This document shows, piece by piece, positions 1 to 64,000 of a stretch of DNA of 64,000 nt. The notes beneath the pieces are model-generated. The model was given only the letters and a program-made list of their open reading frames with translations, was not told where the DNA came from and ran no database searches. Origin of the DNA: Longimicrobiales bacterium (GTDB lineage Bacteria; Gemmatimonadota; Gemmatimonadetes; Longimicrobiales; Gaopeijiaceae); the NCBI GenBank assembly GCA_951828585.1, contig OX639991.1, forward strand, positions 3,702,001-3,766,000, in the 5' to 3' direction. Position 1 is the first letter of the stretch. Each line of letters begins with the position of its first letter. The translations under genes were made by a program, and so were the position numbers.

Positions 1-1153
1 GCACGTCGAGGTCGTTGGTGCCCGTGGCCCAGATCCTGCTTCCGCCGATGGCCCTGAATTCCACACCCTCCGGAGCCGACACGCGAAACTCCGGTTCGCC
101 ATCGGGACGGAGGACGACCCACTGCCCCTCGTAGATGTCGGGCGTGCTGGTTTCCCGGAGCCATACTCGCCCGGTACGCGTCACCAGCATGCCCTGGATG
201 GGCGCATGGTGGTCGGGCAGCAGCAGCCCGTCTTCGACCGCGGCCCTGAGGTTCCCGGGCACCTGTTCACCCCTCTGACGAGAGGATTCCATCGGCCCCT
301 CCGCCTTTCTCATTCCCTCGCTGATCAATTCCCTCTTCACGCCGGACGGAATCGGCCGCAGTTCAGCCCCGATGCTGTGTTCTCGCACGAGACGGCCATG
401 CTCGTCAAAATGCCGGACAGTTACCGATTCCGGCCTGTCGGCCACCCAGTCCGCAATCACGACGCCGTTGCCCTCCGGATCGATGCGATGGATCGGCGGA
501 GTGGTCGTTGCGCTGTAGTTGAACAGGCCGACCCCCGCGATCCGCATGTCCGTGATATCGAACTTGAAAGCCAGCGTGTCACGCGACTCATCCGAGCGGG
601 TCCCGACGGTCATCGGCACGCGCACCCGTGCCTGGCCGTGGCTTCCGCCGGCAGGAATGTAGAAGCCGCGTCCCCCGGCGAGTGGGACAGATGTTCTCCA
701 CAGGCTGGGCATGACGGGCGGAGGGCCGCGGTCGGTCTCGGTCTTGAGGTACGTGCCCGCGGAGTCGAAGTAGGAGTTGTGAAGCGCCGGCCAGTTCTGC
801 AGCCAGAGCGTGTCACCCGCGAAACCCATGTCGCGGATGAAGACGAACTCGCCGGGTCCCTCGCCCTTGCCCCCGATCGTTCGGACGAAGCTGCCGTCGG
901 CGGCCAGGACGGTGATGGACGCGACCTGGCCCGCGCGCACGTAGACTCTGCCCGCCGCATCCAGCATGAGGCTCGGAGCGCTTACGAAGGCGAGCCACTC
1001 GGGGACATCGACTCCGTCTCCGAGCCGGAGCACCTCGCACGCCTCCATGGTTTCGACCTCGGTGACCAGCTGCGAGGCCAGCTCGCCGCGGAAGAGCGCG
1101 GCGGCGGCGAGTACCGGCGTGGCGAGGTTGAGGAGCCGCTGTCTCGTGATCAT
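1..1153 (-). CDS. Secreted six-bladed beta-propeller protein, 3' end cut by window edge
   Basis: Open from an ATG at 1153 (GGAAC-type ribosome site a few bases upstream) to the window edge, so the C-terminus is missing; 384 codons are visible. The first ~28 residues form a signal peptide (MITRQR, then a Leu/Ala-rich core). Around residue 85 is GGKGEGPGEF, the turn motif typical of 6-bladed beta-propeller proteins of the NHL/BF3886-like type that are abundant in Gemmatimonadota and Bacteroidota. Beta-rich repeats of the form G-x-hydrophobic-x-D/E follow. The role is unknown; an envelope or extracellular location is inferred from the signal peptide. A second protein with the same signature lies at 52459-53559. 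Confidence 0.75.
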   Translation of the reverse strand, partial: MITRQRLLNLATPVLAAAALFRGELASQLVTEVETMEACEVLRLGDGVDVPEWLAFVSAPSLMLDAAGRVYVRAGQVASITVLAADGSFVRTIGGKGEGPGEFVFIRDMGFAGDTLWLQNWPALHNSYFDSAGTYLKTETDRGPPPVMPSLWRTSVPLAGGRGFYIPAGGSHGQARVRVPMTVGTRSDESRDTLAFKFDITDMRIAGVGLFNYSATTTPPIHRIDPEGNGVVIADWVADRPESVTVRHFDEHGRLVREHSIGAELRPIPSGVKRELISEGMRKAEGPMESSRQRGEQVPGNLRAAVEDGLLLPDHHAPIQGMLVTRTGRVWLRETSTPDIYEGQWVVLRPDGEPEFRVSAPEGVEFRAIGGSRIWATGTNDLDV

Positions 1154-1215
1154 GGAGAGTTCCTTTCGGCTCAATCTGATCGGGAGCCGATAGCGTGACC
1201 TTGGGGAACCATCGA

Positions 1216-2400
1216 TCAATTCGCCTCGCCCTCGCTCCGAAACATCTCCCCGACCAGCCCCGCCAGCGCCGTACTCATCGGCGCACCCGACAGGTTTGCC
1301 GCGATCGCCACGATCAACCCCGTGTCGCGGTTGAGGGTGAGCACCGTCCGTCCCCCCACCGAGCCTCCCGTGTGCGACACGATCCTCTCACCGTGCTCAT
1401 TCGTGGCGGAGCGCCAGCCAATGCCGTAACCCGTTTCCGTTCCGTCCCGAAGGCGCTGCGAGGCAAACAGCATCTCGAGCGTTTCGGCCTGCAGGAACCC
1501 CGGCTCCAGGTGGGCGTTGGCGAAAACCAGCATGTCTTCGGGCGTGGAGAGGAATCCGCCGCCCGCCCACTTGTAGCTGTTGTCCACGTAGGGGGCGTTG
1601 GACACCTGTCCGGTTGAATCCGCCACGTAGAAGCGGGTCCTGTCCGGGATGATCGGCCCGTTCCAGTCGGCCACCGTCCGGTCCATCCCCAGAGGGTCGA
1701 AGACGACCCGGTCCATGTAATCCAGGAAGTCTTCCCCGCTGGCCCCCTCCACCACCGCGCTGATCAGGTTCCAACCGTAGGACGAGTACGCGAATTCGGT
1801 CCCCGGCTCGTTGATGAGCGAGTCGTCGTCGAAGATCGCAAGTCCCGACTGCACGGTGGGATAGCGTGTTCGGGAGAAGTTCTCCAGGCCCCGGTAGTGG
1901 CGGATTCCACCCAGGTGCCCCGCGACCTGCCGGGTGGTTACCGGCCAGCGCTTCTCCGGAAAGGACGAGACGTAATCCTGGACCGGCGCGTCCAGATCCA
2001 GCGAACCCGCCTCCACGAGCACCCCCAGAGCGGCGGCCGTCAAGGGTTTGGACACACTGCCGACCCGGAACCTGGTCAACGGCGTGACGCTTACGTTGTG
2101 TGTAAGATCGGAATAGCCAAATCCTTCTGACCACATGAGATGCGATCCACGGCCAACTGCCACGGACAGACCGGGAATGGCCTCGGCCTCCATGATGGAG
2201 TCGAGCAACGCCCGGGCTTCCTCGATCGTGGAGGCATAGGGGGTTTGGCCACCGGTTGACGAAGGTTGGTCCGTCCGCGCCTCGCCACAGCCGGCCAGCA
2301 GCACGAAGACAAACGCGATCGCCACCCGGCCCGGATTCACCCACGCCTGGACAACCCCTCGTGACACGGGACCGGATGCACCTCTTCCGAAACGGGTCAT
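1216..2400 (-). CDS. Serine beta-lactamase-fold hydrolase, lipoprotein
   Basis: 394 residues. It has a membrane-spanning signal ending in a lipobox (LLAGC, Cys38), so it is probably a lipid-anchored periplasmic protein. The class C beta-lactamase / D-Ala-D-Ala carboxypeptidase fold is shown by S-x-x-K at 115-118 (SVSK), a Tyr-x-Asn-like region near 200 (YSSYGWN) and an HTGG motif near residue 345 replacing KTG. Family members include penicillin-binding carboxypeptidases, esterases and peptidases (EstB, Pab87-type). The exact substrate cannot be told from sequence. The start ATG at 2400 overlaps the stop of the upstream proline dehydrogenase (2397), so the two are translationally coupled. Confidence 0.85.
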   Translation of the reverse strand: MTRFGRGASGPVSRGVVQAWVNPGRVAIAFVFVLLAGCGEARTDQPSSTGGQTPYASTIEEARALLDSIMEAEAIPGLSVAVGRGSHLMWSEGFGYSDLTHNVSVTPLTRFRVGSVSKPLTAAALGVLVEAGSLDLDAPVQDYVSSFPEKRWPVTTRQVAGHLGGIRHYRGLENFSRTRYPTVQSGLAIFDDDSLINEPGTEFAYSSYGWNLISAVVEGASGEDFLDYMDRVVFDPLGMDRTVADWNGPIIPDRTRFYVADSTGQVSNAPYVDNSYKWAGGGFLSTPEDMLVFANAHLEPGFLQAETLEMLFASQRLRDGTETGYGIGWRSATNEHGERIVSHTGGSVGGRTVLTLNRDTGLIVAIAANLSGAPMSTALAGLVGEMFRSEGEAN

Positions 2401-3335
2401 GATCTCCCTCCAAATGGCACCATGCTGCGAACGACGAACCCGACGTTGGCCGGACGTTCAGCCAGGCGGCGAACGTACCACGGGAACCAGTGTCTGCCGT
2501 AGCTGATCAGGACCCGGATCCCCCGCCCCTGTCCCGCCAGACGGTACTGTTCGTTCTCGGAGATGCCGTAGAGCATCTGGTACTCGTATGCATCCCGGCC
2601 CACCCCATTGACTTCCGCCCACGCGTCGAGACGCCGTATGAGGGAGCTGTCATGGGTGGCGAGGCCGGCGCGCAAACCCGCTTCCCGCGCGTCCGGCGCC
2701 AGCATGCGCAGCGTGAGGTCGTAGAAGGCCTGGTCCACATCCGCCTTGACCGGCAGGGCGACATCCGGCGGCTCGGCGTAGGCCCCCTTGACGAGCCGGA
2801 TCGCGGGGCCCAGCGGCACGAGGGACTCGAGGTCGGCGGGCGTCCGGTGGAGGTAGGCCTGCAGACAGATCCCGAAGTGCTTGTGATCGGCGCGTATGGC
2901 CCGGTACAGTTCAAGCGTCGGATCCACGTAGCGGCTGTACTCCATGTCCATCCACACCCAATTGCCGTAGGCCTCGGCCGCGGCGGTGATCCGGCGAATG
3001 TTCTCCTCGGCAACGCCGAATCCCAGATCGAGTCCCAGGTGCGTGGGTTTCAGGGAGATTTCGGCGTCCAAGCCGCGGGCCGCGACCTGACCGGCCGCGT
3101 CGACATAGTGATCCGCGACCTCGCGCGCTTCGGCCTCGTCGGCCACGTTCTCGCCCAGGAAGGTGACGAGAGACGGAATCCCGCGAACGTTTTCCAGTGC
3201 GCGGGCCGCGTCGAGCGCCTCGCCGAGCGTCTCTCCGGGCATGAACCGGCGCACCGCCCGTCGCACGAAGCCGTACCTGGGCAGCGTCTCCTTGCACCAG
3301 CTGTTTTCCGAGATCCAGAGGAGGGCCGATCGCAT
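2397..3335 (-). CDS. Proline dehydrogenase (monofunctional)
   Basis: 312 residues, the length of the short, one-domain FAD-dependent proline dehydrogenases (Thermus/Bacillus type). It oxidises proline to pyrroline-5-carboxylate in proline catabolism. A TIM barrel is indicated by alternating strands with EISLKPTHLGLD, VWMDMEYS, RLVKGAY and LATHDSSLIRRL; the last holds the conserved flavin/substrate residues. The C-terminal VLISYGRHWFPWYVRRLAERPANV carries the conserved Y-x-x-R-R-L substrate-binding segment. The ATG at 3335 is chosen because the reading frame further upstream runs into the acyltransferase gene. No pyrroline-5-carboxylate dehydrogenase is next to it. Confidence 0.9.
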   Translation of the reverse strand: MRSALLWISENSWCKETLPRYGFVRRAVRRFMPGETLGEALDAARALENVRGIPSLVTFLGENVADEAEAREVADHYVDAAGQVAARGLDAEISLKPTHLGLDLGFGVAEENIRRITAAAEAYGNWVWMDMEYSRYVDPTLELYRAIRADHKHFGICLQAYLHRTPADLESLVPLGPAIRLVKGAYAEPPDVALPVKADVDQAFYDLTLRMLAPDAREAGLRAGLATHDSSLIRRLDAWAEVNGVGRDAYEYQMLYGISENEQYRLAGQGRGIRVLISYGRHWFPWYVRRLAERPANVGFVVRSMVPFGGRS

Positions 3336-3355
3336 GGTCCGAATAGTGGCCCGAC

Positions 3356-4012
3356 TCAGGCCCCGCCGCCAGTAGGCCACGGGCGCGGCGGCGGCTCCAC
3401 CCGCAGCTCTCTCAAGGCCCCCGCCAACCGCTCCGCGCAAGCCTCCAGCGCGGCTTCCCGCGCGGCCCGCGTATCGTGCACCCCGAACTCTAGGGGCTCG
3501 CCGTAGCGCAAGTGGACGGGGGCCCGCCAGCGGCTGCGCGTCCAGCGCGGCCACGCGTCGTAGCTTCCGGACACGCAGCACGGCACAACCGGCACCCCCG
3601 CACCGAGGATCAGCCGAATCGAGCCCCGCCGGAACGGTTGCAGCTCCCCCTCCCAGCTCCGCTCCCCCTCGAGATAGATCCCGACGCCATCTCCGCGTTC
3701 CAGCGCCCGCAACGCCGTGCGGACCGACTGCGGATCGACCCGGTAGCGGCGCGCGGGGATCGCCGCGACGCGCGGCAGGAACCAGCCGAATACCGCATTC
3801 GCCGTAAACTGCGTGCTCTTCGCGAAGAAGTGCGTCGTGCGCGGGCAGTTGCCCTGAACGAGGAACGGATCGAGGATGCTCTCGTGGTTCGCGACGAGAA
3901 GGAAGGGTCCCTTTCGCGGGATATGCGCGACACCGGAAATTTTCGCCCGCGTCAGCGCCAGCCCGACCCACTTCAGCGTGACGCGGAAGAACGGATACCA
4001 GGCGCCCGTCAT
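3356..4012 (-). CDS. 1-acyl-sn-glycerol-3-phosphate acyltransferase-like protein
   Basis: 218 residues of the PlsC/LPLAT family, which transfers an acyl chain to lysophosphatidic acid on the inner leaflet. The catalytic H-x4-D box is NHESILD (His43, Asp48). EGERSW near residue 113 corresponds to the acyl-acceptor EGTRS motif. A hydrophobic N-terminal stretch (WYPFFRVTLKWVGLAL) can sit in the membrane. The ATG at 4012 overlaps the stop of the zinc-ribbon gene. The sequence cannot separate true PlsC from other lysophospholipid acyltransferases. Confidence 0.82.
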   Translation of the reverse strand: MTGAWYPFFRVTLKWVGLALTRAKISGVAHIPRKGPFLLVANHESILDPFLVQGNCPRTTHFFAKSTQFTANAVFGWFLPRVAAIPARRYRVDPQSVRTALRALERGDGVGIYLEGERSWEGELQPFRRGSIRLILGAGVPVVPCCVSGSYDAWPRWTRSRWRAPVHLRYGEPLEFGVHDTRAAREAALEACAERLAGALRELRVEPPPRPWPTGGGA

Positions 4013-4623
4013 CCCGTCGTGATCCGCGGCTGGAACTCCACCACCCTGCCCCGCCCCGCACCCTCGTACGCGTCGCTGATCAGGCGCCGCATCAGGATCT
4101 CCCAGCGCCTCGGCGAATCGCCCAGAAAGCGGAGCTGCACGAGCCTGTCGCCGGGCAGCGAGAGCTGCAGCGACCTCGACGCGGCCTGCACGGCGCGGAC
4201 TTCCAGATGGCGCCAGCGGCCCGCGCCGGCGCGGCCGTCTTCGACGGACACCGTGTCGCGGTCGACCGTGATCGTGCCGGGCGCCGCCGGACCCATCGTC
4301 TCCACGAATCCACGCAATACGCCCCGGTACCACACGGCCTGCTCGGCGACCCGCCAGGAGACCTCGGCCCGGGCCGAGTACCGCACGGTCCCGTCGTCGC
4401 GCGTGGCGCGGGTCATGGGGCCGCCGTGTTCATATATTTTTCTACATAAAACAGACGTTTTGATATCGTATTCTATATCATTCTTCGAAAATGATATAAG
4501 CAAACGTCCTCTTCGGCGCTCAACCCGCACCCCGCACGACTCGCACCACACGGCGTCCCCTTCCCCGCCCATGGGGTCGTCGCCGCACTCCGGACAGCGG
4601 TAGCAGAGGTCGACGAGCGCCAC
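4009..4623 (-). CDS. Zinc-ribbon protein of unknown function with an internal AT-rich segment
   Basis: Function not recognised. The frame is open from just after the upstream glycosyltransferase stop. A GTG at 4623 gives 204 residues; an internal ATG at 4416 would give 135. The long version starts with a zinc ribbon (CYRCPECG, then WCESCG, two CxxC pairs), which favours it. It is followed by a segment of AT-rich codons (residues ~40-62) and a C-terminal beta-rich domain (RYSARAEVSWRVAEQAVW, then VQLRFLGDS) resembling a PH-like fold. The AT-rich part, 4430-4509, is unlike the flanking GC-rich codons and contains a strong hairpin. It keeps the frame open, so it is either an accepted in-frame insertion or a 5' leader of a shorter gene. 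The stop overlaps the start of the acyltransferase gene. Confidence 0.55.
   Translation of the reverse strand: MALVDLCYRCPECGDDPMGGEGDAVWCESCGVRVERRRGRLLISFSKNDIEYDIKTSVLCRKIYEHGGPMTRATRDDGTVRYSARAEVSWRVAEQAVWYRGVLRGFVETMGPAAPGTITVDRDTVSVEDGRAGAGRWRHLEVRAVQAASRSLQLSLPGDRLVQLRFLGDSPRRWEILMRRLISDAYEGAGRGRVVEFQPRITTG
4474..4498. repeat. AT-rich inverted repeat inside the zinc-ribbon gene
   Basis: Nine-base arms TATATCATT / AATGATATA (4474-4482 and 4490-4498) around a CTTCGAA loop. Outer 7-base arms GACGTTT / AAACGTC lie at 4454-4460 and 4502-4508. The surrounding ~80 bases are strongly AT-rich in an otherwise GC-rich gene. It could be a small mobile insertion or an mRNA hairpin. No U-tract follows, so it does not look like a standard terminator. 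Confidence 0.7.
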
Positions 4624-4637
4624 GGGCCGCGCGTCGC

Positions 4638-5366
4638 CTACAACTTCCCCAGCAGGTCCAGCAGGCGCAGCTTCCACACCCGCCAGACGGCCTCGCGGAT
4701 GATCTTCCCGGACATCTTCGATTTGCCGCTGTCCCGTTCGGTGAAGACGATCGGCACCTCGCGCAGGTTGAATCCCGCCCGCCAGGCCCGCAGCTTGAGC
4801 TCGATCTGGAAGCTGTAGCCGTTCGATTGGATCCGGTCGATCCCGACCGTTTCGAGAACCCGCCGGCGGAAGGCGTTGAAGCCGCCGGTGGCGTCGTTGA
4901 CGGGGAGGCGGGTGATGGCGCGGGCGTACCAGGAGCCGAAGAGGCTGATGATGAGCCGCCTGAGCGGCCAGTTGACGACCGTGATGTTGCCCCCGACGTA
5001 GCGGGATCCCACGGCGACATCCACCTCTTCGAGGGCGGCGACCAGCTCCGGGAGCTTGTCGGGCGGGTGGGACAGGTCGGCGTCCATCTCGATGAGGATG
5101 TCGAAGTCGCGCTCCAGTCCCCACCCGAACCCGGCCACGTATGCGGCGCCCAGGCCCTGCTTGCCCGGGCGGTGCAGGACGTTGACGCGCTCGCTCCGGG
5201 TGGCCAGTTCGTCGGCCAGGTTGCCGGTTCCGTCGGGGGAATTGTCGTCGACCACGAGGATGTGGAAGATGTCGCCCTGTGACAGGATCCGGGGCACGAC
5301 GCGCGGCAGGTTGTCGCGCTCGTTGTAGGTGGGGACGATGACGAGGACGCGCTGTTGGCCGGTCAT
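4638..5366 (-). CDS. Polyprenyl-phosphate mannosyl/glucosyl-transferase (DPM1-like, GT2)
   Basis: 242 residues, single-domain DPM1-type GT-A glycosyltransferase without membrane segments. It transfers a sugar from a nucleotide donor to undecaprenyl/polyprenyl phosphate at the inner membrane. Visible motifs are VIVPTYNERDNL at the N-terminus, VVDDNSPDGT (residues ~37-46), EMDADLSHPP (the metal-binding DAD), GSRYVGG, and NDATGGFNAFRR. The adjacent flippase-like gene (overlapping ATGA at 5363-5366) and the YfhO-type membrane protein suggest a lipid-linked sugar route for envelope glycosylation. The sugar is not predictable. Confidence 0.88.
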   Translation of the reverse strand: MTGQQRVLVIVPTYNERDNLPRVVPRILSQGDIFHILVVDDNSPDGTGNLADELATRSERVNVLHRPGKQGLGAAYVAGFGWGLERDFDILIEMDADLSHPPDKLPELVAALEEVDVAVGSRYVGGNITVVNWPLRRLIISLFGSWYARAITRLPVNDATGGFNAFRRRVLETVGIDRIQSNGYSFQIELKLRAWRAGFNLREVPIVFTERDSGKSKMSGKIIREAVWRVWKLRLLDLLGKL

Positions 5367-6349
5367 GCGGTGCTCTCGGTGGCGGGTACGGGGGGTCGAC
5401 GTAGTACAAAGGCGCCGGCCGCGGCTCCGATCAACTCCGTGGCCGTGATCCAGACCCGCTGGAGGACGGAGAGGATCACGCTCGCTTCCGCGCCGAGAAG
5501 CGGTGTGAGCAGCCATGTCAGCGCGCCTTCCCGGATGCCGATCCCCCCCGGAGCAACCATGATGACGTAGCCCACGAAATACGCGGTCGGGAAGGCCGTG
5601 ATCCCGACCCCGAAGCCGATGTCCATCCCCAGACCCCGGCTCAGACAGACGAAGGCGGCTCCATGAACCAGCCAGTTGAGGATGTATCCCGGAAGCAGTC
5701 GCAACAGGCTGCGGCCGCTCGGGTCCGGCAGGTCCCCGGTGTGTCCGCTTCGTCGCAGCGCCCATTGCAGCAGGGCCCCCGCCCCACCGAAGTACAGAAA
5801 GCCCACCAGTCCGGCCACGATCGCCGCGCTCCCGGCCACGAGCCAGGCCTCAGAAATTTCCGCCGACCACACGAAAACCCACCCACCCACCGCGGCCGCC
5901 CCCAGCAGGTTGACCATCTGCGCCGTCACCGCCGCCCCCGTCGCCCTCACCCCCGACATCCCCCTGCGGCGAGCCAGCACGGCCACCCCCGCGAGCGCCA
6001 GAATCTTGCCCGGCACGTACCGCCCCAGGTTCGCGATCAACAGAATCGCCGCCCCCTCGATCACCCCCACCCCGCGTTCCCCGAACTCCACCAGATTCCG
6101 CGACCACAGCACCGCCGCGATGCCGAAGGTGACGAAGAGCAACACCACGGAAAGGACCAGATACGTCACGTCCAGCCGCACCACCCTCCAATCCACCGTC
6201 CCCACCTCGGCCAGCCTGATCCCGGCGCCTCTCAGAATCAGCCACGTCACTCCGACCGTCAGGACCAGCTTGACCAGCGGCACCCACCACCGCTTCCGGG
6301 CGGCCGAAATCCCCTTCCCCCCCTCTCCCGCGGACACGCGACCGCTCAT
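5363..6349 (-). CDS. Flippase-like integral membrane protein (LPG synthase TM / AglD family)
   Basis: 328 residues with about eight hydrophobic helices; first helix at WWVPLVKLVLTVGVTWLIL. Conserved family segments include GRYVPGKI (residues ~105-112) and the C-terminal APGGIGIREGAL with the flanking helices, as in the YbhN / lysylphosphatidylglycerol-synthase transmembrane family. Members are often next to DPM1-type transferases, as here, and are presumed to assist lipid-linked sugar or lipid translocation. Both ends overlap neighbours by four bases (ATGA), making a three-gene unit with DPM1 and the YfhO-like gene. Confidence 0.8.
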   Translation of the reverse strand: MSGRVSAGEGGKGISAARKRWWVPLVKLVLTVGVTWLILRGAGIRLAEVGTVDWRVVRLDVTYLVLSVVLLFVTFGIAAVLWSRNLVEFGERGVGVIEGAAILLIANLGRYVPGKILALAGVAVLARRRGMSGVRATGAAVTAQMVNLLGAAAVGGWVFVWSAEISEAWLVAGSAAIVAGLVGFLYFGGAGALLQWALRRSGHTGDLPDPSGRSLLRLLPGYILNWLVHGAAFVCLSRGLGMDIGFGVGITAFPTAYFVGYVIMVAPGGIGIREGALTWLLTPLLGAEASVILSVLQRVWITATELIGAAAGAFVLRRPPVPATESTA

Positions 6350-8787
6350 TCCGACCCTCGCCCGAGCGGCAGCCAGGCGGGCAGGCCGCGCACGTACGAC
6401 AACGCGAAGAGGAGAACCGTGATCACCGACGCGACGATGCTCAGCCTGAGCGCGCTCCGCACCGTCGGCGCCGTGAAGCGCAGCGTGACCGTGCGGGTGC
6501 CCGCCGACGGAATCTCCACGGCCTGCAGGGTGAGGTTGGCCCGGCGCACCTCGGCGGGCTCGCCGTCCACCTCGGCCACCCAGCCCGGGAACCAGTTTTC
6601 CGAGACGACCAGCAGCGTCGGCCCGCTCGTGGTAACGCGCAGGCGGCGCTCGTCGGGATCGTTGAGTTCCCAGGTGACGGAGCCGGTGACCGAGGGATCG
6701 GGCGACAACGACGCGGGCTCGGCCAGCACCACCTCGCGCGAGACGTCGAATGCGCCGGACAGGATCCTCGCCAAGGCGGCATCGTCGTCCAGGACCGTAG
6801 CCGTGCCCGCAAGCCAGGCCTTGTCCAGCCCGGGATACGCGTACACCGCCTCCACGCCCCGCGATGTCCGCGCCGTGCTCGCCGGCTGGGCCCCCTCCCA
6901 GGGCGGTCCTCCCGCGGCCTGCAGCGGCCAGGCCAGGTACTTCACGTTCATGATCCTGAGCACATTCGGATCCAGGCTGTTGTCGCCGGTGCGGACGCTG
7001 GCCTGGAGCCCCAGGAGGGTCCGGTACCGCGCCAGGTCGTTGGGGTGATGTCCGACCAGGATGTCGAGCCCGTGCATGGCCAGATCGACGTTCTGTTCGC
7101 TGCCGCGCAGATCCGCGACCCTGAACGGCGGACCCTCGTCGCGGCGGGCCTGCAGGAAGCGGATGTTCTCGTCCGGGGCCGCCCATTCGTGAAAGTCGAG
7201 GGTGCGGATGAACGCCCGGTCGACGCGGCCGAGATCGACGGCGACCAGTACGGCCAGACCCGCCAGCGCGGCCGTGAGGGGGACTTTGCCCTGTTGCACC
7301 GCCCAGATCCCCGCGACCGCCAGTCCCGCGATCGCGAAGGCGATCCCGAATCCGCGGGTGATGAACGGAGTGGCCGCGGCGAGGGCCTGCTGCTGGCGCT
7401 GTCCGGCGTCGCTGTAGAGGATGGTGGTCCAAAGATCGGTGAGCGCGCCCGATGCCTGGAACAGCGTCCCCAGGAGGAGCAGTCCCGCGAAGCCGAGCAC
7501 CACCTGTCCGCGCCGGGTCCGATGGAACGGTTCACGCGCGCGCCCCTCACGCACCAGGTCGTCCACGCCCATCGCGAACAGGGTGGTCACGCCGAAGCTC
7601 ACCAGGAAGAGGCAGATCGCGGGAACGCGGAAGAGGCTCATCCCGGGCACGACCTCGTAGAAGATGCGCCACACGGGCGTGTGGGTGCCGAGGGCGTAGA
7701 GAAGCCAGACTCCGCTCATGGCGGCCATGAACCACCTTAGTCCCCTTCTCCGCCGTCCCAGCAGTCCGAAGAGCGCCAGAACCACGACCGAAACCCCCAG
7801 GTACTCGTGGTTCAGCTTGATCGCGTTCCGTCCCCAGTAGGTGCCGCGCGCCCATTCGGCGTCCGCGTTGCTGTTGCCCACGAACTCCGGAACGACCAGC
7901 GACACGACCTCCTCCGGGTGGAAGGACCAGGAGCTGGAATAGGCGATCTTCTCTTCGGGGGTCGCCTCCACGGTGGTCGCGGTACGCCGGGAGGACTCGC
8001 GTACGTAGGTGCCGGCGGGAAGGACTTGGAACGCCGCAATGCCGCCGCCCAGGAGCGCCGCGCCCAGAAAGACCCCGAAGGGCAGCAGCGCCCGCCGTGC
8101 CGCCGGGCGGCCCCGCGAGTCGGTCGCGCGCCAGATCTGCACCGCGCGGAAGGCGGCGTACGCGCCCGCCGAACCGAAGAGGAAGTAGGCCGTCTGGAAC
8201 TGGGTGACGAGGCTGACCAGGGCGACCGCGCCGGCCATGCCCGCGATCGTGCGGCCGGAGGATGAGCGCAGCACGGCCTCGGTGGCCCAGAAGACCAGGG
8301 GCGCCAGTGCGGCGACCATCAGCTTCCCGTCGTTGCCCGGCAGCACCAGCGTTACCATCACCGGGGCCATCAGCCAGGCGAGGCCGCCGATCGTCGCGGC
8401 CGGGCGGCTCAGGGAGAGGCTGCGAGCCCATCCGTACATGAAGAAACCGCCGGCCAGCACATGCAGCACCATCCTCCATCCGACCGCGCGGTAGCTGTCC
8501 ATGACGAAGTAGAGCAGGCTGGTCGGGTATACCCCGTCCGCCACGGAGATGGACTCGAGCGTCGGCACGCCGCCCAGCAGCCGGGGGGCCCAAAGGGGGA
8601 AGTCACCCGCCGACAGCCGTTCGGCGAAGAAGTCCCGTGCCATGTACCCGAGGCCAAGGATGTCTTCGCCGTAAAGCATTTCGTCGGAGAAGATGAACCC
8701 TCCGAAGAGAATGACGGTGGCCAGCAGGAACAGGCCGCCAGGAAGCCACCATTGGATCGGGACGGGGTTCCGTTCATTGCTGGCCAT
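6346..8787 (-). CDS. YfhO-family multi-pass membrane protein
   Basis: About 813 residues from the ATG at 8787. In-frame ATGs at 8892 and about 8862 would add a Pro-rich, non-membrane leader that looks non-native. A first membrane helix (WWLPGGLFLLATVILFGGFIF) is followed by an extracytoplasmic loop and about a dozen more helices, then a large soluble C-terminal domain (residues ~570-780) and a final helix. The layout matches YfhO/GT-C-like proteins; in Firmicutes YfhO adds sugars to lipoteichoic acid using lipid-linked donors. With the DPM1-like and flippase-like genes downstream in the same unit, it is a plausible acceptor-side glycosyltransferase. The product is unknown. Confidence 0.75.
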   Translation of the reverse strand: MASNERNPVPIQWWLPGGLFLLATVILFGGFIFSDEMLYGEDILGLGYMARDFFAERLSAGDFPLWAPRLLGGVPTLESISVADGVYPTSLLYFVMDSYRAVGWRMVLHVLAGGFFMYGWARSLSLSRPAATIGGLAWLMAPVMVTLVLPGNDGKLMVAALAPLVFWATEAVLRSSSGRTIAGMAGAVALVSLVTQFQTAYFLFGSAGAYAAFRAVQIWRATDSRGRPAARRALLPFGVFLGAALLGGGIAAFQVLPAGTYVRESSRRTATTVEATPEEKIAYSSSWSFHPEEVVSLVVPEFVGNSNADAEWARGTYWGRNAIKLNHEYLGVSVVVLALFGLLGRRRRGLRWFMAAMSGVWLLYALGTHTPVWRIFYEVVPGMSLFRVPAICLFLVSFGVTTLFAMGVDDLVREGRAREPFHRTRRGQVVLGFAGLLLLGTLFQASGALTDLWTTILYSDAGQRQQQALAAATPFITRGFGIAFAIAGLAVAGIWAVQQGKVPLTAALAGLAVLVAVDLGRVDRAFIRTLDFHEWAAPDENIRFLQARRDEGPPFRVADLRGSEQNVDLAMHGLDILVGHHPNDLARYRTLLGLQASVRTGDNSLDPNVLRIMNVKYLAWPLQAAGGPPWEGAQPASTARTSRGVEAVYAYPGLDKAWLAGTATVLDDDAALARILSGAFDVSREVVLAEPASLSPDPSVTGSVTWELNDPDERRLRVTTSGPTLLVVSENWFPGWVAEVDGEPAEVRRANLTLQAVEIPSAGTRTVTLRFTAPTVRSALRLSIVASVITVLLFALSYVRGLPAWLPLGRGSE

Positions 8788-9062
8788 CGGCTGAAGCTCC
8801 GTCTGCGGGGGTGGGTGGGAGGGCAAGCCGGATCCCGGGCGCGGATCGCGTGGGTAGCTCATCACACTATAGCCGGGGGAACTCCGGTTCAAGGTTGTGC
8901 AGATCCCGGTACCTGAGCACGCTGGACTCCCACATATTGCCGGTGTAGCTTCGGGGACGGCGTTGACTTTCCGGGGTTCCGTTCCCGGTTCGCGTCATTC
9001 GGGTCACCGAGTGAAGGGTACGCCGTCTCTCCCCTTCGCACTCCCTCCAGCCCTCACCTGCC

Positions 9063-9914
9063 ATGTCGCGCACACCCCTCGAACTCCCTGACGGAGTTCC
9101 CTTCCAGGACGAGTACGACACTCTGTGCCGATCGGCGGATTTCAGGGACATGGCAGCGTTCTCCGAGACGTTTCTGGAGAGAAATCGGGGCGTCCTTGGG
9201 GGCTACATTGCCAAGTGGGGGGCGGCTAACCCCTTCCGTTCCTGGAGCCGGCAATGGGAGTACCCGTATGTACTCGGCAAGGTGGCCGAATTGGTTCGGG
9301 TTCGTCCCCGGGCGCGGATCCTGGACGCCGGCTCGGGCGCTACGTTCATGCCCTTCTATCTTGGACACTGCTTCGAGGGGACAACCGTAGCCTGTTGCGA
9401 CACTGACCATACCCTTACCGACGTGTTCTCGTCACTCAACAACAACATGAACGGCGACATCGAGTTCTCGACTGCCGACATCCGGGCGCTGCCGTACGAC
9501 GCCCGGTCGTTCGATCTGGTCTATTGTGTTTCCGTGCTTGAACATACGGACAGCTACGAAGACATTCTCGAAGAGCTGTCGAGAGTCTCAAGGGGAGGGC
9601 GGGTGGCGATCACCTTCGATGTCAGCCTGGATGGCACCCGCGATATGCGCATGGAGGACCTAAACCGGCTGTTGAAGGTCCTGGAGGCCACTTTCGAGAT
9701 GGGGCCGGACGTGCGCGGCACCGTGAAGTCGCAGCTGTCGAATCCCGCTATCGTCACGACCAGCACGGTGAGCTCGGACCTGCATCCGTGGAAGGGTCCG
9801 TCGTTTCTCCACCGCCTCAAGTCATCTCTCTCCAACCGCCGGCTCGTCCAGTGGCCCCCGCTCCTGACCGTCTGCTGCCTGAGTGGAACCCGGGTTTCCC
9901 ACAGATTCGGTTGA
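9063..9914 (+). CDS. Class I SAM-dependent methyltransferase
   Basis: 283 residues. Rossmann methyltransferase motifs: motif I ILDAGSGATFMPF (~residue 82), an acidic turn CCDTDHTLTDV, ADIRALPYDARSFDLVYCVSVLEH (motif IV), and a post-IV helix LEELSRVSRGGRVAITFDVSL. This places it in the Methyltransf_11/25 group acting on small molecules or glycans. It is transcribed alone on the plus strand between minus-strand membrane and glycosyltransferase genes. Its codon use is visibly less GC-rich than the neighbours, which hints at transfer. The substrate cannot be inferred beyond a possible link to the surface-glycan genes. Confidence 0.8.
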   Translation: MSRTPLELPDGVPFQDEYDTLCRSADFRDMAAFSETFLERNRGVLGGYIAKWGAANPFRSWSRQWEYPYVLGKVAELVRVRPRARILDAGSGATFMPFYLGHCFEGTTVACCDTDHTLTDVFSSLNNNMNGDIEFSTADIRALPYDARSFDLVYCVSVLEHTDSYEDILEELSRVSRGGRVAITFDVSLDGTRDMRMEDLNRLLKVLEATFEMGPDVRGTVKSQLSNPAIVTTSTVSSDLHPWKGPSFLHRLKSSLSNRRLVQWPPLLTVCCLSGTRVSHRFG

Positions 9915-9953
9915 CGCGCCGGAACTTCGGCGCCGGGAGTCTTCGCGGCCGGT

Positions 9954-9972
9954 TCCTGGACCTTTTCCAGGA
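9954..9972. terminator. Candidate bidirectional terminator hairpin
   Basis: Perfect 7-base arms TCCTGGA / TCCAGGA around CCTTT, in the 67-base gap between the convergent methyltransferase and GT4 genes. The location suits a shared terminator, but no clear T-tract follows on either strand. Confidence 0.4.
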
Positions 9973-9981
9973 CGCTGACGT

Positions 9982-11085
9982 TCAGCCCCCCACCAGCCCC
10001 CCATACACCTCCTCATGCCGGTCCACCAGCCGCTCGTTGCTCCACTTCGCCACCACCTTCTCCCGCCCCACCCTCCCCCGCCCCGCCAACCCCCCGTCGC
10101 CAAGCAGCTCCACCACCTTCGCCGCGAGCGCTTCCGGATTCCCCGCCGGGAACAGCCCGCCCACCGAATCGTCCACGATCTGCGGCAGCCCCCCCACCGC
10201 CGACGCCGCCACCGGCAGTCCGCACGCCATGCACTCCAGCGCCGCCACCGAGGTCGCCTCCACCAGCGACGGGAAGACCGCCATGTCCCCCGAACAGAGC
10301 AGCCCCGGCATCTCGGCGTGGGGCCGCGCGCCCAGGAACTCGATCCGGTCGGCCACTCCGATCTCCGCCGCCAGCGCCTTCAGCCGGTCTCCCTCTGGCC
10401 CGTCGCCGATGACGATCACATCGACATCCGCCCCGGCCACGATCATCGGCAGGGCCCGCACGAAGTACTCCACGCCGTTCTTCGGGAAGAGACGGCGCGG
10501 CACCACCAGTCGGCGCCGGCCATTCGTGCGCGGAATTGCGCCCTCGACCGGCCTGAAGATCTCGGTCTCGACCCCGTTGACCAGGACCTCGACGGAAATG
10601 GTCGGGCCGAGGCTCTCGCCCACATCTGCTATCTCTTTGCTGGCAGCGAAATTGTAGTCGCTAAGCTCAATTAGCTTGCCAAGAGCTGGAGCGACGACCG
10701 GATTGGCGGCCAGGCGCAAGAAATGGGAAGTGTGTATAGTACACACCAGCGGCGTACTCATGCCCGCCAGCGCCAGCGCGCACGGCAGCAGCGACGGGAA
10801 GGCCTGCGCGTGCACCACATCCGCGCCCGCTACGACTGCACGGGTGCGTGGCGTGGAGCCGGCCGCATGCATGGACCAGCCCAGCGGCGTGCGCGACGGC
10901 AACGGAGTGCGGTGAATGCGGATACCGTCCATGACCTCATGCCGTGCAAGACCCGGTTGGGAGAGCGAGGTGACGACGGTGACCTCGTGGCCGCGCGCCA
11001 CCAGTCCGCGGCAAAGGTAGTGGACGTGGCTCTCCAGTCCGCCGACCTCAGGGGGGAAGTACACGCAGTGGATGACGATCTTCAC
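9982..11085 (-). CDS. Glycosyltransferase family 4
   Basis: 367 residues, GT-B fold. N-terminal domain: HCVYFPPEVGGLESHVHYLCRGL (GGxE glycine loop) and VVTSL. C-terminal donor domain: RRLFPKNGVEYFVRALP, VIGDGPEGDRLKALA, then the nucleotide-sugar region MAVFPSLVEATSVAALECMACGLPVAAS with the family E-x7-E pattern. It probably builds a surface polysaccharide with the overlapping wecB (ATGA at 11082-11085). Two short stretches (10636-10680 and 10720-10750) use AT-rich codons unlike the rest of the gene. Confidence 0.87.
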   Translation of the reverse strand: MKIVIHCVYFPPEVGGLESHVHYLCRGLVARGHEVTVVTSLSQPGLARHEVMDGIRIHRTPLPSRTPLGWSMHAAGSTPRTRAVVAGADVVHAQAFPSLLPCALALAGMSTPLVCTIHTSHFLRLAANPVVAPALGKLIELSDYNFAASKEIADVGESLGPTISVEVLVNGVETEIFRPVEGAIPRTNGRRRLVVPRRLFPKNGVEYFVRALPMIVAGADVDVIVIGDGPEGDRLKALAAEIGVADRIEFLGARPHAEMPGLLCSGDMAVFPSLVEATSVAALECMACGLPVAASAVGGLPQIVDDSVGGLFPAGNPEALAAKVVELLGDGGLAGRGRVGREKVVAKWSNERLVDRHEEVYGGLVGG

Positions 11086-12266
11086 GGTGCCTTCCAGTCT
11101 TCAAGTTGGCGGGGGGTCCCGGTCAGCTCGGCGAGGAGGATGTCGGCGATGCGTTCCCCGGCGCGGCCATCGCCGTAGGGGTTTCCGGCGGGGCAGGCGT
11201 CGCGCTCGCCGCTCAGGTGGGCGGCGGCCTCGGCGAGGATAAGGTCCGCGTCGGTTCCGACCAGGGTGGCCGCGCCCGCGCGCACCCCCTCCGGCCGCTC
11301 GGTGACCTCTCGCAGGACAAGCGTGTGCACCCCGAATGCGGGCGCCTCCTCCTGGATGCCGCCCGAATCGGTCAGCACGAGGCTCGCGCGGCCGAGCACG
11401 GTCACCAGGTCGCTGTAGTCGAGGGGATCGGTGAGGTGGACGCGGGGGCGGCCGCCCAGAATGCGGCGGGCGGGCTCGAGCACGCGAGGATTCGGGTGCA
11501 CGGGATAGAGGATGTCGATGTCCTCGAACCGTTCGGCCAAGGTGGCGACCGCGCCGAAGACGCGCTCCAGCGGCTGCCCGAAGGACTCGCGGCGGTGGGC
11601 GGTAAGGAGGACCAGGCGCCGGCCCGGCCCGACCAGCCCCGCCGCACACGCATTGCGGACAGTAGCCGGACGGGCGCGCATCTGGAGGAGCGCGTCCACG
11701 ACCGTGTTGCCCGTCACGAAGATCCGCTCCGCCTCGACCCCCTCTGCGGCCAGGTTGTCAGCCGCCTCCGTGGTGGGCGCGAAGCAGAAGTCCGAGATCG
11801 TGTCTGTCATGCGGCGAAGCATCTCCTCGGGGAAGGGCGACCACTTGCGGCGGCTGCGCAGCCCAGCCTCCACATGCGCCAGCCTGCCCTGCTGGAAGAA
11901 GGTGACGACCCCCGCGAAGAAGACCGTCGCCGTATCGCCCTGCACGATGGTCACATCCGGGACGAAGTCCTCCGCGACCTCGCGCAGGCCGTCCATGCAG
12001 GCGTGTCCCACGTCGTAGAGGGTCTGGTCCGGCTTCATGAGCTTCAGGTCGTAGTCCGCCTCGAGCCCGAAGACACCCAGGACCTGGCCGACCATGTCCG
12101 TGTGCTGACCGGTGAGGGCGAGCCGGTGCACGCATCCCTCCCGCTTGACCAGCGCACCGATCACCGGCGCCATCTTGATTGCCTCCGGGCGCGTGCCGAT
12201 CACCGAGAGGATGCGGGGTTGGGGCCGGGCGGCCCGGCTTCTGGCCGCCGCTTCGGAGCGGGCCAA
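11082..12266 (-). CDS. wecB: UDP-N-acetylglucosamine 2-epimerase (non-hydrolysing)
   Basis: 394 residues, close to the usual ~375. It interconverts UDP-GlcNAc and UDP-ManNAc, supplying ManNAc units for surface polysaccharide. Characteristic segments: SVIGTRPEAIKMAPVI, LTGQHTDMV, VQGDTATVF, HVEAGLRS, FVTGNTVVDALL, LLTAHRRESFG, YPVHPNPRV, LTDSGGIQEEAPAFG. These give the GT-B-like epimerase fold with the conserved His/Glu/Arg residues of the active site. Its stop is coupled to the GT4 gene. The GT2 gene lies one base upstream of the start. Confidence 0.93.
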   Translation of the reverse strand: MARSEAAARSRAARPQPRILSVIGTRPEAIKMAPVIGALVKREGCVHRLALTGQHTDMVGQVLGVFGLEADYDLKLMKPDQTLYDVGHACMDGLREVAEDFVPDVTIVQGDTATVFFAGVVTFFQQGRLAHVEAGLRSRRKWSPFPEEMLRRMTDTISDFCFAPTTEAADNLAAEGVEAERIFVTGNTVVDALLQMRARPATVRNACAAGLVGPGRRLVLLTAHRRESFGQPLERVFGAVATLAERFEDIDILYPVHPNPRVLEPARRILGGRPRVHLTDPLDYSDLVTVLGRASLVLTDSGGIQEEAPAFGVHTLVLREVTERPEGVRAGAATLVGTDADLILAEAAAHLSGERDACPAGNPYGDGRAGERIADILLAELTGTPRQLEDWKAP

Positions 12267-12267
12267 G

Positions 12268-13227
12268 CTACCCCTCCCCCGCCCCGCGTCCCCGTCCCCC
12301 GTCCCCCCGCTCCCGCCGCATCGCGTCCAGCTCGTCGTGGACCGACGCGATCATCTCCCCCAGGAGCCCCGCCGCGAAGCACAGCACCCCAACCGTGACC
12401 AACAACACCACCAGGTACAGCAGCGGCCGGAACCCCTGCCCCACCACGAAGCGGAGATACAGCGCCGCCAGCCCCGTGAGCACCCCCGCCCCCATCAGGA
12501 ATACCCCGGGCAGCCCGAAGGCCACCATCGGCTTGCGGGAAAAGCGCAGCTGGAACCAGACGGCCATCAGATCGAGCACGCCACCGATGATGCGGCTCTT
12601 CCCCGAGTACTTCGCCTCGCCCGCGCGGCGGGGGTGCAGCTCGATGTCGATCTCGGTGGCGCTGAAGCCCTTCCGGTGCGCGAGCACCACGAAGAATCGA
12701 TGCCAGTCGTGGCGCAGCCGCACGGCCTTCAGAACGTCGGCGCGGAAGGCCTTCATGGAGTTGAGATCACTGACCGGCACCTTGAAGATGCGACGGCTGA
12801 GGGCGTTGTAGATCGATGAGACCGCGCGCTTGTCGTACCGCCCCACCTTTCGCCCGGTGACGATGTCCCAGCCTTCCTCGAGCTTGTCCAGGTAGCGGGG
12901 GATCTCGGCCGGGAGATGCTGCAGGTCGGCGTCGAAAAGCACCAGGTACTTCCGGTCGGTTGCCTCGGCGGCGGTGAGGAGCGCTTCGGTCTTGCCCTGG
13001 TTGACCCGGTGGCGCAAGACCCGCAGCCGATCCCAGCCGCCACCCTCGGACCGGGCCAGTTCGGCCGTTCCGTCGGTCGAGCCGTCGTCCACCAGGATGA
13101 CCTCGCCGGTCAGTCCGGATTGCTCGAAGGCGGCACGCACCTCGGGGATGAGGTGGGGGATGTTGGGGGCCTCGTTCCAGGCGGGCACGACCAGGGCGAA
13201 GTCGTGGTAGGCCGTCTTTTTCCTCAA
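12268..13227 (-). CDS. Membrane-anchored glycosyltransferase family 2 (GtrB/ArnC-like)
   Basis: 319 residues. GT-A domain with LVVPAWNEAPNIPHLIPEV, LVDDGSTDGTAELA, DADLQHLPAEIPRYL (DxD-type metal site), VTGRKVGRYDKRAVS and SDLNSMKAFRADVL. Two C-terminal membrane helices follow (residues ~235-300), as in GtrB/ArnC/DPMS-like enzymes that load a sugar onto undecaprenyl phosphate. It is adjacent to wecB and the GT4 gene. The sugar is not known. The C-terminal tail is Gly/Arg-rich. Confidence 0.85.
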   Translation of the reverse strand: MRKKTAYHDFALVVPAWNEAPNIPHLIPEVRAAFEQSGLTGEVILVDDGSTDGTAELARSEGGGWDRLRVLRHRVNQGKTEALLTAAEATDRKYLVLFDADLQHLPAEIPRYLDKLEEGWDIVTGRKVGRYDKRAVSSIYNALSRRIFKVPVSDLNSMKAFRADVLKAVRLRHDWHRFFVVLAHRKGFSATEIDIELHPRRAGEAKYSGKSRIIGGVLDLMAVWFQLRFSRKPMVAFGLPGVFLMGAGVLTGLAALYLRFVVGQGFRPLLYLVVLLVTVGVLCFAAGLLGEMIASVHDELDAMRRERGDGGRGRGAGEG

Positions 13228-13229
13228 CG

Positions 13230-14732
13230 TCAGACGCGCTTTCTCATCCGTGCCGGCATAATCCCCAGCTGGTCACGGTATTTGGCCACGGTGCGGCGGG
13301 CGATCTTGATCCCTTCGCTCTTCAGAAGGTTCACGAGTGCCTGGTCCGTCAAGGGGCGGCGCGTGTCCTCCTCGTCGACCAGGTTCCGGATTCTGGCCTG
13401 AACGCCGCGGGTGGAGATGTCCCCTCCCATCACCCTCGGCAGGCCCCCCGAGAAGAAGAACTTGAGGGGATAGACGCCCCCCGGTGCCTGCACGTACTTC
13501 TCGTTCGTAACGCGCGAGACCGTGGATTCGGCCATCTCGATGTGCTCCGCCACCTCACGCAGCGTGAGCGGTTTCAGGTACTGCACGCCCCTGTCGAAGA
13601 AGTCGCGCTGGGTCGCCACGATGAACCGCATGACTTCGAGCATGGTCCGGCGGCGCTGCTCGATGACCCGGATCAACCACTGCGCCGCATTCAGCTTGTT
13701 GGCGATGAATTCCTTGTTGGCGCCCACGAACTTTTCCTTGTCCGCGACCACCTCCCGGTACGAACGCGAAAAACGGAGTCGCGGCAGGCCGGTGTCGTTC
13801 GCGAACACCATGTACTCGCCCCCGATCAGCTCCACGATCAGGTCGGGAATCACGTACTGCTCGGGCTCGGCGGTGTAGCGGCTGCCCGGCCGCGGATCGA
13901 GCCTGGCGATCTCGTCGGCCGCTTCCTGGACCTTCTTCCGCGAAATCCCCAGCTCCCGCGCGAGTTCGTTCCACCGCCGGTTCGCGAGCCCGTCGAAGTG
14001 CTCGTCCACGAACCGCCACGCCAGCGTGTCCTCGCGGCCGAGCCTGGACAGCTGGATCATCAGGCATTCCCGCAGGTCCCGCGCACCCACGCCCGGCGGA
14101 TCGAGGGACTGCACCAACCGCAGCGACGATTCGGCCTCCTCCGTGTCCACCGGGGCGAAGAGACGGTTCAGCGCGGTCAGCTCGGCCTCGCGCGCCTCGG
14201 CCCCGTCGATCTCCCGCGCCTCGGCGAAGAGCTGTTGGCGCAAAGGTGCGAGGGCGGCCTCGACCCCCCTGGCCACATCCTCCAGGGAACACGAGAAGAG
14301 CCCGTCGTCGTCGATGTTGCCGACGATCTCCCCGGCGATCTGGAGCTGTCGCTCGTCGAGGTGGAGCAGGCCGATCTGCTCGGCCAGGTAGTCATGCAGA
14401 TGGCGGGCTTCCACCACCACCGGTTCCAGGTATTCCCGCGGTTCGTACGGCGTCCTCGGCCCGCCCGCGTCGAAGTCGTCCAGCATGACCTCTTCCCAGT
14501 CCACCTCGTCGTCCGCATCGTCCTGACCCTCCTCCTCCACCTGCAGGTCTTCCTCGCTGTCGGGCTCGGAAAGCTCCAGGAAAGGATTCTCGGAAAGTTC
14601 CTGCTCCAGCCTGCCCTGGAGTTCCAGGAGCGGCATGTAGAGGAGGTCCATCGCCTGGTAGAGGCGCGGATTGGTCTTGGCAGTTTGCCGGATGCGGGCC
14701 TCGGTGTAGAGCCCCGACTTCATATCGCTCAC
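13230..14732 (-). CDS. rpoN: RNA polymerase sigma-54 factor
   Basis: 500 residues with the three sigma-54 regions. Region I near the N-terminus is Leu/Gln-rich (LYQAMDLLYMPLLELQGRLEQEL) and contacts activators. Region II is the acidic stretch (residues ~55-90, Asp/Glu-rich). Region III is the core-binding and DNA-binding part, with LTLREVAEHIEMAESTVSRVTNEKYVQ as the helix-turn-helix and a C-terminal RpoN box ARRTVAKYRDQLGI. It recognises -24/-12 promoters and needs AAA+ activators, none of which is encoded here. Its position directly downstream of lptB (gap 6 bases) is the classic lptB-rpoN order. Confidence 0.95.
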   Translation of the reverse strand: MSDMKSGLYTEARIRQTAKTNPRLYQAMDLLYMPLLELQGRLEQELSENPFLELSEPDSEEDLQVEEEGQDDADDEVDWEEVMLDDFDAGGPRTPYEPREYLEPVVVEARHLHDYLAEQIGLLHLDERQLQIAGEIVGNIDDDGLFSCSLEDVARGVEAALAPLRQQLFAEAREIDGAEAREAELTALNRLFAPVDTEEAESSLRLVQSLDPPGVGARDLRECLMIQLSRLGREDTLAWRFVDEHFDGLANRRWNELARELGISRKKVQEAADEIARLDPRPGSRYTAEPEQYVIPDLIVELIGGEYMVFANDTGLPRLRFSRSYREVVADKEKFVGANKEFIANKLNAAQWLIRVIEQRRRTMLEVMRFIVATQRDFFDRGVQYLKPLTLREVAEHIEMAESTVSRVTNEKYVQAPGGVYPLKFFFSGGLPRVMGGDISTRGVQARIRNLVDEEDTRRPLTDQALVNLLKSEGIKIARRTVAKYRDQLGIMPARMRKRV

Positions 14733-14738
14733 TGCGGT

Positions 14739-15599
14739 TCAACTTCCAGGACGCGGGAACCTCGATCTCATGCGCGCCGTCAGCGAAGGTCCCAGGTAGA
14801 GGTCGGCCACTTCGTCGTTCCAAACAAGCTCCGAGACGGTTCCGCTGACCCGGATCCGCCCCTCGTACATGATGTACGCGCGATCGACGATCTCCAGAGT
14901 CTGTTCGACGTTGTGGTCCGAGATGATGACGCCGATGTCCCGGTTCTTGAGTTCCGCGACAATCTCCTGAATATCGTGCAACGCGATGGGGTCGATCCCC
15001 GCGAAGGGTTCGTCCAGAAGCATGAATTTGGGTCGCTGGACCAGCGCGCGCGTGATTTCCAGTCTGCGGCGCTCGCCGCCGGAGAGGGAGAACGCCTTGG
15101 CGTTACGCAGGTGGCCGATGGAAAGCTCGGCCAGCAACTCCTTCAGCCTCTCGGCACGCTCTTTCCGCGTCAGATCGAGCGTTTCCAGAATCGCCATCAC
15201 GTTCTGGGCCACGGTCAGCCTGCGGAACACCGACGGCTCCTGCGCGAGGTAGCCGACCCCCATTCTGGCCCGCTTGTACATGGGGATGGAAGTCAACTCG
15301 GTATCGTCCAGGAAGACCCTGCCGCCGTTCGGCGCGATCAGACCGACCAGCATGTAGAAGGTGGTGGTCTTCCCCGCCCCGTTGGGCCCCAGCAGGGCAA
15401 CGATTTCGCGTTGGCGGACCTCGATGTCCACCTTCGACACGACCCGGCGCTTCTTGTAGATCTTGGTGAGGTCCCGGCCGCTGAGCGTCGAGGAAGGGGT
15501 CGCGTTCATCACGGGGTCGGCCACGGCGATGGCCTCCTCGCCGACAGCGAGTTGAGCGATGTCGTCGGGCAGCGCCGGCGTGGCGGTTCCGGGGTTCAT
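14739..15599 (-). CDS. lptB: LPS export ABC transporter ATP-binding protein
   Basis: 286 residues. Walker A GPNGAGKTTTF, Q-loop region LAQEPSVFRRL, signature LSGGERRRLEI, Walker B FMLLDEPFAGIDP, switch His in SDHNVEQTL: the LptB subgroup of ABC ATPases. It powers extraction of LPS from the inner membrane with LptF/LptG, which are not in this window. The ATG at 15599 overlaps the lptA stop, so it is preferred, although it adds ~38 residues before the usual LptB start; an internal ATG (MNATPSSTL) is an alternative. Confidence 0.93.
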   Translation of the reverse strand: MNPGTATPALPDDIAQLAVGEEAIAVADPVMNATPSSTLSGRDLTKIYKKRRVVSKVDIEVRQREIVALLGPNGAGKTTTFYMLVGLIAPNGGRVFLDDTELTSIPMYKRARMGVGYLAQEPSVFRRLTVAQNVMAILETLDLTRKERAERLKELLAELSIGHLRNAKAFSLSGGERRRLEITRALVQRPKFMLLDEPFAGIDPIALHDIQEIVAELKNRDIGVIISDHNVEQTLEIVDRAYIMYEGRIRVSGTVSELVWNDEVADLYLGPSLTARMRSRFPRPGS

Positions 15600-17929
15600 G
15601 AAGGTCCTCCCGTGCGGCGGGTTGGACGGGTGGGCGAGGTGGTCCGGCGTGGATGACCCGGCAGGGTGTATCGCGGGGCGGCGGTCGAGAGGCGGGGTGG
15701 GGGGCGGGTGGTGTTGGGTGGGGTGGTGAGCGTGTCTGGGGCCACGGAAGCCGAGTCGGCGGCGGCCGACTCGCAGTCGGGGGGCACGGGATCGAAATGA
15801 TACCCTTGCGTTCGTCCCGTTACCTCCATCTTCACCACCTTGCGTCCTTCCAGAAAGATCGTGATCTGATTGCCGCTCACATAGTGTAACTCCGGGCGGC
15901 GTTCACCATCAGCCCCGGTGGTGTCACACTCTTCCGAGGGTGCTCCATCCTCCTCCGGTGTGGCGTCGGGCTCGGCGGCGGTGGTGGTGGTGGAGTCCTC
16001 CGATACCGCCGGTGGCTCCTCCGGTGGTGGACCGGGTTCGTCGGTGGTCGGGACCGGTGCTGCATCGGTTGTGCCGGAATCCGCCTGTGTCGTATCCGAA
16101 GTGTAGAGGCGGTAGAAGCTGCGCGCATCGTTGACCGCGGTCAGCGTTTCAAGCCGTGCGCGCCTTTCGGCGGGGCCGGGCTGGGCGGCGGCGGAATCCT
16201 CTACGAAATCCACCGACGCGAACCGGGCGATGATCGTCTCCCCTTCCATCCAGTCATTCCTGGCGATCTCCGGGAGGTCTTCGTCGATGAGCGAATCCTG
16301 GCCCATCGCGTCGGCGCGGGCTGCTCCGACCGCCGTGACGATGTCCAGCACCTGACCCGGCGACAGGACTTCGATCGAGTCTCCCGTCAAGTTGAATTCC
16401 GCGGCAATAACGGAGGGCCGGGGCAGCGAATCCGGTGCGTTCAGCGAATCCTCCGCCGCTGCCTCGGCGGCGGCCGCCTCGGCCATTGCGCGTACCCGCT
16501 CGGCGTCGCCGGGCGTCAACCCCGTGGTGTCCAACGCCTCCGCGCCGTCGTCCTGAAGGGGGGGGACCGTGGGCAGCGCCACCAGTCGGCTGACCTTACC
16601 CTCCTCCAGGAAGAGGCGGATAGCGGGTGCGGTCATGAGGACCTCATCGCCTGTAAGCTCGGCTTCTTCGCGGGCGAGGATTTCCTCGTTGAGACCGGCG
16701 GTCGGCGTCAGGGCGACGGAAAGTCCCTTCAGCCGAAAACCACTGTCCTCGACGCTCGCCTCACCCAGGATCAGCATTGCACCGACTTCCTGGTCATAGT
16801 CGAGGGAATCACCGACGGCGCGGAGGGAATCGCGCGTCACCACCACCCCGCCTCCCGCGCGGAAGAACCGGCGCCCATCAATCATGATTCGCGGCGCTTC
16901 GACCTCGTAGGGGAGCGGAGTGACCGAGTCCACCCGGGCGTCCGTGGAGGCGGCCTCCGTTTCGGGTGCGGCATCTGTTTCCGCGCTTGCCTCGGCAGAG
17001 ATTCCCACGAGGCTGTCCAACCTGGCAAGCTCGGCGAACTCGTCCTCCAGGCCCGCGCCGGGCGGTAGCCCCGGGATTCCTTCGCCCAGGCTGTCCGCGG
17101 CCAGGGCTTCCCCCACACCCGCCACACTGTCCGCCGCGGGGTCTTCATCCTGCTCGCCAGCGCCCGCCGCGGTGGAATCCACCTCCTCGCCCGGAACGCT
17201 GTCCTCCACGGGAGCTTCCATCTCGCCCGGCACGCTGTCCGCGGCCGGGTCCTCCTCCTCGGGCTCTCCGGACATATCCTCCACCTCTCCAATGCCGTCT
17301 TCGACCGCCTCGGCGACGGAAACAGGCGCCGCCGGACGCCGCGCCGGATAGACAACGGCGCGAGGACTGCCACCGTACACCACGATCCGGTCCTCCTTCC
17401 TGAACCGGGAATCCGACAGGTAGCTGAGCGTTTCCCCCCGGATGACCGCGCCGCCCTTGCGGTCCGTAAGCACCACGTTCGAGTACGCGATCAGTTCCTG
17501 GACATTGTCGAAGTAGCGGGCCGAATCCGCATCAAGTTCGGTGTCCGGATCCTCGAAGTGAACGCTGCCGAAGAAGAAGGCGTTGCCGCTATGCTCCCAC
17601 ACCACGGCGGAATCGGCCAGGATCCGCGCGCCGTCCGTACATCGGTAGTCCACACCGCCCGACGCCCGGTGCGTGTAGTTGATGGAATCCTGCCGCCGGC
17701 TCTCGGTGTAGCCACCCACCTTGACAAGCCTGCAGTCCCTTTCCTGCTCCGGTTCCTGCGCCGGCGCGAGGCCCTGCCAGAGGAAGATTCCCAGGAGTGC
17801 GATGACCAGGCCCCCAACATTCGCGTACCGGGCACCCGGCCACCTTCGCCGCGACTCCGCGCTTCTCGACGGACTGCAAGGTCTCATGAGACACGGGTAC
17901 ACCCCGCGCGGCGCTCCCCGGTGCGTCAT
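15596..17929 (-). CDS. lptA: Large LptA/OstA-type LPS transport protein
   Basis: 777 residues, about four times the size of E. coli LptA. The ATG at 17929 overlaps the lptC stop (ATGA). A signal helix (NVGGLVIALLGIFLWQGLAPAQ) leads into an OstA/LptA beta-jellyroll: GARILADSAVVWEHSGNAFFFGSVHFEDPDTELDADSARYFDNVQELIAYSNVVLTDRKGG. An acidic, Ala/Glu/Asp-rich low-complexity stretch (residues ~200-330) separates it from more OstA-like strands (MIDGRRFFRAGGGVVVTRDSLRAVGDSLDYD). The C-terminal third is Thr/Pro/Asp-rich. It is predicted to bridge LPS through the periplasm. The context of lptC upstream and lptB downstream fixes the role; the size and the acidic inserts are unusual. Confidence 0.8.
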   Translation of the reverse strand: MTHRGAPRGVYPCLMRPCSPSRSAESRRRWPGARYANVGGLVIALLGIFLWQGLAPAQEPEQERDCRLVKVGGYTESRRQDSINYTHRASGGVDYRCTDGARILADSAVVWEHSGNAFFFGSVHFEDPDTELDADSARYFDNVQELIAYSNVVLTDRKGGAVIRGETLSYLSDSRFRKEDRIVVYGGSPRAVVYPARRPAAPVSVAEAVEDGIGEVEDMSGEPEEEDPAADSVPGEMEAPVEDSVPGEEVDSTAAGAGEQDEDPAADSVAGVGEALAADSLGEGIPGLPPGAGLEDEFAELARLDSLVGISAEASAETDAAPETEAASTDARVDSVTPLPYEVEAPRIMIDGRRFFRAGGGVVVTRDSLRAVGDSLDYDQEVGAMLILGEASVEDSGFRLKGLSVALTPTAGLNEEILAREEAELTGDEVLMTAPAIRLFLEEGKVSRLVALPTVPPLQDDGAEALDTTGLTPGDAERVRAMAEAAAAEAAAEDSLNAPDSLPRPSVIAAEFNLTGDSIEVLSPGQVLDIVTAVGAARADAMGQDSLIDEDLPEIARNDWMEGETIIARFASVDFVEDSAAAQPGPAERRARLETLTAVNDARSFYRLYTSDTTQADSGTTDAAPVPTTDEPGPPPEEPPAVSEDSTTTTAAEPDATPEEDGAPSEECDTTGADGERRPELHYVSGNQITIFLEGRKVVKMEVTGRTQGYHFDPVPPDCESAAADSASVAPDTLTTPPNTTRPPPRLSTAAPRYTLPGHPRRTTSPTRPTRRTGGPS

Positions 17930-18510
17930 CGTTCGGGACAATCCCTTTCCCGCGTGCCCCAGAGCTTTACCCGGTTGAATGAAATGTCGGATTCCAGGCG
18001 GTCGCCCTCGATCTCGCACCCCGCCTCGCGCATGACCACGGTTACATCGCTCCAGACCCGATCGGAGTCCTGGGAGAAGTTCAGCACCTCGGTGCGGATC
18101 TCCCGGTCCTGGCCGGGTATGGTGAGCACCGCGTTCCCGACGGCCGTCAGCTCGTTCGTGGACATGTCGAAGCGCCCCCGGTCGGCGGTGATCGTGGCCC
18201 GCTGGCCACCCTGGTCGCCGAAGACGTGCAACGTCATCTGCATCACCCAGGTGTGCGTGGAATCGCTCCACATCAACATGCTGTCCGCCTCCAGCCGCGC
18301 CTCCCGGACGCCGTCCTTGGACATGTTGTGCGACACGCCGTACATGACGTCGTCGGCGGACGATTCCTCGAACTCCGTGCCGGCCGTGTCCTCGGCGTCG
18401 TTCAGGCAGGCCAGGGCCGCAACCGCGGCGAGGGTCGCGAGCTTCGCAGCCCGTGGACAAGATCCCCCCGGGAGTGACCGGGGCGGTGTCGGTCCCTTGC
18501 GCGCAGCCAT
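17926..18510 (-). CDS. lptC: LptC-type LPS export protein, lipoprotein-like N-terminus
   Basis: 194 residues, the usual LptC size. A hydrophobic N-terminal segment ends in AALAC (possible lipobox). The periplasmic beta-jellyroll follows, with VSHNMSKDGVREARLEADSM, TLHVFGDQGGQRATITADRGRFD, ELTAVGNAVLTIPGQDREIRTEVLNF and SDISFNRVKLWG, matching the YrbK/LptC repeat layout. Both ends overlap neighbours (kdsD and lptA) by ATG/TGA sharing. The first ~20 codons include a terminus of the dispersed repeat family (18446-18468), encoding GGSCPRAA just before the hydrophobic core, so the N-terminus was reshaped by a repeat or resembles it by chance. Confidence 0.82.
   Translation of the reverse strand: MAARKGPTPPRSLPGGSCPRAAKLATLAAVAALACLNDAEDTAGTEFEESSADDVMYGVSHNMSKDGVREARLEADSMLMWSDSTHTWVMQMTLHVFGDQGGQRATITADRGRFDMSTNELTAVGNAVLTIPGQDREIRTEVLNFSQDSDRVWSDVTVVMREAGCEIEGDRLESDISFNRVKLWGTRERDCPER
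18446..18468. repeat. Single terminus of the dispersed repeat inside lptC
   Basis: This 23-base stretch, beginning GCAGCCCGTGGACAAGATC, is identical (as reverse complement) to the right end of the repeat copy at 38975-38997. It lies within the coding sequence for the N-terminal part of LptC. Only one terminus is present. Confidence 0.7.
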
Positions 18511-19565
18511 CACACCGCTCCAGCCCGCAGGAGATCGTGCAGATGAACGATTCCGACCAGCCGGCCTTCGTCCACGACGGGCAATGCCATGATTCCGTAC
18601 TCCTCCATTCTGTGCACCGCAACCGCTCCCAGTTCCCCCGATGACGCCACCTTCGGCGACCGGGACATGAAATCGGATACCGGGGCGCCCAGGAAGTTCT
18701 CGTTGCGCTCCATGAATCTGGTCAAATCCCCCGCGGTCACAACGCCCACCACCGAGCGGTCCTCGTCGACGACCGGCACGGTTCCGCGCATGCGAGCCAG
18801 CGGCGCGATGATCTCTCGTGCCGTGCGATGTGGGAGGACAGCGGGGTAGTCTTCGGCCTCCATCACGTCCCGGACGCGCAGGGTCAGGCGGCGGCCCAGC
18901 GCGCCACCGGGGTGGATGCGCGCGAAGTCCCCCGAATCGAAACCCCGCCGCTTGAGCAGCGCGACGGCGAGCGCGTCTCCCATGGCGAGTGCGGCGGTGG
19001 TGGAGGTGGTGGGCGCGAGATCCAGGGGACACGCCTCGGTGGCCGCCCCGCAGTCGAGGACCGCCGCGGCCCGGCGTCCCAGGAGCGAATCCGGTCGGCC
19101 CGTCAGCGCCACGACGGGGACTTCGTGGCCATCGGCAAAGTCCAGCAGACCCTCCAGCTCGCGCGTGGTGCCGCTCTTCGACAGGACGATCATGACGTCC
19201 TGGCCGCCGACGATGCCCAGATCCCCGTGGAGTCCTTCGATCGGGTGGAGAAATCCCGCCGGTGTCCCGGTCGAGGTCAGGGTCGCGGCCACCTTGCGGG
19301 CGACCAGCCCCGACTTGCCGATCCCCGACACCACCACCCGGCCCCGGCAGGCGAAGACGAGGTCCACCGCGCGCACAAAGTCGGCCCCGAGACGCTCGGC
19401 CAACCCGGCCACCGCCTCGGCCTCGAGCCGCAGCACCCGGCGCCCCTCCTCGATCAGTTCCCGGTGCCTGGCGCCCCCCGGCGAGTCCGCCCCGCCGACC
19501 GGCGCACCGGCCTCGTTCCCGGCGCGGGACACCGTTTCAGACGCCACGGGCGCGACAGTACTCAT
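18510..19565 (-). CDS. kdsD: D-arabinose 5-phosphate isomerase
   Basis: 351 residues (family ~325-330). SIS domain: VVVSGIGKSGLVARKVAATLTSTGTPA, LHPIEGLHGDLGIV, VIVLSKSGTTREL, then APTTSTTAALAMGDALAVALL. Two CBS domains follow (RVRDVMEAEDYPAV and PVSDFMSRSPKVASSGE). It converts ribulose-5-P to arabinose-5-P, the first step toward Kdo. The N-terminal ~30 residues are Ala/Gly-rich and overlap the end of kdsC by 29 bases; a later start is possible. It shares its stop with the lptC start. Confidence 0.93.
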   Translation of the reverse strand: MSTVAPVASETVSRAGNEAGAPVGGADSPGGARHRELIEEGRRVLRLEAEAVAGLAERLGADFVRAVDLVFACRGRVVVSGIGKSGLVARKVAATLTSTGTPAGFLHPIEGLHGDLGIVGGQDVMIVLSKSGTTRELEGLLDFADGHEVPVVALTGRPDSLLGRRAAAVLDCGAATEACPLDLAPTTSTTAALAMGDALAVALLKRRGFDSGDFARIHPGGALGRRLTLRVRDVMEAEDYPAVLPHRTAREIIAPLARMRGTVPVVDEDRSVVGVVTAGDLTRFMERNENFLGAPVSDFMSRSPKVASSGELGAVAVHRMEEYGIMALPVVDEGRLVGIVHLHDLLRAGAV

Positions 19566-20100
19566 CGACCAGTCCGTCCCATTGTCCGCGGGCGCGCAGG
19601 AGCGCCTCGGCAAATTCCCGAACCGCCCCCCGCCCCCCTTCCCTCGAACTCTGCCAGGTGGCGACCCGGCGCACTTCCAGCACCCCGTTCGCCACCGTGG
19701 CGGCCAGTCCCACGCGCCTGAGCGCCGGGAGATCGGCCAGATCGTCACCCAGCAGCGCGACCTCTTCCCAGCCGACGCCCCGCGCGGCGAGGAGCTTTTC
19801 CAGCACGGGCACCTTTCGCGCACCGGCGTCCTGGTACACGTCCTCGATACCGAGTTCGCCGGCCCGGAGGTCCGTTGCCTCCGAGATCCTTCCGGACACG
19901 ATCGCCACATGTATGCCTGCATTGCGCATCATTCTGATTCCCAGGCCGTCCTGCACGTCGAACCGCTTGAATTCGGCCGTGTCTCCGTTGCTCACGCCGA
20001 TGTAGATCCCACCGTCGGTGAGTACACCGTCCACGTCCAGTACGACCAGCCGAATCCGGCGTGCGGTTGCCTCCGGTATCTCCATCGTGGCCCGGGTCAT
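19537..20100 (-). CDS. kdsC: 3-deoxy-D-manno-octulosonate 8-phosphate phosphatase
   Basis: 187 residues, HAD superfamily without a large cap, as expected of KdsC. Catalytic motif I is LVVLDVDGVLTDGG (nucleophile Asp and acid/base Asp). Motif II is VAIVSGRIS, and the metal-binding motif is ALLGDDLADL. It dephosphorylates Kdo-8-P. The ATG at 20100 overlaps the kdsA stop, giving the order kdsA-kdsC-kdsD in transcription. Confidence 0.93.
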   Translation of the reverse strand: MTRATMEIPEATARRIRLVVLDVDGVLTDGGIYIGVSNGDTAEFKRFDVQDGLGIRMMRNAGIHVAIVSGRISEATDLRAGELGIEDVYQDAGARKVPVLEKLLAARGVGWEEVALLGDDLADLPALRRVGLAATVANGVLEVRRVATWQSSREGGRGAVREFAEALLRARGQWDGLVDEYCRARGV

Positions 20101-20924
20101 ACTGCCACCAGGGGGGTCAGTGCCGCGCGGATCGCCACCACCTCGCGCAACAGCGGGATCAGCCGGTCGAGTGGGAGCATGTTGGTCGCGTCGGAAGGTG
20201 CCGAAGGCGGATCGGGGTGGACCTCCAGAAAGAGTCCGTCGCATCCCGCCGCCACCGCCCCCCGGACCAGCGCGCCGATGTGCTCGGGCGCCCCGCTGGT
20301 GGAGCCGTCCGCAAGTCCCGCCGGCTGCTGTACCGAGTGCGTGCCGTCGAAGACTACGGGGGCGCCGGTGGCCTGCCGCAGCCGCGAGAAGTTCCGCATG
20401 TCCACCACGAGGTCGCCGTAGCCGAACGACGTGCCCCGTTCGGTCACAAAGACCTGCCCGGCACCACCGGCGCGCACCTTCTCAACCGCGCCGGCCATCG
20501 CCCCGGGGGACATCCACTGTCCCTTCTTGACATTCACCGTCCTGCCCGTTTCGCCGGCCGCCACCAGCAGCGCCGTCTGGCGGCAAAGGAAGGCGGGGAT
20601 CTGGAGCACATCGGCCACCTCGGCGGCGGGGGCGGCCTGCGCCGGCTCGTGGATGTCCGTGAGGATGGGAAGGCCGGTCTCGTCACGGGCCCGTGCAAGC
20701 TGCTCGAGGCCGCGGCGCAGCCCCGGACCCCGCGCGGAGGCGAGGCGAGAGCGGTTGGCCTTGTCGAAGGAAGCCTTGAAGACAACCGGGATACCCAGTT
20801 CGCGGCCCGCCGCGCGGACGCCTCTCGCGACGGTGAGGTTGAGGTCGTCGTCCTCCAATACGCACGGGCCCGCAAAGAGGAAGAATGCACCGCCCTCGAC
20901 AACCGCCAGTCTTGAATCCGACAC
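20097..20924 (-). CDS. kdsA: 3-deoxy-8-phosphooctulonate synthase
   Basis: 275 residues, standard length. It condenses arabinose-5-P with phosphoenolpyruvate to Kdo-8-P. Conserved KDO8PS segments: FAGPCVLEDDDL, VFKASFDKANRS, LPILTDIHEPAQAAPAAEVADVLQIPAFLCRQTALL, VNVKKGQWMSP, FVTERGTSFGYGDLVVDMR, VVFDGTHSVQQPAG and FLEVHPDPPSAPSDATNML. The Cys in FLCRQT and residues in LEVHPDP suggest the metal-dependent subtype, but this was not aligned. It is 6 bases downstream of pyrG, a common pairing. Confidence 0.95.
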   Translation of the reverse strand: MSDSRLAVVEGGAFFLFAGPCVLEDDDLNLTVARGVRAAGRELGIPVVFKASFDKANRSRLASARGPGLRRGLEQLARARDETGLPILTDIHEPAQAAPAAEVADVLQIPAFLCRQTALLVAAGETGRTVNVKKGQWMSPGAMAGAVEKVRAGGAGQVFVTERGTSFGYGDLVVDMRNFSRLRQATGAPVVFDGTHSVQQPAGLADGSTSGAPEHIGALVRGAVAAGCDGLFLEVHPDPPSAPSDATNMLPLDRLIPLLREVVAIRAALTPLVAV

Positions 20925-20930
20925 GGTCGG

Positions 20931-22649
<1,719 letters not shown>

Positions 22650-22674
22650 CTATCCCCCGCTCCCGGTCCCGGCC

Positions 22675-23481
22675 TCATGCTACACCCGCCGTTTCGTTCC
22701 TGATGGCGGCCCGCACGCCGCCGGGTCCATATCCCATGGTCCGCAGACTCCGCTCCATCCGGGCCAGATCCTGTGGCGTGTCCACCCCCGCAGCCGCTTC
22801 CGCAACCAGCGCCACTCCGATCCGCATACCGTTCTCGAGGGCTCTAAGCTGTTCGAGGCCTTCTTCGACCTCCAGCGCCGAGCGCTCGAACCCGACCCAG
22901 CGCCCGAGAGCCTCCGGACCGTAGGCGTAGATGCCGACATGCCTGAGGTGCCGGCCCGGGCGCCAGGGCCGCTCTCCACCGGTCCCGTCGTGACCGTAGG
23001 GAATCGCGGCCCTTGAGAAGTATAACGCCCTGCCGCCGGTGGTCAGAACGACCTTGACCACCGACGGGTCCCGGCATTCCTCGGCATCGCGGACGGCGGT
23101 GGCGCAGGTCCCCGCTTCAAATCCGCTCTCGACCATCGCGACGGCCGCCCGGACCGTGTCGGGTGCCACCAGCGGTTCGTCGCCCTGGATGTTCACCACC
23201 ACGTCGAAGCTGTCCGAGAAGGGCTCGGCGACCTCCCAAACCCGGTCGCTGCCGGTGGGATGCCGTGAAGAAGTGAGAAAGACCTCCGCGCCGACTTTCC
23301 GGCACACGCCGGCCACCTCCTCGGAATCGGTCGCCACCACCACGCGGTTCAGGAATCCCATGCGGCGGGCCCGCTCCCAGACCCACAGGATAAGGGGCTT
23401 GCCGAGAAGGGGCTGAAGCGGTTTGCGGGGGAGACGGGAGGACCCAAGCCGCGCGGGGATGACCCCCAGGACGCGGTTCAC
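22675..23481 (-). CDS. kdsB: CMP-Kdo synthetase
   Basis: 268 residues, within the family range. It activates Kdo with CTP for lipid A core assembly. Motifs: VIPARLGSSRLPRKPLQPLLGKPLILWVWERA (nucleotide-binding loop), VVATDSEEVAGVCRKVGAEVFLTSSRHPTGSDRVWE and VVNIQGDEPLV, typical of 3-deoxy-manno-octulosonate cytidylyltransferase. It is the most upstream gene of the kds/lpt unit. The region before it (23482-23602) is a 121-base non-coding gap with no clear promoter. Confidence 0.94.
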   Translation of the reverse strand: MNRVLGVIPARLGSSRLPRKPLQPLLGKPLILWVWERARRMGFLNRVVVATDSEEVAGVCRKVGAEVFLTSSRHPTGSDRVWEVAEPFSDSFDVVVNIQGDEPLVAPDTVRAAVAMVESGFEAGTCATAVRDAEECRDPSVVKVVLTTGGRALYFSRAAIPYGHDGTGGERPWRPGRHLRHVGIYAYGPEALGRWVGFERSALEVEEGLEQLRALENGMRIGVALVAEAAAGVDTPQDLARMERSLRTMGYGPGGVRAAIRNETAGVA

Positions 23482-23602
23482 GAAAGCACCCCGGATGGGG
23501 CGCGAAGACCCGGATCATTGGTATGAATCACGGACCTAAATTTACCCGGGAACGGGGACGCTGGCAACAGGAAAGCGGGGGTTCGCGGGCTCTCGCGCGG
23601 CC

Positions 23603-24184
23603 TCAGTCCCGGGCGAGACCGAGAAAATTCCGAAGCAGTCGGCGCCCGCCCTCGGTGAACCACGACTCGGGATGAAACTGCACGCCCCACACGGGGTGCT
23701 TCCGGTGCCGAAGCGCCTGGATCTCGCCTCCGTCGGCGGGATCGGTGCTCCACGCGATCGGCTCCAGTCCCTGTGGCAGCGGCGCCGACGCAACCAGCGA
23801 GTGGTAGCGAGTCGCATGCATCGGCGATGGGATGCGGTCGAAGAGCGGGTCGCCGTTGTGGCGGATCGGGGAGACCTTGCCGTGGACGGTGCGGATGGCG
23901 CGGATCGTGCGCCCGCCGTACGCCTCCGCGATGGACTGGTGGCCAAGGCAGACACCGAGCGTGGGGGTCGAAGGCCCCAGCTCGCGGATGGCCTCCACGC
24001 TGACACCCGCCTCCGCCGGAGTGCACGGCCCGGGCGACACGACCAGCCGTCTGGTTCCCAGGCGTCTCAACTCCGCGGGGGTGACCTTGTCATTGCGGAA
24101 GACCCGTGGTTCTTCACCCAGCTCGCCCAGGATCTGGACCAGGTTCCAGGTGAACGAGTCGTAGTTGTCGATGACTGCCAGCAT
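23603..24184 (-). CDS. Glutamine amidotransferase, anthranilate / aminodeoxychorismate synthase component II
   Basis: 193 residues, standard TrpG/PabA size. Class I glutaminase with IDNYDSFTWNLVQ at the N-terminus, VVSPGPCTP, nucleophile Cys in LGVCLGHQSIAEAYGG, and the His/Glu pair in GVQFHPESWFTEGG. It delivers ammonia to TrpE or PabB. No component I gene is adjacent, so tryptophan and folate roles cannot be told apart. The ATG at 24184 fits the family start; an ATG four codons upstream is possible. The start faces the divergent zinc-ribbon gene. Confidence 0.88.
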   Translation of the reverse strand: MLAVIDNYDSFTWNLVQILGELGEEPRVFRNDKVTPAELRRLGTRRLVVSPGPCTPAEAGVSVEAIRELGPSTPTLGVCLGHQSIAEAYGGRTIRAIRTVHGKVSPIRHNGDPLFDRIPSPMHATRYHSLVASAPLPQGLEPIAWSTDPADGGEIQALRHRKHPVWGVQFHPESWFTEGGRRLLRNFLGLARD

Positions 24185-24227
24185 GGCCGCTCCCATCGGG
24201 TTTCGAACGCGTGGATGCCCCGTCGCG

Positions 24228-24233
24228 TATAAT
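24228..24233 (+). promoter_or_regulatory. Consensus -10 box for the zinc-ribbon membrane protein gene
   Basis: Perfect TATAAT about 12 bases before the preferred ATG (24246). Transcription would start near 24240, leaving a leader of only about six bases, so the mRNA may be almost leaderless. The -35 region is weak (TTCGAA at 24202-24207, spacing 20). Confidence 0.5.
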
Positions 24234-24245
24234 ATGCAGATCATC

Positions 24246-25271
24246 ATGAGCATGTACCGCAAGTGCCTAGTCTGCAGCCGCGACTTCGCCCCCAACGATG
24301 CCCTCGAGCACCTCGACCGGGGCCGCCGCGTCGCCTACGACCCCGCGCAGGGTCGTCTGTGGCTGATATGCCGCGCCTGTTCAAGATGGTCGCTGGTGCC
24401 GATGGAGTCGCGCTGGGAGGCGCTTGAGGAGCTGGAGAAGCTCGTGACGGACCAGGGCCGCACGCTGTCGAGCACCGACAACGTGGCGCTGCTGCGTGCC
24501 GGACCGCTGGAAGTGGTGCGAGTCGGCAGGGCGGAGCTGAGGGAGGAGGCGTGGTGGCGCTACGGGCAGGAACTGCGCCGGCGCAAGGAGCGGTATCGGA
24601 AGCTGTCGGTGGCTGGAACCGTTGGCGCGGCGGTGGCGATCGGGAGCTCCTGGGCCACCGGCGGCCTGAGCTTCGTGGGCGCGTGGCTCCTCTGGGAAAA
24701 CGCCCCCGGGCTCGTCACCGGGGGGGCGCGGCTGCTGCGTTTCGGGCGGACGGCGTGGCGGGGTCAAGGCGAGTGCGTGCGATGCGGCCGTGCGATCCAC
24801 CGGGTCGCGTACTCGAATCGCCAGGATGTTGTGCTCCGCGCCGAAGAGGAATCGGTCGAGGTCCTCGTCTATTGTCCCTTCTGCGGTGGGGATGAAGAGA
24901 GAGGGTTTCGCCTTTATGGCCAGGAGGCCAACCGCACCGTGCGGAAGCTCCTGGCCTACCACCACTTCGCGGGGGCATCGGAAGGACGGGTTGACAAGGC
25001 GGCCAGGCTGATCGAGGCGGCTGGCGGGCCGGCGCGGTTGCCATCCCGCATCCTGCGCAAGCCGACTCTGCTGGACGATGTCGGCCGTGTGGGCAGGGTC
25101 GCGCTCGAGATCGCGGTCCACGAAGAGCACGAGGCGCGACTGCTGTCGATGGAGGTGGCCGAGCTGGAGGCGCATTGGCGCCGGGAGGAGGAGTTGGCGC
25201 GAATCATGGATGGAGAGCTGACGCCGGGGCCGTTGTTGGGTGCGTTGCGGCGGCGGTTGCCGGGCGGTTAG
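24246..25271 (+). CDS. Uncharacterised zinc-ribbon membrane protein
   Basis: Function not recognised. 341 residues from the ATG at 24246. The N-terminus MSMYRKCLVCSRDF and a later ICRACSRW form a split CxxC...CxxC zinc site. A second pair of cysteine motifs, ECVRCGRAIH and YCPFCGGDEE, lies after two closely spaced hydrophobic segments (residues ~120-160, VAGTVGAAVAIGSSWATGG and LSFVGAWLLWENAPG). The C-terminal half is helical and charged. In-frame upstream ATGs (24165 and 24234) precede the TATAAT box or overlap the divergent trpG-like gene, so they are disfavoured. The stop overlaps the convergent nadE stop. Confidence 0.6.
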   Translation: MSMYRKCLVCSRDFAPNDALEHLDRGRRVAYDPAQGRLWLICRACSRWSLVPMESRWEALEELEKLVTDQGRTLSSTDNVALLRAGPLEVVRVGRAELREEAWWRYGQELRRRKERYRKLSVAGTVGAAVAIGSSWATGGLSFVGAWLLWENAPGLVTGGARLLRFGRTAWRGQGECVRCGRAIHRVAYSNRQDVVLRAEEESVEVLVYCPFCGGDEERGFRLYGQEANRTVRKLLAYHHFAGASEGRVDKAARLIEAAGGPARLPSRILRKPTLLDDVGRVGRVALEIAVHEEHEARLLSMEVAELEAHWRREEELARIMDGELTPGPLLGALRRRLPGG

Positions 25272-27052
25272 TAGTCCACCGGCCTCAGATACCCTTCCCC
25301 GATCGCGCTTTCGGAGAGGAGTGCCACGGTGGGCAGTTCACGCTTCCAGTGCGTCGACGAGAGCCGCTTCCAGACAATCGCCACCTCATCCCGGCGAAAT
25401 CCGAGCCGGACCATCGCGTCGACATCGCGGCCCGTCACCAGCCAGTGCAGGATCGGGTCCGCCAGGTGGTACGAAATACCGAGTTCGTCCTCGTCGTGGA
25501 TGCCCCGAACCAGGTCGGCGCTGGCCGGCTTCTCCACGATCTCCGAGGGAACCCCGAGGTAGCGCGCGAGTGCCCAGACCTGCGTCTTGAGGAGGTCGCC
25601 CAGAGGGTTAATCGGGGGTGAATCGTCGGCGTGCCATGTGAAGTAGCCGAGCAGGCGCTCGCTCTTGTTCCCGGTCCCCAGCGGGAGCGCGTCCAGCTTG
25701 GCCGACTGGTCGAAGAGGACCACCGCCCGCTGGCGCGCCATGATGTTCCCCCGCCGCATGGCCGTCACGTCGGGCTCGTGGGCCTCGATGTAGGCATCGA
25801 CCGCCCCGGTGATCTCGATCGTTCGCTCCCGCGCCCCCGCCGCCTCGATCACGAGCGCCCCATGGGAAAGGCTCTCGGGACTGGAGGTCGCGTACGGAAG
25901 GCGGAAGGCATACACGTTCTGCGGACCCAGCGCCCGGCACGCCAGGAAGAGCGAAACCGCCGAGTCCACTCCTCCCGACACACCGATCACGACCTTGGCG
26001 AAGCCGCGATGACGGACCACCTCCTCGCGTATGAACTCCACGAGAGCCCGCTCGACCATCGCCGGTTGGATGGCGAGGAGCTCGCGGTCCACCTCGCTGG
26101 GCCGGTCGCCGGTGCCTTCGGCCGGTGGGCCGGTCGCCTGGGCCGACACGGCGACGGGCCCTTGCACGCGTGCTCTGTCATGGGATCGATCACCGACACG
26201 CGACTCGTCGAGCGAGCGCTGCAGATGGGGCAGCGCCGTCCTCAGGTCGGACAGAAACGGCGACTCGGTGCGGACGCGCGTGATTTCATGCAGATCCAGG
26301 GCGACGGGAGTGCTCCCGTCACCGAAAAGGGGTCCCCGGCCCAGCAGTGCGCCGTCCGGCCCCCACGCCGTCGACCCCCCGGCGAAGAGCTTGCCCCCTT
26401 CGGACCCGGCCAGGTGCGACAGGAGGACGAAGACTCCGTGCTCTTTCGCGGTACGGGCCGCTATGCGATCCCATTCGGCCAGGTTGGCCGGACGCGACCG
26501 GGAGGCCTCGTAGCCGCGCGCCGGCGACGCACAGCCGCACAGAAGTAGGTCGGCGCCGTCGAGCGCGAGAATCGTCGGGGTCAGCGAGTGCCACAGGTCC
26601 TCGCAGATCATCATCCCCACTCTTCCAAAACGCGTCTCGAAGGCGCGCACCTCGCGGCCAGGCTCCACGAACCGGGCCTCCTCGAAGATTCCGTAGGTGG
26701 GAAGGAAGACCTTGCGGTGGACATGCACGATCTCGTACCTGCCATCGCCGGGCGTCAGGTACGCGATGCTGTTGCGAACGCTGGTGCGGCCACGCTCGTA
26801 GAAACCGATCACCACATCGCCGTCGCATCCATCGGGTGGGGCGCCCAATGCGTCCACCAGCCCCTCGGGCGAAAGGGCGACTTCGAGGGCGGCACCCTCG
26901 ACGAAGTACCCGGACAGCACCGTCTCCGGAAAGATTGCGATGTCGGCGCCCGGCACCAGCGCCTCGCGCACCGCCTCGATATTCGCCTGCACGTTGCCCT
27001 TGCGGGGTTTGACCTGACAGAGTACGGCCCGGAGCGAACGTCCGTCGTCCAT
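25268..27052 (-). CDS. nadE: Glutamine-dependent NAD+ synthetase
   Basis: 594 residues, two-domain form. The N-terminal nitrilase-like glutaminase has the Glu in IFPETVLSGYF (~residue 42), Lys in VHRKVFLPTYGIFEEARF and Cys in MMICEDLWHSL. The C-terminal synthetase has the ATP-pyrophosphatase P-loop VIGVSGGVDSAVSLF (~residue 355) and KSERLLGYFTWHADDSPPINPLGDLLKTQVWALARYLGVPSEIVEKPASADL. It converts nicotinate adenine dinucleotide to NAD+, taking ammonia from glutamine. The linker (residues ~285-320) is variable. It ends in TAA overlapping the convergent neighbour's stop. Confidence 0.94.
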   Translation of the reverse strand: MDDGRSLRAVLCQVKPRKGNVQANIEAVREALVPGADIAIFPETVLSGYFVEGAALEVALSPEGLVDALGAPPDGCDGDVVIGFYERGRTSVRNSIAYLTPGDGRYEIVHVHRKVFLPTYGIFEEARFVEPGREVRAFETRFGRVGMMICEDLWHSLTPTILALDGADLLLCGCASPARGYEASRSRPANLAEWDRIAARTAKEHGVFVLLSHLAGSEGGKLFAGGSTAWGPDGALLGRGPLFGDGSTPVALDLHEITRVRTESPFLSDLRTALPHLQRSLDESRVGDRSHDRARVQGPVAVSAQATGPPAEGTGDRPSEVDRELLAIQPAMVERALVEFIREEVVRHRGFAKVVIGVSGGVDSAVSLFLACRALGPQNVYAFRLPYATSSPESLSHGALVIEAAGARERTIEITGAVDAYIEAHEPDVTAMRRGNIMARQRAVVLFDQSAKLDALPLGTGNKSERLLGYFTWHADDSPPINPLGDLLKTQVWALARYLGVPSEIVEKPASADLVRGIHDEDELGISYHLADPILHWLVTGRDVDAMVRLGFRRDEVAIVWKRLSSTHWKRELPTVALLSESAIGEGYLRPVDY

Positions 27053-27086
27053 GTGATTCCTCGACCGTGCGAGAGGGAATTGCCAC

Positions 27087-27099
27087 CGGGTAGTACCCG
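27087..27099. promoter_or_regulatory. Palindrome in the nadE / S41-protease divergent promoter region
   Basis: CGGGTA-G-TACCCG, a perfect 13-base palindrome, lies in the 104-base space between the divergent nadE and protease starts. It could be an operator for either promoter, but the regulator is unknown. Confidence 0.3.
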
Positions 27100-27156
27100 T
27101 AGCGGCACATATTCCCTAATCTAGAAGGTACGCCCTCACCCACAATCGAAAGTTCC

Positions 27157-28743
27157 ATGCACCGTATCCGTCATTTCCCGGTTGCCTCGGTCGTCCTCCT
27201 CCTTCTCGGGGCTCCGGCTGCCGGCCAGGAGACCAAAGCCCGCAAGGACGTCCTGGAGACCGACGAGGCCCAGGTCTTCCTCGAGGCGTTCCTCGCAATC
27301 TCCCGGTCCCACGCGTCGGCACTCAGCGACTCCGCGCTCTGGGAACGCGCCATCGCGGGCCTGATCGAGCAGCTCGACGACCCGTACGCGACCGTCTTCA
27401 CCCCGGTCGAGTACGACCAGTTCCAGGAGCAGACCACCGGAAATTACGCGGGAATCGGCGTCCAGATCGGTCGGCTTGGGGCGCGGGTGACCGTGACGGC
27501 GGTGTTCCGGGGCTATCCGGCGGACGGCGCGGGCATGATGGTGGGCGATCGCATCGTGTGGGTGGAGGGCCACGACGCCAGCGACTGGACGCTGGATCAG
27601 GCGCGGGACTCGATCCGCGGCCTTCCCGGCACGGTGGTGCGGATCCGGGTGGCGCGCGACGGGATCCAGGACCCGATTCCCATGGACATCTTGCGGGACA
27701 ACGTCCACGTCTCGGCCATGGAGGCCATCTACATCGAAGATGGGGTGGCCCATATCGCCATTGACCGGATCGCGCGGGGCGTGGCTGCCGAACTCGCGGA
27801 GACCCTGGTCGAATACGAGGACGCGAACTCGGTGATCATGGATCTGCGGCGCAACCCGGGGGGATACCTGGACGAGGCACTGCAGCTGGTCGACCTCCTG
27901 CTGGCGCCTGGGCAGACCCTGGCGAGTGCCGAGGGGATCAACGACTGGGGCGAGGTGGAACGCCAGAGCTGGCCGGCCCGCTCTCCACCCTTCCTGTCCG
28001 ACAAGCCGTTGATCGTCCTGGTGGACGAGTTCAGCGCTTCCGCGGCGGAAATTATCGCGGGGGCCCTGCAGGACCATGACCGGGCGGTCGTGGTGGGGCA
28101 GCGCACATTCGGCAAGGGTGTGGTACAGACGGTGTATCCCCTGCCCGCCGGACGCCGGATCAGGATTACGACCGGGTCGTGGTTCACCCCGCTGGGCCGG
28201 TCGCTGCAGCGAGCCCGCCACCATGACGGCACGTTGGTGGCCGAGGACGAGACGAACATCGAACAGGTAGCGACCGCTTCGGGCAGACTGCTTCGCACCG
28301 GCGGCGGCGTCTTCCCCGACCTGGAGGTGCCGGTGGACCTGCCGAAGGAGGAGGAGTTGGCTCTACTCAACGAAGCCAACCGGGTGCAGGTGCCCATCAA
28401 CGTCCGGATCGAGGAGTACGCCTTCGAACTCGCCAAGGACGCGATCGAAGCCGGACGGGCCGACCGTCTGCCACCGTCGACCTTCGACGATCTAGCGCGC
28501 GGTCTCGTCGAGGCGGGAATGGATCCGGAGGTCGTCAACAACCCGGTGGCCAGAGCCTACCTCGACTGGAGGACCCAGGTGCGTTACCTCGACCGGGCGG
28601 ACGCGCGCAGCCTCGCCCTGCTGGTCCAGTCCGAGCGGGACACCGCGTTGGCCGAGGCGTTGCGGCTGGCACGTTCCGCGCGCACACCGGGGGACCTGTT
28701 TACGCTCGTGCGACAGGAAGCCGAAGGGTCGTCCGGGAAGTAG
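27157..28743 (+). CDS. S41-family C-terminal processing peptidase with PDZ domain
   Basis: 528 residues. Signal peptide (MHRIRHFPVASVVLLLLGAP, cleavage near AAGQ). N-terminal helical region (residues ~25-90) containing the family QLDDPYATVFTP segment. PDZ domain (~95-175) with YAGIGVQIG and GVGDR-like VGDRIVWVEGHDA. The protease core has IMDLRRNPGGYLDEAL, catalytic Ser in LVDEFSASAAEIIAGALQ and Lys in VVGQRTFGKGVVQTVYPL. It is a periplasmic CtpA/Prc-type serine protease, probably acting on envelope protein C-termini. The long C-terminal helical part (~390-528) follows the core. It is transcribed alone. Confidence 0.9.
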   Translation: MHRIRHFPVASVVLLLLGAPAAGQETKARKDVLETDEAQVFLEAFLAISRSHASALSDSALWERAIAGLIEQLDDPYATVFTPVEYDQFQEQTTGNYAGIGVQIGRLGARVTVTAVFRGYPADGAGMMVGDRIVWVEGHDASDWTLDQARDSIRGLPGTVVRIRVARDGIQDPIPMDILRDNVHVSAMEAIYIEDGVAHIAIDRIARGVAAELAETLVEYEDANSVIMDLRRNPGGYLDEALQLVDLLLAPGQTLASAEGINDWGEVERQSWPARSPPFLSDKPLIVLVDEFSASAAEIIAGALQDHDRAVVVGQRTFGKGVVQTVYPLPAGRRIRITTGSWFTPLGRSLQRARHHDGTLVAEDETNIEQVATASGRLLRTGGGVFPDLEVPVDLPKEEELALLNEANRVQVPINVRIEEYAFELAKDAIEAGRADRLPPSTFDDLARGLVEAGMDPEVVNNPVARAYLDWRTQVRYLDRADARSLALLVQSERDTALAEALRLARSARTPGDLFTLVRQEAEGSSGK

Positions 28744-28849
28744 TCGGGTCGCAATGGGCGTGGATCTGCGGCCCGCTGGACGGAAACCGCCGTGTGACCC
28801 CGCAAGTGTACTTTGCTCCCTGAGCGTGTCACGGTTTGTATACCAAACA

Positions 28850-28881
28850 TTACAAAATGTAAAGCTGAGTTTACATTGTAA
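28850..28881. terminator. AT-rich hairpin between convergent S41 protease and xer genes
   Basis: Stem AATGTAAA / TTTACATT (28856-28863 and 28870-28877) with loop GCTGAG, extended by TTAC / GTAA across a two-base bulge. It sits in the 159-base convergent gap and may terminate both genes. It belongs to the AT-rich island group: positions 28844-28865 resemble the islands at 38881-38922 and 58524-58540. Confidence 0.5.
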
Positions 28882-28902
28882 CAGCTCAGTCAACCGGCCT
28901 GT

Positions 28903-29829
28903 TCAGAGACTCCCCCGCGGATGGAACCGGCGGTGCGTCTCGCGCAGGTACTCGCGGTCCAGGTGGGTGTAGATCTGGGTGGTGGAGATGTCCGCGTGGC
29001 CGAGCAGCTCCTGCACCGCCGCCAGGTCTGCGCCCCCTTCCAGGAGGTGAGTGGCGCATGAGTGGCGGAGCGTGTGTGGTGAGATCCGCCGTTCGATCCC
29101 GGCGCGCGCCGCCGCCCGCGACACGATCGTCCACACGGACATGCGGCTCAGTCGCGTCCCCCGCTGGTTCAGGAAGAGAGCCCCCTTCCCCACCCCCCGA
29201 TCGAGCCGCGGCCGAACGGAATCCAGATACCGGCCGACCACCTCCAGCCCCACCGTACCGACGGGCACCAGACGCTCCTTGCCTCCCTTCCCAAAGACCA
29301 GCGTGGTGCCGTGCGCGGCGTCCAGATCCCCCACCGACATCCCCGTCAGCTCGCTGACGCGCATCCCGGTGGCGTAGAGGAGTTCGAGCACCGCGCGGTC
29401 CCGCCAGTAGACGCGAGAATCGGGGTCCACCGCTTCGACCAGTTGCGCGGCCTCTTTCTGGCTTAGGAATTCCGGGAGCTTCCTGGCCGCCGCCGGACGG
29501 GCCATTCGCCCAGTGGGGTCTTCCTGCACGATGCCCTCGACCGCGAGGAAGCCGAAATATGCGCGGAGCGCCGACTGCGCTCTCCGAATCGTGGTGGCCG
29601 CGAGGCCCTGCTGGAGAAGATGGGCGGTGTAGGCGTCGAGGGTTTGGTGGCCGATCTCCCCCGGGCCCGTGACTCCGGTCTCTTCCAGGTAGGTGACGAA
29701 CCGGCCGATATCGCTCTGGTAGGCCCGGCGCGTGCGCGGTCTCAGTCCCCTCTCGAGGGCGAGAAAATCCAGGAACGGTTCCACGTAGTAGCGACGGGCG
29801 AGCGCATCGGCCCGTCTCTCACGCGCCAC
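28903..29829 (-). CDS. Site-specific tyrosine recombinase, XerC/XerD type
   Basis: 308 residues, the standard Xer length. N-terminal SAM-like DNA-binding domain (FLDFLALERGLRPRTRRAYQSDI). The catalytic domain has Arg in LLYATGMRVSELTG, Lys in VFGKGGKERLVPVG, HTLRHSCATHLLEGG (H-x-x-R), GHADISTTQIYTHLD with the second His, and the nucleophile Tyr. It resolves chromosome dimers at dif. XerC and XerD cannot be separated by eye; XerD-like by length. No integron or phage genes surround it, which favours the housekeeping role. It is followed by dedA on the same strand. Confidence 0.9.
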   Translation of the reverse strand: MARERRADALARRYYVEPFLDFLALERGLRPRTRRAYQSDIGRFVTYLEETGVTGPGEIGHQTLDAYTAHLLQQGLAATTIRRAQSALRAYFGFLAVEGIVQEDPTGRMARPAAARKLPEFLSQKEAAQLVEAVDPDSRVYWRDRAVLELLYATGMRVSELTGMSVGDLDAAHGTTLVFGKGGKERLVPVGTVGLEVVGRYLDSVRPRLDRGVGKGALFLNQRGTRLSRMSVWTIVSRAAARAGIERRISPHTLRHSCATHLLEGGADLAAVQELLGHADISTTQIYTHLDREYLRETHRRFHPRGSL

Positions 29830-29841
29830 CGGCCCTCGCTC

Positions 29842-30453
29842 CTATCCGCCGGTCTTGCGACGAGCACGCCACCACACGGCCACAAGCGCGACTGCAAGTA
29901 CCAGCGAAGTCGCCAGAAGGCCCCGGCTCGTCCTCGACATTGTGTCCCTGACCGCATCCACGTTGTCGCCCGCCAGGTGTCCCACGCGCACCAGCGCGCC
30001 GTACCATATTGCGGACGCCACGGCAAGCGGCGGCACGACCCTGGCCCACCCCAGCCCCGCCACCCCCGCAAACACCGGGACCAGGGCGCGGAACCCGGGC
30101 AGGAATCGCCCGGCGAAGATCGCGGCCACCCCCCAGCGCGCGTAGAATGCCTCCAGACGCCGCATCTGCTTCTCGGCCAGCAGATGCCGGCCACGCCCGG
30201 TTGTGAAGAACTCGGGACCGTACCTGCGCCCGACGGCGTAGACCGCCACGGCGCCCGCAACGTTGAAGCCCCACACGGCCAGGAAAACGGAAACGACTCC
30301 TCCCACGCCCAGCCCCGCGACGAAGCCGCCCATCACGATGACGGTGTCCGCGGGCACCACCGGAAGCACGTTCTCCACCGCCGCGCCCACACCCAGCACG
30401 AGGTACAGCAGCAACGGCGGCAGGTCACTCAGAAAGGCGAGTGTCTGTTCCAC
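29842..30453 (-). CDS. DedA-family membrane protein
   Basis: 203 residues with about five hydrophobic helices. DedA/SNARE-associated (VTT) features: re-entrant segment around ENVLPVVPADTVIVMGG with the conserved acidic/proline residues, YAVGRRYGPEF, and the AGRFLPGFRALVPVFAGVAGL motif containing the F-x-R-x-x-P/G signature. DedA proteins act as undecaprenyl-phosphate or phospholipid flippases and affect membrane homeostasis. The last residues are Arg/Lys-rich. It lies between xer and ispF on the same strand with 9- to 12-base gaps. Confidence 0.87.
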   Translation of the reverse strand: MEQTLAFLSDLPPLLLYLVLGVGAAVENVLPVVPADTVIVMGGFVAGLGVGGVVSVFLAVWGFNVAGAVAVYAVGRRYGPEFFTTGRGRHLLAEKQMRRLEAFYARWGVAAIFAGRFLPGFRALVPVFAGVAGLGWARVVPPLAVASAIWYGALVRVGHLAGDNVDAVRDTMSRTSRGLLATSLVLAVALVAVWWRARRKTGG

Positions 30454-30462
30454 CGGACCGGC

Positions 30463-31005
30463 CTAGTCGCCCGGAGAGGCTTCGGACGCCCCACCGGAAC
30501 CGGCGGACTCCGCGATCCGCCCGGCGTCCCGGACGACGAGGGCAACCGCGTGAACCGCGATCCCCTCCCCGCGCCCGATCCAACCCATCTTCTCGTTGGA
30601 CTTGCCCTTGACTGATACCGTCTCCGGCTCCACCCCCGCCCGCTCGGCCAGACGGCGGCGCAACTCGCCGGCATTGGGACCGATCTTCGGGGACTCGCAG
30701 ACGACCGTGACATCGACGTTGCCCACGCGCCAGTCCTCCGCGTGCAGCATTGTCACGACGCGCGACAGCAGATCCATGGAGTCGGCACCGCGCCACCGTT
30801 CGTCGCCCGGCGGAAAGTGCGTGCCGATGTCACCCAGGCCGGTCGCGCCCAGGAGCGCATCGATTACCGCGTGCGCCACTGCGTCGCCATCCGAAAAGCC
30901 GCTCAGGCCGGGGTGGCCCGGAAAGTGGACCCCCCCCAGGATCAGCGGACGTGCGGGATCGAAGCGGTGGGAATCGTACCCCGTCCCCACGCGGACCCCT
31001 GTCAC
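30463..31005 (-). CDS. ispF: 2-C-methyl-D-erythritol 2,4-cyclodiphosphate synthase
   Basis: 180 residues, slightly longer than the usual ~157 because of a Gly/Ser-rich tail. GTG start at 31005 sharing bases with the fabF stop (GTGA). Metal ligands are in RVGTGYDSHRF (Asp, His) and the His in GDAVAHAVIDALLGA. Other conserved parts are GDIGTHFPPGDERWRG, VDVTVVCESPKIGP and VSVKGKSNEKMGWIGRGEGIAVHAVALV. It forms MEcPP in the MEP isoprenoid pathway in the cytoplasm. No ispD is next to it. Confidence 0.94.
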   Translation of the reverse strand: MTGVRVGTGYDSHRFDPARPLILGGVHFPGHPGLSGFSDGDAVAHAVIDALLGATGLGDIGTHFPPGDERWRGADSMDLLSRVVTMLHAEDWRVGNVDVTVVCESPKIGPNAGELRRRLAERAGVEPETVSVKGKSNEKMGWIGRGEGIAVHAVALVVRDAGRIAESAGSGGASEASPGD

Positions 31006-32264
31006 TCTTCGTGCTTCCGGACCACCAGGCACGCGTTGTGCCCGCCGAAGCCGAAGGAGTTGCACAGTGCCGCCGACACGGTGCGCTCCACCATGCCGCC
31101 ATGCGCGTAGTCGAGGTCGCAGGCGTCGTCCTTCTCGAAGAAGTTGATCGTCGGCGGGATCCGACCGGTCCGGCAGGCCATCACGCACATGATCGTCTCG
31201 ATCGCGCCGGCAGCACCCAGAAGGTGTCCCGTCATCGACTTGGTGGATCCGACCACGATGTCGTACGCGCGCGGACCCAGGACGGTCTTGATGGCCGCGG
31301 TCTCGGAAGAGTCGTTCGCCGGGGTGGAGGTGCCGTGCGCGTTGATGTAGTCGATATCGCCGGGTCCGAGCCCGGCGTCGGCGATCGCCGCTTGCATGGC
31401 CTCCTGGGCGCCCTCGGCTTCCGGAGGCGGGGCCGTGATGTGGTAGGCGTCGCCGGTGGCGCCGAAACCGGCCAGCTCCCCCAGGATCTCGGCGCCCCGA
31501 TCCCGGGCATGCTCCATCTCCTCGAGCACCAGACAGCCCGCGCCTTCGCCGATCACGAAGCCGTCGCGCCCCGCGTCGAAGGGGCGGCTGGCGCCGGCGG
31601 GGTCGTCGTTGCGCCGCGACATGGCCTTCATGGCCGAGAATCCGGCAATGCAGATGGGGGTGACCGCCGCTTCCGAGCCGCCCGCCAGCATGATGGTGGC
31701 TTCCCCCCGTCGGATGTAGCGGGCGGCGTCACCGATGGCGTGGGCTCCCGAGGCGCAGGCCGACACCGTGGCGTAGTTGGGTCCCCTGATTCCGTACCGG
31801 ATCGAGACGAGTCCGGCGATGATGTCGGGTATGAACATGGGGATGAAGAACGGGCTCACCCTGCTGGGCCCCCGGTCCTTCAGGGTATTGCAGTTGGCCT
31901 CGAGGGTGATGATCCCCCCCACCCCACTCCCCAGGATCACCCCGAAGTCCGTCGGCGAGCACCCCGGCGGCGGGCCCGAAAGTCCCGCCGACTCCATGGC
32001 CTCGCTGGCTGCCGCGACGCCAAGCTGGGCGAAGCGGTCGTAGCGGCGGGCTTCCTTCCGGGTAAGATGGTTCAACGGATCGAAGTCCTCGATTTCGCAG
32101 GCGATTCGGGTCGCATAACCATCCGGATCGAACGCGGTGATCGGCCCCCCACCCGGCTTGCCCGCCAACAGCGCCTCCCAATTCGACTCCACGTCCAGGC
32201 CGACCGGCGAAACCATGCCGATGCCGGTAATCGCGACTCTGCGCCCGTGTCCGCCTTTACCCAT
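31002..32264 (-). CDS. fabF: 3-oxoacyl-ACP synthase II
   Basis: 420 residues, standard KAS II length from the ATG at 32264. The catalytic triad is Cys in TVSACASGAHAIGDAARYI, His in INAHGTSTPANDSSET and His in NSFGFGGHNACLVV. Also visible are VAITGIGMVSPVG at the start, SGVGGIITLE and GEGAGCLVLEEMEHA. It elongates acyl-ACP with malonyl-ACP. It is downstream of acpP (114-base gap) in the fab operon and coupled to ispF. Confidence 0.96.
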   Translation of the reverse strand: MGKGGHGRRVAITGIGMVSPVGLDVESNWEALLAGKPGGGPITAFDPDGYATRIACEIEDFDPLNHLTRKEARRYDRFAQLGVAAASEAMESAGLSGPPPGCSPTDFGVILGSGVGGIITLEANCNTLKDRGPSRVSPFFIPMFIPDIIAGLVSIRYGIRGPNYATVSACASGAHAIGDAARYIRRGEATIMLAGGSEAAVTPICIAGFSAMKAMSRRNDDPAGASRPFDAGRDGFVIGEGAGCLVLEEMEHARDRGAEILGELAGFGATGDAYHITAPPPEAEGAQEAMQAAIADAGLGPGDIDYINAHGTSTPANDSSETAAIKTVLGPRAYDIVVGSTKSMTGHLLGAAGAIETIMCVMACRTGRIPPTINFFEKDDACDLDYAHGGMVERTVSAALCNSFGFGGHNACLVVRKHEE

Positions 32265-32378
32265 GACCCTTGCTACCGCGCCAACCGTGCGGAACACCTG
32301 AGAGAATCGTCCGGGGCGACGTCGGCGCCCAGGTGAAACCCTCCGGGGTTCATTCGCCGATCCGGATCGGTCGGTCCG

Positions 32379-32618
32379 CTATTCGGCGTGCTTGTCGATG
32401 TAGGAGATGGCGTCGCCAACCGTACGCATCTGCTCAGCGTCCTCGTCGGGAATGTCGATCCCGAACTCCTCTTCGAACGCCATGACCAGCTCGACGGTGT
32501 CAAGGGAGTCGGCACCAAGGTCCTCGACGAACGAGGCATCCGGGGTCACCTTGTCGGCTTCAACCCCGAGCTCCTCGACGATGATTTCCTTGACCCTCGC
32601 TTCCGCTGTGTCGGACAT
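32379..32618 (-). CDS. acpP: Acyl carrier protein
   Basis: 79 residues, typical ACP. The phosphopantetheine attachment Ser is in [21 protein letters not shown] (DSL motif); the protein is highly acidic with helix IV at [13 protein letters not shown]. The ATG at 32618 is chosen over one five codons upstream because GGAGAG lies seven bases before it. It lies between fabG and fabF, the usual order. Confidence 0.96.
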
Positions 32619-32672
32619 GGTTGTTCTCTCCATACGGTTGTGTAGGCACGGTCTGGCAGTGGCGGCAACCGG

Positions 32673-33422
32673 CTACTGCATGGTCATGCCGCCATCGACC
32701 GCAATAATCTGGCCCGTAATGTAACCCGCCGCAGGCCCCGCAAGGAACCGGACGACTCCAGCCACGTCCTCGGGATTACCCAGGCGCCCGGCCGGGATCC
32801 GGTCCTTCAACTCGGCCACCCGGGCTTCCGCGAGGTCGGCGGTCATGTCCGTGCGGATGAATCCGGGGGCCACCGCGTTGCAACGGATGTTACGGGTCGC
32901 CAGCTCCCTGGCCACCGACTTGGTCAGCCCGTGCAGTCCCGCCTTGGAAGCGGCATAGTTGGCCTGTCCGGCGTTCCCCATCAGGCCGATGACCGACGTC
33001 ACGTTGACGATGGATCCGGCGCGACGCTTCATCATCCCCCGGGCCACCCCGCGAATCATGTTGAAGGCTCCGCCGAGATTCGTGTCGATTACCCCGGACC
33101 AGTCGTCGTCCCGCATGCGCAGTACGATGTTGTCACGGGTGATCCCGGCGTTGTTCACCAGAATGGCGACAGGACCCTGTCCGGATTCGACCGCGGAGAC
33201 CGTCTTTCTGCATGCCCGCGAGTCGGCGATGTCGCACGAGTACGCGGCGTGGCCCTCACCCGCCAGTTCAGCGGCGGCGGCCTCCGCCCGCTCACCGTCC
33301 CTGGCAACCACCGCGATCCGTGCACCTGCACGTGCCAGCTCGTGCGAAATCCCCAGGCCGATGCCTCGCGATCCACCAGTGACGATCGCTACGGTGCCAG
33401 CGAGTTCCGAAGTCTCGGTCAT
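32673..33422 (-). CDS. fabG: 3-oxoacyl-ACP reductase
   Basis: 249 residues, SDR family. Cofactor loop VTGGSRGIGLGIS, NNAGITRDN, catalytic Ser in NVTSVIGLMGNAGQ, Tyr-x3-Lys in NYAASKAGL, C-terminal RFLAGPAAGYITGQIIAVDGGMTM: the full FabG signature. It reduces 3-ketoacyl-ACP with NADPH. The ATG overlaps the fabD stop (ATGA at 33419-33422). Confidence 0.95.
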   Translation of the reverse strand: MTETSELAGTVAIVTGGSRGIGLGISHELARAGARIAVVARDGERAEAAAAELAGEGHAAYSCDIADSRACRKTVSAVESGQGPVAILVNNAGITRDNIVLRMRDDDWSGVIDTNLGGAFNMIRGVARGMMKRRAGSIVNVTSVIGLMGNAGQANYAASKAGLHGLTKSVARELATRNIRCNAVAPGFIRTDMTADLAEARVAELKDRIPAGRLGNPEDVAGVVRFLAGPAAGYITGQIIAVDGGMTMQ

Positions 33423-34348
33423 GTCCAGTCCTCCATGGATTCGATCGACTCGGGTGTCCCCAGAGCCAAGGTAGGCATACCTCTGGCGTTTCGCCGGTTC
33501 AATCCCGCAAGCACCTTCCCCGGGCCCAGCTCCGCAAACCGGGAGGCGCCCATGGACAGCAGCTCCTCGATGCATTCCGTCCAGCGCACGGGGGCGGTCA
33601 GCTGGCGCACGAGCAGCTCGCGGATCCGGTTCGGGTCGTCGGTCGCGCGGGCCGTGACGTTGGACACGACGGGAAAGGACGGCCGGCGGAAGCGAATCTC
33701 GTGCAGGGTGGCACCGAACTCGTCCGCTGCGGGTCCCATGAGAGGGGAATGAAAGGCGGCGGAGACCTTGAGCGGCATGACCCGTTTCGCACCCTTCTTC
33801 TTTGCTGCCGTGGCGGCCCAGCTGATCCCCCACGCGTCGCCGCTCACCACGACCTGGCGCTTGGCGTTGAGATTGGCCGCAACCAGGGTGTGCCCTTCCC
33901 CGGCCGCCTCCCGGCACAGTTCTCCGACTTCGGCCACCCCGAGCCCCAGTATCGCCGCCATGGTTCCGGGCGTCTCCTTTCCCGCGCGCGCCACGAGATG
34001 GCCGCGCCGCCGCACCGCGAGCAGACCGTCGGCGAAGGAGTAGGTGCCGGCGGCCGAGTGCGCGGACAGTTCACCCAGGGAGTGTCCCGCGGCCCCCACC
34101 ACCGGCCCGACCCGGGCCCGCACCACGCGATAGACCGCCAGAGAGTGCACGTACAGCGCCGGCTGGGCGTTCTCGGTCGCGGTGAGGACCTCCTCCGGAC
34201 CCTCCCATGCGAGTCTGGACAAACCGAAACCCAGAATATCGTTCGCCTCCGCGAAGGTATCCCGCGCTTCCGGAAAGCGTTCAGCCAGCGTCTGTCCCAT
34301 GCCGACGTGCTGGGAACCCTGACCGGGAAAGAGGAGGCCTGTCTTCAC
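33419..34348 (-). CDS. fabD: Malonyl-CoA:ACP transacylase
   Basis: 309 residues, standard. GLLFPGQGSQHVGMG at the N-terminus, nucleophile Ser in AAGHSLGELSAH, the Arg-containing VRRRGHLVARAG region, and catalytic His in VSAAFHSPLMGPAADEF. It loads malonyl groups onto ACP for the enzymes encoded alongside. A 132-base non-coding gap separates it from fabH; nothing else is seen there. Confidence 0.95.
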   Translation of the reverse strand: MKTGLLFPGQGSQHVGMGQTLAERFPEARDTFAEANDILGFGLSRLAWEGPEEVLTATENAQPALYVHSLAVYRVVRARVGPVVGAAGHSLGELSAHSAAGTYSFADGLLAVRRRGHLVARAGKETPGTMAAILGLGVAEVGELCREAAGEGHTLVAANLNAKRQVVVSGDAWGISWAATAAKKKGAKRVMPLKVSAAFHSPLMGPAADEFGATLHEIRFRRPSFPVVSNVTARATDDPNRIRELLVRQLTAPVRWTECIEELLSMGASRFAELGPGKVLAGLNRRNARGMPTLALGTPESIESMEDWT

Positions 34349-34480
34349 CCCGGGAAACCGGCCGGATGGGCGGGTCCGGCTGGAGCGGCCGGTGCCAGGA
34401 ATCTCCCTGGACTACCGGCGGCCCTCGCAGCTCGTCCCCTGACAGTCACGCCGGGTTTCTTCACCGATTGCCAGTGCCCG

Positions 34481-35476
34481 CTACCAGCGCATCGCCATGG
34501 CGCCCCAGGTGAGACCGGCGCCGAACGAGGTCATGAGAACCAGCGAACCAGGTCCGATCAACCCCTCCTCTTCGGCCTCGTCCAGACCGACTGGGATCGT
34601 CGCCGAAGAGATGTTGCCGTAGCGGTCAAGGTTGACGAAGACCTTCTCCATCGGAATCCGCGAGTACCTGGCGGTGGACTCGATGATGCGGATGTTGGCC
34701 TGGTGGGGAACCATCAGGTCCACGTGATCGGAGTCCAGGCCGGCCTCCCTGAGGACCGTTCTGCCAGCCTTGGCCATTGATCGCACGGCCGACTTGAAGA
34801 CCTCGCGGCCAGACATCTGCATCAGGTGTTCCTTTTCGCGCAGTCCCGCCTCGTCCAGGGGGCGCGCGGCTCCGCCCGCGGGGCGCTGCAACAGGTCGGC
34901 CATGTCTCCGTCGGAGCGGTGGAAGCTGGAGAGAATCCCTTCTCCGTTCTCGGAGGGCTGCACGACCACCGCCCCCGCACCGTCGCCGAAGAGGACGCAC
35001 GTGGCCCGGTCCTCCCAGTTCAGAATGGAGGACATCTTCTCGGACGAAACGACCAGGACCACTTCCCCGCGCCCCGCCGCCACGTATCCCTCCGCCATCG
35101 ACACCGCATACAGGAAGCCCGTGCAGGCCGCATGCAGGTCGAAGGCCAGGGAACTCCGGGAAGCACCGATGCGCGACTGGATCTCGCAGGCCGTCGATGG
35201 CAGCCACCGGTCGGGCGTCGCGGTCGTGACGATGATCAGGTCGACATCCGACGGCTCGAGTCCTGCCTTGGCGAGAGCGCGGTTGGCCGCGCGCGCGCCC
35301 ATGTCGGTGGTGGTTTGCCCCTCGGCCGCAATCCGGCGCTCGGCGATTCCCGTGCGTTCCCGGATCCAGGAGTCGCTGGTGTCGACCATCCGTTCCAGAT
35401 CCGCATTGGTCATCACATGGTCCGGCAGATACCTCGCGGCAGCCGAGATCTTTGCAACCGGGGCTCCGTTCTTCAT
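34481..35476 (-). CDS. fabH: 3-oxoacyl-ACP synthase III
   Basis: 331 residues, standard length. Cys nucleophile in FDLHAACTGFLYAVSMAEGY, His in LMVPHQANIRII and Asn in RYGNISSATIPVGLDEA form the KAS III triad. LFGDGAGAVVVQPS is also conserved. It starts fatty-acid synthesis by condensing acetyl-CoA (or a branched starter) with malonyl-ACP. The ATG overlaps the plsX stop (35473-35476). Confidence 0.96.
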   Translation of the reverse strand: MKNGAPVAKISAAARYLPDHVMTNADLERMVDTSDSWIRERTGIAERRIAAEGQTTTDMGARAANRALAKAGLEPSDVDLIIVTTATPDRWLPSTACEIQSRIGASRSSLAFDLHAACTGFLYAVSMAEGYVAAGRGEVVLVVSSEKMSSILNWEDRATCVLFGDGAGAVVVQPSENGEGILSSFHRSDGDMADLLQRPAGGAARPLDEAGLREKEHLMQMSGREVFKSAVRSMAKAGRTVLREAGLDSDHVDLMVPHQANIRIIESTARYSRIPMEKVFVNLDRYGNISSATIPVGLDEAEEEGLIGPGSLVLMTSFGAGLTWGAMAMRW

Positions 35477-36450
35477 AACCGACCCTCTCTGGCCGCGGCG
35501 AGATCCCGCGCCATGTGGGCAATCAGGCCGCTCCGTACAGCCCGTGCGGCCACGCCGATTCCCGCCTTGATCGCCCGGGGAGAAGACTTCCCGTGGCAGA
35601 TCACGCTCACGCCGTTGACTCCCAGGAGCGGCGCGCCGCCGTGCTCGGCGTAGTCGAGGTCGCGCAGGCGGTCCTGAATCTCTTCACGAAGACCGTTCCC
35701 GCGCAAACCGGGCGCGAGCTTGCGGACCACGAAGGCGGCCACCGATTCGTAGAACTTCAACAGGATATTGCCCGTAAAGCCATCGCACACCGCCACATCG
35801 CAAGCGTGGCGCAGGATGTCGCCGCCCTCGACGTTGCCGACGAAGTTGAGGTCGCTCCCGGCAAGGAGTCTGTACGCCGCCTGGAGTACCTCGGTGCCCT
35901 TCTCGGATTCGGTTCCCACATTGAGCAAACCGACCCTGGGGTTCTCCAGTCCCTGCAGGTCCTGCATGTAGATCGTGCCGAGACGGGCGAATTCCACCAG
36001 CTGGCCTGGCTTGCACTCGATGTTGGCACCCACGTCCGCCACCAGGGTCAGGCCATGGTCGGTCGGAAACACGGTGGCAACGGGCGGTCGGTCCACGCCC
36101 CGGAGTGGGCGCAGCAGCACCAGCGAAGCCGCCATGACGGCACCCGTCGAGCCCGCCGACACGAAGGCGTCGGCCTCCCCCGCCTTCTGCAGGTTGAGCC
36201 CCACATTGATGGAGGAGCGGGGCCTGCGCAGGGCCGATGTCGGCGCATCCGACGCCATGATGCGATCCGGTGCGTGGACCACCGTGATCCGGTTCTGGCG
36301 GGAATGACGGCTCAATGAGTCCGCCAGCGCAGTCTCGTCTCCCACCAGCACCACCTGAACACCGGGATCGGCCCTCACCGCGGACACGGCACCCGCAACC
36401 TCACTGGCGGGGGCGTTATCCGTCCCCATCGCGTCGAGTGCGATCCTCAT
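35473..36450 (-). CDS. plsX: Phosphate acyltransferase
   Basis: 325 residues from the ATG at 36450. Motifs: IALDAMGTDNAPASEVAGA, VSAGSTGAVMAASLVLLRPLRGVDRPP, LVADVGANIECKP, GLLNVGTESEKGTEVLQAAY, DGFTGNILLKFYE and YAEHGGAPLLGVNGVSVICHGKSS. It makes acyl-phosphate from acyl-ACP for phospholipid synthesis. Normally rpmF is immediately upstream; here the 171-bp repeat array lies between, so plsX translation starts after about 900 bases of non-coding transcript. Confidence 0.95.
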   Translation of the reverse strand: MRIALDAMGTDNAPASEVAGAVSAVRADPGVQVVLVGDETALADSLSRHSRQNRITVVHAPDRIMASDAPTSALRRPRSSINVGLNLQKAGEADAFVSAGSTGAVMAASLVLLRPLRGVDRPPVATVFPTDHGLTLVADVGANIECKPGQLVEFARLGTIYMQDLQGLENPRVGLLNVGTESEKGTEVLQAAYRLLAGSDLNFVGNVEGGDILRHACDVAVCDGFTGNILLKFYESVAAFVVRKLAPGLRGNGLREEIQDRLRDLDYAEHGGAPLLGVNGVSVICHGKSSPRAIKAGIGVAARAVRSGLIAHMARDLAAAREGRL

Positions 36451-36485
36451 GCGGAAGCCGGTCTTCGCGGCGGCACGCCGGACGG

Positions 36486-37347
36486 CTAGCAGCCCGCGGA
36501 TGAAGCCGCCCGAGCACCGAGAGCGGCGAGGCGCCGGGCTGGCAAGGCGCGACGAGAGGTGAATAGCAGCGCTATTCGCCCGAGGAGCAACGCAGAGCGA
36601 AGCGGCCCAGCGCGGATGCATCGCCGCTCGAATGCCGGGAGGGTTTGTCCGCAGGCTGCCCAGCCCGCGGATGAAGCCGCCCGAGCACCGAGAGCGGCGA
36701 GGCGCCGGGCTGGCAAGGCGCGACGAGAGGTGAATAGCAGCGCTATTCGCCCGAGGAGCAACGCAGAGCGAAGCGGCCCAGCGCGGATGCATCGCCGCTC
36801 GAATGCCGGGAGGGTTTGTCCGCAGGCTGCCCAGCCCGTGGATGAAGCCGCCCGAGCACCGAGAGCGGCGAGGCGCCGGGCTGGCAAGGCGCGACGAGAG
36901 GTGAATAGCAGCGCTATTCGCCCGAGGAGCAACGCAGAGCGAAGCGGCCCAGCGCGGATGCATCGCCGCTCGAATGCCGGGAGGGTTTGTCCGCAGGCTG
37001 CCCAGCCCGCGGATGAAGCCGCCCGAGCACCGAGAGCGGCGAGGCGCCGGGCTGGCAAGGCGCGACGAGAGGTGAATAGCAGCGCTATTCGCCCGAGGAG
37101 CAACGCAGAGCGAAGCGGCCCAGCGCGGATGCATCGCCGCTCGAATGCCGGGAGGGTTTGTCCGCAGGCTGCCCAGCCCGTGGATGAAGCCGCCCGAGCA
37201 CCGAGAGCGGCGAGGCGCCGGGCTGGCAAGGCGCGACGAGAGGTGAATAGCAGCGCTATTCGCCCGAGGAGCAACGCAGAGCGAAGCGGCCCAGCGCGGA
37301 TGCATCGCCGCTCGAATGCCGGGAGGGTTCTGTCCACGGGCTGCTAA
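36486..37347. repeat. Five tandem 171-bp repeats between rpmF and plsX
   Basis: Near-identical units begin at 36490, 36661, 36832, 37003 and 37174 (CAGCCCGCGG in units 1, 2 and 4, CAGCCCGTGG in units 3 and 5). Each unit contains an internal hairpin (GAATAGC-AGC-GCTATTC) and a GATGCATC palindrome. The outer ends are inverted repeats of each other (CTAGCAGCCCG... on the left, ...CCACGGGCTGCTAA on the right). Because 171 is a multiple of three, several frames stay open as 57-residue repeats, but no ribosome site or gene-like codon bias supports translation. The right edge supplies the rpmF stop codon. Confidence 0.95.
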
Positions 37348-37526
37348 TCCTCGACGACTTCGAAGACCGCCTTCCCCCGGTACACGCCCGAAGTGGGACA
37401 GACCCGGTGGCGGAGCTTGGGGTCACCGGTTTGGGAACAGGTCCCCAGCGTTGCTTCCGAGGCCTTGTAGTGGGTGCGCCGCTTCCGCTTCCTCTGCTTG
37501 GACACGCGTTTCTTGGGGACGGCCAT
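37344..37526 (-). CDS. rpmF: 50S ribosomal protein L32
   Basis: 60 residues. MAVPKKRVSKQRKRKRRTHY is the classic L32 N-terminus; the C-terminal part contains C-x(n) features (LGTCSQTGDPKLRHRVCPTSG) and a terminal acidic tail. Only two of the four possible zinc cysteines are present, so it looks like the partly or fully zinc-independent form. Its TAG stop is part of the repeat terminus. It is 12 bases downstream of the yceD-like gene. Confidence 0.95.
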   Translation of the reverse strand: MAVPKKRVSKQRKRKRRTHYKASEATLGTCSQTGDPKLRHRVCPTSGVYRGKAVFEVVED

Positions 37527-37538
37527 GGGATGTCCTTC

Positions 37539-38045
37539 CTAGTCGGTTTTCAGGGATTGAAGAGCCGACCACCGTGGGTCGATGCCGGTTTCTTCGGTCA
37601 CATGGTTGAATCGATCTACGGGGTCGCCGCACTCCACGCAACGACCGTCTTCCTCGCTCGGCAGAAGGTACCGCGGCACCTCCAGCACGATCTCCTCCCG
37701 GATCGCGTCCGTCAGGTCCAGCATCGTCTGCTGATACCCGATGGTTCGCACATCCGGATCCGCCACCTCCCACCCGTCGGCCGGCATGTAGACCAGGGTG
37801 AGCGGCCGCGTCACCACGACCTTCAGTTGCTCCAGACAACGGCTGCAATCATAGAGCAGCGCGGCTTCCCAGGCGCCCCTCACGACGACGCCTCCATCGG
37901 CGGTCGGCGCGACCGAACCGGCGACCTCCACCGCTTCCGCAAAGGTCAGCTGAGAGCCGGCCCACACCTCGTCGTCCGAATCGATCCGTGCCTCCAGCGG
38001 GAGCGTTCGGCTTCGCCGCAGGTGCCGCAGATCGATGCGCAACAT
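37539..38045 (-). CDS. YceD / DUF177 family protein
   Basis: 168 residues from the ATG at 38045. DUF177 proteins precede rpmF in most bacteria and are implicated in 23S rRNA metabolism. Conserved features: EARIDSDDEVWAG, GAWEAALLYDCSRCLEQLKVVVTRPL with CSRC, and the C-terminal DGRCVECGDPVDRFNHV with CxxC; the four cysteines probably bind zinc. An ATG at 38051 lies upstream, but the -10 box at 38054-38059 would place the transcription start at about 38047. The ATG at 38045 is therefore preferred, on a leaderless or nearly leaderless mRNA. Confidence 0.85.
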   Translation of the reverse strand: MLRIDLRHLRRSRTLPLEARIDSDDEVWAGSQLTFAEAVEVAGSVAPTADGGVVVRGAWEAALLYDCSRCLEQLKVVVTRPLTLVYMPADGWEVADPDVRTIGYQQTMLDLTDAIREEIVLEVPRYLLPSEEDGRCVECGDPVDRFNHVTEETGIDPRWSALQSLKTD

Positions 38046-38053
38046 AGACATCT

Positions 38054-38083
38054 ATAATAGACAGAGTGAGCGAGTTCAGTCAA
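38054..38083 (-). promoter_or_regulatory. Sigma-70-type promoter of the yceD-rpmF-plsX-fab operon
   Basis: Reading the minus strand: TTGACT (38083-38078), an 18-base spacer, TATTAT (38059-38054). This is the best consensus promoter in the window and lies directly in front of the first gene of the fatty-acid operon. Confidence 0.7.
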
Positions 38084-38167
38084 GACTGAGTCTTGTCCAA
38101 CGGCAAGCCTGAACTACCGCGCTGGATCCGCCCTCGACGCAGGCGCGTGAGCCGCATCCCCCGCCCC

Positions 38168-38213
38168 AGCAGTCCGTGGTCGAATGCCGAGGGGAGTTGT
38201 CCACGGGCTGCTA
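38168..38213. repeat. Minimal copy of the terminal-inverted-repeat element after ndk
   Basis: About 46 bases: GCAGTCCGTGG on the left and CCACGGGCTGCTA on the right, with only TCGAATGCCG and a short G-rich piece of the unit interior between them. The right end provides the TAG stop of ndk. As RNA, the termini would pair into an 11-bp stem with one mismatch straight after the stop codon, so it could also act as a 3' hairpin. Confidence 0.75.
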
Positions 38214-38627
38214 TCCCAGACGGTCACACTCGGGGAAGAAGAAGCCGATCTCCCGTCGGGCATTCTCGTCCGAGTCGGAACCGTGTATGGCGTTGCGTTC
38301 CTTCGATTCGGCGTTAAGCGCCCGGACCGTGCCCGGGTCCGCTTCGGCCGGATCCGTGGCTCCAATAACTTCGCGCAGCCGCCGCACCGCGTCCGGCGCT
38401 TCCAGGGCCATGGGAATGCAGGGGCCGGAGGTCATGAACGCGACCAGGGAGCCGTAGAAGGGGCGCTCGCGGTGGACATCGTAGAATGCCTCGGCCTGGG
38501 CGCGTGTCATGGTGAGCATGCGCACGGCCCTGACGGTGAATCCGGCCGATTCTAGCTGGGCGATGATCCGGCCTGTCCTGCCGCTTCCGGCGGCATCGGG
38601 CTTGATGATGGCGAGCGTCTGGCTCAT
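38211..38627 (-). CDS. ndk: Nucleoside diphosphate kinase
   Basis: 138 residues, standard. MSQTLAIIKPDAAGSGRTGRIIAQLESAGF at the N-terminus, YDVHRERPFYGSLVAFMTSGP, and the phospho-accepting His in RNAIHGSDSDENARREIGFFF. It balances NTP pools. It ends in a TAG embedded in the repeat terminus. No clear operon partner: repeats flank it on both sides. Confidence 0.95.
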   Translation of the reverse strand: MSQTLAIIKPDAAGSGRTGRIIAQLESAGFTVRAVRMLTMTRAQAEAFYDVHRERPFYGSLVAFMTSGPCIPMALEAPDAVRRLREVIGATDPAEADPGTVRALNAESKERNAIHGSDSDENARREIGFFFPECDRLG

Positions 38628-38684
38628 GGAGTTTCCTGGTGAACGGGTGGGATTCGTGAATGGATGGTGGACATTGCACGCGGG

Positions 38685-38751
38685 CTAGTGTTGTGTCCCA
38701 GAAGTTCGTGAGCTACCGAATAGCCAAGAGATCTCCGGGGCACGACACTAG
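38685..38751. mobile_element. 67-bp MITE-like element with CTAG ends
   Basis: Inverted termini CTAGTGTTGTGTCCC (38685-38699) and its near complement (38737-38751, 13 of 15 matching), each with CTAG at the edge. No coding capacity. It abuts the left end of the next repeat copy, sharing one CTAG. The structure suggests a miniature inverted-repeat element, or the two ends of an insertion sequence with the middle deleted. The family was not identified. Confidence 0.6.
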
Positions 38752-39000
38752 CAGTCCGTGGATAGAGCCGCACGAGCACCGAGAGCGGCGAGGCGCCGGG
38801 CTGGCAAGGCGCGATGAAGGGGGAATAGCAGCGCTATTCGCCCGAGGAGCAACGCAGAGCGAAGCCTTGAGGTGGCACAATGTATACTACACATGACATA
38901 ATGTAATGTTTGCTTTACAGGATGAACAGCCGAAGCGAAGCGGCCAGCGCGGATGCATCGCCGCTCGAATGCCGGGGGGATCTTGTCCACGGGCTGCTAG
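38748..39000. repeat. Full-length dispersed repeat copy interrupted by an AT-rich insertion
   Basis: Bounded by CTAG on both sides: left terminus GCAGTCCGTGGAT, right terminus TCCACGGGCTGCTAG. The interior follows the 171-bp unit (hairpin GAATAGC/GCTATTC present) but is split after position 38865 by a foreign AT-rich segment. The right end provides the TAG stop of the CBS-domain gene. The 38628-38996 gap holds only this copy and the MITE-like element. Confidence 0.9.
38866..38941. mobile_element. AT-rich insertion with 7-bp target duplication inside a repeat copy
   Basis: Compared with the five array units, this copy has 76 extra bases. They are flanked by the direct repeat GCGAAGC (38859-38865 and 38935-38941), as expected of target duplication. 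The inserted core contains GTATAC, TGTAATGTTTG and GCTTTACA and resembles the islands at 28844-28865 and 58524-58540. No terminal inverted repeats are visible. Confidence 0.65.
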
Positions 39001-39830
39001 ATCACAATGGCCTCGGCGAAGGCTCGCATGACAGTGCCGCGAGTCAGGAAGCCAATGATCTCTCCGTCCCGCACGACCGGCAGCATCGAGACGCCTCGAG
39101 AGATCATGGACCGGCTGGCCACGAGGAGCGATTCATCCTCGGAAACGCACAGCACCGATCGGGTCATCAGATCTCGAGCCACCGGCGCCCTCCGTCCAGT
39201 CGGGCTGCCGGACTCCCGGCCCGACAGGGTGTGAGCCAGCACATCGGCGCTCGTGATGATTCCCAGCAGCTCATGGTTGGCGCCGATCACCGGAAGCGCG
39301 GCCACGCCCCGGCGCATCATCAGCTGCTGGATCTCCGCGAGGGGCGAGTCCGGATAGATCCGATAACTCAACGGCGTGAGGACATCTTCTACAGTAACTG
39401 TCATAGGTATATTATTGTCCACAAACGTGTTAGATGACAATACCTCTTCTATTGTATGAGTATCGGAATCGTGCATGTCGGCCGACACCCGTGCGAGCAG
39501 CGGCACCAGGAAGAGGTTCACCGAGGGTCGTGGCAGTCCCCACGTCACCCAGGTTGCACCGGTAAAGCGCCCCCCGTCCCCCATGCCTCTTTCGTCCAGA
39601 CACAGAATCAGACCTGGCGGTACGCCGTCACCACACAGATCGAGGAGATCCACGCGGCAGGCCATGGTTCCGAGGCGCGGCGCTCCACCGCTCCGGGTGA
39701 CCTGCCTCACGGACTGACGCAACCGGTGATCCGGATCGAGCCCGGACACATGGGTGCACAGGAACTCCCAGACGTCGTTCCCGGAACTCGTCAGGATTGG
39801 GGGCCGGGGCAGGAGCTGGCTCAGTCTCAC
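38997..39830 (-). CDS. Twin CBS-domain protein with a PtsN-like N-terminal region
   Basis: 277 residues. The C-terminal half has two CBS domains: VEDVLTPLSYRIYPDSPLAEIQQLMMRRGVAALPVIGANHELLGIITSADVL, and VARDLMTRSVLCVSEDESLLVASRSMISRGVSMLPVVRDGEIIGFLTR. The N-terminal ~120 residues vaguely resemble a PTS EIIA/PtsN fold (LLARVSADM end) but lack an obvious phosphorylatable His motif. CBS pairs bind adenylates and usually gate a partner activity. Residues ~120-150 are encoded by AT-rich codons (39381-39470), unlike the rest. Its TAG stop lies in the repeat terminus. Confidence 0.7.
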   Translation of the reverse strand: MRLSQLLPRPPILTSSGNDVWEFLCTHVSGLDPDHRLRQSVRQVTRSGGAPRLGTMACRVDLLDLCGDGVPPGLILCLDERGMGDGGRFTGATWVTWGLPRPSVNLFLVPLLARVSADMHDSDTHTIEEVLSSNTFVDNNIPMTVTVEDVLTPLSYRIYPDSPLAEIQQLMMRRGVAALPVIGANHELLGIITSADVLAHTLSGRESGSPTGRRAPVARDLMTRSVLCVSEDESLLVASRSMISRGVSMLPVVRDGEIIGFLTRGTVMRAFAEAIVI

Positions 39831-39835
39831 GGCTG

Positions 39836-39927
39836 GCAGCCCGTGGACAAGACCCCCACGGCATTCGAGCAGCGATGCATCCGTGCTGGGCCGCTACGCT
39901 TGACTTGCTTCATTCTCGGACTGCTAG
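39836..39927. repeat. Internally deleted repeat copy after sucD
   Basis: About 92 bases. The left terminus GCAGCCCGTGGACAAG is followed by the unit's CATTCGAGC.GCGATGCATC part and ends in GGACTGCTAG; the hairpin-containing middle is missing. The right end gives the sucD stop (TAG, 39924-39926). Confidence 0.8.
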
Positions 39928-40811
39928 CGCCCCAGCGCTTCTCCGACGAGTGCGGAGATCTCCACTGGGCGTCTCGCGACCTGGATTCCATTGTCCTCGA
40001 ATGCCTGGGTCTTCTCTGCGGCGGTGCCGGACGATCCGCTGATAATAGCACCCGCGTGACCCATGCGCGTCCCCGGCGGAGCCGTTCGTCCGGCGATGAA
40101 CCCAACGACGGGGATGTCGAGGTGCCCGCTCACCCATGCGGCGGCCTCCTGTTCCGCCGTGCCGCCGATCTCCCCGATCACGACGACCGCCTCGGTGTCC
40201 GGGTCGTCGGCGAAGGCGGCCAGGCAGTCCACGAAGCTCGTGCCGATCAGCGGGTCGCCGCCGATCCCGACGCAGGTGGTCTGGCCGAGGCCGTCCCGGG
40301 TGAGGTGGTAGACGGCTTCGTAGGTAAGGGTCCCGGACCGGGAAATCAGCCCGACCGGCCCGGGGGTCACCATCCGCCCCGGAATGATCCCCAGCGTGGT
40401 CTTGCCCGGGCAGATGATTCCCGGACAGTTGGGACCGAGCACGCGGCTTCCCCGGTCACGGGCCAGCGTGTGGGCGCGGGTCATGTCCAGAACCGGAATC
40501 CCCTCGGTCACGCAGACGATGAAGCCGACCCCGGCGTCGGCGGCCTCCATGATTGCGCTCGCCGCGAAGGCCGGAGGCACGTACACGACCGAACAGTCGG
40601 CACCGGTTTCGGCCACCGCGTCGGCGACGGTGTCGAAGATCGGCGCCGCGCGGCCATCCGGCCCTTCGAAGTCCCGGCCGCCCTTCCCCGGCGTCACCCC
40701 CGCCACCACGCGGGTGCCGTATGCCATCATCTGGCGCGTGTGAAACGAACCGTCGCGGCCCGTGATCCCCTGCACCACCACGCGGCTGTTCCCGTCAACG
40801 AATATCGACAT
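39924..40811 (-). CDS. sucD: Succinyl-CoA synthetase, alpha subunit
   Basis: 295 residues, standard. CoA-binding [69 protein letters not shown], and the phosphohistidine in [18 protein letters not shown]. It catalyses the TCA-cycle step from succinyl-CoA to succinate with substrate-level phosphorylation, as an alpha/beta complex with SucC encoded 36 bases upstream. Confidence 0.96.
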
Positions 40812-40847
40812 GAGTCTCCCTGATTGATCTTTGCGGAGTGGTTCGCC

Positions 40848-41978
40848 TCATCCGGCCAGTCGAACCGCCTGCTCGACCACTTCGTCCATGGACGCCACCG
40901 CCGCGAGCCCGGCCCCGGCAAGGATCTCCCGGGCCAGCTCCTCGTTGGTGCCGGTCAGGCGGATCACCAGCGGGACCCCGATGTCGATCCTGCGGACGGC
41001 CTCGAGGATCCCGTTGGCCACATCGTCGCAACGGGTAATTCCGCCGAAGATGTTGAAGAGAATCACCTTCACCCCGGGGTCCGAAATGATGATCTCCAGC
41101 GCCGCCACGACCTTGTCCGGATTGGACGACCCGCCGATGTCGAGGAAGTTCGCGGGTTCGCCGCCGTAGTACTTGACCAGGTCCATCGTGGCCATTGCCA
41201 GGCCCGCCCCGTTGACGCAGCACCCCACGTTGCCGCCGAGCTTGACGAAGCTCAGCCCCGCCTCCCGGGCCTGGAGGTCGGCGGGGGACTCCGAAGCGGG
41301 GTCGCGCAAGGCGGCGATGGCGGGGCGGCGGAAGAGCTCGTTGTCGTCGATGGTCACCTTGGCGTCGATCGCCTTGACCTGCCCTTCGGTCGTTGAAATC
41401 AGCGGGTTGATCTCGGCCATCGACGCTCCGTTGTCGACGAAGGCATCGTAGAGCTGGGAGATCACCCGCGCCCCCTGCCGCGCCAGACCGGAGCCGCTGT
41501 ACAGCCGCGTGGCGAGTCCGTACGCCTGGTGGGGCAGCAGCCCGTAGCGAGGGTCGACACGGAGACGGTGGATGGCGCCGGGGTTGGTAGCCGCGACCTC
41601 CTCAATGTCGACACCCCCCTCGGCGGAGACCATGAACACGGGACACTGCCCTTCGCGGTCGACCAGGACCCCGACATAGGCCTCCGACTCGATGTTCTCG
41701 ATAGGGGACACCAGGACTTCGTGGACGACGAGCCCGCTGATGGTCATTCCGAGGATGGCTTCGGCGTGTTCCTCGGCCTCGGCCGGAGAGCGCGCGAGCT
41801 TGACACCGCCGGCCTTCCCCCGCCCCCCCGAATGCACCTGCGCCTTGACCACGGCACTGCCCCCGTACGACTCCGCGAGAGCCCGGGCGGCTCCGGGGTC
41901 GCGGGCAACTTCGCCGGGGTTCACCGCCATGCCGGCGGCGCGGAAGAGCTCCTTGGCCTGGTATTCGTGAAGGTCCAT
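40848..41978 (-). CDS. sucC: Succinyl-CoA synthetase, beta subunit
   Basis: 376 residues, slightly under the usual 386-390. MDLHEYQAKELFRAAGM, the ATP-grasp segment VVKAQVHSGGRGKAGGVKLA, EINPLISTTEGQVKAIDAKVTIDDNELFR, GGNVGCCVNGAGLAMATMDLVKYYGGEPANFLDIGG and ILFNIFGGITRCDDVANGI. It binds nucleotide and partners with SucD. The 199-base gap upstream (41979-42177) toward the divergent cysteine desulfurase gene must hold both promoters; none is obvious. Confidence 0.96.
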   Translation of the reverse strand: MDLHEYQAKELFRAAGMAVNPGEVARDPGAARALAESYGGSAVVKAQVHSGGRGKAGGVKLARSPAEAEEHAEAILGMTISGLVVHEVLVSPIENIESEAYVGVLVDREGQCPVFMVSAEGGVDIEEVAATNPGAIHRLRVDPRYGLLPHQAYGLATRLYSGSGLARQGARVISQLYDAFVDNGASMAEINPLISTTEGQVKAIDAKVTIDDNELFRRPAIAALRDPASESPADLQAREAGLSFVKLGGNVGCCVNGAGLAMATMDLVKYYGGEPANFLDIGGSSNPDKVVAALEIIISDPGVKVILFNIFGGITRCDDVANGILEAVRRIDIGVPLVIRLTGTNEELAREILAGAGLAAVASMDEVVEQAVRLAG

Positions 41979-42177
41979 GGAAGGCGGGTCTTTTCTGGAA
42001 GAGGGGACTGAACGCCGTCCCCGGGCAATGCGGCAGCGTTCGGGGCCTGCGGCGCCGGTCCGCGCGTCATGAAGTTACTGGGAAACGCGTACGCATCAAA
42101 CACCCTTCGGCGGCGTCCCGCCCGGAGCCGCATTGCGCCATATTGAGGGATCGTCCCCCGAACCGGAGGTGCTGCCG

Positions 42178-43350
42178 GTGTCCACCATCTCGTCGCCCAT
42201 CTACCTGGACCACGCGGCCACCACGCCCGTGCGCCCGGAGGTGGCCGCCGCCATGTCGGCATCGTTGGCCGAGGACTTCGGCAACCCCTCCAGCGGACAC
42301 GCGTGGGGGCGCCGGGCGCGCGGGCGCCTCGAAACGGCCAGAGCGTCGGTGGCAGCCGCACTGGGGGTGACCTCGGACCGTGTTCTCTTCACACGCGGGG
42401 GCACCGAGTCGGACAACCTGGCCGTGCTGGGACGGGTTCGGCACGCTCTGGAGAAAGGCGCCACTCCACATGTCGTGACCTCCGCCGTCGAGCACCCCGC
42501 CGTTCTGGAGGCGGCGGAGCGGGCCGTGGAGGAGGGCGGCCGCCATACCTTGATCGGCTTTCGCGACGGGGCCTTCGATCTGGATGCCCTGGAGGAGACG
42601 CTTCGGGACGACCGCCCCTGTCTGGTTTCCTGCATGTGGGTGAACAACGAGACAGGCCTGGTTCTGCCCATCGGGGAGATCGCGTCGCTGTGCCGGGGCT
42701 CCGGCGTTCCGCTCCACAGCGACGCGGTGCAGGCGGTGGGGAAGATTCCGGTCGACTGGGCGGAGGCGCCGGCGGACCTTCTGACCATCACGGGACACAA
42801 GATCTACGGCCCCAAGGGCACCGGGGCGCTGATTGTGCGGGACTTCCGGACCCTGCGGCCGCTCCACTTCGGCGGGGGACAGGAGCGGGGGTTGCGGCCC
42901 GGGACCGAGGATGTGGCCGGGGCGGCGGGTCTCGCGGAAGCCGTGCGGTTGGCGGTCGCCGAGACACCCGCCGAGTCGGCCAGGCTCGGGGCCCTGAGAG
43001 ATGCGGTGGAGACCGGGCTGCTGGCGCGGATACCGGGTGCGAGGGTCAATGCGGGATCGCTGCCGCGGGCACCCCACATCCTCTCGCTCGGGATTCCGGG
43101 CGCGGACTCCGACACGCTGCTGGCGGCGCTGGACGCGGCGGGCATCGCGGCGTCGGGGGGGTCGGCGTGCGCCAGCGGTTCGAGCGCGCCCAGCGGCACC
43201 CTGGCGGCGCTCTATCCGGGCGACGGCGCGGCTGCGCTGCGTCTCAGCTTCGGGCGGCTTAGCCGGAGCCTGGATGCCGGGCCGGTGGTCCGCGCCGTCG
43301 CCGAAGCCGTCGGGCGAACCCGGTCCCTCGGGTCCCTCGCGTTGTCATGA
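42178..43350 (+). CDS. Cysteine desulfurase (IscS/NifS family)
   Basis: 390 residues from a GTG at 42178, chosen because GGAGGT lies seven bases before it. PLP-binding His and Lys regions: YLDHAATTPVRPEV, FTRGGTESDNLAVLG, VTSAVEHPAVLE, SDAVQAVGKIPVD, and the Schiff-base Lys in TITGHKIYGPKGTGAL. The sulfur-accepting Cys is in GGSACASGSSAPSGTLAAL. It removes sulfur from cysteine to form a persulfide. Its stop overlaps the mnmA start (ATGA), so its likely main job is feeding tRNA thiolation; Fe-S assembly is possible as well. Confidence 0.93.
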   Translation: MSTISSPIYLDHAATTPVRPEVAAAMSASLAEDFGNPSSGHAWGRRARGRLETARASVAAALGVTSDRVLFTRGGTESDNLAVLGRVRHALEKGATPHVVTSAVEHPAVLEAAERAVEEGGRHTLIGFRDGAFDLDALEETLRDDRPCLVSCMWVNNETGLVLPIGEIASLCRGSGVPLHSDAVQAVGKIPVDWAEAPADLLTITGHKIYGPKGTGALIVRDFRTLRPLHFGGGQERGLRPGTEDVAGAAGLAEAVRLAVAETPAESARLGALRDAVETGLLARIPGARVNAGSLPRAPHILSLGIPGADSDTLLAALDAAGIAASGGSACASGSSAPSGTLAALYPGDGAAALRLSFGRLSRSLDAGPVVRAVAEAVGRTRSLGSLALS

Positions 43351-44456
43351 ATGCCCCGGGAGATCGCTTGCGCATCCTGGTCGCGATGTCGGGCGGGGTC
43401 GACTCGTCTCTCGCGGCGGCGATGCTCGTGGAGGCCGGTCACGACGTGGTCGGCGCAACCATGAAGACCTTCTGCTACAGCGGCGACGCGGCCGAGAGCA
43501 AGAAGACCTGTTGCGGTCTGGACGGCATTCGGGACGCCAGGCTGGTTGCGGACCGGCTCGGGATCCCCCACTACGTCTTCGATGTCGAGGACGAGTTCAC
43601 CCGCGACGTGATCGACGACTTCGTGACCGAGTACGGGCGGGGGCGCACCCCGAACCCGTGTGTGCGCTGCAACTCGAACACGAAGTTCAGGGATCTGATG
43701 AAGCGCGGCCGCGTCCTGGGCTGCGACGGGGTCGCCTCGGGCCACTACGCGCGCCTGGATCGCGACAACGGAGAACCGATGCTGCTCCGGGGCCTGGACC
43801 GCTCCAAGGACCAGTCCTACTTCCTCTGGGGGCTCCCGGCCGACCTCCTGGGCCTGCTTCACTTCCCGCTGGGCGAACTCACCAAGCCGGAGGTCCGCTC
43901 ACGGGCGCGTGAACTCGGCCTGGAGACCGCCGACAAGCCCGAATCCCAGGAGATCTGCTTCGTCCCCACGGGGAACTACCGGGACCTGCTCGCGAAGAAG
44001 CTCCTGCCGACCCATCCCGCTCTCTCTCCGGGCGCCATAGTGGACACACGGGGTCGCATTCTGGGGCGGCACGGCGGTTACTCCGGCTTTACAGTCGGGC
44101 AGCGCAAGGGCATCGGCGGGGGGCACGCCGAGCGGTACCACGTTCTCGAGATCAGGCCCGAGACGCGCGAGGTGGTGGTGGGGCCGCGGGAGTTGCTGGA
44201 GGTCGGCGGCGTCGTGGTCGGCGAACTCAACTGGCTGACCGCGCCGCCGGAGCCGGGCCGGCGTCTGCAGGTTCAGATCCGGTACCGGTCGCCCGCGCTC
44301 GCGTGTACGGTGGTGGCGGTGGGGGGGGATGGGGTCGAACTGCGATTCGAGGAACCCGCGCGTGCCGTGACGCCGGGGCAGTCGAGCGTTTTCTTCGACG
44401 GGGACCGGGTGGTGGGGGGCGGGCGAATCGACCGGGTGACGGCAACGGCCTACTGA
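43347..44456 (+). CDS. mnmA: tRNA-specific 2-thiouridylase
   Basis: 369 residues, standard. P-loop of the ATP-pyrophosphatase VAMSGGVDSSLAAAMLV, first catalytic Cys in NPCVRCNSNTKF, GVASGHYAR, KDQSYFLWGL, second Cys in ESQEICFVPTGNYRDLL, and a C-terminal beta-barrel part (GGYSGFTVGQRKGIGGG). It 2-thiolates U34 of Lys, Glu and Gln tRNAs using sulfur relayed from a desulfurase, here encoded by the coupled upstream gene. Confidence 0.95.
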   Translation: MNAPGDRLRILVAMSGGVDSSLAAAMLVEAGHDVVGATMKTFCYSGDAAESKKTCCGLDGIRDARLVADRLGIPHYVFDVEDEFTRDVIDDFVTEYGRGRTPNPCVRCNSNTKFRDLMKRGRVLGCDGVASGHYARLDRDNGEPMLLRGLDRSKDQSYFLWGLPADLLGLLHFPLGELTKPEVRSRARELGLETADKPESQEICFVPTGNYRDLLAKKLLPTHPALSPGAIVDTRGRILGRHGGYSGFTVGQRKGIGGGHAERYHVLEIRPETREVVVGPRELLEVGGVVVGELNWLTAPPEPGRRLQVQIRYRSPALACTVVAVGGDGVELRFEEPARAVTPGQSSVFFDGDRVVGGGRIDRVTATAY

Positions 44457-44470
44457 AGGAGGACGGCCGG

Positions 44471-44510
44471 CAGCCATTCGAGCGGCGAAGCATCCGTGCT
44501 TCGCTTCACC
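44471..44510. repeat. Degenerate interior fragment of the dispersed repeat
   Basis: CATTCGAGCGGCGAAGCATCCG followed by TGCTTCGCTTC matches the interior of the 171-bp unit in inverted orientation, without the termini. It lies just after mnmA, in a 160-base gap that holds nothing else recognisable. Confidence 0.5.
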
Positions 44511-44616
44511 TATTCTGTGGCCACCGTCTCATGCACACCTCCACGGCGGCACAAGACGTTAGGCCGCCCCGTGGCCCAACGGCGACTTCAAACTTCCCAG
44601 AAAGCCGAGGTGCCCC

Positions 44617-45872
44617 CTATCCATCAAACAGCCTGACGAAGAACACGTCGCCCGGCGGCCGACTCCGGTCTTCTGGATGCGAATGTGTCGTGAAGCCGAT
44701 GATGCCGCTACGAAAGAACGGATAGTTGCTCCACGAGCCGGCGAGGTCGGGTTCGTTCAAGTCATCCGGCGTGGGGTCGAAAAAGGCCACCTCCACCGGA
44801 TTCTCCCGGTCCGCTATGCTCAGCACGCGCAGGCCGGCGGTATAGTTGGACTGGTATATCAGATCGCCGACGACAAAGAGGTTGTGGTCGCTGGCCGGAG
44901 TGGTGCCCAGGAACTCACGCGCGACCACGGGGTCGTCCAGATCCCGTCCCACACGATGGTGCGCGTGGCTGCCACGGGTCCACGGAGTTCGTCGAGCTCG
45001 TCGCCCATGTAAAGGTACTCGTGGCTCTCATCGAGCCAGGCCTGGTGGGCGTATACCACCAAGGGGTAGGAGGCCCAGGACAGCGGGACGGGCGCGTGTT
45101 TGTCCGACACGTCCGCAATGCTGAGCACCTCCGTGTTCGAGAGGAAGCAGATCTCCCTGCCCCGGTGCTCGGCGTCGGGACCCCGGTACACCACACACAT
45201 GGCGTCGTGGGTGTATCCCCTGGAACGCCCCGATTCGTCCGCAAAGCAGCCGGCGAAGGTCGGGGTCGCTGGGGTCCGGATGTCGATCATGTGCAATCCG
45301 CCCCCGCAGGTGTCCTCGCCGCCGCTGGCGCCGACCACATAGGCAAAGCCCGTCTCCTCGTTGATGGCGATGTTGTGGGCGCTCTGGGCCCGGTCGTAGA
45401 CCATGAGCGGCTCGATCCGCGAGGGCGTGTCGGCGATCCCTCGGAGTCGCGTCAGGTCGACGACCTGCATCCCGTGGTGCCTGGCTTCGGACACGATGAA
45501 GGCGTGGTCGCTGTAGACCTTGATGTCGCGGAAGACATTCGGACGCGCACTTTGGGAGGGGACGAACGCGGCGTGCACCGGACGCTCGGGATCCTCGAGG
45601 TTCACGAAAGCGGTCCCTCGAGAATGGCCCACGAGCGCCCACTCCGTGCCCGTCACGGGATCGGTCCAGCCCCACATGTCATTCAGATTCTCTTCTTCGG
45701 CGGCCAGACCGAGCTGATCAAAGGACAGACGGGACACGAATTCCATGCCTTTGCAGGGGTATAGATTGTCGCACAACTCCGGCTCCGGCTCCGACTCCGG
45801 CGGAGCGACCGCGTCACACGCGACAACGCCGAAGGCGCACGCCAACATCGCGGTGGCCGTGCACTTGCTCAT
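44617..45872 (-). pseudogene. LVIVD-repeat / choice-of-anchor B-type lipoprotein, frameshifted
   Basis: The start ATG at 45872 opens a signal peptide with a lipobox (GVVACD). Beta-propeller-like repeats follow: GWTDPVTGTEWALVGHSRGTAFVNLEDPERPVHAA, VVDLTRLRG, AHNIAINEETGFAYVVG, GLHMIDIRTPATPTFAGCF, and EVLSIADVSD. At VAATRTIVWD (near 44945) the frame is lost; the downstream frame resumes with DLDDPVVAREFLGTTPASDHNLFVVGDLIYQSNYTAGLRVLSI and runs to a stop at 44617. One missing G in the GGG run at 44943-44945 explains it. The gene is therefore either a recent pseudogene or carries a single-base sequence error. The role of this secreted family is unknown. Confidence 0.8.
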
Positions 45873-46025
45873 GGATCGTCTCTCTCCTTCGCCGTCTCCT
45901 TCGGCTTGTGCAAGGGGCAAATGAGCGTACGCGGAAACCCGATTCCCGGCAATGGGCGCGCGGATTCCAGGCGAGCGGATTCCTACGTGACTTCTTGCCG
46001 TGGTTTTCGCCACCTGCAACCCGCC

Positions 46026-46073
46026 AGCCCGGCGCCTTGCCGCTCGGGCGATGGCTTTATCCACGGATTGCTA
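46026..46073. repeat. Degenerate repeat copy at the dnaJ stop
   Basis: In inverted orientation it reads TAGCAATCCGTGGATAAAGCC, CGCCCGAGCGGC and AAGGCGCCGGGCTGGC, matching the left third of the 171-bp unit. Its terminus forms the dnaJ stop codon TAG (46071-46073). The rest of the 45873-46070 gap shows no gene. Confidence 0.7.
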
Positions 46074-47180
46074 CCACTTCATCTCGGCTGCCGTCGCGAA
46101 CTCCCGGATCCGGGCTTCCTGCTCCTCGGTGAGGGACTCCGGGATCTCGACCTTGATCTCGACGTACTGGTCCCCCGTCTTCCCGTCGCGGCTGATTCCC
46201 TGGCCGGCAATCCTGAAGCGCGTACCCGGCTGCGTTCCCGCGGGGACGCGCAGCACCACCCTCTTCCCCCAGATCGTACCCACCCGGATCCGGGAACCCA
46301 GCGTCGCCTGGGCCAGGTTGACGGGCACCGTCACGTGAATGTCGGCGCCCTCGCGCTCGAAGAAACGGTGCGGCTCGACCTTGAAGGTGATGATGAGATC
46401 GCCGGGGGCGCCGCCCTTCCGGCCGCGCTCTCCCTGTCCCGTCAGGCGCACTTTGGCGCCGGACTGGACGCCGACGGGGACCGAGACCTGGATCTTGCGC
46501 TTCTGGTGAACCTTGCCGGACCCGCCGCACGCCCCGCACTCCTTGGCGGGCCTTTCGCTCCGTCCCATGCACGCCGGGCAGGGACGGTTGACCGCGAACC
46601 CTCCCTGCCCGAACGATACGCTCCCCGATCCCTTGCATTCCGCGCAATTCTTCCAGGTCGTTCCCGGAGCCCCGCCCGAACCCAGACAGGTGGCGCACTC
46701 CTCGTTGATGGAGACTGAGACGGAGACCTTGCCCCCCTTTGCCGCCGTCATGAATGGCACCTCGACGGGGAGCTCGACGTGGTCTCCCCTGAGGGGGCCG
46801 GAGGGACGCGAAGGCTGGCCCTTGCGGCCGCGGTCGAAGATGGAGGAGAAGATCTCCGAGAAGCCCCCGAGCCCCCCCAGGTCCTCAAACGAGAACCCCG
46901 GCTGGGCGGTCGTTTCGGGCCGCGAACCCGCCCGGGGCCCACCGAAGCCGAATGCGCCGAGCTTGCGCATCTGGTCGTACTTCTTGCGCTTCTGCGGGTC
47001 GGAGAGGACCCCGTTGGCCTCACCGACCTCCTTGAAACGCTCGGCCGCCCGCGGGTTCCCCGGATTGGCGTCCGGGTGATACTGCTTGGCGAGCCCGCGG
47101 TACGCTTTCTTGATTGCGGCGTCGTCGGCCTTCTCGTCGACCCCGAGGATCGCGTAGTAGTCCTTGTCGGCCTTGGTCAT
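46071..47180 (-). CDS. dnaJ: Chaperone DnaJ
   Basis: 369 residues. J-domain (1-70) with the HPD motif in LAKQYHPDANPGNPR. Gly/Phe-rich linker (GAFGFGGPRAG, FSFEDLGGLGG). Zinc domain with four CxxCxGxG-type repeats: CATCLGSG, CAECKGSG, CPACMGRS (degenerate third) and CGACGGSG. C-terminal substrate-binding domains (RLTGQGERGRKGGAPGDLIITFKVEPHRFFER). It is a DnaK co-chaperone; grpE is six bases upstream, dnaK is not in the window. The spacing and gene pair suggest one heat-shock unit, though no CIRCE element was found. Confidence 0.95.
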   Translation of the reverse strand: MTKADKDYYAILGVDEKADDAAIKKAYRGLAKQYHPDANPGNPRAAERFKEVGEANGVLSDPQKRKKYDQMRKLGAFGFGGPRAGSRPETTAQPGFSFEDLGGLGGFSEIFSSIFDRGRKGQPSRPSGPLRGDHVELPVEVPFMTAAKGGKVSVSVSINEECATCLGSGGAPGTTWKNCAECKGSGSVSFGQGGFAVNRPCPACMGRSERPAKECGACGGSGKVHQKRKIQVSVPVGVQSGAKVRLTGQGERGRKGGAPGDLIITFKVEPHRFFEREGADIHVTVPVNLAQATLGSRIRVGTIWGKRVVLRVPAGTQPGTRFRIAGQGISRDGKTGDQYVEIKVEIPESLTEEQEARIREFATAAEMKW

Positions 47181-47186
47181 GGGCTA

Positions 47187-47858
47187 CTACGCCTTGTAGA
47201 CGCTGACGCGTGCCGGACGCACGAGCAGTCCCTTGAAGGTGTAGCCCCTCTGGAACACGCGCTCGACCATGTCGTCCTCCTCCTCGGAGCCGGCCGGCAC
47301 GCGCATCATGGCCTCCATCGTGTTCGGGTCGAACTCCTCGCCCGCGGGATCGACGACTTTGACGCCCGCCTCCTCGAGCACCCGGAAGAACTTTCGCTCC
47401 ACCAGGTCAACCCCTTCCACGATCGCCTCCACCGAGGCGCTCTCGGGCTCCAGCGCAGTCACCCGGAGCAGGTCGTCCAGCGGCTCGAGCATGCGGGAGA
47501 GCAGGTCCGCCTGGGCGCGGTCCCAGCGTTGGCGCAGCCTGTCCTCGGTCCGCTTGCGGTAGTTGTCGAAGTCCGCGGCCAAGCGCAGGTGGCGATCCCT
47601 GGCCTGATCCCGTTCGACGCGCAATTCCTCGTTGGTGGGAGCTGCCCTTTCTCGGTTGTCGGAGGATGCGTCCGCCAGCTCGGGATCTGCTTCTCCCTCC
47701 ACGAACTCGTCGCTGGGGTCGGTTTCGGGGTCCGCCGCGCCAGCGGCCGCTTCTTCAGGGGGCGCGCCGGCCTCGTCGCCGGTTGCGGCAGTGTCGTTCC
47801 GTGGATCGGACTCTGCCTCGGCAGCCTGGCCAGTGGCGTCGTGTTCGGAAGGGGTCAT
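47187..47858 (-). CDS. grpE: Nucleotide exchange factor GrpE
   Basis: 223 residues from the ATG at 47858; a GTG at 47897 is an alternative start. The first ~95 residues are acidic and Ala/Glu-rich (disordered). The GrpE coiled coil starts near EELRVERDQARDRHLRLAADFDNYRKRTE, and the C-terminal beta domain has FDPNTMEAMMRVPAGSEEEDDMVERVFQRGYTFKGLLVRPARVSV. It releases ADP from DnaK. Confidence 0.94.
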   Translation of the reverse strand: MTPSEHDATGQAAEAESDPRNDTAATGDEAGAPPEEAAAGAADPETDPSDEFVEGEADPELADASSDNRERAAPTNEELRVERDQARDRHLRLAADFDNYRKRTEDRLRQRWDRAQADLLSRMLEPLDDLLRVTALEPESASVEAIVEGVDLVERKFFRVLEEAGVKVVDPAGEEFDPNTMEAMMRVPAGSEEEDDMVERVFQRGYTFKGLLVRPARVSVYKA

Positions 47859-48046
47859 CTTGTCGCTTGCTTTGTGTCTTGCGGGGTTGCCGGCCACTGA
47901 GCCGTGTGCATCAATCGGCGGGCTGCAGGCTCGGCGCCGAAACGACCATCGCCGCCCGCCGGGTTACGACGGCGCCCCAGCGATTGTTCGCGCGGCTCCG
48001 TCAGGGGTGTGCTCCAACTTGGTGGAATCGTCTCTTCCGGTCCACT

Positions 48047-48577
48047 TCACGAGCAGTCCGTGGAAGCCCGCGCGAGGACCTCGAGGGCCATGGACAGCAC
48101 TTCCTCGACGCTCCGGGTGCGCACGGCCAACCGGTCCCCTTGAAAACGCATTCGTCTCGCGTTGGCCCCCCCATCCGACGTGCCCACCGCCATCCATACC
48201 GTTCCCACGGGCTTTTTGTCAGTGCCTCCCCCCGGTCCGGCGATTCCGGTCACGGCCATGGCCACATCGGCCGCAAACCGGCGACATGCGCCGGCAGCCA
48301 TCTGCAACGCTACCGTCTCCGAGACGGCACCATGCGAGTCCAGAGCGACGGGGGCGACGCCGAGGTGGCGGATCTTGACGTCGTTGGCGTAGGCCACGAC
48401 GCCGCCCGCGAAGTACTCGGACGCGCCGGGAAGGTCGGTAAGCGTGGCGGCCAGCAGCCCGCCGGTGCAGCTCTCGGCGGTGGCGACCCTTACGCGGCCC
48501 GCGATTGCCGCGGTGGACAGTTGTTCCGACAGTCTCCGGGCGCGCTCCCCTGCCCCGTCGTTGTCGCCCTCATGCAT
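48047..48577 (-). CDS. CinA-like nicotinamide-nucleotide amidase (C-terminal domain protein)
   Basis: 176 residues, the stand-alone PncC/YgaD form without the N-terminal molybdopterin-like domain. Motifs: VATAESCTGGLLAATLTDLPGASEYFAGGVVAYANDVK, VALDSHGAVSETVALQMAAGAC and AVTGIAGPGGGTDKKPVGTVWMAV. It deamidates NMN in pyridine nucleotide salvage. Its last codons (Thr-Asp-Cys-Ser) coincide with a repeat-like GCAGTCCGTGG, so the C-terminus may have been reset by a repeat end. Confidence 0.9.
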   Translation of the reverse strand: MHEGDNDGAGERARRLSEQLSTAAIAGRVRVATAESCTGGLLAATLTDLPGASEYFAGGVVAYANDVKIRHLGVAPVALDSHGAVSETVALQMAAGACRRFAADVAMAVTGIAGPGGGTDKKPVGTVWMAVGTSDGGANARRMRFQGDRLAVRTRSVEEVLSMALEVLARASTDCS

Positions 48578-49199
48578 GATCCCTGACCAGGGTTCGGTAA
48601 CGCCACATGTAGTCGGCCATGGAGAAGACGGTGAGTCCGACGGCCACGCCCAGCATGATGCCGACCCACGCGGAATTGAAGTGTCGCCAGGCGTTCCATA
48701 TCCCGCCCGACCAGCCGCGGTCGGCCGCCGAGCTCATGATCGGATACCAGAAGAGCAGTCCGCCGATGAAGAAATTCTGTATCAGTGCCTTGTGTTTCCC
48801 CGATTTTCCGGCCGCGATCACCACGCCGCGCCGAGCCGCGTAGCCCCGAAAAAGAGTTATGAAGAGCTCCCGCCCGAACACCACGGCCAGAACCCATACC
48901 GGCATGGTCCCCCACCACGGTATCTCACTCATGGCATCGGGCCTGCGGGTGATGAAGTAGAATGGGATGAAGGTGCTGGCCAGCAGAAGCTTGTCCGCGA
49001 CCGGATCGAGCAGCTTGCCGGTGTCCGTGATCCACCCGTGCTTGCGCGCCAGGTGGCCGTCCCAGACGTCCGACAGCGCCGCCACCAAGAAAAGGACGAA
49101 CGCGGCGTAGCGATTCACGACGCCGGGAGAGAGGGCGAGGTAGGAGATCGCCGGACAGGCCGCGATCCGGGCCACGCTGATGGCATTGGGGACGTTCAC
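48570..49199 (-). CDS. pgsA: CDP-diacylglycerol--glycerol-3-phosphate 3-phosphatidyltransferase
   Basis: 209 residues from a GTG at 49199 that shares bases with the upstream stop (GTGA). CDP-alcohol phosphotransferase signature in SDVWDGHLARKHGWITDTGKLLDPVADK (D-x2-DG-x2-AR-x8-G-x3-D-x3-D) and about five membrane helices. It makes phosphatidylglycerol-phosphate in the inner membrane. The end overlaps the cinA-like start. Confidence 0.93.
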   Translation of the reverse strand: MNVPNAISVARIAACPAISYLALSPGVVNRYAAFVLFLVAALSDVWDGHLARKHGWITDTGKLLDPVADKLLLASTFIPFYFITRRPDAMSEIPWWGTMPVWVLAVVFGRELFITLFRGYAARRGVVIAAGKSGKHKALIQNFFIGGLLFWYPIMSSAADRGWSGGIWNAWRHFNSAWVGIMLGVAVGLTVFSMADYMWRYRTLVRDHA

Positions 49200-49495
49200 G
49201 CGGTTCGCGCTCCGTGCCGGAGTTCCGACTCCATGCGTTCGAGCACCGCCGCTGCCTGGTTTCTCAGAAGTGGGCGCGGCTCCCAGGCCCTGAAGTCGCG
49301 CAGGACGGTCACCGCGTCCACCGTGGCGGGCTCGCCGTTCAGGTGCCGGAGCGCAGCCAGGCGAAGGACCGGATTGGAGCTGAACAGGTCCCGCTGGTGG
49401 CGCACGACCTGGTCGCGCAGAATGAGGGCCCCCAGTGCCCCCACCGCACCGACCCCAAGGAGAAAAAACCCAATGCGACGTGCGCGGCGGCTCAT
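49196..49495 (-). CDS. Small membrane-anchored HEAT-like protein
   Basis: 99 residues, not assigned to a known gene. One N-terminal membrane helix (IGFFLLGVGAVGALGALIL), then a helical part: LFSSNPVLRLAALRHLNGEPATVDAVTVLRDFRAWEPRPLLRNQAAAVLERMESEL, resembling one or two HEAT-type helix pairs. ATGA overlap with recR upstream and GTGA overlap with pgsA downstream support it as a real gene. Function unknown. Confidence 0.65.
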   Translation of the reverse strand: MSRRARRIGFFLLGVGAVGALGALILRDQVVRHQRDLFSSNPVLRLAALRHLNGEPATVDAVTVLRDFRAWEPRPLLRNQAAAVLERMESELRHGARTA

Positions 49496-50100
49496 GCGGA
49501 ACCGTCTCCCACTTCCCGCCGGCCGGCCAGTGCCTCGGCGATCGTCGTCCCGTCCACGTACTCCAGGTCGCTCCCGACCGGAATGCCCCTGGCCAGGCGC
49601 GTGATCCGCAGGCCGTGCGGGCGCAGCAGCGTCTCCAGGTAGACCGCGGTGGCCTCGCCTTCCACACTCGCGTTGGTCGCCAGGATGACCTCCTTCGGCT
49701 TCTCCTCCGGGTCGCTCACGCGCTCCAGGAGGCCGTCGATGTCGAGTTGGCCGGGCCCCACCCCATCGAGGGGCGAGAGACGGCCGCCCAGTACATGGAA
49801 GAGCCCCCCGTAGCGCCCGGTACGCTCGATCGCCCCCACTTCGTACGCTTCTTCCACGACGCAGATTACACTCCGGTCACGGGACGGGTCGCGGCACACG
49901 GAGCACACCTCGGCGCTGCAGTAGTTCCCGCAGCGCGGGCAGGGATGGATCCTTTCCGCAACCTGTGCCAGCGCGCCGGCCAGGCGATGGATGTCCTCCT
50001 TCGGGCCCTTCACCATGTGAAACGCCAGCCGAAGCGCCGTCTTGGTGCCGATCCCCGGGAGCCGGCGCAACTCCCGGGTCAGGTCATCGATCGCGGACAC
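49492..50100 (-). CDS. recR: Recombination mediator RecR
   Basis: 202 residues, standard. GTG start at 50100. Helix-hairpin-helix LRRLPGIGTKTALRLAFHM, zinc finger CPRCGNYCSAEVCSVC, Toprim SVICVVEEAYEVGAIERTGRYGGLFHVLGGRLSPLDGVGPGQL. It works with RecO/RecF to load RecA at gaps. The ybaB-recR pair downstream of dnaX is the widespread order. Confidence 0.96.
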   Translation of the reverse strand: MSAIDDLTRELRRLPGIGTKTALRLAFHMVKGPKEDIHRLAGALAQVAERIHPCPRCGNYCSAEVCSVCRDPSRDRSVICVVEEAYEVGAIERTGRYGGLFHVLGGRLSPLDGVGPGQLDIDGLLERVSDPEEKPKEVILATNASVEGEATAVYLETLLRPHGLRITRLARGIPVGSDLEYVDGTTIAEALAGRREVGDGSA

Positions 50101-50134
50101 GGGTGGACCGGGGACCTGAGGCGGGGCCGGGCTG

Positions 50135-50452
50135 CTAGAACAGACCGGGCAAGTTGGCGGGCAACCCGCCCGCCGCCCCCCGCATCCGCTCCTCCGAGAA
50201 GTCGCGCGCGCGGTTCTGCGCCTCCGCCACGGCCGCCACCACGAGGTCCTCGAGCATCTCCGGATCCTCCGGGTCGATCACCTCGCGGTCGATCGTGACG
50301 CTCTTGAGATCCCCCTTGCCCGTCACGCGGGCCGTTACCATGCCACCGCCCGCGGAAGCGACCAGCTCCTCCGTCTGCAGGCTGTCCTGAAGCTCCTTCA
50401 TCCTGTTCTGGAGCTGCTGCCCCATCTTCATCAACTGTTGAATATTCGTCAT
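50135..50452 (-). CDS. YbaB/EbfC-family nucleoid-associated protein
   Basis: 105 residues, standard. MTNIQQLMKMGQQLQNRMKELQDSLQTEELVASAGGGMVTARVTGKGDLKSVTIDREVIDPEDPEMLEDLVVAAVAEAQNRA matches the dimeric DNA-binding EbfC/YbaB fold. It lies between dnaX and recR. Its stop TAG is followed by CAGCCCGG, the same start as the dispersed repeat terminus. Confidence 0.95.
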   Translation of the reverse strand: MTNIQQLMKMGQQLQNRMKELQDSLQTEELVASAGGGMVTARVTGKGDLKSVTIDREVIDPEDPEMLEDLVVAAVAEAQNRARDFSEERMRGAAGGLPANLPGLF

Positions 50453-50527
50453 CGTCCGCTCCTGATATTCCTCGAATCCCCTGTGATGTGCTGTCGCATT
50501 CGCTATGTGTACGCTCGTTCTCCGAAG

Positions 50528-52174
50528 TCAGTCCACGAACTCCAGATCGAGTTCGGCAACGGCCCGTTCGAGATACGGTGCTCTCCGGACCAGCTCTTCG
50601 AGCCGACCCGCACGAACCGTTTCCTGGCTGACCCTCGCCGAGGCGGTTGCAGCGGCCGAACCCTCCCCGCCACCTCCGTCCCCGGCAACGATTGAAATCT
50701 TGGCAGAATCGCGCCCCGAATGAAGGGCCAGGGCCTCCTCGAGCTTCGGAAGCACGTCGGAACTCGCCAGCCGTTCGCTGCCCAGCTCTCCGGGCACGTG
50801 GAGCAACAACTCCCCGTCGCTCGTCTCCTTGACCACGGTCGCGGCGTGCAGAATCGGCGACAATCCCGGTCCGATGCGCCGTCCTTCCGCCACCACGGCC
50901 TTCCAGCCCTCCGCAAGAGGGCGCGACCGGGAAGGTGTGGGTGGGACCGTCGGCGAATCCGGCGGCGGCACGGGATCGGAGGACGGTTCCGGCCCCGGCG
51001 GCACGACCGGTTCCGGCGCGGGCGCCCCCCCGAGCGCCCGAATGATTTCCTCCAACTCCACGGTGCGATCCAGGTAGCTCATCCGGAGCAGCAGCATCTC
51101 GATCAGCACCCGGGGCCTCCCCGTGCGCCTGAGGCTGCCATCGCTCTCCAGGCTCGACGACATCGCCAGCATCCTCACTAGGTCGCCGGGCGAGAAGGCC
51201 TCCGCGCGCCGTGCGTAGGCGTCGCGCATTTCGCCGGTCATGCTCCCGGGGGTGAAGTCGGGGTCGAGGGACAGCCGCAGCAGCAGGCGCAGCTTCTCCG
51301 CGAGGCCATGGTAGAATTCGACCAGGTCGTGCCCTTCGTCGATCAGCGTCTCTACGAAGTCGAAGACGGCGCCGTGCCGGTGCCCCGCGACCAGATCGAA
51401 GAGTTCCAGGTAGCGCTCCTCGGCGACCACGCCCAGCACGCGCATCACCGTGTCCACCGAGACCTCTTCGTCGGAGAGCGCGAGGACCTGGTCGAGGAGC
51501 GAGAGCCCGTCCCGCATGCCCCCGTTCGCCTTGCGGGCGATGGCGCGCAACGCCTCGGGGTCGCTGGCGATGTCCTCGCCGCTCAGCACCTCTCCGAGCC
51601 TGTTCATGATGTCGCCAGTGCCGATGCGCCGGAAGTCGAAGCGCTGACAGCGCGACAGGATGGGGGACGCTGTCTGCTGGATCTTCCTGGCCTCGGTGGT
51701 GGCGAAGACGAAGATGACCCTCGGCGGCGGCTCCTCCAGGATCTTCAGGAGGGCGTTCCACGCCTCCCGCGTGAGCATGTGCGCCTCGTCGAGGATGTAG
51801 ACCTTGTACCGCTCTTCCTCCGACGGAGCGTACATGGCCCGTTCCCGCAGTTCGCGCGCGTCGTCCACACCCCGGTTCGAGGCCGCGTCGATCTCCACTA
51901 CGTCCAGGGAGGTGTGTCCGGCCCAGATGCGTTCGCAATCCTCGCACTCCCCGCACGGTTCGCCGTCGGGCGCGCGGCGGGGACAGTTCAGCGCCATGGC
52001 CAGGATGCGGGCCAGCGTGGTCTTGCCCACGCCGCGGGGTCCGCAGAAGAGGTACGCGTGTCCGACCCGGTTTCCGGCGACGGCCCGTTTCAGAGTCTCG
52101 GAGACGTGTTCCTGGGTCTGTACATCCCCGAAGCGGCGGGGCCGGTACTTCCGGGCCAGGGCGAGGTAGGACAA
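50528..52174 (-). CDS. dnaX: DNA polymerase III subunits gamma and tau
   Basis: 548 residues from a TTG at 52174, which gives the family N-terminus (LSYLALARKYRPRRFGDVQTQEHV); another TTG at 52210 would add 12 residues. Walker A FCGPRGVGKTTLARILA, zinc cysteines in CPRRAPDGEPCGECEDC, Walker B ILDEAHMLT, sensor SRCQRFDFRRI, lid and collar domains, then a Pro-rich linker (~365-430) and a tau-like C-terminal domain. It is the clamp-loader ATPase. No obvious slippery A-run for a gamma frameshift was noticed. The ffs gene sits just upstream. Confidence 0.94.
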   Translation of the reverse strand: MSYLALARKYRPRRFGDVQTQEHVSETLKRAVAGNRVGHAYLFCGPRGVGKTTLARILAMALNCPRRAPDGEPCGECEDCERIWAGHTSLDVVEIDAASNRGVDDARELRERAMYAPSEEERYKVYILDEAHMLTREAWNALLKILEEPPPRVIFVFATTEARKIQQTASPILSRCQRFDFRRIGTGDIMNRLGEVLSGEDIASDPEALRAIARKANGGMRDGLSLLDQVLALSDEEVSVDTVMRVLGVVAEERYLELFDLVAGHRHGAVFDFVETLIDEGHDLVEFYHGLAEKLRLLLRLSLDPDFTPGSMTGEMRDAYARRAEAFSPGDLVRMLAMSSSLESDGSLRRTGRPRVLIEMLLLRMSYLDRTVELEEIIRALGGAPAPEPVVPPGPEPSSDPVPPPDSPTVPPTPSRSRPLAEGWKAVVAEGRRIGPGLSPILHAATVVKETSDGELLLHVPGELGSERLASSDVLPKLEEALALHSGRDSAKISIVAGDGGGGEGSAAATASARVSQETVRAGRLEELVRRAPYLERAVAELDLEFVD

Positions 52175-52220
52175 GGAGTCGTAAAGGAGGTTGCGTGTGG
52201 GCCGAAACAAGGGGCGCGAG

Positions 52221-52320
52221 GTGCCCCAGGCACTCCGCGGCGACGATCACCTCACTTACCGCTGCTACCGGCAAGGTCCTGACGGGGTTCGCGGGCTTCC
52301 GCCCCACGGACCTGGGGCAC
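52221..52320 (-). ncRNA. ffs: Signal recognition particle RNA (4.5S type)
   Basis: About 100 bases on the minus strand. The ends pair perfectly over 10 bases (GTGCCCCAGG at 52320-52311 with CCTGGGGCAC at 52230-52221). The conserved domain IV is present: CGAACCCCGTCAGG on one side and AGCAGCGGTAAG on the other, the two halves of the symmetric loop that binds Ffh. The apex reads ACC-TTGCC-GGT rather than the usual GGAA tetraloop. The position just upstream of dnaX is common for bacterial ffs. Confidence 0.9.
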
Positions 52321-52325
52321 TCGCA

Positions 52326-52355
52326 AAGCTACCCGGACGCGGGACGGGGCGTCAA
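52326..52355 (-). promoter_or_regulatory. Promoter for the SRP RNA gene
   Basis: Minus strand: TTGACG (52355-52350), an 18-base spacer, TAGCTT (52331-52326). The start would fall about six bases later, at the first base of the paired RNA (52320). Confidence 0.6.
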
Positions 52356-52458
52356 CGCTACTGGAGCCGGCACCGCCTCAACGACCGACCCGGTAACCGG
52401 CGTGGTGGACGAGCCGGCGTCCCGACGGCTTGCGGCTCCAGTGGCAAGCCCTCTCGCA

Positions 52459-53559
52459 TCAACCCGAGGCGAGCCGTCTCCCCACGACGTACGGCACGTC
52501 CAGCGAGTCCCCCCAAATCCCCCACACATGCGTTTCCGTCGCGTCGTGCAGCCACAGGGACTTAGGCAGAAGAACGCGTCGGGGCTTGCCGGTCATGTCG
52601 CCTCTTCGAACCGCATAGTAGACCGCCAGCGTGTCCGAACTCTCGTAGGTCGTCAGCCAGACTTCGCCCGACGCCGTAAGCAGGATACTCTTCGCCGCGG
52701 GCAGATACTCGGGCTTGTAGAGCCCCTTCTCCCAAGCCTGCCGCAGTCTGAGCGGCGACACCCCCGGGATGGTGATATTTGCTACGTAATAGTCACCCTG
52801 CTCCCGTATCATCTCGGGGGTCAGTCGCCGCGGCTCGAACTCGATTCGCCGCAACCAGGTCGTGTCTCCGTCCGCATCCAATTCGATCAACTCGACAACG
52901 CCCGCCCCGCCCGTCCGCCGCCCGACCACCGCTCCGTCCGGTCCGAACGACGTCAGGTCCGCATCACCGAACATCTGACCCACCCAGCCGGTCACACTCT
53001 CGATGCCCCTCTCGACGAAGTCCCTCGAGCCGACTTGCGGCACGGCGAAATAGCCGCCGTCGCCTGTCGGCGCCTCCACCCTCAACAGATAGTCCCGGTA
53101 CCTCACAGAGTTGGGAAAGCCCGGAACGGTTCCCACCAGGGCGCCGTCCGGAGCATAGTAGGTGAATCGGGATCCGAACGATTCCGGCACATAGAAGCTG
53201 CCGCTGCCCACGACTTCCATCCGTCCCGGCAGACGGAACTCGCCCGGGCCCTCGCCATGCCCACCGACCACGAAGTCCAGAGGCCCGTCGGGCGTCCACA
53301 CGCTTACTTTCGCGTCCTGCGCATCGAGCACCAAGACACGGTCCCGGTACGGATCCGCCCGCACGGCGACAATCTGGGACAAGAGAACATCCTGTTCCGG
53401 GGCGCTGTTGAAACGGTGTTCGGCTTCGGTGAACCATGTCTCGGAATCATTCCCGGTGGGATGCGATTCGCCGTCACCGCGGGCCGTGGCCAGGACGATC
53501 GCAACCAGCCAGGCACGGCGCGGGCTCCTAGGCCCCACTGCGTGCCAACCGGATCGCAA
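52459..53559 (-). CDS. Secreted six-bladed beta-propeller protein
   Basis: 366 residues from a TTG at 53559; an in-frame GTG at 53538 is equally possible. A signal-like hydrophobic segment (AWLVAIVLATARG) is followed by propeller repeats. The signature VVGGHGEGPGEFRLPGRMEVV (~residue 98) matches the first gene of the window. Other blades include RVLVLDAQDAKVSVWTPDG, FTYYAPDGALVGTVPG and LTASGEVWLTTYE. A role in the envelope or periplasm is inferred only. It lies between ffs and yraN; the gap to ffs (52356-52458) holds nothing recognisable. Confidence 0.75.
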   Translation of the reverse strand: MRSGWHAVGPRSPRRAWLVAIVLATARGDGESHPTGNDSETWFTEAEHRFNSAPEQDVLLSQIVAVRADPYRDRVLVLDAQDAKVSVWTPDGPLDFVVGGHGEGPGEFRLPGRMEVVGSGSFYVPESFGSRFTYYAPDGALVGTVPGFPNSVRYRDYLLRVEAPTGDGGYFAVPQVGSRDFVERGIESVTGWVGQMFGDADLTSFGPDGAVVGRRTGGAGVVELIELDADGDTTWLRRIEFEPRRLTPEMIREQGDYYVANITIPGVSPLRLRQAWEKGLYKPEYLPAAKSILLTASGEVWLTTYESSDTLAVYYAVRRGDMTGKPRRVLLPKSLWLHDATETHVWGIWGDSLDVPYVVGRRLASG

Positions 53560-53601
53560 CGGTAGTACTTGGCCCCCCGGGGGGGCATGGTGTCCACGGT
53601 C

Positions 53602-53973
53602 TCAGTGCTGCCCGGGCCGCCACGCGTCGGGGACGTGCTCGATCTCGCTGTGCGACCCCTTGATCCGTACCGCGACCGCATCGAACCGGTAGGTGACTCC
53701 GGGCCGCCCGTTCTCGAGGATCCAGCGCCGGGCCGCCGTCTCGACCGCGCGCCGCTTGAGCAACCGGATCGGTTCGAGCGGCGTGCCTCCGGTCGGCGTG
53801 GCGCGCGCCTTCACCTCCACGAAGGCAACCACTCCGTCGCGCGCCGCCACCAGGTCGATTTCCTTGGGGCCGGCCCGGTAGTTGCGCGCAAGCACCGTCC
53901 AGCCGCGTTCTTCGAGGTGGGCCGCCGCCATGTCCTCTCCCCTGCGCCCGAGGGACTGCTTCACGTTCTCCAT
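53602..53973 (-). CDS. YraN family protein (UPF0102, restriction-endonuclease-like fold)
   Basis: 123 residues from the ATG at 53973. The conserved N-terminus LGRRGEDMAAAHLEERGWTVLARNYR and the nuclease-like core EIDLVAARDGVVAFVEVKAR (E-x(n)-D-x(n)-E-x-K) define UPF0102. The biochemical role is unclear; a Holliday-junction or DNA-end nuclease has been suggested from the fold. Confidence 0.9.
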   Translation of the reverse strand: MENVKQSLGRRGEDMAAAHLEERGWTVLARNYRAGPKEIDLVAARDGVVAFVEVKARATPTGGTPLEPIRLLKRRAVETAARRWILENGRPGVTYRFDAVAVRIKGSHSEIEHVPDAWRPGQH

Positions 53974-54122
53974 GACCTGTAGTTTCGGTCCCCGTGGCGG
54001 GCATTCCCATGGCTGTACGGGACCAGTGGTCCACGACCCCGGGTCCCCTGTCCCGCAGGATGCCGGATTCACGCGTGCCCGGTCGCCGCCTCCACCCCGA
54101 TGGCCGTGCGGACGCTACTTCG

Positions 54123-55181
54123 TCAGGCGCCCGCGTGCCCCGCCGCCACCGGCACGGGCGGCGCTGCCAGCGAACGGCCGATGGCCCGCGCGATCGGGCC
54201 ACACTGCGCCACCAGCTCGCTGAACTGTTCCGGGTAAAGGCTCTGCGCCCCGTCGGAAAGCGCCTGCGGCGGGTCGGGATGCACCTCGATGATCAGACCG
54301 TCGGCACCCGCCGCCACCGCCGCCCTGGCCATCGGCGTCACCTTGTCGCGCACCCCGGTCGCGTGACTCGGATCGGCCACGATGGGCAAGTGCGTCAACG
54401 ACTTCACGACCGGCACGGCGGTCAGGTCGAAGACGTTGCGCGTCGCCGGATCGAAGCCGCGCACCCCCCGCTCGCAGAGCGCCACGTCGGGATTGCCCTC
54501 GCTGAGCAGGTACTCGGCCGCCAGCAGGAGTTCGGTGATCGTGGCCGACATGCCCCGCTTGAGGAGCACCGGCTTCCCGGCCCGGCCGGCCCGCTTGAGG
54601 AGCGGGTAGTTCTGCATGTTGCGGGTACCGATCTGGATCATGTCGGCGTACTCGGCGACCAGGGCCACGCTCTCCGCGTCGACGGCCTCGGTCACGATGG
54701 CCAGTCCCGTCTGCTCGCGCGCCTCGGCAAGCAACTCCAGCCCCCGCTCCTCCAGCCCCTGGAACGAATACGGCGATGTCCTCGGCTTGAACGCCCCCCC
54801 GCGCAGCACGCTCGCCCCGATGTCGCGCACCTGGGCCGCGATGTCCAGGATCTGCCCGCGTCCCTCGACGGAGCACGGACCCGCCATCAGAACCACTTCG
54901 GGTCCGCCCAGCACCGTCCCGTTGCCCAGCCGCACCAGCGTGTTCTCCTCGCGCCACTCGCGGGACACCTGCTTGTAGGGTTTCGAGACCTTGATGATCT
55001 CGCGGACGCCGGGAAGACCTTCCAGCCTAGCCGAGTCCACCCGCCCGTCGTTGCCGACGAGGCCGATGGCCGTGCGCTGGCGGCCAGGCATGGGCTTGGC
55101 CCGGTAGCCCATGTCGCCGATGGTGTCGACAACCCGCCGGATCTCGCCGGGGGTGGCCCGGTGGTGCATGACGATCAGCAC
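54123..55181 (-). CDS. 3-deoxy-7-phosphoheptulonate (DAHP) synthase, AroF-Ibeta type
   Basis: 352 residues from a GTG at 55181. The N-terminal ferredoxin-like regulatory domain ([21 protein letters not shown] ... residues 1-70) is fused to the TIM-barrel: [108 protein letters not shown] and [19 protein letters not shown]. It is the first step of the shikimate pathway, with the N-terminal domain giving Tyr/Phe feedback control in homologues such as Thermotoga. It shares its fold with kdsA in this window. Confidence 0.93.
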
Positions 55182-55305
55182 GTTTCTGCTTCTCCAGTGG
55201 TGAAAGAACGGAGGATGATCCTACACAAGGTGGCCTCGAAGTTCTAGCAGGATGCCCCGCGGGTCTTGTCCGGCGGTGGTCCGACGGGACGGGCCGTCCA
55301 GCCTC

Positions 55306-56076
55306 CTACCCGAGGACGAACCTCTGCCCGTCGCGGGCGCACACGACCGCGCCGCCATACCCTGCTTCGCGCACGAGACGGGGGGCGGAGACGCAGTCGA
55401 GGGGCGGGTAGAGGTGGGTGAGGACGAGGACGCCGGGCCGGGCGTCCCGTGCCATGGCGGCGACGGACGACGGGGACAGGTGGGACGGGGACGGGTCCGG
55501 TTGGCCGCACTCGCTCACCAGAAGATCGACCCCGCGAAAGAACGGGCCGAGCGCGGGGTCGGGTCCGGTGTCGCCGGTGTAGCCGAGTGAGCGGTCGCCG
55601 GTCCCGACGCGAACCGCGACCGAGCTGCCGGTGTGCGGGACGGGCAGAAACCGGAGCGACAGGCCGCCGGTCGCGGCGGCGCCCCGGCAGCCGCGACGGT
55701 CAACCTCGTCATAGGCGACTTCGAACCCGGGGTCGACGATGAAGTCACCGAACGCGCGCCGCAACGCCGCCACACGGCCCTTGAGCCCGGGCGGGCCCAG
55801 CACGTGAAGGGGCTGGCTGCGCGGCGACGGAGCCGCCCACTTGAGGGCGAAGAGGAGGTGGGGAAGGTCGCCGAAATGGTCCGTGTGGTAGTGGCTGAAG
55901 ACCACGTGGGTGACTTGCCACCAGGACCTGCGGTGACGGGCCATCCCGTGTACCGCGCCGGGTCCGGCGTCGAGAAGCAGATTGTGATCGCCCGCCTCCA
56001 GCAGGTGGCAGGCCGACGACCGGTCACCCGAAGGGACGAGGGTGCCCGAGCCGATGACGGTCAGGACCGGCGTCAC
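55306..56076 (-). CDS. MBL-fold metallohydrolase (RNase Z-like)
   Basis: 256 residues from a GTG at 56076 that overlaps the smc stop (GTGA). VIGSGTLVPSGDRSSACHLLEAGDHNLLLDAGPGA, the metal motif FSHYHTDHFGDLPHLL (HxHxDH), LPVPHTGSSVAVRV, LGYTGDTGPDP (Asp ligand), and LVLTHLYPP (final His) give a complete two-metal site. It lacks a clear RNase Z exosite arm, so the substrate is uncertain. Confidence 0.85.
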   Translation of the reverse strand: MTPVLTVIGSGTLVPSGDRSSACHLLEAGDHNLLLDAGPGAVHGMARHRRSWWQVTHVVFSHYHTDHFGDLPHLLFALKWAAPSPRSQPLHVLGPPGLKGRVAALRRAFGDFIVDPGFEVAYDEVDRRGCRGAAATGGLSLRFLPVPHTGSSVAVRVGTGDRSLGYTGDTGPDPALGPFFRGVDLLVSECGQPDPSPSHLSPSSVAAMARDARPGVLVLTHLYPPLDCVSAPRLVREAGYGGAVVCARDGQRFVLG

Positions 56077-59000
56077 GCGGCCGTTCCCGCCTCCCCCGTC
56101 CTCCCCTCCAGCCGCACGCCCACGATCGAGGACACTCCCGGTTCCTCCATCGTCACCCCGTAGATCCAGTCGGCCGCCTCGATAGTCCGGGGATTGTGGG
56201 TGATGACCACGAACTGGGTGTCGGCCTTGAACCCCTGCAACAGACGGATGAATCGTCCTATGTTGGACTCGTCCAGGGGAGCGTCCACCTCGTCGAGGAC
56301 ACAGAAGGGACTCGGCTTGACCAGGTAGATTCCGAAGAGGAGAGACAGGGCCGTCAGGGCCCGTTCGCCCCCCGAGAGCAGATCGATGCGCTGCGTGCGC
56401 TTGCCCCTGGGCGCGGCATGGATTTCCACGCGCGACTCGAGCGGGTTTTCCGGGTCCGAGAGCCACAGGTTGGCCTCGCCGCCGCTGAAGAGGTACTCGA
56501 AGGTGCGCTGGAAGTTCTCCCGGATCGCCTCGAAGCTCGTCATGAAGAGTTCGGTGGCGGTGGCGTTGATCCGCCGGATCGCCGCGCGCAGGTCGTTGCG
56601 GGCGGCGACCAGGTCCTCCTGCTGCCGCACCAGGAAGTCGAGGCGCTCGCTCTCCTCGGCGTGCTCCTCGACGGCCAGCATGTTGACCGCCCCGATCCGT
56701 CCCAGCCGCGTGACGATGTCCGATAGTTCGGCCCGCAGTTCGTCCGGGTCGCCCTCCGCGGGCTCGGCCTCGTCCACCAGGATCTCCAGCGACCGGCCCC
56801 ACTCCGTCTCGAGCCGCTCCCCGATGCGAGCGGCCCGGTTGCGGAGCTCCTGCCGCTGCATCTCCAACTGGTGTTCGCGTCCGATCGCGGCGCGTTCCCG
56901 GTCGCGGACCTCGCGTGCCCGCCGCTCCGCCGCGGCCACCGTCTCCGAGGCGTTACGCAGGGCGCGGTCGTGCTCGGCCAGTACGCCCCGCACCTCGTCC
57001 CGCCTGCCGAACAGCGTCTGCAGGGTCTCCTGACCCTCGCGGCGGATCTCCCGGGCCGCGGCCATCTCCGCGCCCAGCGTGTCGGACTCGCGGCCCAGTT
57101 CCGCGATGCGGGCCGCCGCGCGGCCGACGGCGGCCTCCCTGTCGGAGATGCGCCCGTTGAGGCGGGCGTACTCACTCTCCAGCCGGGCGGCACGCACGGC
57201 CATCTCGGATTCGGCCGCGCGCGCCTGTTCCCACTCGGCGTGGGCGGCGGCATGCACATCACGCAATCGGTCCAGCCGGCTCGTCAATGCGCCCTCGTCC
57301 TGGTGCAGCCGCGCCAGTTCCTTCGCGGCCGCCCTGCCCCGCTCCCCCGCCCTGTCGCGCGCGGCTCTCGTGCCCTCGAGTTGCCGCGAGATCTCCTCCT
57401 GGTGCCGGGTCAGCCGCGCGCGGCGATCGGTCTGCGCCCTCGCACCGGCCTCGGCCGCGCGGGCATCGTCCCGCGTGGCCAGGAGTCGTTCGGAGGCCGT
57501 GTCGGCCTCCTTCTCGCACTCCTCATGTTCACGGTCCAGAAGGCCGCGGGTCTCGCGCGCCTCCACGAGGTCGCGCCCGGCGGAGGCCAGCGCGTCCTCG
57601 AGCGCTTCCAGCCGGCTGGTCCGCTCCAGGTGCCCTTCCGCCCCCTGTTCCGGCACGAGGTGGAGCGCACCCAGGACATCGGTCCAGACACCATCCGCGA
57701 CGGCAGCGTGGTCTTCTCCGCCGTCGCCCGCGTTGTTCGCCGAGCCCGACGCTCCTGCCCCGAATTCCACCCCGCCAAGCAGGGCCTCGGCCCACGGTCC
57801 GCCCTCGCCGAAAGCGGTCACCCCAGCCGGAAGCGGTCCCTGCGTTTCCGGCGGCGCGTCCAGCGGCAGGAGCACCAGTCCCGCCTCGCGGCCGGGCTCC
57901 GAACGGTACCAGTGCGCGATCCGGCCGGCGTCATCGGCGCTGCCGACCACCAACGCCCGACCGAAGTGCCCCAGCACCGCATCCACCATACGGGGCGCCA
58001 CCCCGGTCACCTGCACATAGTCCGAGAGGATTCCGCGCACGCACTCGGGCAGCGCCTCTCGCGCGGCCCGGGCCACCGCCTCCATCCCCTCGCGGGAACC
58101 GCCCACGCGCCCGAGCGCCGCGAACTCCGCGTCCAGCGCCGCAGCCCGTCCCTCCGCTTCCCTCTCGGCGTCGCGGGCCGCAATCAGCCGCTCCCGCACC
58201 AGGGCCACGCGGCGGCGCGCCCGGCCCACTTCCCGTTCCGCCTCCCCAGCCCTTCTGGCCGTCTGGTCGCGGCGGTCCGAGAAGAGGTCACCCTGCGTCT
58301 GCAATTCCCTGAGCGCTCCCGCTCCCTCCCGCGACTCCGCCGACAGGCGATCGAACCTGTGCCCCAGCTCCCGGGACTGCAGACGGGCGCTGTCGCGATC
58401 GCCCTCGGCCCGGGCGACCGCCCTCGCGATCGCGCTTGCCTGTTCCTCCAGTCCCCGGACCTCGTCGCGGGCGGCCTCCACGCGCTGGCGTGCCTCGGCG
58501 GCCGCAGTCACTCGCGATGTCAACTCTGCTTTACATTCTGTCAACGCTGAATGACATTTGTCCCGTTCTGCCTTCAGCGTAACCACCTCGTCTTCGGACC
58601 TGACCCGGAGCGCCGCCAGCGAAGTCTCCTCCGCCGAGATCTGCACAAGGCGTCGATCTCCCCCGGCGATCCTCTCCTCCGCAACGGCCACTCTCTTCTC
58701 CACCCGGGCAAGCTCCGTTACCACGGCATCGAGGTGCCCGGCCGCCTCCACGCGCGCCTTCTCGGCCTCGAGGTGCTCCAACCGGGCCTGCTCCAGCGCA
58801 GCCTCGGCCGTGCCCAATCCCGCCGCCATCCCGGCGGCCTCCTCGCGCCCCCTCGCGAGCTCATCCTCGATGCGGGCCAGGCTGGTGTCCATATCGGCCA
58901 TATCCAGCCGGGCGACCGCGACCTCCACATCCAGCCGCCGCTTGCGCATCTCGCGGTATCTCTGCGCCTTGCCCTTCTGGCGGGCCAGCGACCGGACCTT

Positions 59001-59600
59001 GCTCCGCACCTCGGCGATCACGTCCTCCAGACGCTGCAGATCGGTCTCCGAGGTCTCCAGACGCCTGAGCGCGGCGCGGCGGCGGTCCTTGTACTTGCCG
59101 ATCCCGGCCGCCTCCTCGAAGAGCGAGCGGCGCTCGTCGGTGCGTTCCGAGAGGATGGCGTCGATCATGCGGATCTCGATGATCGAGTACGCGTTGGCCC
59201 CCAGTCCGGTGTCCCGGCACAGGTCCACGATGTCGCGCAACCGGCACGAGGAGCGGTTCAGCCGGTAGTCGCTCCCCCCGTCCCGAAAGACCGTTCGACC
59301 GATCTCCACCACCTCGTAGGGCACCGGGAGCGCGCCGTCGTCGTTGGAGACCACCATCGACACGGCCCCGCGGTTGACCGCCCTCCGCGACACCGTGCCC
59401 TGGAAGATCACCTCCTCCATTCTGGCACCGCGAATGGCCGTGGGACGCTGCTCGCCCAACACCCAGCGGATCGCGTCGCCGATGTTCGACTTGCCGCACC
59501 CGTTGGGTCCCACGATCGCCGTGATTCCGTCGTGGAACCCGATGCGGGTCGGGTCGGGAAACGACTTGAAGCCGTGGAGGTGCAGTGACTTGAGCTTCAT
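56073..59600 (-). CDS. smc: Chromosome segregation protein SMC
   Basis: 1175 residues, full length. N-terminal Walker A IVGPNGCGKSNIGDAIRWVLGE; R-loop and Q-loop regions (FQGTVSRRAVNRGAVSMVVSN); coiled coil ~170-500; hinge ~510-630 (LPECVRGILSDYVQVTGVAPRMVDAVLGHFGRALVVGS); second coiled coil; signature LLSGGERALTALSLLFGIYLVKPSPFCVLDEVDAPLDESNIGRFIRLL. It is an ATP-driven condensin for chromosome folding. Codons for residues ~347-360 (KCHSALTECKAELT) are AT-rich, unlike the surrounding gene, and match other AT-rich islands in the window. Confidence 0.96.
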   Translation of the reverse strand: MKLKSLHLHGFKSFPDPTRIGFHDGITAIVGPNGCGKSNIGDAIRWVLGEQRPTAIRGARMEEVIFQGTVSRRAVNRGAVSMVVSNDDGALPVPYEVVEIGRTVFRDGGSDYRLNRSSCRLRDIVDLCRDTGLGANAYSIIEIRMIDAILSERTDERRSLFEEAAGIGKYKDRRRAALRRLETSETDLQRLEDVIAEVRSKVRSLARQKGKAQRYREMRKRRLDVEVAVARLDMADMDTSLARIEDELARGREEAAGMAAGLGTAEAALEQARLEHLEAEKARVEAAGHLDAVVTELARVEKRVAVAEERIAGGDRRLVQISAEETSLAALRVRSEDEVVTLKAERDKCHSALTECKAELTSRVTAAAEARQRVEAARDEVRGLEEQASAIARAVARAEGDRDSARLQSRELGHRFDRLSAESREGAGALRELQTQGDLFSDRRDQTARRAGEAEREVGRARRRVALVRERLIAARDAEREAEGRAAALDAEFAALGRVGGSREGMEAVARAAREALPECVRGILSDYVQVTGVAPRMVDAVLGHFGRALVVGSADDAGRIAHWYRSEPGREAGLVLLPLDAPPETQGPLPAGVTAFGEGGPWAEALLGGVEFGAGASGSANNAGDGGEDHAAVADGVWTDVLGALHLVPEQGAEGHLERTSRLEALEDALASAGRDLVEARETRGLLDREHEECEKEADTASERLLATRDDARAAEAGARAQTDRRARLTRHQEEISRQLEGTRAARDRAGERGRAAAKELARLHQDEGALTSRLDRLRDVHAAAHAEWEQARAAESEMAVRAARLESEYARLNGRISDREAAVGRAAARIAELGRESDTLGAEMAAAREIRREGQETLQTLFGRRDEVRGVLAEHDRALRNASETVAAAERRAREVRDRERAAIGREHQLEMQRQELRNRAARIGERLETEWGRSLEILVDEAEPAEGDPDELRAELSDIVTRLGRIGAVNMLAVEEHAEESERLDFLVRQQEDLVAARNDLRAAIRRINATATELFMTSFEAIRENFQRTFEYLFSGGEANLWLSDPENPLESRVEIHAAPRGKRTQRIDLLSGGERALTALSLLFGIYLVKPSPFCVLDEVDAPLDESNIGRFIRLLQGFKADTQFVVITHNPRTIEAADWIYGVTMEEPGVSSIVGVRLEGRTGEAGTAA
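58521..58562. repeat. AT-rich island within the smc coiled coil
   Basis: Positions 58524-58540 match, with 15 of 17 bases, the reverse complement of the hairpin region around 28853-28869 (shared CTTTACATT core). The segment keeps the smc frame and encodes part of the first coiled coil. Confidence 0.5.
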
Positions 59601-59604
59601 CGCC

Positions 59605-59970
59605 TCAAGCGTCCTCGATCGCTATCGACGTGGCGTCCCCCCACAGTGCCTCGAGCCGGTAGAAGTCGCGGACGGCCGGGTGGAAGACGTGCACGACGTA
59701 GTCGATGTAGTCCAGGAGTACCCAGCGGCCCTCCTTCAGGCCCTCGACGTGGTCGGGCCGGTTGCCGTCATCCCGGGCGGAATCGAGGATATGGTCCGCG
59801 ATGGCACGCACCTGGATGTCGGAACGCCCGGTCACGATCACGAAGAAGTCGGTGGCGCTGGAGATGTGGCGCAGGTCGAGAACGGTAATGTCACCGGCCT
59901 TGCGTTCCTGGGCATGGCGGACGGCCTGGCGGACCTGTGGCGGCATCTCGAAGGCGACCGGCTCGCTCAC
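59605..59970 (-). CDS. rsfS: Ribosome silencing factor RsfS
   Basis: 121 residues, standard. AVRHAQERKAGDITVLDLRHISSATDFFVIVTGRSDIQVRAIADHILDSARD and GRWVLLDYIDYVVHVFHPAVRDFYRLEALWGDA match the RsfS/Iojap fold. It binds L14 and blocks subunit joining in slow growth. It is downstream of rplI and four bases ahead of smc. Confidence 0.94.
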   Translation of the reverse strand: MSEPVAFEMPPQVRQAVRHAQERKAGDITVLDLRHISSATDFFVIVTGRSDIQVRAIADHILDSARDDGNRPDHVEGLKEGRWVLLDYIDYVVHVFHPAVRDFYRLEALWGDATSIAIEDA

Positions 59971-59991
59971 GTGTCTACCCCGGCGCGCTCG

Positions 59992-60447
59992 TCAATCCTC
60001 TTCGGCCTCCACGACCACGAGCAGTTCGACCTCGACCCCCGACAGGTAACGGATCGGAACCCGGTGCTCGCCCACCGACTTGATCGGTTCGGAGAGGTGC
60101 ACCGCCCGCCGGTCCAGTTCGAAGTCGAGCCCCGACTCCTCCACCTTCTCGCAGATGTCGCGCACGGTCACCGACCCAAAGAGCTGCCCTTCGTCGCCCG
60201 CCCGAGCGGACACGGTGATCGTGAGGTCCTCGAGGCGCGCGGCCTGGCGGCTGGCCTCCAGGTAGTCGCGGCGCTCCAGCTCCTCGCGGTGCCGGGACTC
60301 CTCTTCGATCCGGCGGAGGTTGGCCGCCGAAGCCATGTAGGCAAGGCCCTTGGGCAAGAGGTAGTTGCGCGCGTATCCCGGCTTGACGCTCACGACATCG
60401 CCGGCCTGCCCCAAGGTGGCAACCTTCTGTCGCAGAATCAGCTTCAT
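59992..60447 (-). CDS. rplI: 50S ribosomal protein L9
   Basis: 151 residues, standard. MKLILRQKVATLGQAGDVVSVKPGYARNYLLPKGLAYMAS is the L9 N-terminal rRNA-binding domain, followed by the long helix (NLRRIEEESRHREELERRDYLEASRQAARLEDL) and the C-terminal domain with LFGSVTVRDICE. It is three bases downstream of the S6-S18 gene, as in the usual rpsF-rpsR-rplI operon. Confidence 0.96.
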   Translation of the reverse strand: MKLILRQKVATLGQAGDVVSVKPGYARNYLLPKGLAYMASAANLRRIEEESRHREELERRDYLEASRQAARLEDLTITVSARAGDEGQLFGSVTVRDICEKVEESGLDFELDRRAVHLSEPIKSVGEHRVPIRYLSGVEVELLVVVEAEED

Positions 60448-60450
60448 CGA

Positions 60451-61143
60451 TCAGCCCTCGTGGTCGCGGATGTAGGGGAGAAGCGCCAGGAACCGGGCCC
60501 GCTTGATGGCAGTGCCGAGCTGACGCTGGAAACGCGCGGTCACCTTCGTGGTGCGCTTCGGCAGGATCTTGCCCTGATCGGTGAGGAAGCGGGCCAGCGT
60601 GGTCACGTCCTTGTAGTTCAGCAGGACGATCGGCGGACCCTCGTGGCGCCGCCGCCGGCCGCGGGCACCGGAGAACTCCGGCGGACCGGAGGGCTGCGGG
60701 GGCGCTTCCGCCTCGTCCGCTTCCTTGTCTTCGCCGGCCTCTTCTTCTTCCGCCTCCTGTCCATCGTCTCCGGTTTCGGCTTCGGGCTCGCCGTCGCCGG
60801 ATTCCTCGGCGGTCTGCACGGCTGGAGCCGGGCGATCGGCCAGGACCGACGCTCCCGATGTCGGCTGCCCCTCGTTGAGGACGATGAGATAGCGCATCGT
60901 TGCCTCGTCGAGCTTGAGCAGGCGTTCGAACTCGGGCAGCGCGACCGGGTCGGCGGTGACGTGAACGATCACGTAGTATCCGGTCTTCGACTTCCGGATG
61001 GGGTAGGCGAGTTGGCGCACGCCCCAGTGATCGATGGCCGTGATTTCGCCGCCGAGCACTGCATGGAAGGAATCGAGCTTCTCGTCCACGGCTTCCCACT
61101 CCAGGGCGGAATCGAGGACGTAGACGATTTCGTAGGGTCTCAT
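60451..61143 (-). CDS. Fused ribosomal proteins S6 and S18
   Basis: One uninterrupted 230-residue reading frame. Residues 1-~100 are a complete S6: [64 protein letters not shown]. Residues ~108-160 are an acidic Glu/Asp/Ala-rich linker. Residues ~160-230 are a complete S18: [63 protein letters not shown], without the zinc cysteines. No ATG, or in-frame GTG or TTG, lies near the S18 start, so S18 can only be made as part of the fusion unless it is cleaved. S6 and S18 are direct neighbours and bind each other in the 30S platform. Gene order with rplI is otherwise normal. Confidence 0.93.
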
Positions 61144-61180
61144 CGTTGCGGGAACTCCCTTGGACCGTGGTGCATGACGG

Positions 61181-61202
61181 GCTCCGCATTCCCGGGCGGA
61201 GC
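61181..61202 (-). promoter_or_regulatory. Leader hairpin of the S6-S18 gene, possible autoregulatory site
   Basis: Perfect 7-bp stem GCTCCGC / GCGGAGC with an 8-base loop CCGGGAAT (minus strand), starting about 38 bases before the ATG. In many bacteria the S6:S18 complex represses its own mRNA by binding a leader element with a conserved CCG in a loop or bulge; the loop here contains CCG. A -10-like TATATT (61223-61218) lies just upstream. Confidence 0.4.
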
Positions 61203-61399
61203 GGGTTTGGCTCCCGGAATATAGCGGAAGACTTCCTGCCGCAGGTAGTGTGGTGCCAGGCGGCAAGGCCTCGGACGGGATTCGTCTCGAATGCCAGTGG
61301 GATCCCGTCCCCACAATGCCGACGAGGGCTCTTTGCGCTGGCGCGGGACCCCGGGCTTGCTTACGCTTTTTCTCCACCGCCAAAGAAGAGGGGGGATGC

Positions 61400-62482
61400 A
61401 TGGACTTCACATTCGTCGGTTCACCGAACAGCGAGACCTTCCGCTGGTTCGCCGATGGGTTGCGGGAAGTGATGGAATCGGAGGGCCATCGGTTTACCGA
61501 CGAATCCGGGGACGCCAAGCTCGTCTTCAACTTCTTTCCCAGGGGCCGGCCGCGTCCGTTCAGGCGCCGCGCGCAAGCCGTCTTCGTGTGCGCGGTCACC
61601 GAGTTCCCGCATCCTTTCACCGATCACATCGCGCAGGGATACCCCACGCTTCCGCGGGCGCTCGCCAATCTGGCCGTGGGGCTGGTGCCCGAGGGCAACG
61701 GCGACCCCGACGCCCACTTCATCACGATGGAGCAGGGACACTACGTCGTCGCCAACCACGCCGGCCGAGACAGCTACTTCCGACAGGTCTACGCCCGCAT
61801 CCATCCCATGGCGTCGTCAACGCTGGTGATCAACAATTTCTTCCAGGACGACCTTCCCGAGGACCTCTGGAACGGGGACGAGATCACCGCTTCCATCTGT
61901 CGCGCGGGCCGCCAACTCGATGAGCTGGATCTTCTGCCCGCGCCCTTCCCGATGGACGAGCTTCTGTCCCCGAGGGATTTCCGGCACATCAAACGCCTCT
62001 TCGGCATCGGGGGACTCTCGTACGGCAACATCTCGGCGCGCTACGACGCCGACTGGTTTTGGATGAGCGCCAGCGGGGTCGACAAATCCAGACTGAGCAG
62101 AATCGGGCAGGACATCCTGATGGTGAAGGACTACGACACCGCGCGGAACGGGATGATCGTGAGCCATCCGCCAGGGGTGGAGCCGCGCCGCGTTTCGGTT
62201 GACGCGATCGAACACTGGATGATCTACCAGGAGCACCCGGAGGTGGGCGCCATCCTGCACGTGCACGGCTGGATGGACGGCATTCGCTCCACCGAGTTCA
62301 ACTACCCCTGCGGTACCTACGAACTGGGTCAGGCGGTGGCCGACATTGTGCGCGAGGACGAGGATCCGGGGCATTGTGTGGTCGGGCTCAAGAATCACGG
62401 CCTGACGATCATCGGCACGGACCTGGACGAGATCTTCGAGCGGGTGGAGGGGAAGATCCTGCGCACGGTGCCGATGGACTGA
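61400..62482 (+). CDS. Class II aldolase/adducin-family protein
   Basis: 360 residues from the ATG at 61400, with a strong GAGGGGGG ribosome site just upstream. The N-terminal ~170 residues are not recognised. The C-terminal part is a class II aldolase/adducin fold: [54 protein letters not shown] (the His pair of the metal site), and [29 protein letters not shown] with the third His. Members act on sugar phosphates (fuculose, ribulose, methylthioribulose), but the N-terminal extension is unusual for those. It stands alone; the 256-base upstream gap holds the divergent S6-S18 leader. Confidence 0.75.
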
Positions 62483-62673
62483 GCGGCGGATGGTGGCCGG
62501 GTCCGCCCAGGGGTCAGCCGGATTCCGGGCCGGATCGTCCGAACGTTGAGGGGGTATTTGGGGGGTGGTAGTAGTTTGCGCCTCTTGGACCGCTCATCTT
62601 CACAAGACGCCAGGAGACCTTTGGGCCGCGCCCGGCCGGGTCGACCTTCCCGCCAACCAATAGTGGACAGGAG

Positions 62674-64000
62674 TTGCGCATGACCGGCACCGCCCTTCTG
62701 ATCGTCGCCATGCAGCAGGCCACTCTGTCGGGCGTGGTCCGCGACAGCGTGGACCTGGAGCCGATCGCCTATGCCCAGGTGACAGTCACGGCCACGGCCG
62801 GCGAGGCGGCGGCCGCGGCGGGGGTGTCGGATCGGTACGGGGCGTTCGTGGTGCCAGGGGCGCCGGGGGGCGGGGCGGTTCGCGTCGAGGTGGCTGCGTT
62901 CGGATACGCGCTGTGGACACGGACCTACGAGACTCCGCCCTCGGAGCCGATACGGGTGTTGCTCAGTCCCGCTCCGATCGGCCTGGAGGGTCTCGAGGTA
63001 AGCGTCGCCGGCCGGGCCGGAGATCCGATTTCACTGTCCCGGGACGCCTTCATCATCGATTCCGTGCTGCTCAGGACCCTGCCCACGATCCTGGAGACGG
63101 ACGTGCTGCGGGCGACCGCGGTCTCCCCCTCCGCCTCCGCACCTTCCGACTAAACCTCGGTGCCCTTCATCCGGGGCGGCACCAGCGAAGGTACGCCGGT
63201 GCTGCTCGACGGCGTCCGGCTCTTCAACGCCTTCCACCTGGGGGGCTTCCTCTCCGCGATCAATGCCGAGGTGGTTGAGCGCGCGACGATCCTCGCGGGC
63301 TCGGGCGGCGACGGAATGGCCATAGGGTCGCTCTCGGGCGCGATCGACATCGCCACCCGTGACGGCGCGCGCGACGAGATGCGGATGGCCGGCTCGCTGG
63401 GCCTCGCCTCGTCCCGTCTGTCCGTGGAGGGACCGATCGGGAGCAGCGTGTCCTATCTCTTTGACGGCAGGCGCACCTAAATCGACGGCTTCACGCTGGC
63501 GCTCAAGAAGATGGGGGCCATCCCAGATCACCTGCCCTATTTTTTTCAGGACCTGCACACCAAGGTTACGGCCGATCTGGGCGGCGTCCGCCGCCTCTCG
63601 GTCAGCGGCTACCACAATACCGAGTCCCTGCAGGTGTACGACCGCGAGGAGACCAACACGCTGGGGCTGTCGTGGGGGAACTCCGCGTTGTCGGTTCACT
63701 ACCGTGACAGGCTCGGGGACAATGGGATCGTCGACGCGAACCTGGGGCACAGCCGCTTCACGAGCGACCTGTTTGCGTTGGGGGGCGGGTCCGCCCTCTA
63801 TGTAGACGACCAGCGCGTGGAGTACACACCGCCCACGGACACGCTGCTGTTCGGCGAGGGCATCATGAGCGAATTCCGCGCCGACCTGCGGGTCACCTGG
63901 CGCACGGGACGGGCCACGATCACGACCGCTGCACAGGCGACCCGGTTCCTCGGCGATCACGACTACGACCACACCGACGAGTTCGACTCGGACGAGGGGT
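62674..64000 (+). pseudogene. TonB-dependent receptor with two in-frame TAA codons, 3' end beyond window
   Basis: ATG at 62674 with AGGAG upstream. It opens with a short hydrophobic leader, then a carboxypeptidase-regulatory-like (CNA-B type) domain (LSGVVRDSVDLEPIAYAQVTVTATAGE, YGAFVVPGAPGGG). The plug domain follows (VPFIRGGTSEGTPVLLDGVRLFNAFHLGGFLSAINAEVVERATILAGSGGDGM), then barrel strands (RRLSVSGYHNTESLQVYD, LSWGNSALSVHYRD). The frame is broken by TAA at 63151-63153 and 63478-63480, then stays open to the window edge. There is no frameshift. Each TAA stands where the family has Tyr (D-Y-TSVPFIRGG and GRRT-Y-IDGF). It is probably an outer-membrane transporter gene in decay; recoding or base errors are alternatives. 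Confidence 0.75.

Follow-up and report, generated by a model that had tools for sequence, protein, structure and literature searches.

The Correia repeat enclosed elements of Neisseria, also known as NEMIS, are small intergenic MITEs with inverted repeats, present in more than 100 copies and forming a hairpin when transcribed; the accessible parts of their descriptions give two main lengths, about 107 and 155 bp, the longer having an additional 50 bp inside, where an IHF site lies (PMC2229807, PMC2649163). ERIC, RUP, REP/BIME, and other prokaryotic MITEs are characterized, in the accessible part of the source, as short, palindromic, intergenic sequences with many copies and no gene (PMC10969869). 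In Drosophila, the transposon ISX—according to the available portion of its description—dispersed 77 binding sites (PMC4384637).

Here we describe a repeat from a Longimicrobiales bacterium, possibly linked to Palauibacter and to sponge hosts (genome of 4,472,315 bp, one contig), found in a window of 64,000 nucleotides, positions 3702001–3766000, the features of which are listed in Table 1. It represents a new MITE family that has captured a double site, the latter probably bound by a protein. Among the systems covered by these partial sources the Correia/NEMIS elements are the closest: both repeats have two lengths that differ by an internal segment with a protein site (putative here), and, judged from sequence, long and short forms of the present repeat occupy the same locus in two species. 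The sites differ, being an IHF site in the excerpts on Correia elements and here a 40-bp double dyad that is also abundant outside the element and present once within a gene; the ends and the target are different too, the latter being 4 bp and CTAG/CCTG-like here. An IHF-type site has the form WATCAA-N4-TTR, and neither ATCAA nor TTGAT is present in the core consensus or in the copy at 38866–38941. Correia elements have their own end sequences and a TA target, which are not matched by the ends (CAGTCCGTGGA) and CTAG/CCAG-like flanks seen here. ISX, as far as its available description goes, is similar in that a transposable element spreads a ready-made binding site (putative in our case), and differs in being eukaryotic and in having a known partner protein. 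The traits given for ERIC, RUP and REP/BIME are those of the present repeat, although the accessible part of that source mentions no pair of core-carrying and core-less forms with a genus-wide free site (PMC10969869). A literature search turned up no publication describing this repeat or its site in Gemmatimonadota, and the words repeat, transpos and intergenic are absent from the Palauibacterales paper.

Table 1. Features of the repeat and of the double site in the window (window coordinates).
Feature	Position	Strand	Remark
Arms-free double site between a peptidase S41 gene and a xerD-like gene	28835..28883	+	absent in 20 relatives read
Five core-less (short-form) copies in tandem, period 171, 99% matches	36490..37344	+	
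Mini form, both ends only	38170..38210	+	
CTAG, left end of element (target or duplication)	38748..38751	.	
Long-form MITE-like element, 245 bp, ends CAGTCCGTGGA / TCCACGGGCTG	38752..38996	+	empty orthologous sites
First GCGAAGC	38859..38865	+	
Core cassette including second GCGAAGC	38866..38941	+	
First dyad (TGTA-N10-TACA type)	38881..38898	.	
Second dyad, 21 bp on	38902..38919	.	
CTAG, right end of element; TAG stop of the CBS-domain gene supplied by its CTA	38997..39000	.	
Truncated element copy between sucD and the CBS-domain gene	39837..39923	-	
Weak double-site copy inside smc (56073-59600, minus strand)	58510..58558	-	kept in four species

The first-pass annotation had described the 76 bases at 38866–38941 as a small AT-rich insertion marked by a 7-bp duplication, with the tandem array as the uninterrupted reference. 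These bases are indeed extra, having no counterpart in the 171-bp units of the array at 36490–37344, and GCGAAGC stands on both flanks (38859–38865 and 38935–38941), the second occurrence being the last bases of the segment itself. Their G+C content is 42.1%, compared with 62–72% per 2 kb in the window, and no coding capacity is evident among mechanically called open reading frames. The array lacks the segment as supposed, but other references exist, since among the copies read in the same genome 35 have the segment and 31 lack it. Inverted termini are absent, as had also been said, but the internal symmetry of the segment, a palindromic double site, had been overlooked. A hairpin-like MITE is dispersed in this genome, and the 76 bp are the core cassette inside its long form.

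A search of the genome with the element produced 232 candidates, 40 of which were scored and gave 63 matches; a 30-mer taken from its left arm is present at 69 places. In 51 fetched stretches and the window, 71 copies were read, of which 35 belong to the long form (about 245 bp and including the AT-rich core, one truncated copy being left out of this count), 31 are short (169–171 bp) and four are cut or interrupted. Both lengths, 245 and 169–171 bp, lie within the MITE size range (<500 bp), and the copies contain no gene and have the inverted ends CAGTCCGTGGA / TCCACGGGCTG. The whole repeat is one large imperfect hairpin that folds end to end; the short form is predicted to fold as a single rod over its full length (z -5.0), and in the centroid fold of the long form the core is unpaired within one arm (z -3.9). 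Rfam returned no family match to the element in 36000–40500, only two weak chance matches, both outside it. Near-identical tandem arrays with joints of 2–4 bp (CC, CCCG) are seen at 36490–37344 and at loci L005 (a tandem of three long copies), L045 and L024, and suggest recent local amplification.

Other sequences adjoin or interrupt the repeat. The left side of the element is adjoined by another short repeat (38689–38747), which has CTAG on each side and TGTTGTGTCCC...GGGCACGACA as its inverted ends, and ends TGTTGTGTCCC/GGGCACGACA also follow the element copy in L019. In six long copies (L019, L034, L035, L038, L039 and L042) the left end of the repeat is fused to a gene for a transposase of the IS110 family (Pfam DEDD_Tnp_IS110, tested on L039), always at the same point, CCATC|GTGGA instead of CAGTCC|GTGGA, as if IS110 may target this end; comparable IS110-type targeting of a repeat end is known for IS621 and REP. 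A candidate autonomous transposon between inverted ends 3.6 kb apart, at 3018594 and 3022239 of the genome, G000 (L122 1100–4745), was rejected, because these ends belong to one long copy whose core is interrupted by a different insertion. That insert, of about 3.4 kb, has ends like CCTTATTCACGAA, GTTAAC on both sides and lipoprotein-like genes, with no evident transposase.

Orthologous junctions identify the unit that moved. The CBS-domain gene is present in 23 congeneric genomes and is adjoined by ndk in 22 (L142 was left out). The ndk–CBS junction reads CTAG-element-CTAG in our genome, is empty in relatives G019 and G013 (84% and 80% identical protein, respectively), and has a truncated element copy at the same CTAG in G007 (80% identical protein); no element was seen in the other ndk–CBS stretches read. 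The inserted unit is thus the whole element. The sucC–sucD junction has a long copy with CCTG on both sides in G007 and is empty in our genome, G019 and G013, and at another site the element is present in G007 and G013 and absent from our genome and G003. The filled and empty orthologous sites that characterize a MITE are therefore found at ndk–CBS, at sucC–sucD and at one more site.

Because the whole 245-bp element inserted at CTAG, the GCGAAGC duplication was inherited with it and is not the mark of a local insertion that it had been taken for. The word is frequent in these repeats (16 occurrences in the window versus 3.9 expected with equal base frequencies), and exact GCGAAGC flanks the core on both sides in 18 of the 35 long copies, on the left in 23 and on the right in 29. 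The segment is a true insertion in being extra relative to the short, apparently older form, but the event did not take place at 38866, where it came in as part of the element. The feature is real, and the earlier reading, although wrong as to place, was well spotted; it is also partly true as a "small AT-rich insertion" because arms-free cores appear as new insertions elsewhere, after the xerD-like gene and in G015.

The 4-mers flanking long copies in our genome are weakly alike, with identical pairs in 5 of 35 (2.3 expected, p 0.057) and at most one difference in 16 of 35 (11.1 expected, p 0.023), and element copies are mildly uneven along the chromosome (p 0.04). Neighboring genes were called with a small codon-usage finder, checked on nine window genes, which misses rpmF. 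Long copies lie mostly in co-directed junctions, with the right end at the upstream stop codon and the left end near the next start; 25 of the 35 are oriented this way and three the opposite way, or 18 versus 3 (p 0.0015) without the IS110-adjacent copies and with L005 counted once. Short loci lean likewise (11 versus 3 by locus, p 0.057). This bias may come from target choice or from selection against one hairpin direction in an operon; it was rejected as proof of promoter use, the short form having the same tendency and IS110-bearing copies inflating the numbers.

As far as seen, the short form appears to be the older one, since other genera show core-less copies only and the element would be palindromic but for the core, which interrupts one of its arms. 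Matches to the element are present in 11 of 36 outgroup genomes, and all copies outside the genus are core-less as far as read (L074, L076, L077, L079–L081); within the genus the long form is the abundant one, with G009 having short copies only. The core probably entered the symmetric short element once, in this genus. Long and short forms, on the evidence of the aligned loci, were later interchanged: the clearest case of the empty allele that the first-pass annotation had proposed to look for is the end of a ribosomal-protein-like gene, which has a long copy in G007 versus a short one in our genome, the arms of the two being almost identical; at a second locus a single long copy in G003 and G013 corresponds to two short copies in our genome. 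On a tree of the arms, which has a weak backbone, the long/short label needs 13 changes, at least four of them forced.

Refinement of a weight matrix over the loci fetched from the genome led to a palindrome. The core is a symmetric double site of about 40 bp, made of two 18-bp TGTA-N10-TACA dyads 21 bp apart. Among 62 aligned sites, G4, T5, T37, A39 and C40 are invariant and A6, A18, C19, A20, T24–A28 and others are nearly so, giving position-specific constraint (GTA / ACA / TGTAA / TTAC) with symmetry about the center. Across 151 unique sites the half-sites are nearly invariant and other core positions vary, and mirrored positions are no more complementary than column composition predicts, several being less so. 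A reverse-complement hairpin is thereby rejected, and it is because of this lack of excess complementarity that we read the core as protein half-sites. The four half-sites fit a candidate site for one protein bound as two dimers, and the 21-bp spacing can be read in other ways.

The genome was scanned with a sequence-only model, which gave at least 150 matches, both-strand duplicates and the L005 triplet being merged by hand. At least 113 places were found among the matches listed, 34 in elements and 79 outside them, and the spread of these 79 along the chromosome fits a uniform one (KS p 0.86). The model also has matches in 21 of 22 congeners, G009 being the one without sites, with 35 to more than 100 sites each; in the outgroups, three of 36 genomes have one weak match each (E 1.7e-6, 0.001 and 0.007). 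The likeness of outside sites to the model is circular, because the model was built from such sites; independent support comes only from smc and a few orthologous pairs. Remnants of arms were scored at 75 outside sites, loci under the scan threshold (1 of 22 relic and 3 of 56 other sites) being left out: 53 are within the control range and so show no sign of arms (10 of 21, 42 of 53, and the xerD site), and 22 keep faint arms. The 56 further places read include 52 intergenic ones, of which 34 are co-directed, 11 convergent and five divergent, with one neighbor unread in two; the 22 relic sites comprise 10 divergent, nine co-directed and three convergent.

The copy within smc (identified by Pfam SMC_N) is kept without length change in our genome, G007, G013 and G003. 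Among columns with the same residue in these four species, the codon is identical in 9 of 10 within the site versus 328 of 795 in the rest of smc (Fisher p 0.0023), a value that is not free of selection because the site was picked after the scan showed it and one gene is concerned; its rank is plain, the site being the most codon-conserved 15-codon window of 918. The codons include TTG twice, ACA twice and AAA; all three are rare choices in these genes, encoding 7%, 6% and 14% of their respective residues. The site scores low, 25–45 versus 55–78 for most, and the G003 copy is under the scan threshold.

Turnover is seen at other loci. The xerD-gap site is not conserved at all, being absent in 20 of 20 relatives read (22 loci, that of G011 being unreadable), including three with 87–89% identical protein, and an arms-free site in G015 is absent in five other genomes. 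The site upstream of pyrF, followed in 22 genomes (G018 and G004 unreadable), is in place in our genome, G007 and G019 with a left flank of about 50% identity, is absent in 16 others read and has the opposite orientation in G011. Upstream of pyrF in G003 (L272), without a core, lies the palindrome TTGTGAAGGATTTCACAA, which we take to resemble a CRP/FNR-like palindrome; TTGTGAA, which forms its left half, is also found to the right of most cores. Orthologous sites retain 19–23 of 24 half-site columns, compared with 17.4 shared by arms-free sites that are unrelated. In the comparisons of pyrF, L161/L215 and G007/G003, one flank or both are less conserved than the core, which is no better kept than the flanks in the arm-bearing relics L085/L231 and L101/L211. 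The species-specific occurrence of several sites argues against an essential role.

We regard a double site for a putative host protein, carried around by the MITE, as the best explanation (probability about 0.6). A dimeric DNA-binding protein of this genus would bind the core as two dimers on one helix face. The short MITE, older than the genus, would have taken up a single site of this kind, flanked by GAGCGAAGC repeats, which the resulting long form would then have spread, mostly into gene junctions. Most carried copies would probably be passive, decaying or losing the core again by recombination between the repeats, and some sites outside elements may be kept by selection. Since free sites are found in both convergent and divergent gaps, and in one case within smc, we favor a DNA-binding protein of nucleoid or global type over a dedicated promoter switch. 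A fuller version is tentative: that a genus-specific chromosome-organizing or global regulatory protein binds the 40-bp double dyad at more than 100 places, one of them in smc codons, and that the MITE captured the site and rebuilds the site map in each species.

The new arms-free copies, absent from 20 relatives at the xerD gap and from five genomes in the case of G015, could also be explained if the core itself were a tiny mobile element of about 50–76 bp that inserts alone, in MITEs and elsewhere, the half-sites being sites for its recombinase or transposase. The 7–9 bp repeat flanking the core within the MITE is in keeping with this, but no constant boundary or direct repeat was seen around aligned arms-free copies, and the smc copy occupies the same codons in four species with length unchanged; we find this reading doubtful. 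Alternatively, the core might serve nothing but the mobility of the MITE, as an accessory site of the sort proposed for IHF in Correia repeats, with arms-free copies as leftovers of old elements; this would suit the abundance of the long form in the genus, the shared genus limits of the arms-free sites and the faint arms at 22 of 75 of them. Core-less copies are also dispersed and are found in outgroups, however, so the core is not needed for mobility, and the xerD site is armless although younger than the split from G007, since which arms elsewhere have stayed highly identical. This makes an accessory role unlikely.

A further reading is that the MITE brings a promoter to genes, perhaps one of sigma-70 type acting in both directions (about TTGACA-N17-TACATT on each strand); this is suggested by TGACA and TACATT spaced 17 nt in the consensus, by the sites upstream of pyrF and by the 10 of 22 relic sites in divergent gaps. 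We consider it quite improbable: a promoter scan found none at 38600–39100, the would-be -10 has C as its third base in every site and T as its sixth in only about half of them, convergent gaps outnumber divergent ones (11 versus 5) among the 52 intergenic places, and one site is inside smc. Very unlikely, finally, is an internal indel polymorphism of the MITE with AT-rich filler and no function; the alternation of long and short forms on the arm tree and their interconversion at one locus would be expected from it, but near-invariant half-sites amid variable core positions in 151 sites, and the conserved smc codons, would not.

If the protein-site explanation is true, one MITE distributes the sites of one host protein across a bacterial genus, and with 22 congeners sequenced, in which long, short and empty alleles occur as well as free ones, gain, loss and retention of sites could be traced locus by locus. 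It would point to a new sequence-specific DNA-binding protein with about 100 sites, one of them conserved in smc, and would provide a bacterial counterpart of the animal transposons that spread binding sites.

Follow-up and report, generated by a model that had tools for sequence, protein, structure and literature searches.

Introduction

Bacterial pseudogenes can arise by nonsense substitution, as in the arginine decarboxylase of Chlamydia trachomatis (PMC2720952). The locus described here, a TonB-dependent receptor gene (receptor 1) with its tandem paralogue, resembles such nonsense-formed pseudogenes in its apparent inactivation by in-frame point mutation and in the intact homologues of close relatives; it differs in that receptor 1 has several stops, the tandem paralogue is also struck, and neither gene is frameshifted. 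Intact TonB-dependent receptors combining PF13620, PF07715 and PF00593 offer a second comparison. Receptor 1 has the domain order of the intact L003, L004 and G003 copies; however, with its three stops it cannot be made whole. A third comparison is the reassignment or natural suppression of TAG and TAA, with which the locus shares in-frame stops at conserved sense positions and a frame that is otherwise open, whereas the stops seen here are neither genome-wide nor confined to one residue and the release factors and tRNAs of the genome are ordinary.

The window, a stretch of 64,000 nucleotides (G000:C1:3702001-3766000), comes from a 4.47-Mb single-contig genome (G000) that is 99.5% complete. 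The relatives of G000 are Gemmatimonadota MAGs, and some such lineages have been reported as sponge-associated (Palauibacterales, PMC10469786); the genome is that of a sponge-type Gemmatimonadota with close relatives from marine sponges. A preliminary description of the window had drawn attention to two TAA codons at expected tyrosines of a receptor frame and had offered pseudogenisation, artefact and readthrough as explanations. Here, by following the gene past the window edge and comparing it with related genomes, we find that receptor 1 and its tandem paralogue have very probably undergone recent, local and lineage-specific pseudogenisation.

A receptor gene with three in-frame stops

Receptor 1 extends beyond the window edge to about position 64998 plus a stop codon, ending at window-equivalent position 65001 (G000:3764680-3766998; Table 1). 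The alignment with the intact receptor of a related genome, G007, covers positions 1-772 and is interrupted by one interior TAG and two TAA codons, with no frameshift across the 772 codons of receptor 1. The preliminary description had reported two TAA codons in a frame otherwise intact and free of indels. Both codons are present (63153 and 63480 are their last bases), and within the window the rest of the frame is open; the full gene, however, contains a third stop, a Trp-to-TAG change, past the window end. That each TAA is a single change from TAC is borne out by the nearest relatives, which carry TAC at both sites.

Table 1. Features of the receptor locus, in window coordinates.
Feature	Position	Strand	Basis or remark
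Class II aldolase/adducin-domain protein, intact upstream neighbour	61250..62482	+	PF00596; synteny kept in L003, L004, G001
Receptor 1, very probable TonB-dependent receptor pseudogene, 5' part from ATG	62680..64000	+	89% identity to intact G007 receptor; Pfam
Premature stop 1, TAA, codon 158	63151..63153	+	Tyr replaced, immediately before conserved plug motif TSVPFIRGG
Premature stop 2, TAA, codon 267	63478..63480	+	Tyr replaced within GRRTYIDG
Premature stop 3, TAG	64174-64176 (window-equivalent, past window end)	+	SYAGS*WDAR; TGG (Trp) -> TAG

When the separate pieces of receptor 1 were searched against Pfam, piece 1 matched CarboxypepD_reg and piece 2 matched Plug; the two barrel pieces gave no Pfam match when searched alone, and PF00593 is matched by the tandem copy's relative in G007. 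Judged from the Plug match together with the alignment to the intact G007 receptor, the ancestral frame contains both a plug and a beta-barrel. We regard receptor 1, with considerable confidence, as a recently inactivated gene whose product was an outer-membrane receptor of the TonB-dependent type, bearing a carboxypeptidase-regulatory-like domain at its N-terminus. Translation would be expected to halt at codon 158, ahead of most of the plug and the entire barrel, so that no receptor would be produced.

About 0.9 kb past the end of receptor 1 lies another receptor of this family, with 59% identity to the G007 receptor 1. It too is without a frameshift and carries a single in-frame stop, a CAG-to-TAG change (G000:3768546) at a site that is Gln in each of the four homologues closest to it. 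Each receptor is followed by a lipoprotein-like frame that is still open, which fits a recent inactivation.

Elsewhere in the window, positions 38748-38997 (G000:3740748-3740997) are occupied by a dispersed repeat some 250 bases long, which shows 83-87% identity to two sites on G007 contig C132. Further copies in G000 include three placed head-to-tail at 207141-207897 and others at 305731, 3507811 and 3906775; within the window, no Rfam family scored above its threshold.

Homologues retain sense codons at the stop sites

When the intact G007 receptor was used as query against 15 whole genomes, 25 subfamily members were recovered. Interior stops occur in both members in G000 and in none of the 23 members in five other genomes, so that the three disabling stops of receptor 1 stand against 23 homologues free of them. 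Copy number among congeneric genomes ranges from 0 (e.g. G001, G004) to 15 (G003), indicating that gain and loss of this subfamily are frequent and normal.

Among 28 aligned homologues, the column of stop 1 holds Tyr in 22 and Phe in 6, that of stop 2 Tyr in 21, Trp in 4 and His in 3, and that of stop 3 Trp in all 28. Likewise, across 25 related loci the first site is Tyr (22) or Phe (3) and the second Tyr, Trp or His, with every locus intact there. The expectation that both stops of the window replace tyrosine thus agrees with most homologues, and the related loci show no stop at either site; what did not survive is the pattern itself, since the full gene adds a Trp-to-TAG change and its neighbour a Gln-to-TAG change.

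Tyr is the commonest one-step source of stops in receptor 1, its codons providing 36% of the single-base routes to a stop under the substitution spectrum of four-fold sites and 27% under a uniform spectrum. Two or more of three stops would accordingly fall at Tyr with a probability of 0.29 or 0.18, respectively. Tyr specificity is ruled out by this calculation together with the third and fourth stops; once the Trp and Gln stops are counted, no residue specificity is left. That every stop appeared to lie at Tyr was an accident of the window ending mid-gene.

Selection and timing

Changes on the branches leading to receptor 1 and its intact relatives were polarised with L005 and L006. Counts of synonymous, missense and nonsense changes are 49/35/3 on the G000 branch, 70/24/0 on the L003 branch and 43/23/0 on the L004 branch. 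The ratio of nonsynonymous to synonymous changes, 38:49 on the G000 branch, is raised relative to the 47:113 of L003 and L004 together (Fisher P = 0.026), though not relative to L004 alone (P = 0.32). The excess is mild and may favour recent pseudogenisation, which the stop at an invariant Trp, the fourth stop in the paralogue and the stop-free homologues in related genomes support. Branch counts for the aldolase and the lipoprotein were left out: those for the lipoprotein were small and uneven, and the alignment of the aldolase took in N-terminal sequence that is non-coding.

Pairwise dN/dS of receptor 1 to L003 and L004 is 0.16-0.19 and resembles that between intact relatives. The other homologues share 163 invariant columns, and at these receptor 1 departs in the Trp stop alone, with missense at none of them. 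We interpret these two observations as indicating that receptor 1 has spent most of its history under purifying selection and that its inactivation is recent.

One oddity is left, the ratio of stops to missense changes. Neutral decay of receptor 1 is expected to yield roughly 26-37 missense changes per nonsense change, and under such decay three stops would accompany an absence of missense at invariant columns with a probability of about 0.0015-0.0035, or 0.013-0.023 given one stop, values that are post hoc and concern a feature chosen for its oddness. Plain neutral drift explains three stops poorly; the tension is real but post hoc. TonB receptors are commonly used by phage and bacteriocins. 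Pressure from either could have favoured null receptor alleles, leaving nonsense with little missense decay, and the high stop-to-missense ratio and the striking of both tandem copies are what such selected loss would give. Yet one stop per gene suffices for a null allele, and three on one haplotype are left unexplained; we consider selection of this kind a rather unlikely cause. It is in any case compatible with pseudogenisation, as the gene would be dead either way.

Translation machinery and stop codons across the genome

The frameshift-free 772 codons and the absence of missense at 163 invariant columns could also mean that the protein is still made and selected, the stops being tolerated or read through by programme, for example as Tyr, in a functional receptor. 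Several observations speak against this. RF1 (prfA) and RF2 (prfB) are present above curated cut-offs and contain no stops. The 45 tRNA matches in G000, whose anticodons were read with ARAGORN, have ordinary anticodons; there is one tRNA-Tyr (GTA) and, among these matches, no TTA, CTA or TCA suppressor anticodon. TAG and TAA serve as ordinary terminators at gene junctions, conserved genes are not generally interrupted by stops, and, with Tyr, Tyr, Trp and Gln replaced by both TAA and TAG, a single suppressor cannot restore all four codons. As far as release factors, tRNAs, stop usage and the immediate codon context show, readthrough that keeps the receptor functional is very improbable, and the insertion of Tyr in particular, which the preliminary description had entertained, is disfavoured by the intact release factors, the normal tRNA-Tyr, the lack of a suppressor anticodon among the tRNA matches and the generally uninterrupted conserved genes. 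Also very improbable is a reading in which TAA and TAG are read through in this receptor family according to their context, the stops serving to control dose or phase and not being lesions. Among the tRNA genes, 17 are clustered in 2.1 kb at G000:C1:841489-843555 (L122), all with ordinary anticodons; tRNA-His was not found among the 45 matches despite the closed circle and was perhaps missed by the search.

Surveys of coding sequence point the same way. A codon-potential survey of 864 kb at a loose threshold gave 73 candidates (37 TGA, 30 TAG and 6 TAA), mostly apparent operon junctions. Synteny with G007 covers 109 aligned coding frames over about 130 kb, and the interior stops seen there in long, truly coding genes are those of the two receptors and of one DUF4953 (met-zincin) metalloprotease on the minus strand (G000:C1:311744-314398), where an in-frame GAG-to-TAG change at 313397 replaces the Glu of the G007 homologue; synteny with G001 (174 aligned frames, 155 of them at at least 60% identity) yielded no convincing interior stop. 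The other listed stops fall in upstream extensions or in antisense, overlapping or non-coding frames, as judged by eye. Stop reassignment is ruled out by these surveys together with the release factors and tRNAs.

Frameshifts do occur in G000. In another TonB receptor, on the minus strand (L052), a frameshift splits the Plug (G000:C1:3573612-3573968) from the barrel, in a locus that takes in about 1 kb downstream; the two pieces of this split receptor, near G000:3573600, match Pfam with E = 4.9e-20 and 1.7e-20. A genome-wide habit of nonsense without frameshift is thereby ruled out. The split receptor adjoins a transposase-like gene. Broken genes other than the receptor pair therefore exist in G000, one by frameshift and, in the metalloprotease, one by nonsense, in keeping with pseudogenisation of the pair.

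Base-call or consensus errors would leave the real gene intact. In assemblies, interior stops are known to betray such errors (Cooley & Wright 2024, PMC11017572), and receptor 1 lacks decay at invariant columns, as an intact gene would. Nevertheless, the gene pair makes up 1,536 codons, or about 1.4%, of some 109,000 aligned codons surveyed and holds four stops, alongside one other convincing case elsewhere, a clustering not expected of random base error; random errors should moreover have left missense at invariant columns, where none is seen. The substitutions are also mixed (C>A, C>A, G>A, C>T), so that a C-to-A artefact, as proposed at the outset from the two TAA codons, cannot account for the G-to-A and C-to-T stops of the same gene pair. 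The contig ends C1:1-10982 and 4461334-4472315 are identical over 10,982 bases, which we read as the two ends of a circular chromosome, about 4,461,333 bases (about 4.461 Mb) in length, whose overlap was left untrimmed, so that the genes there are double-counted; a closed contig whose ends overlap without mismatch also speaks against error, but is not an independent test of accuracy. Altogether we judge it distinctly unlikely that the stops are errors.

Discussion

Recent pseudogenisation, among the options first offered for this locus, is the best supported, given the extra stops beyond the window, the intact homologues and the lack of general recoding. We envision that the substitutions would be ordinary point mutations, accumulated after the receptor subfamily was no longer needed or came to be selected against. 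Readthrough would be notable if it were true, and the evidence assembled here points against it.

The main value of the analysis lies in a correction, in that the apparent Tyr-to-TAA recoding came from the position at which the window ends. Beyond this, the locus records a receptor subfamily very probably lost from a single lineage of sponge-type Gemmatimonadota, whose congeners carry from 0 to 15 intact copies.
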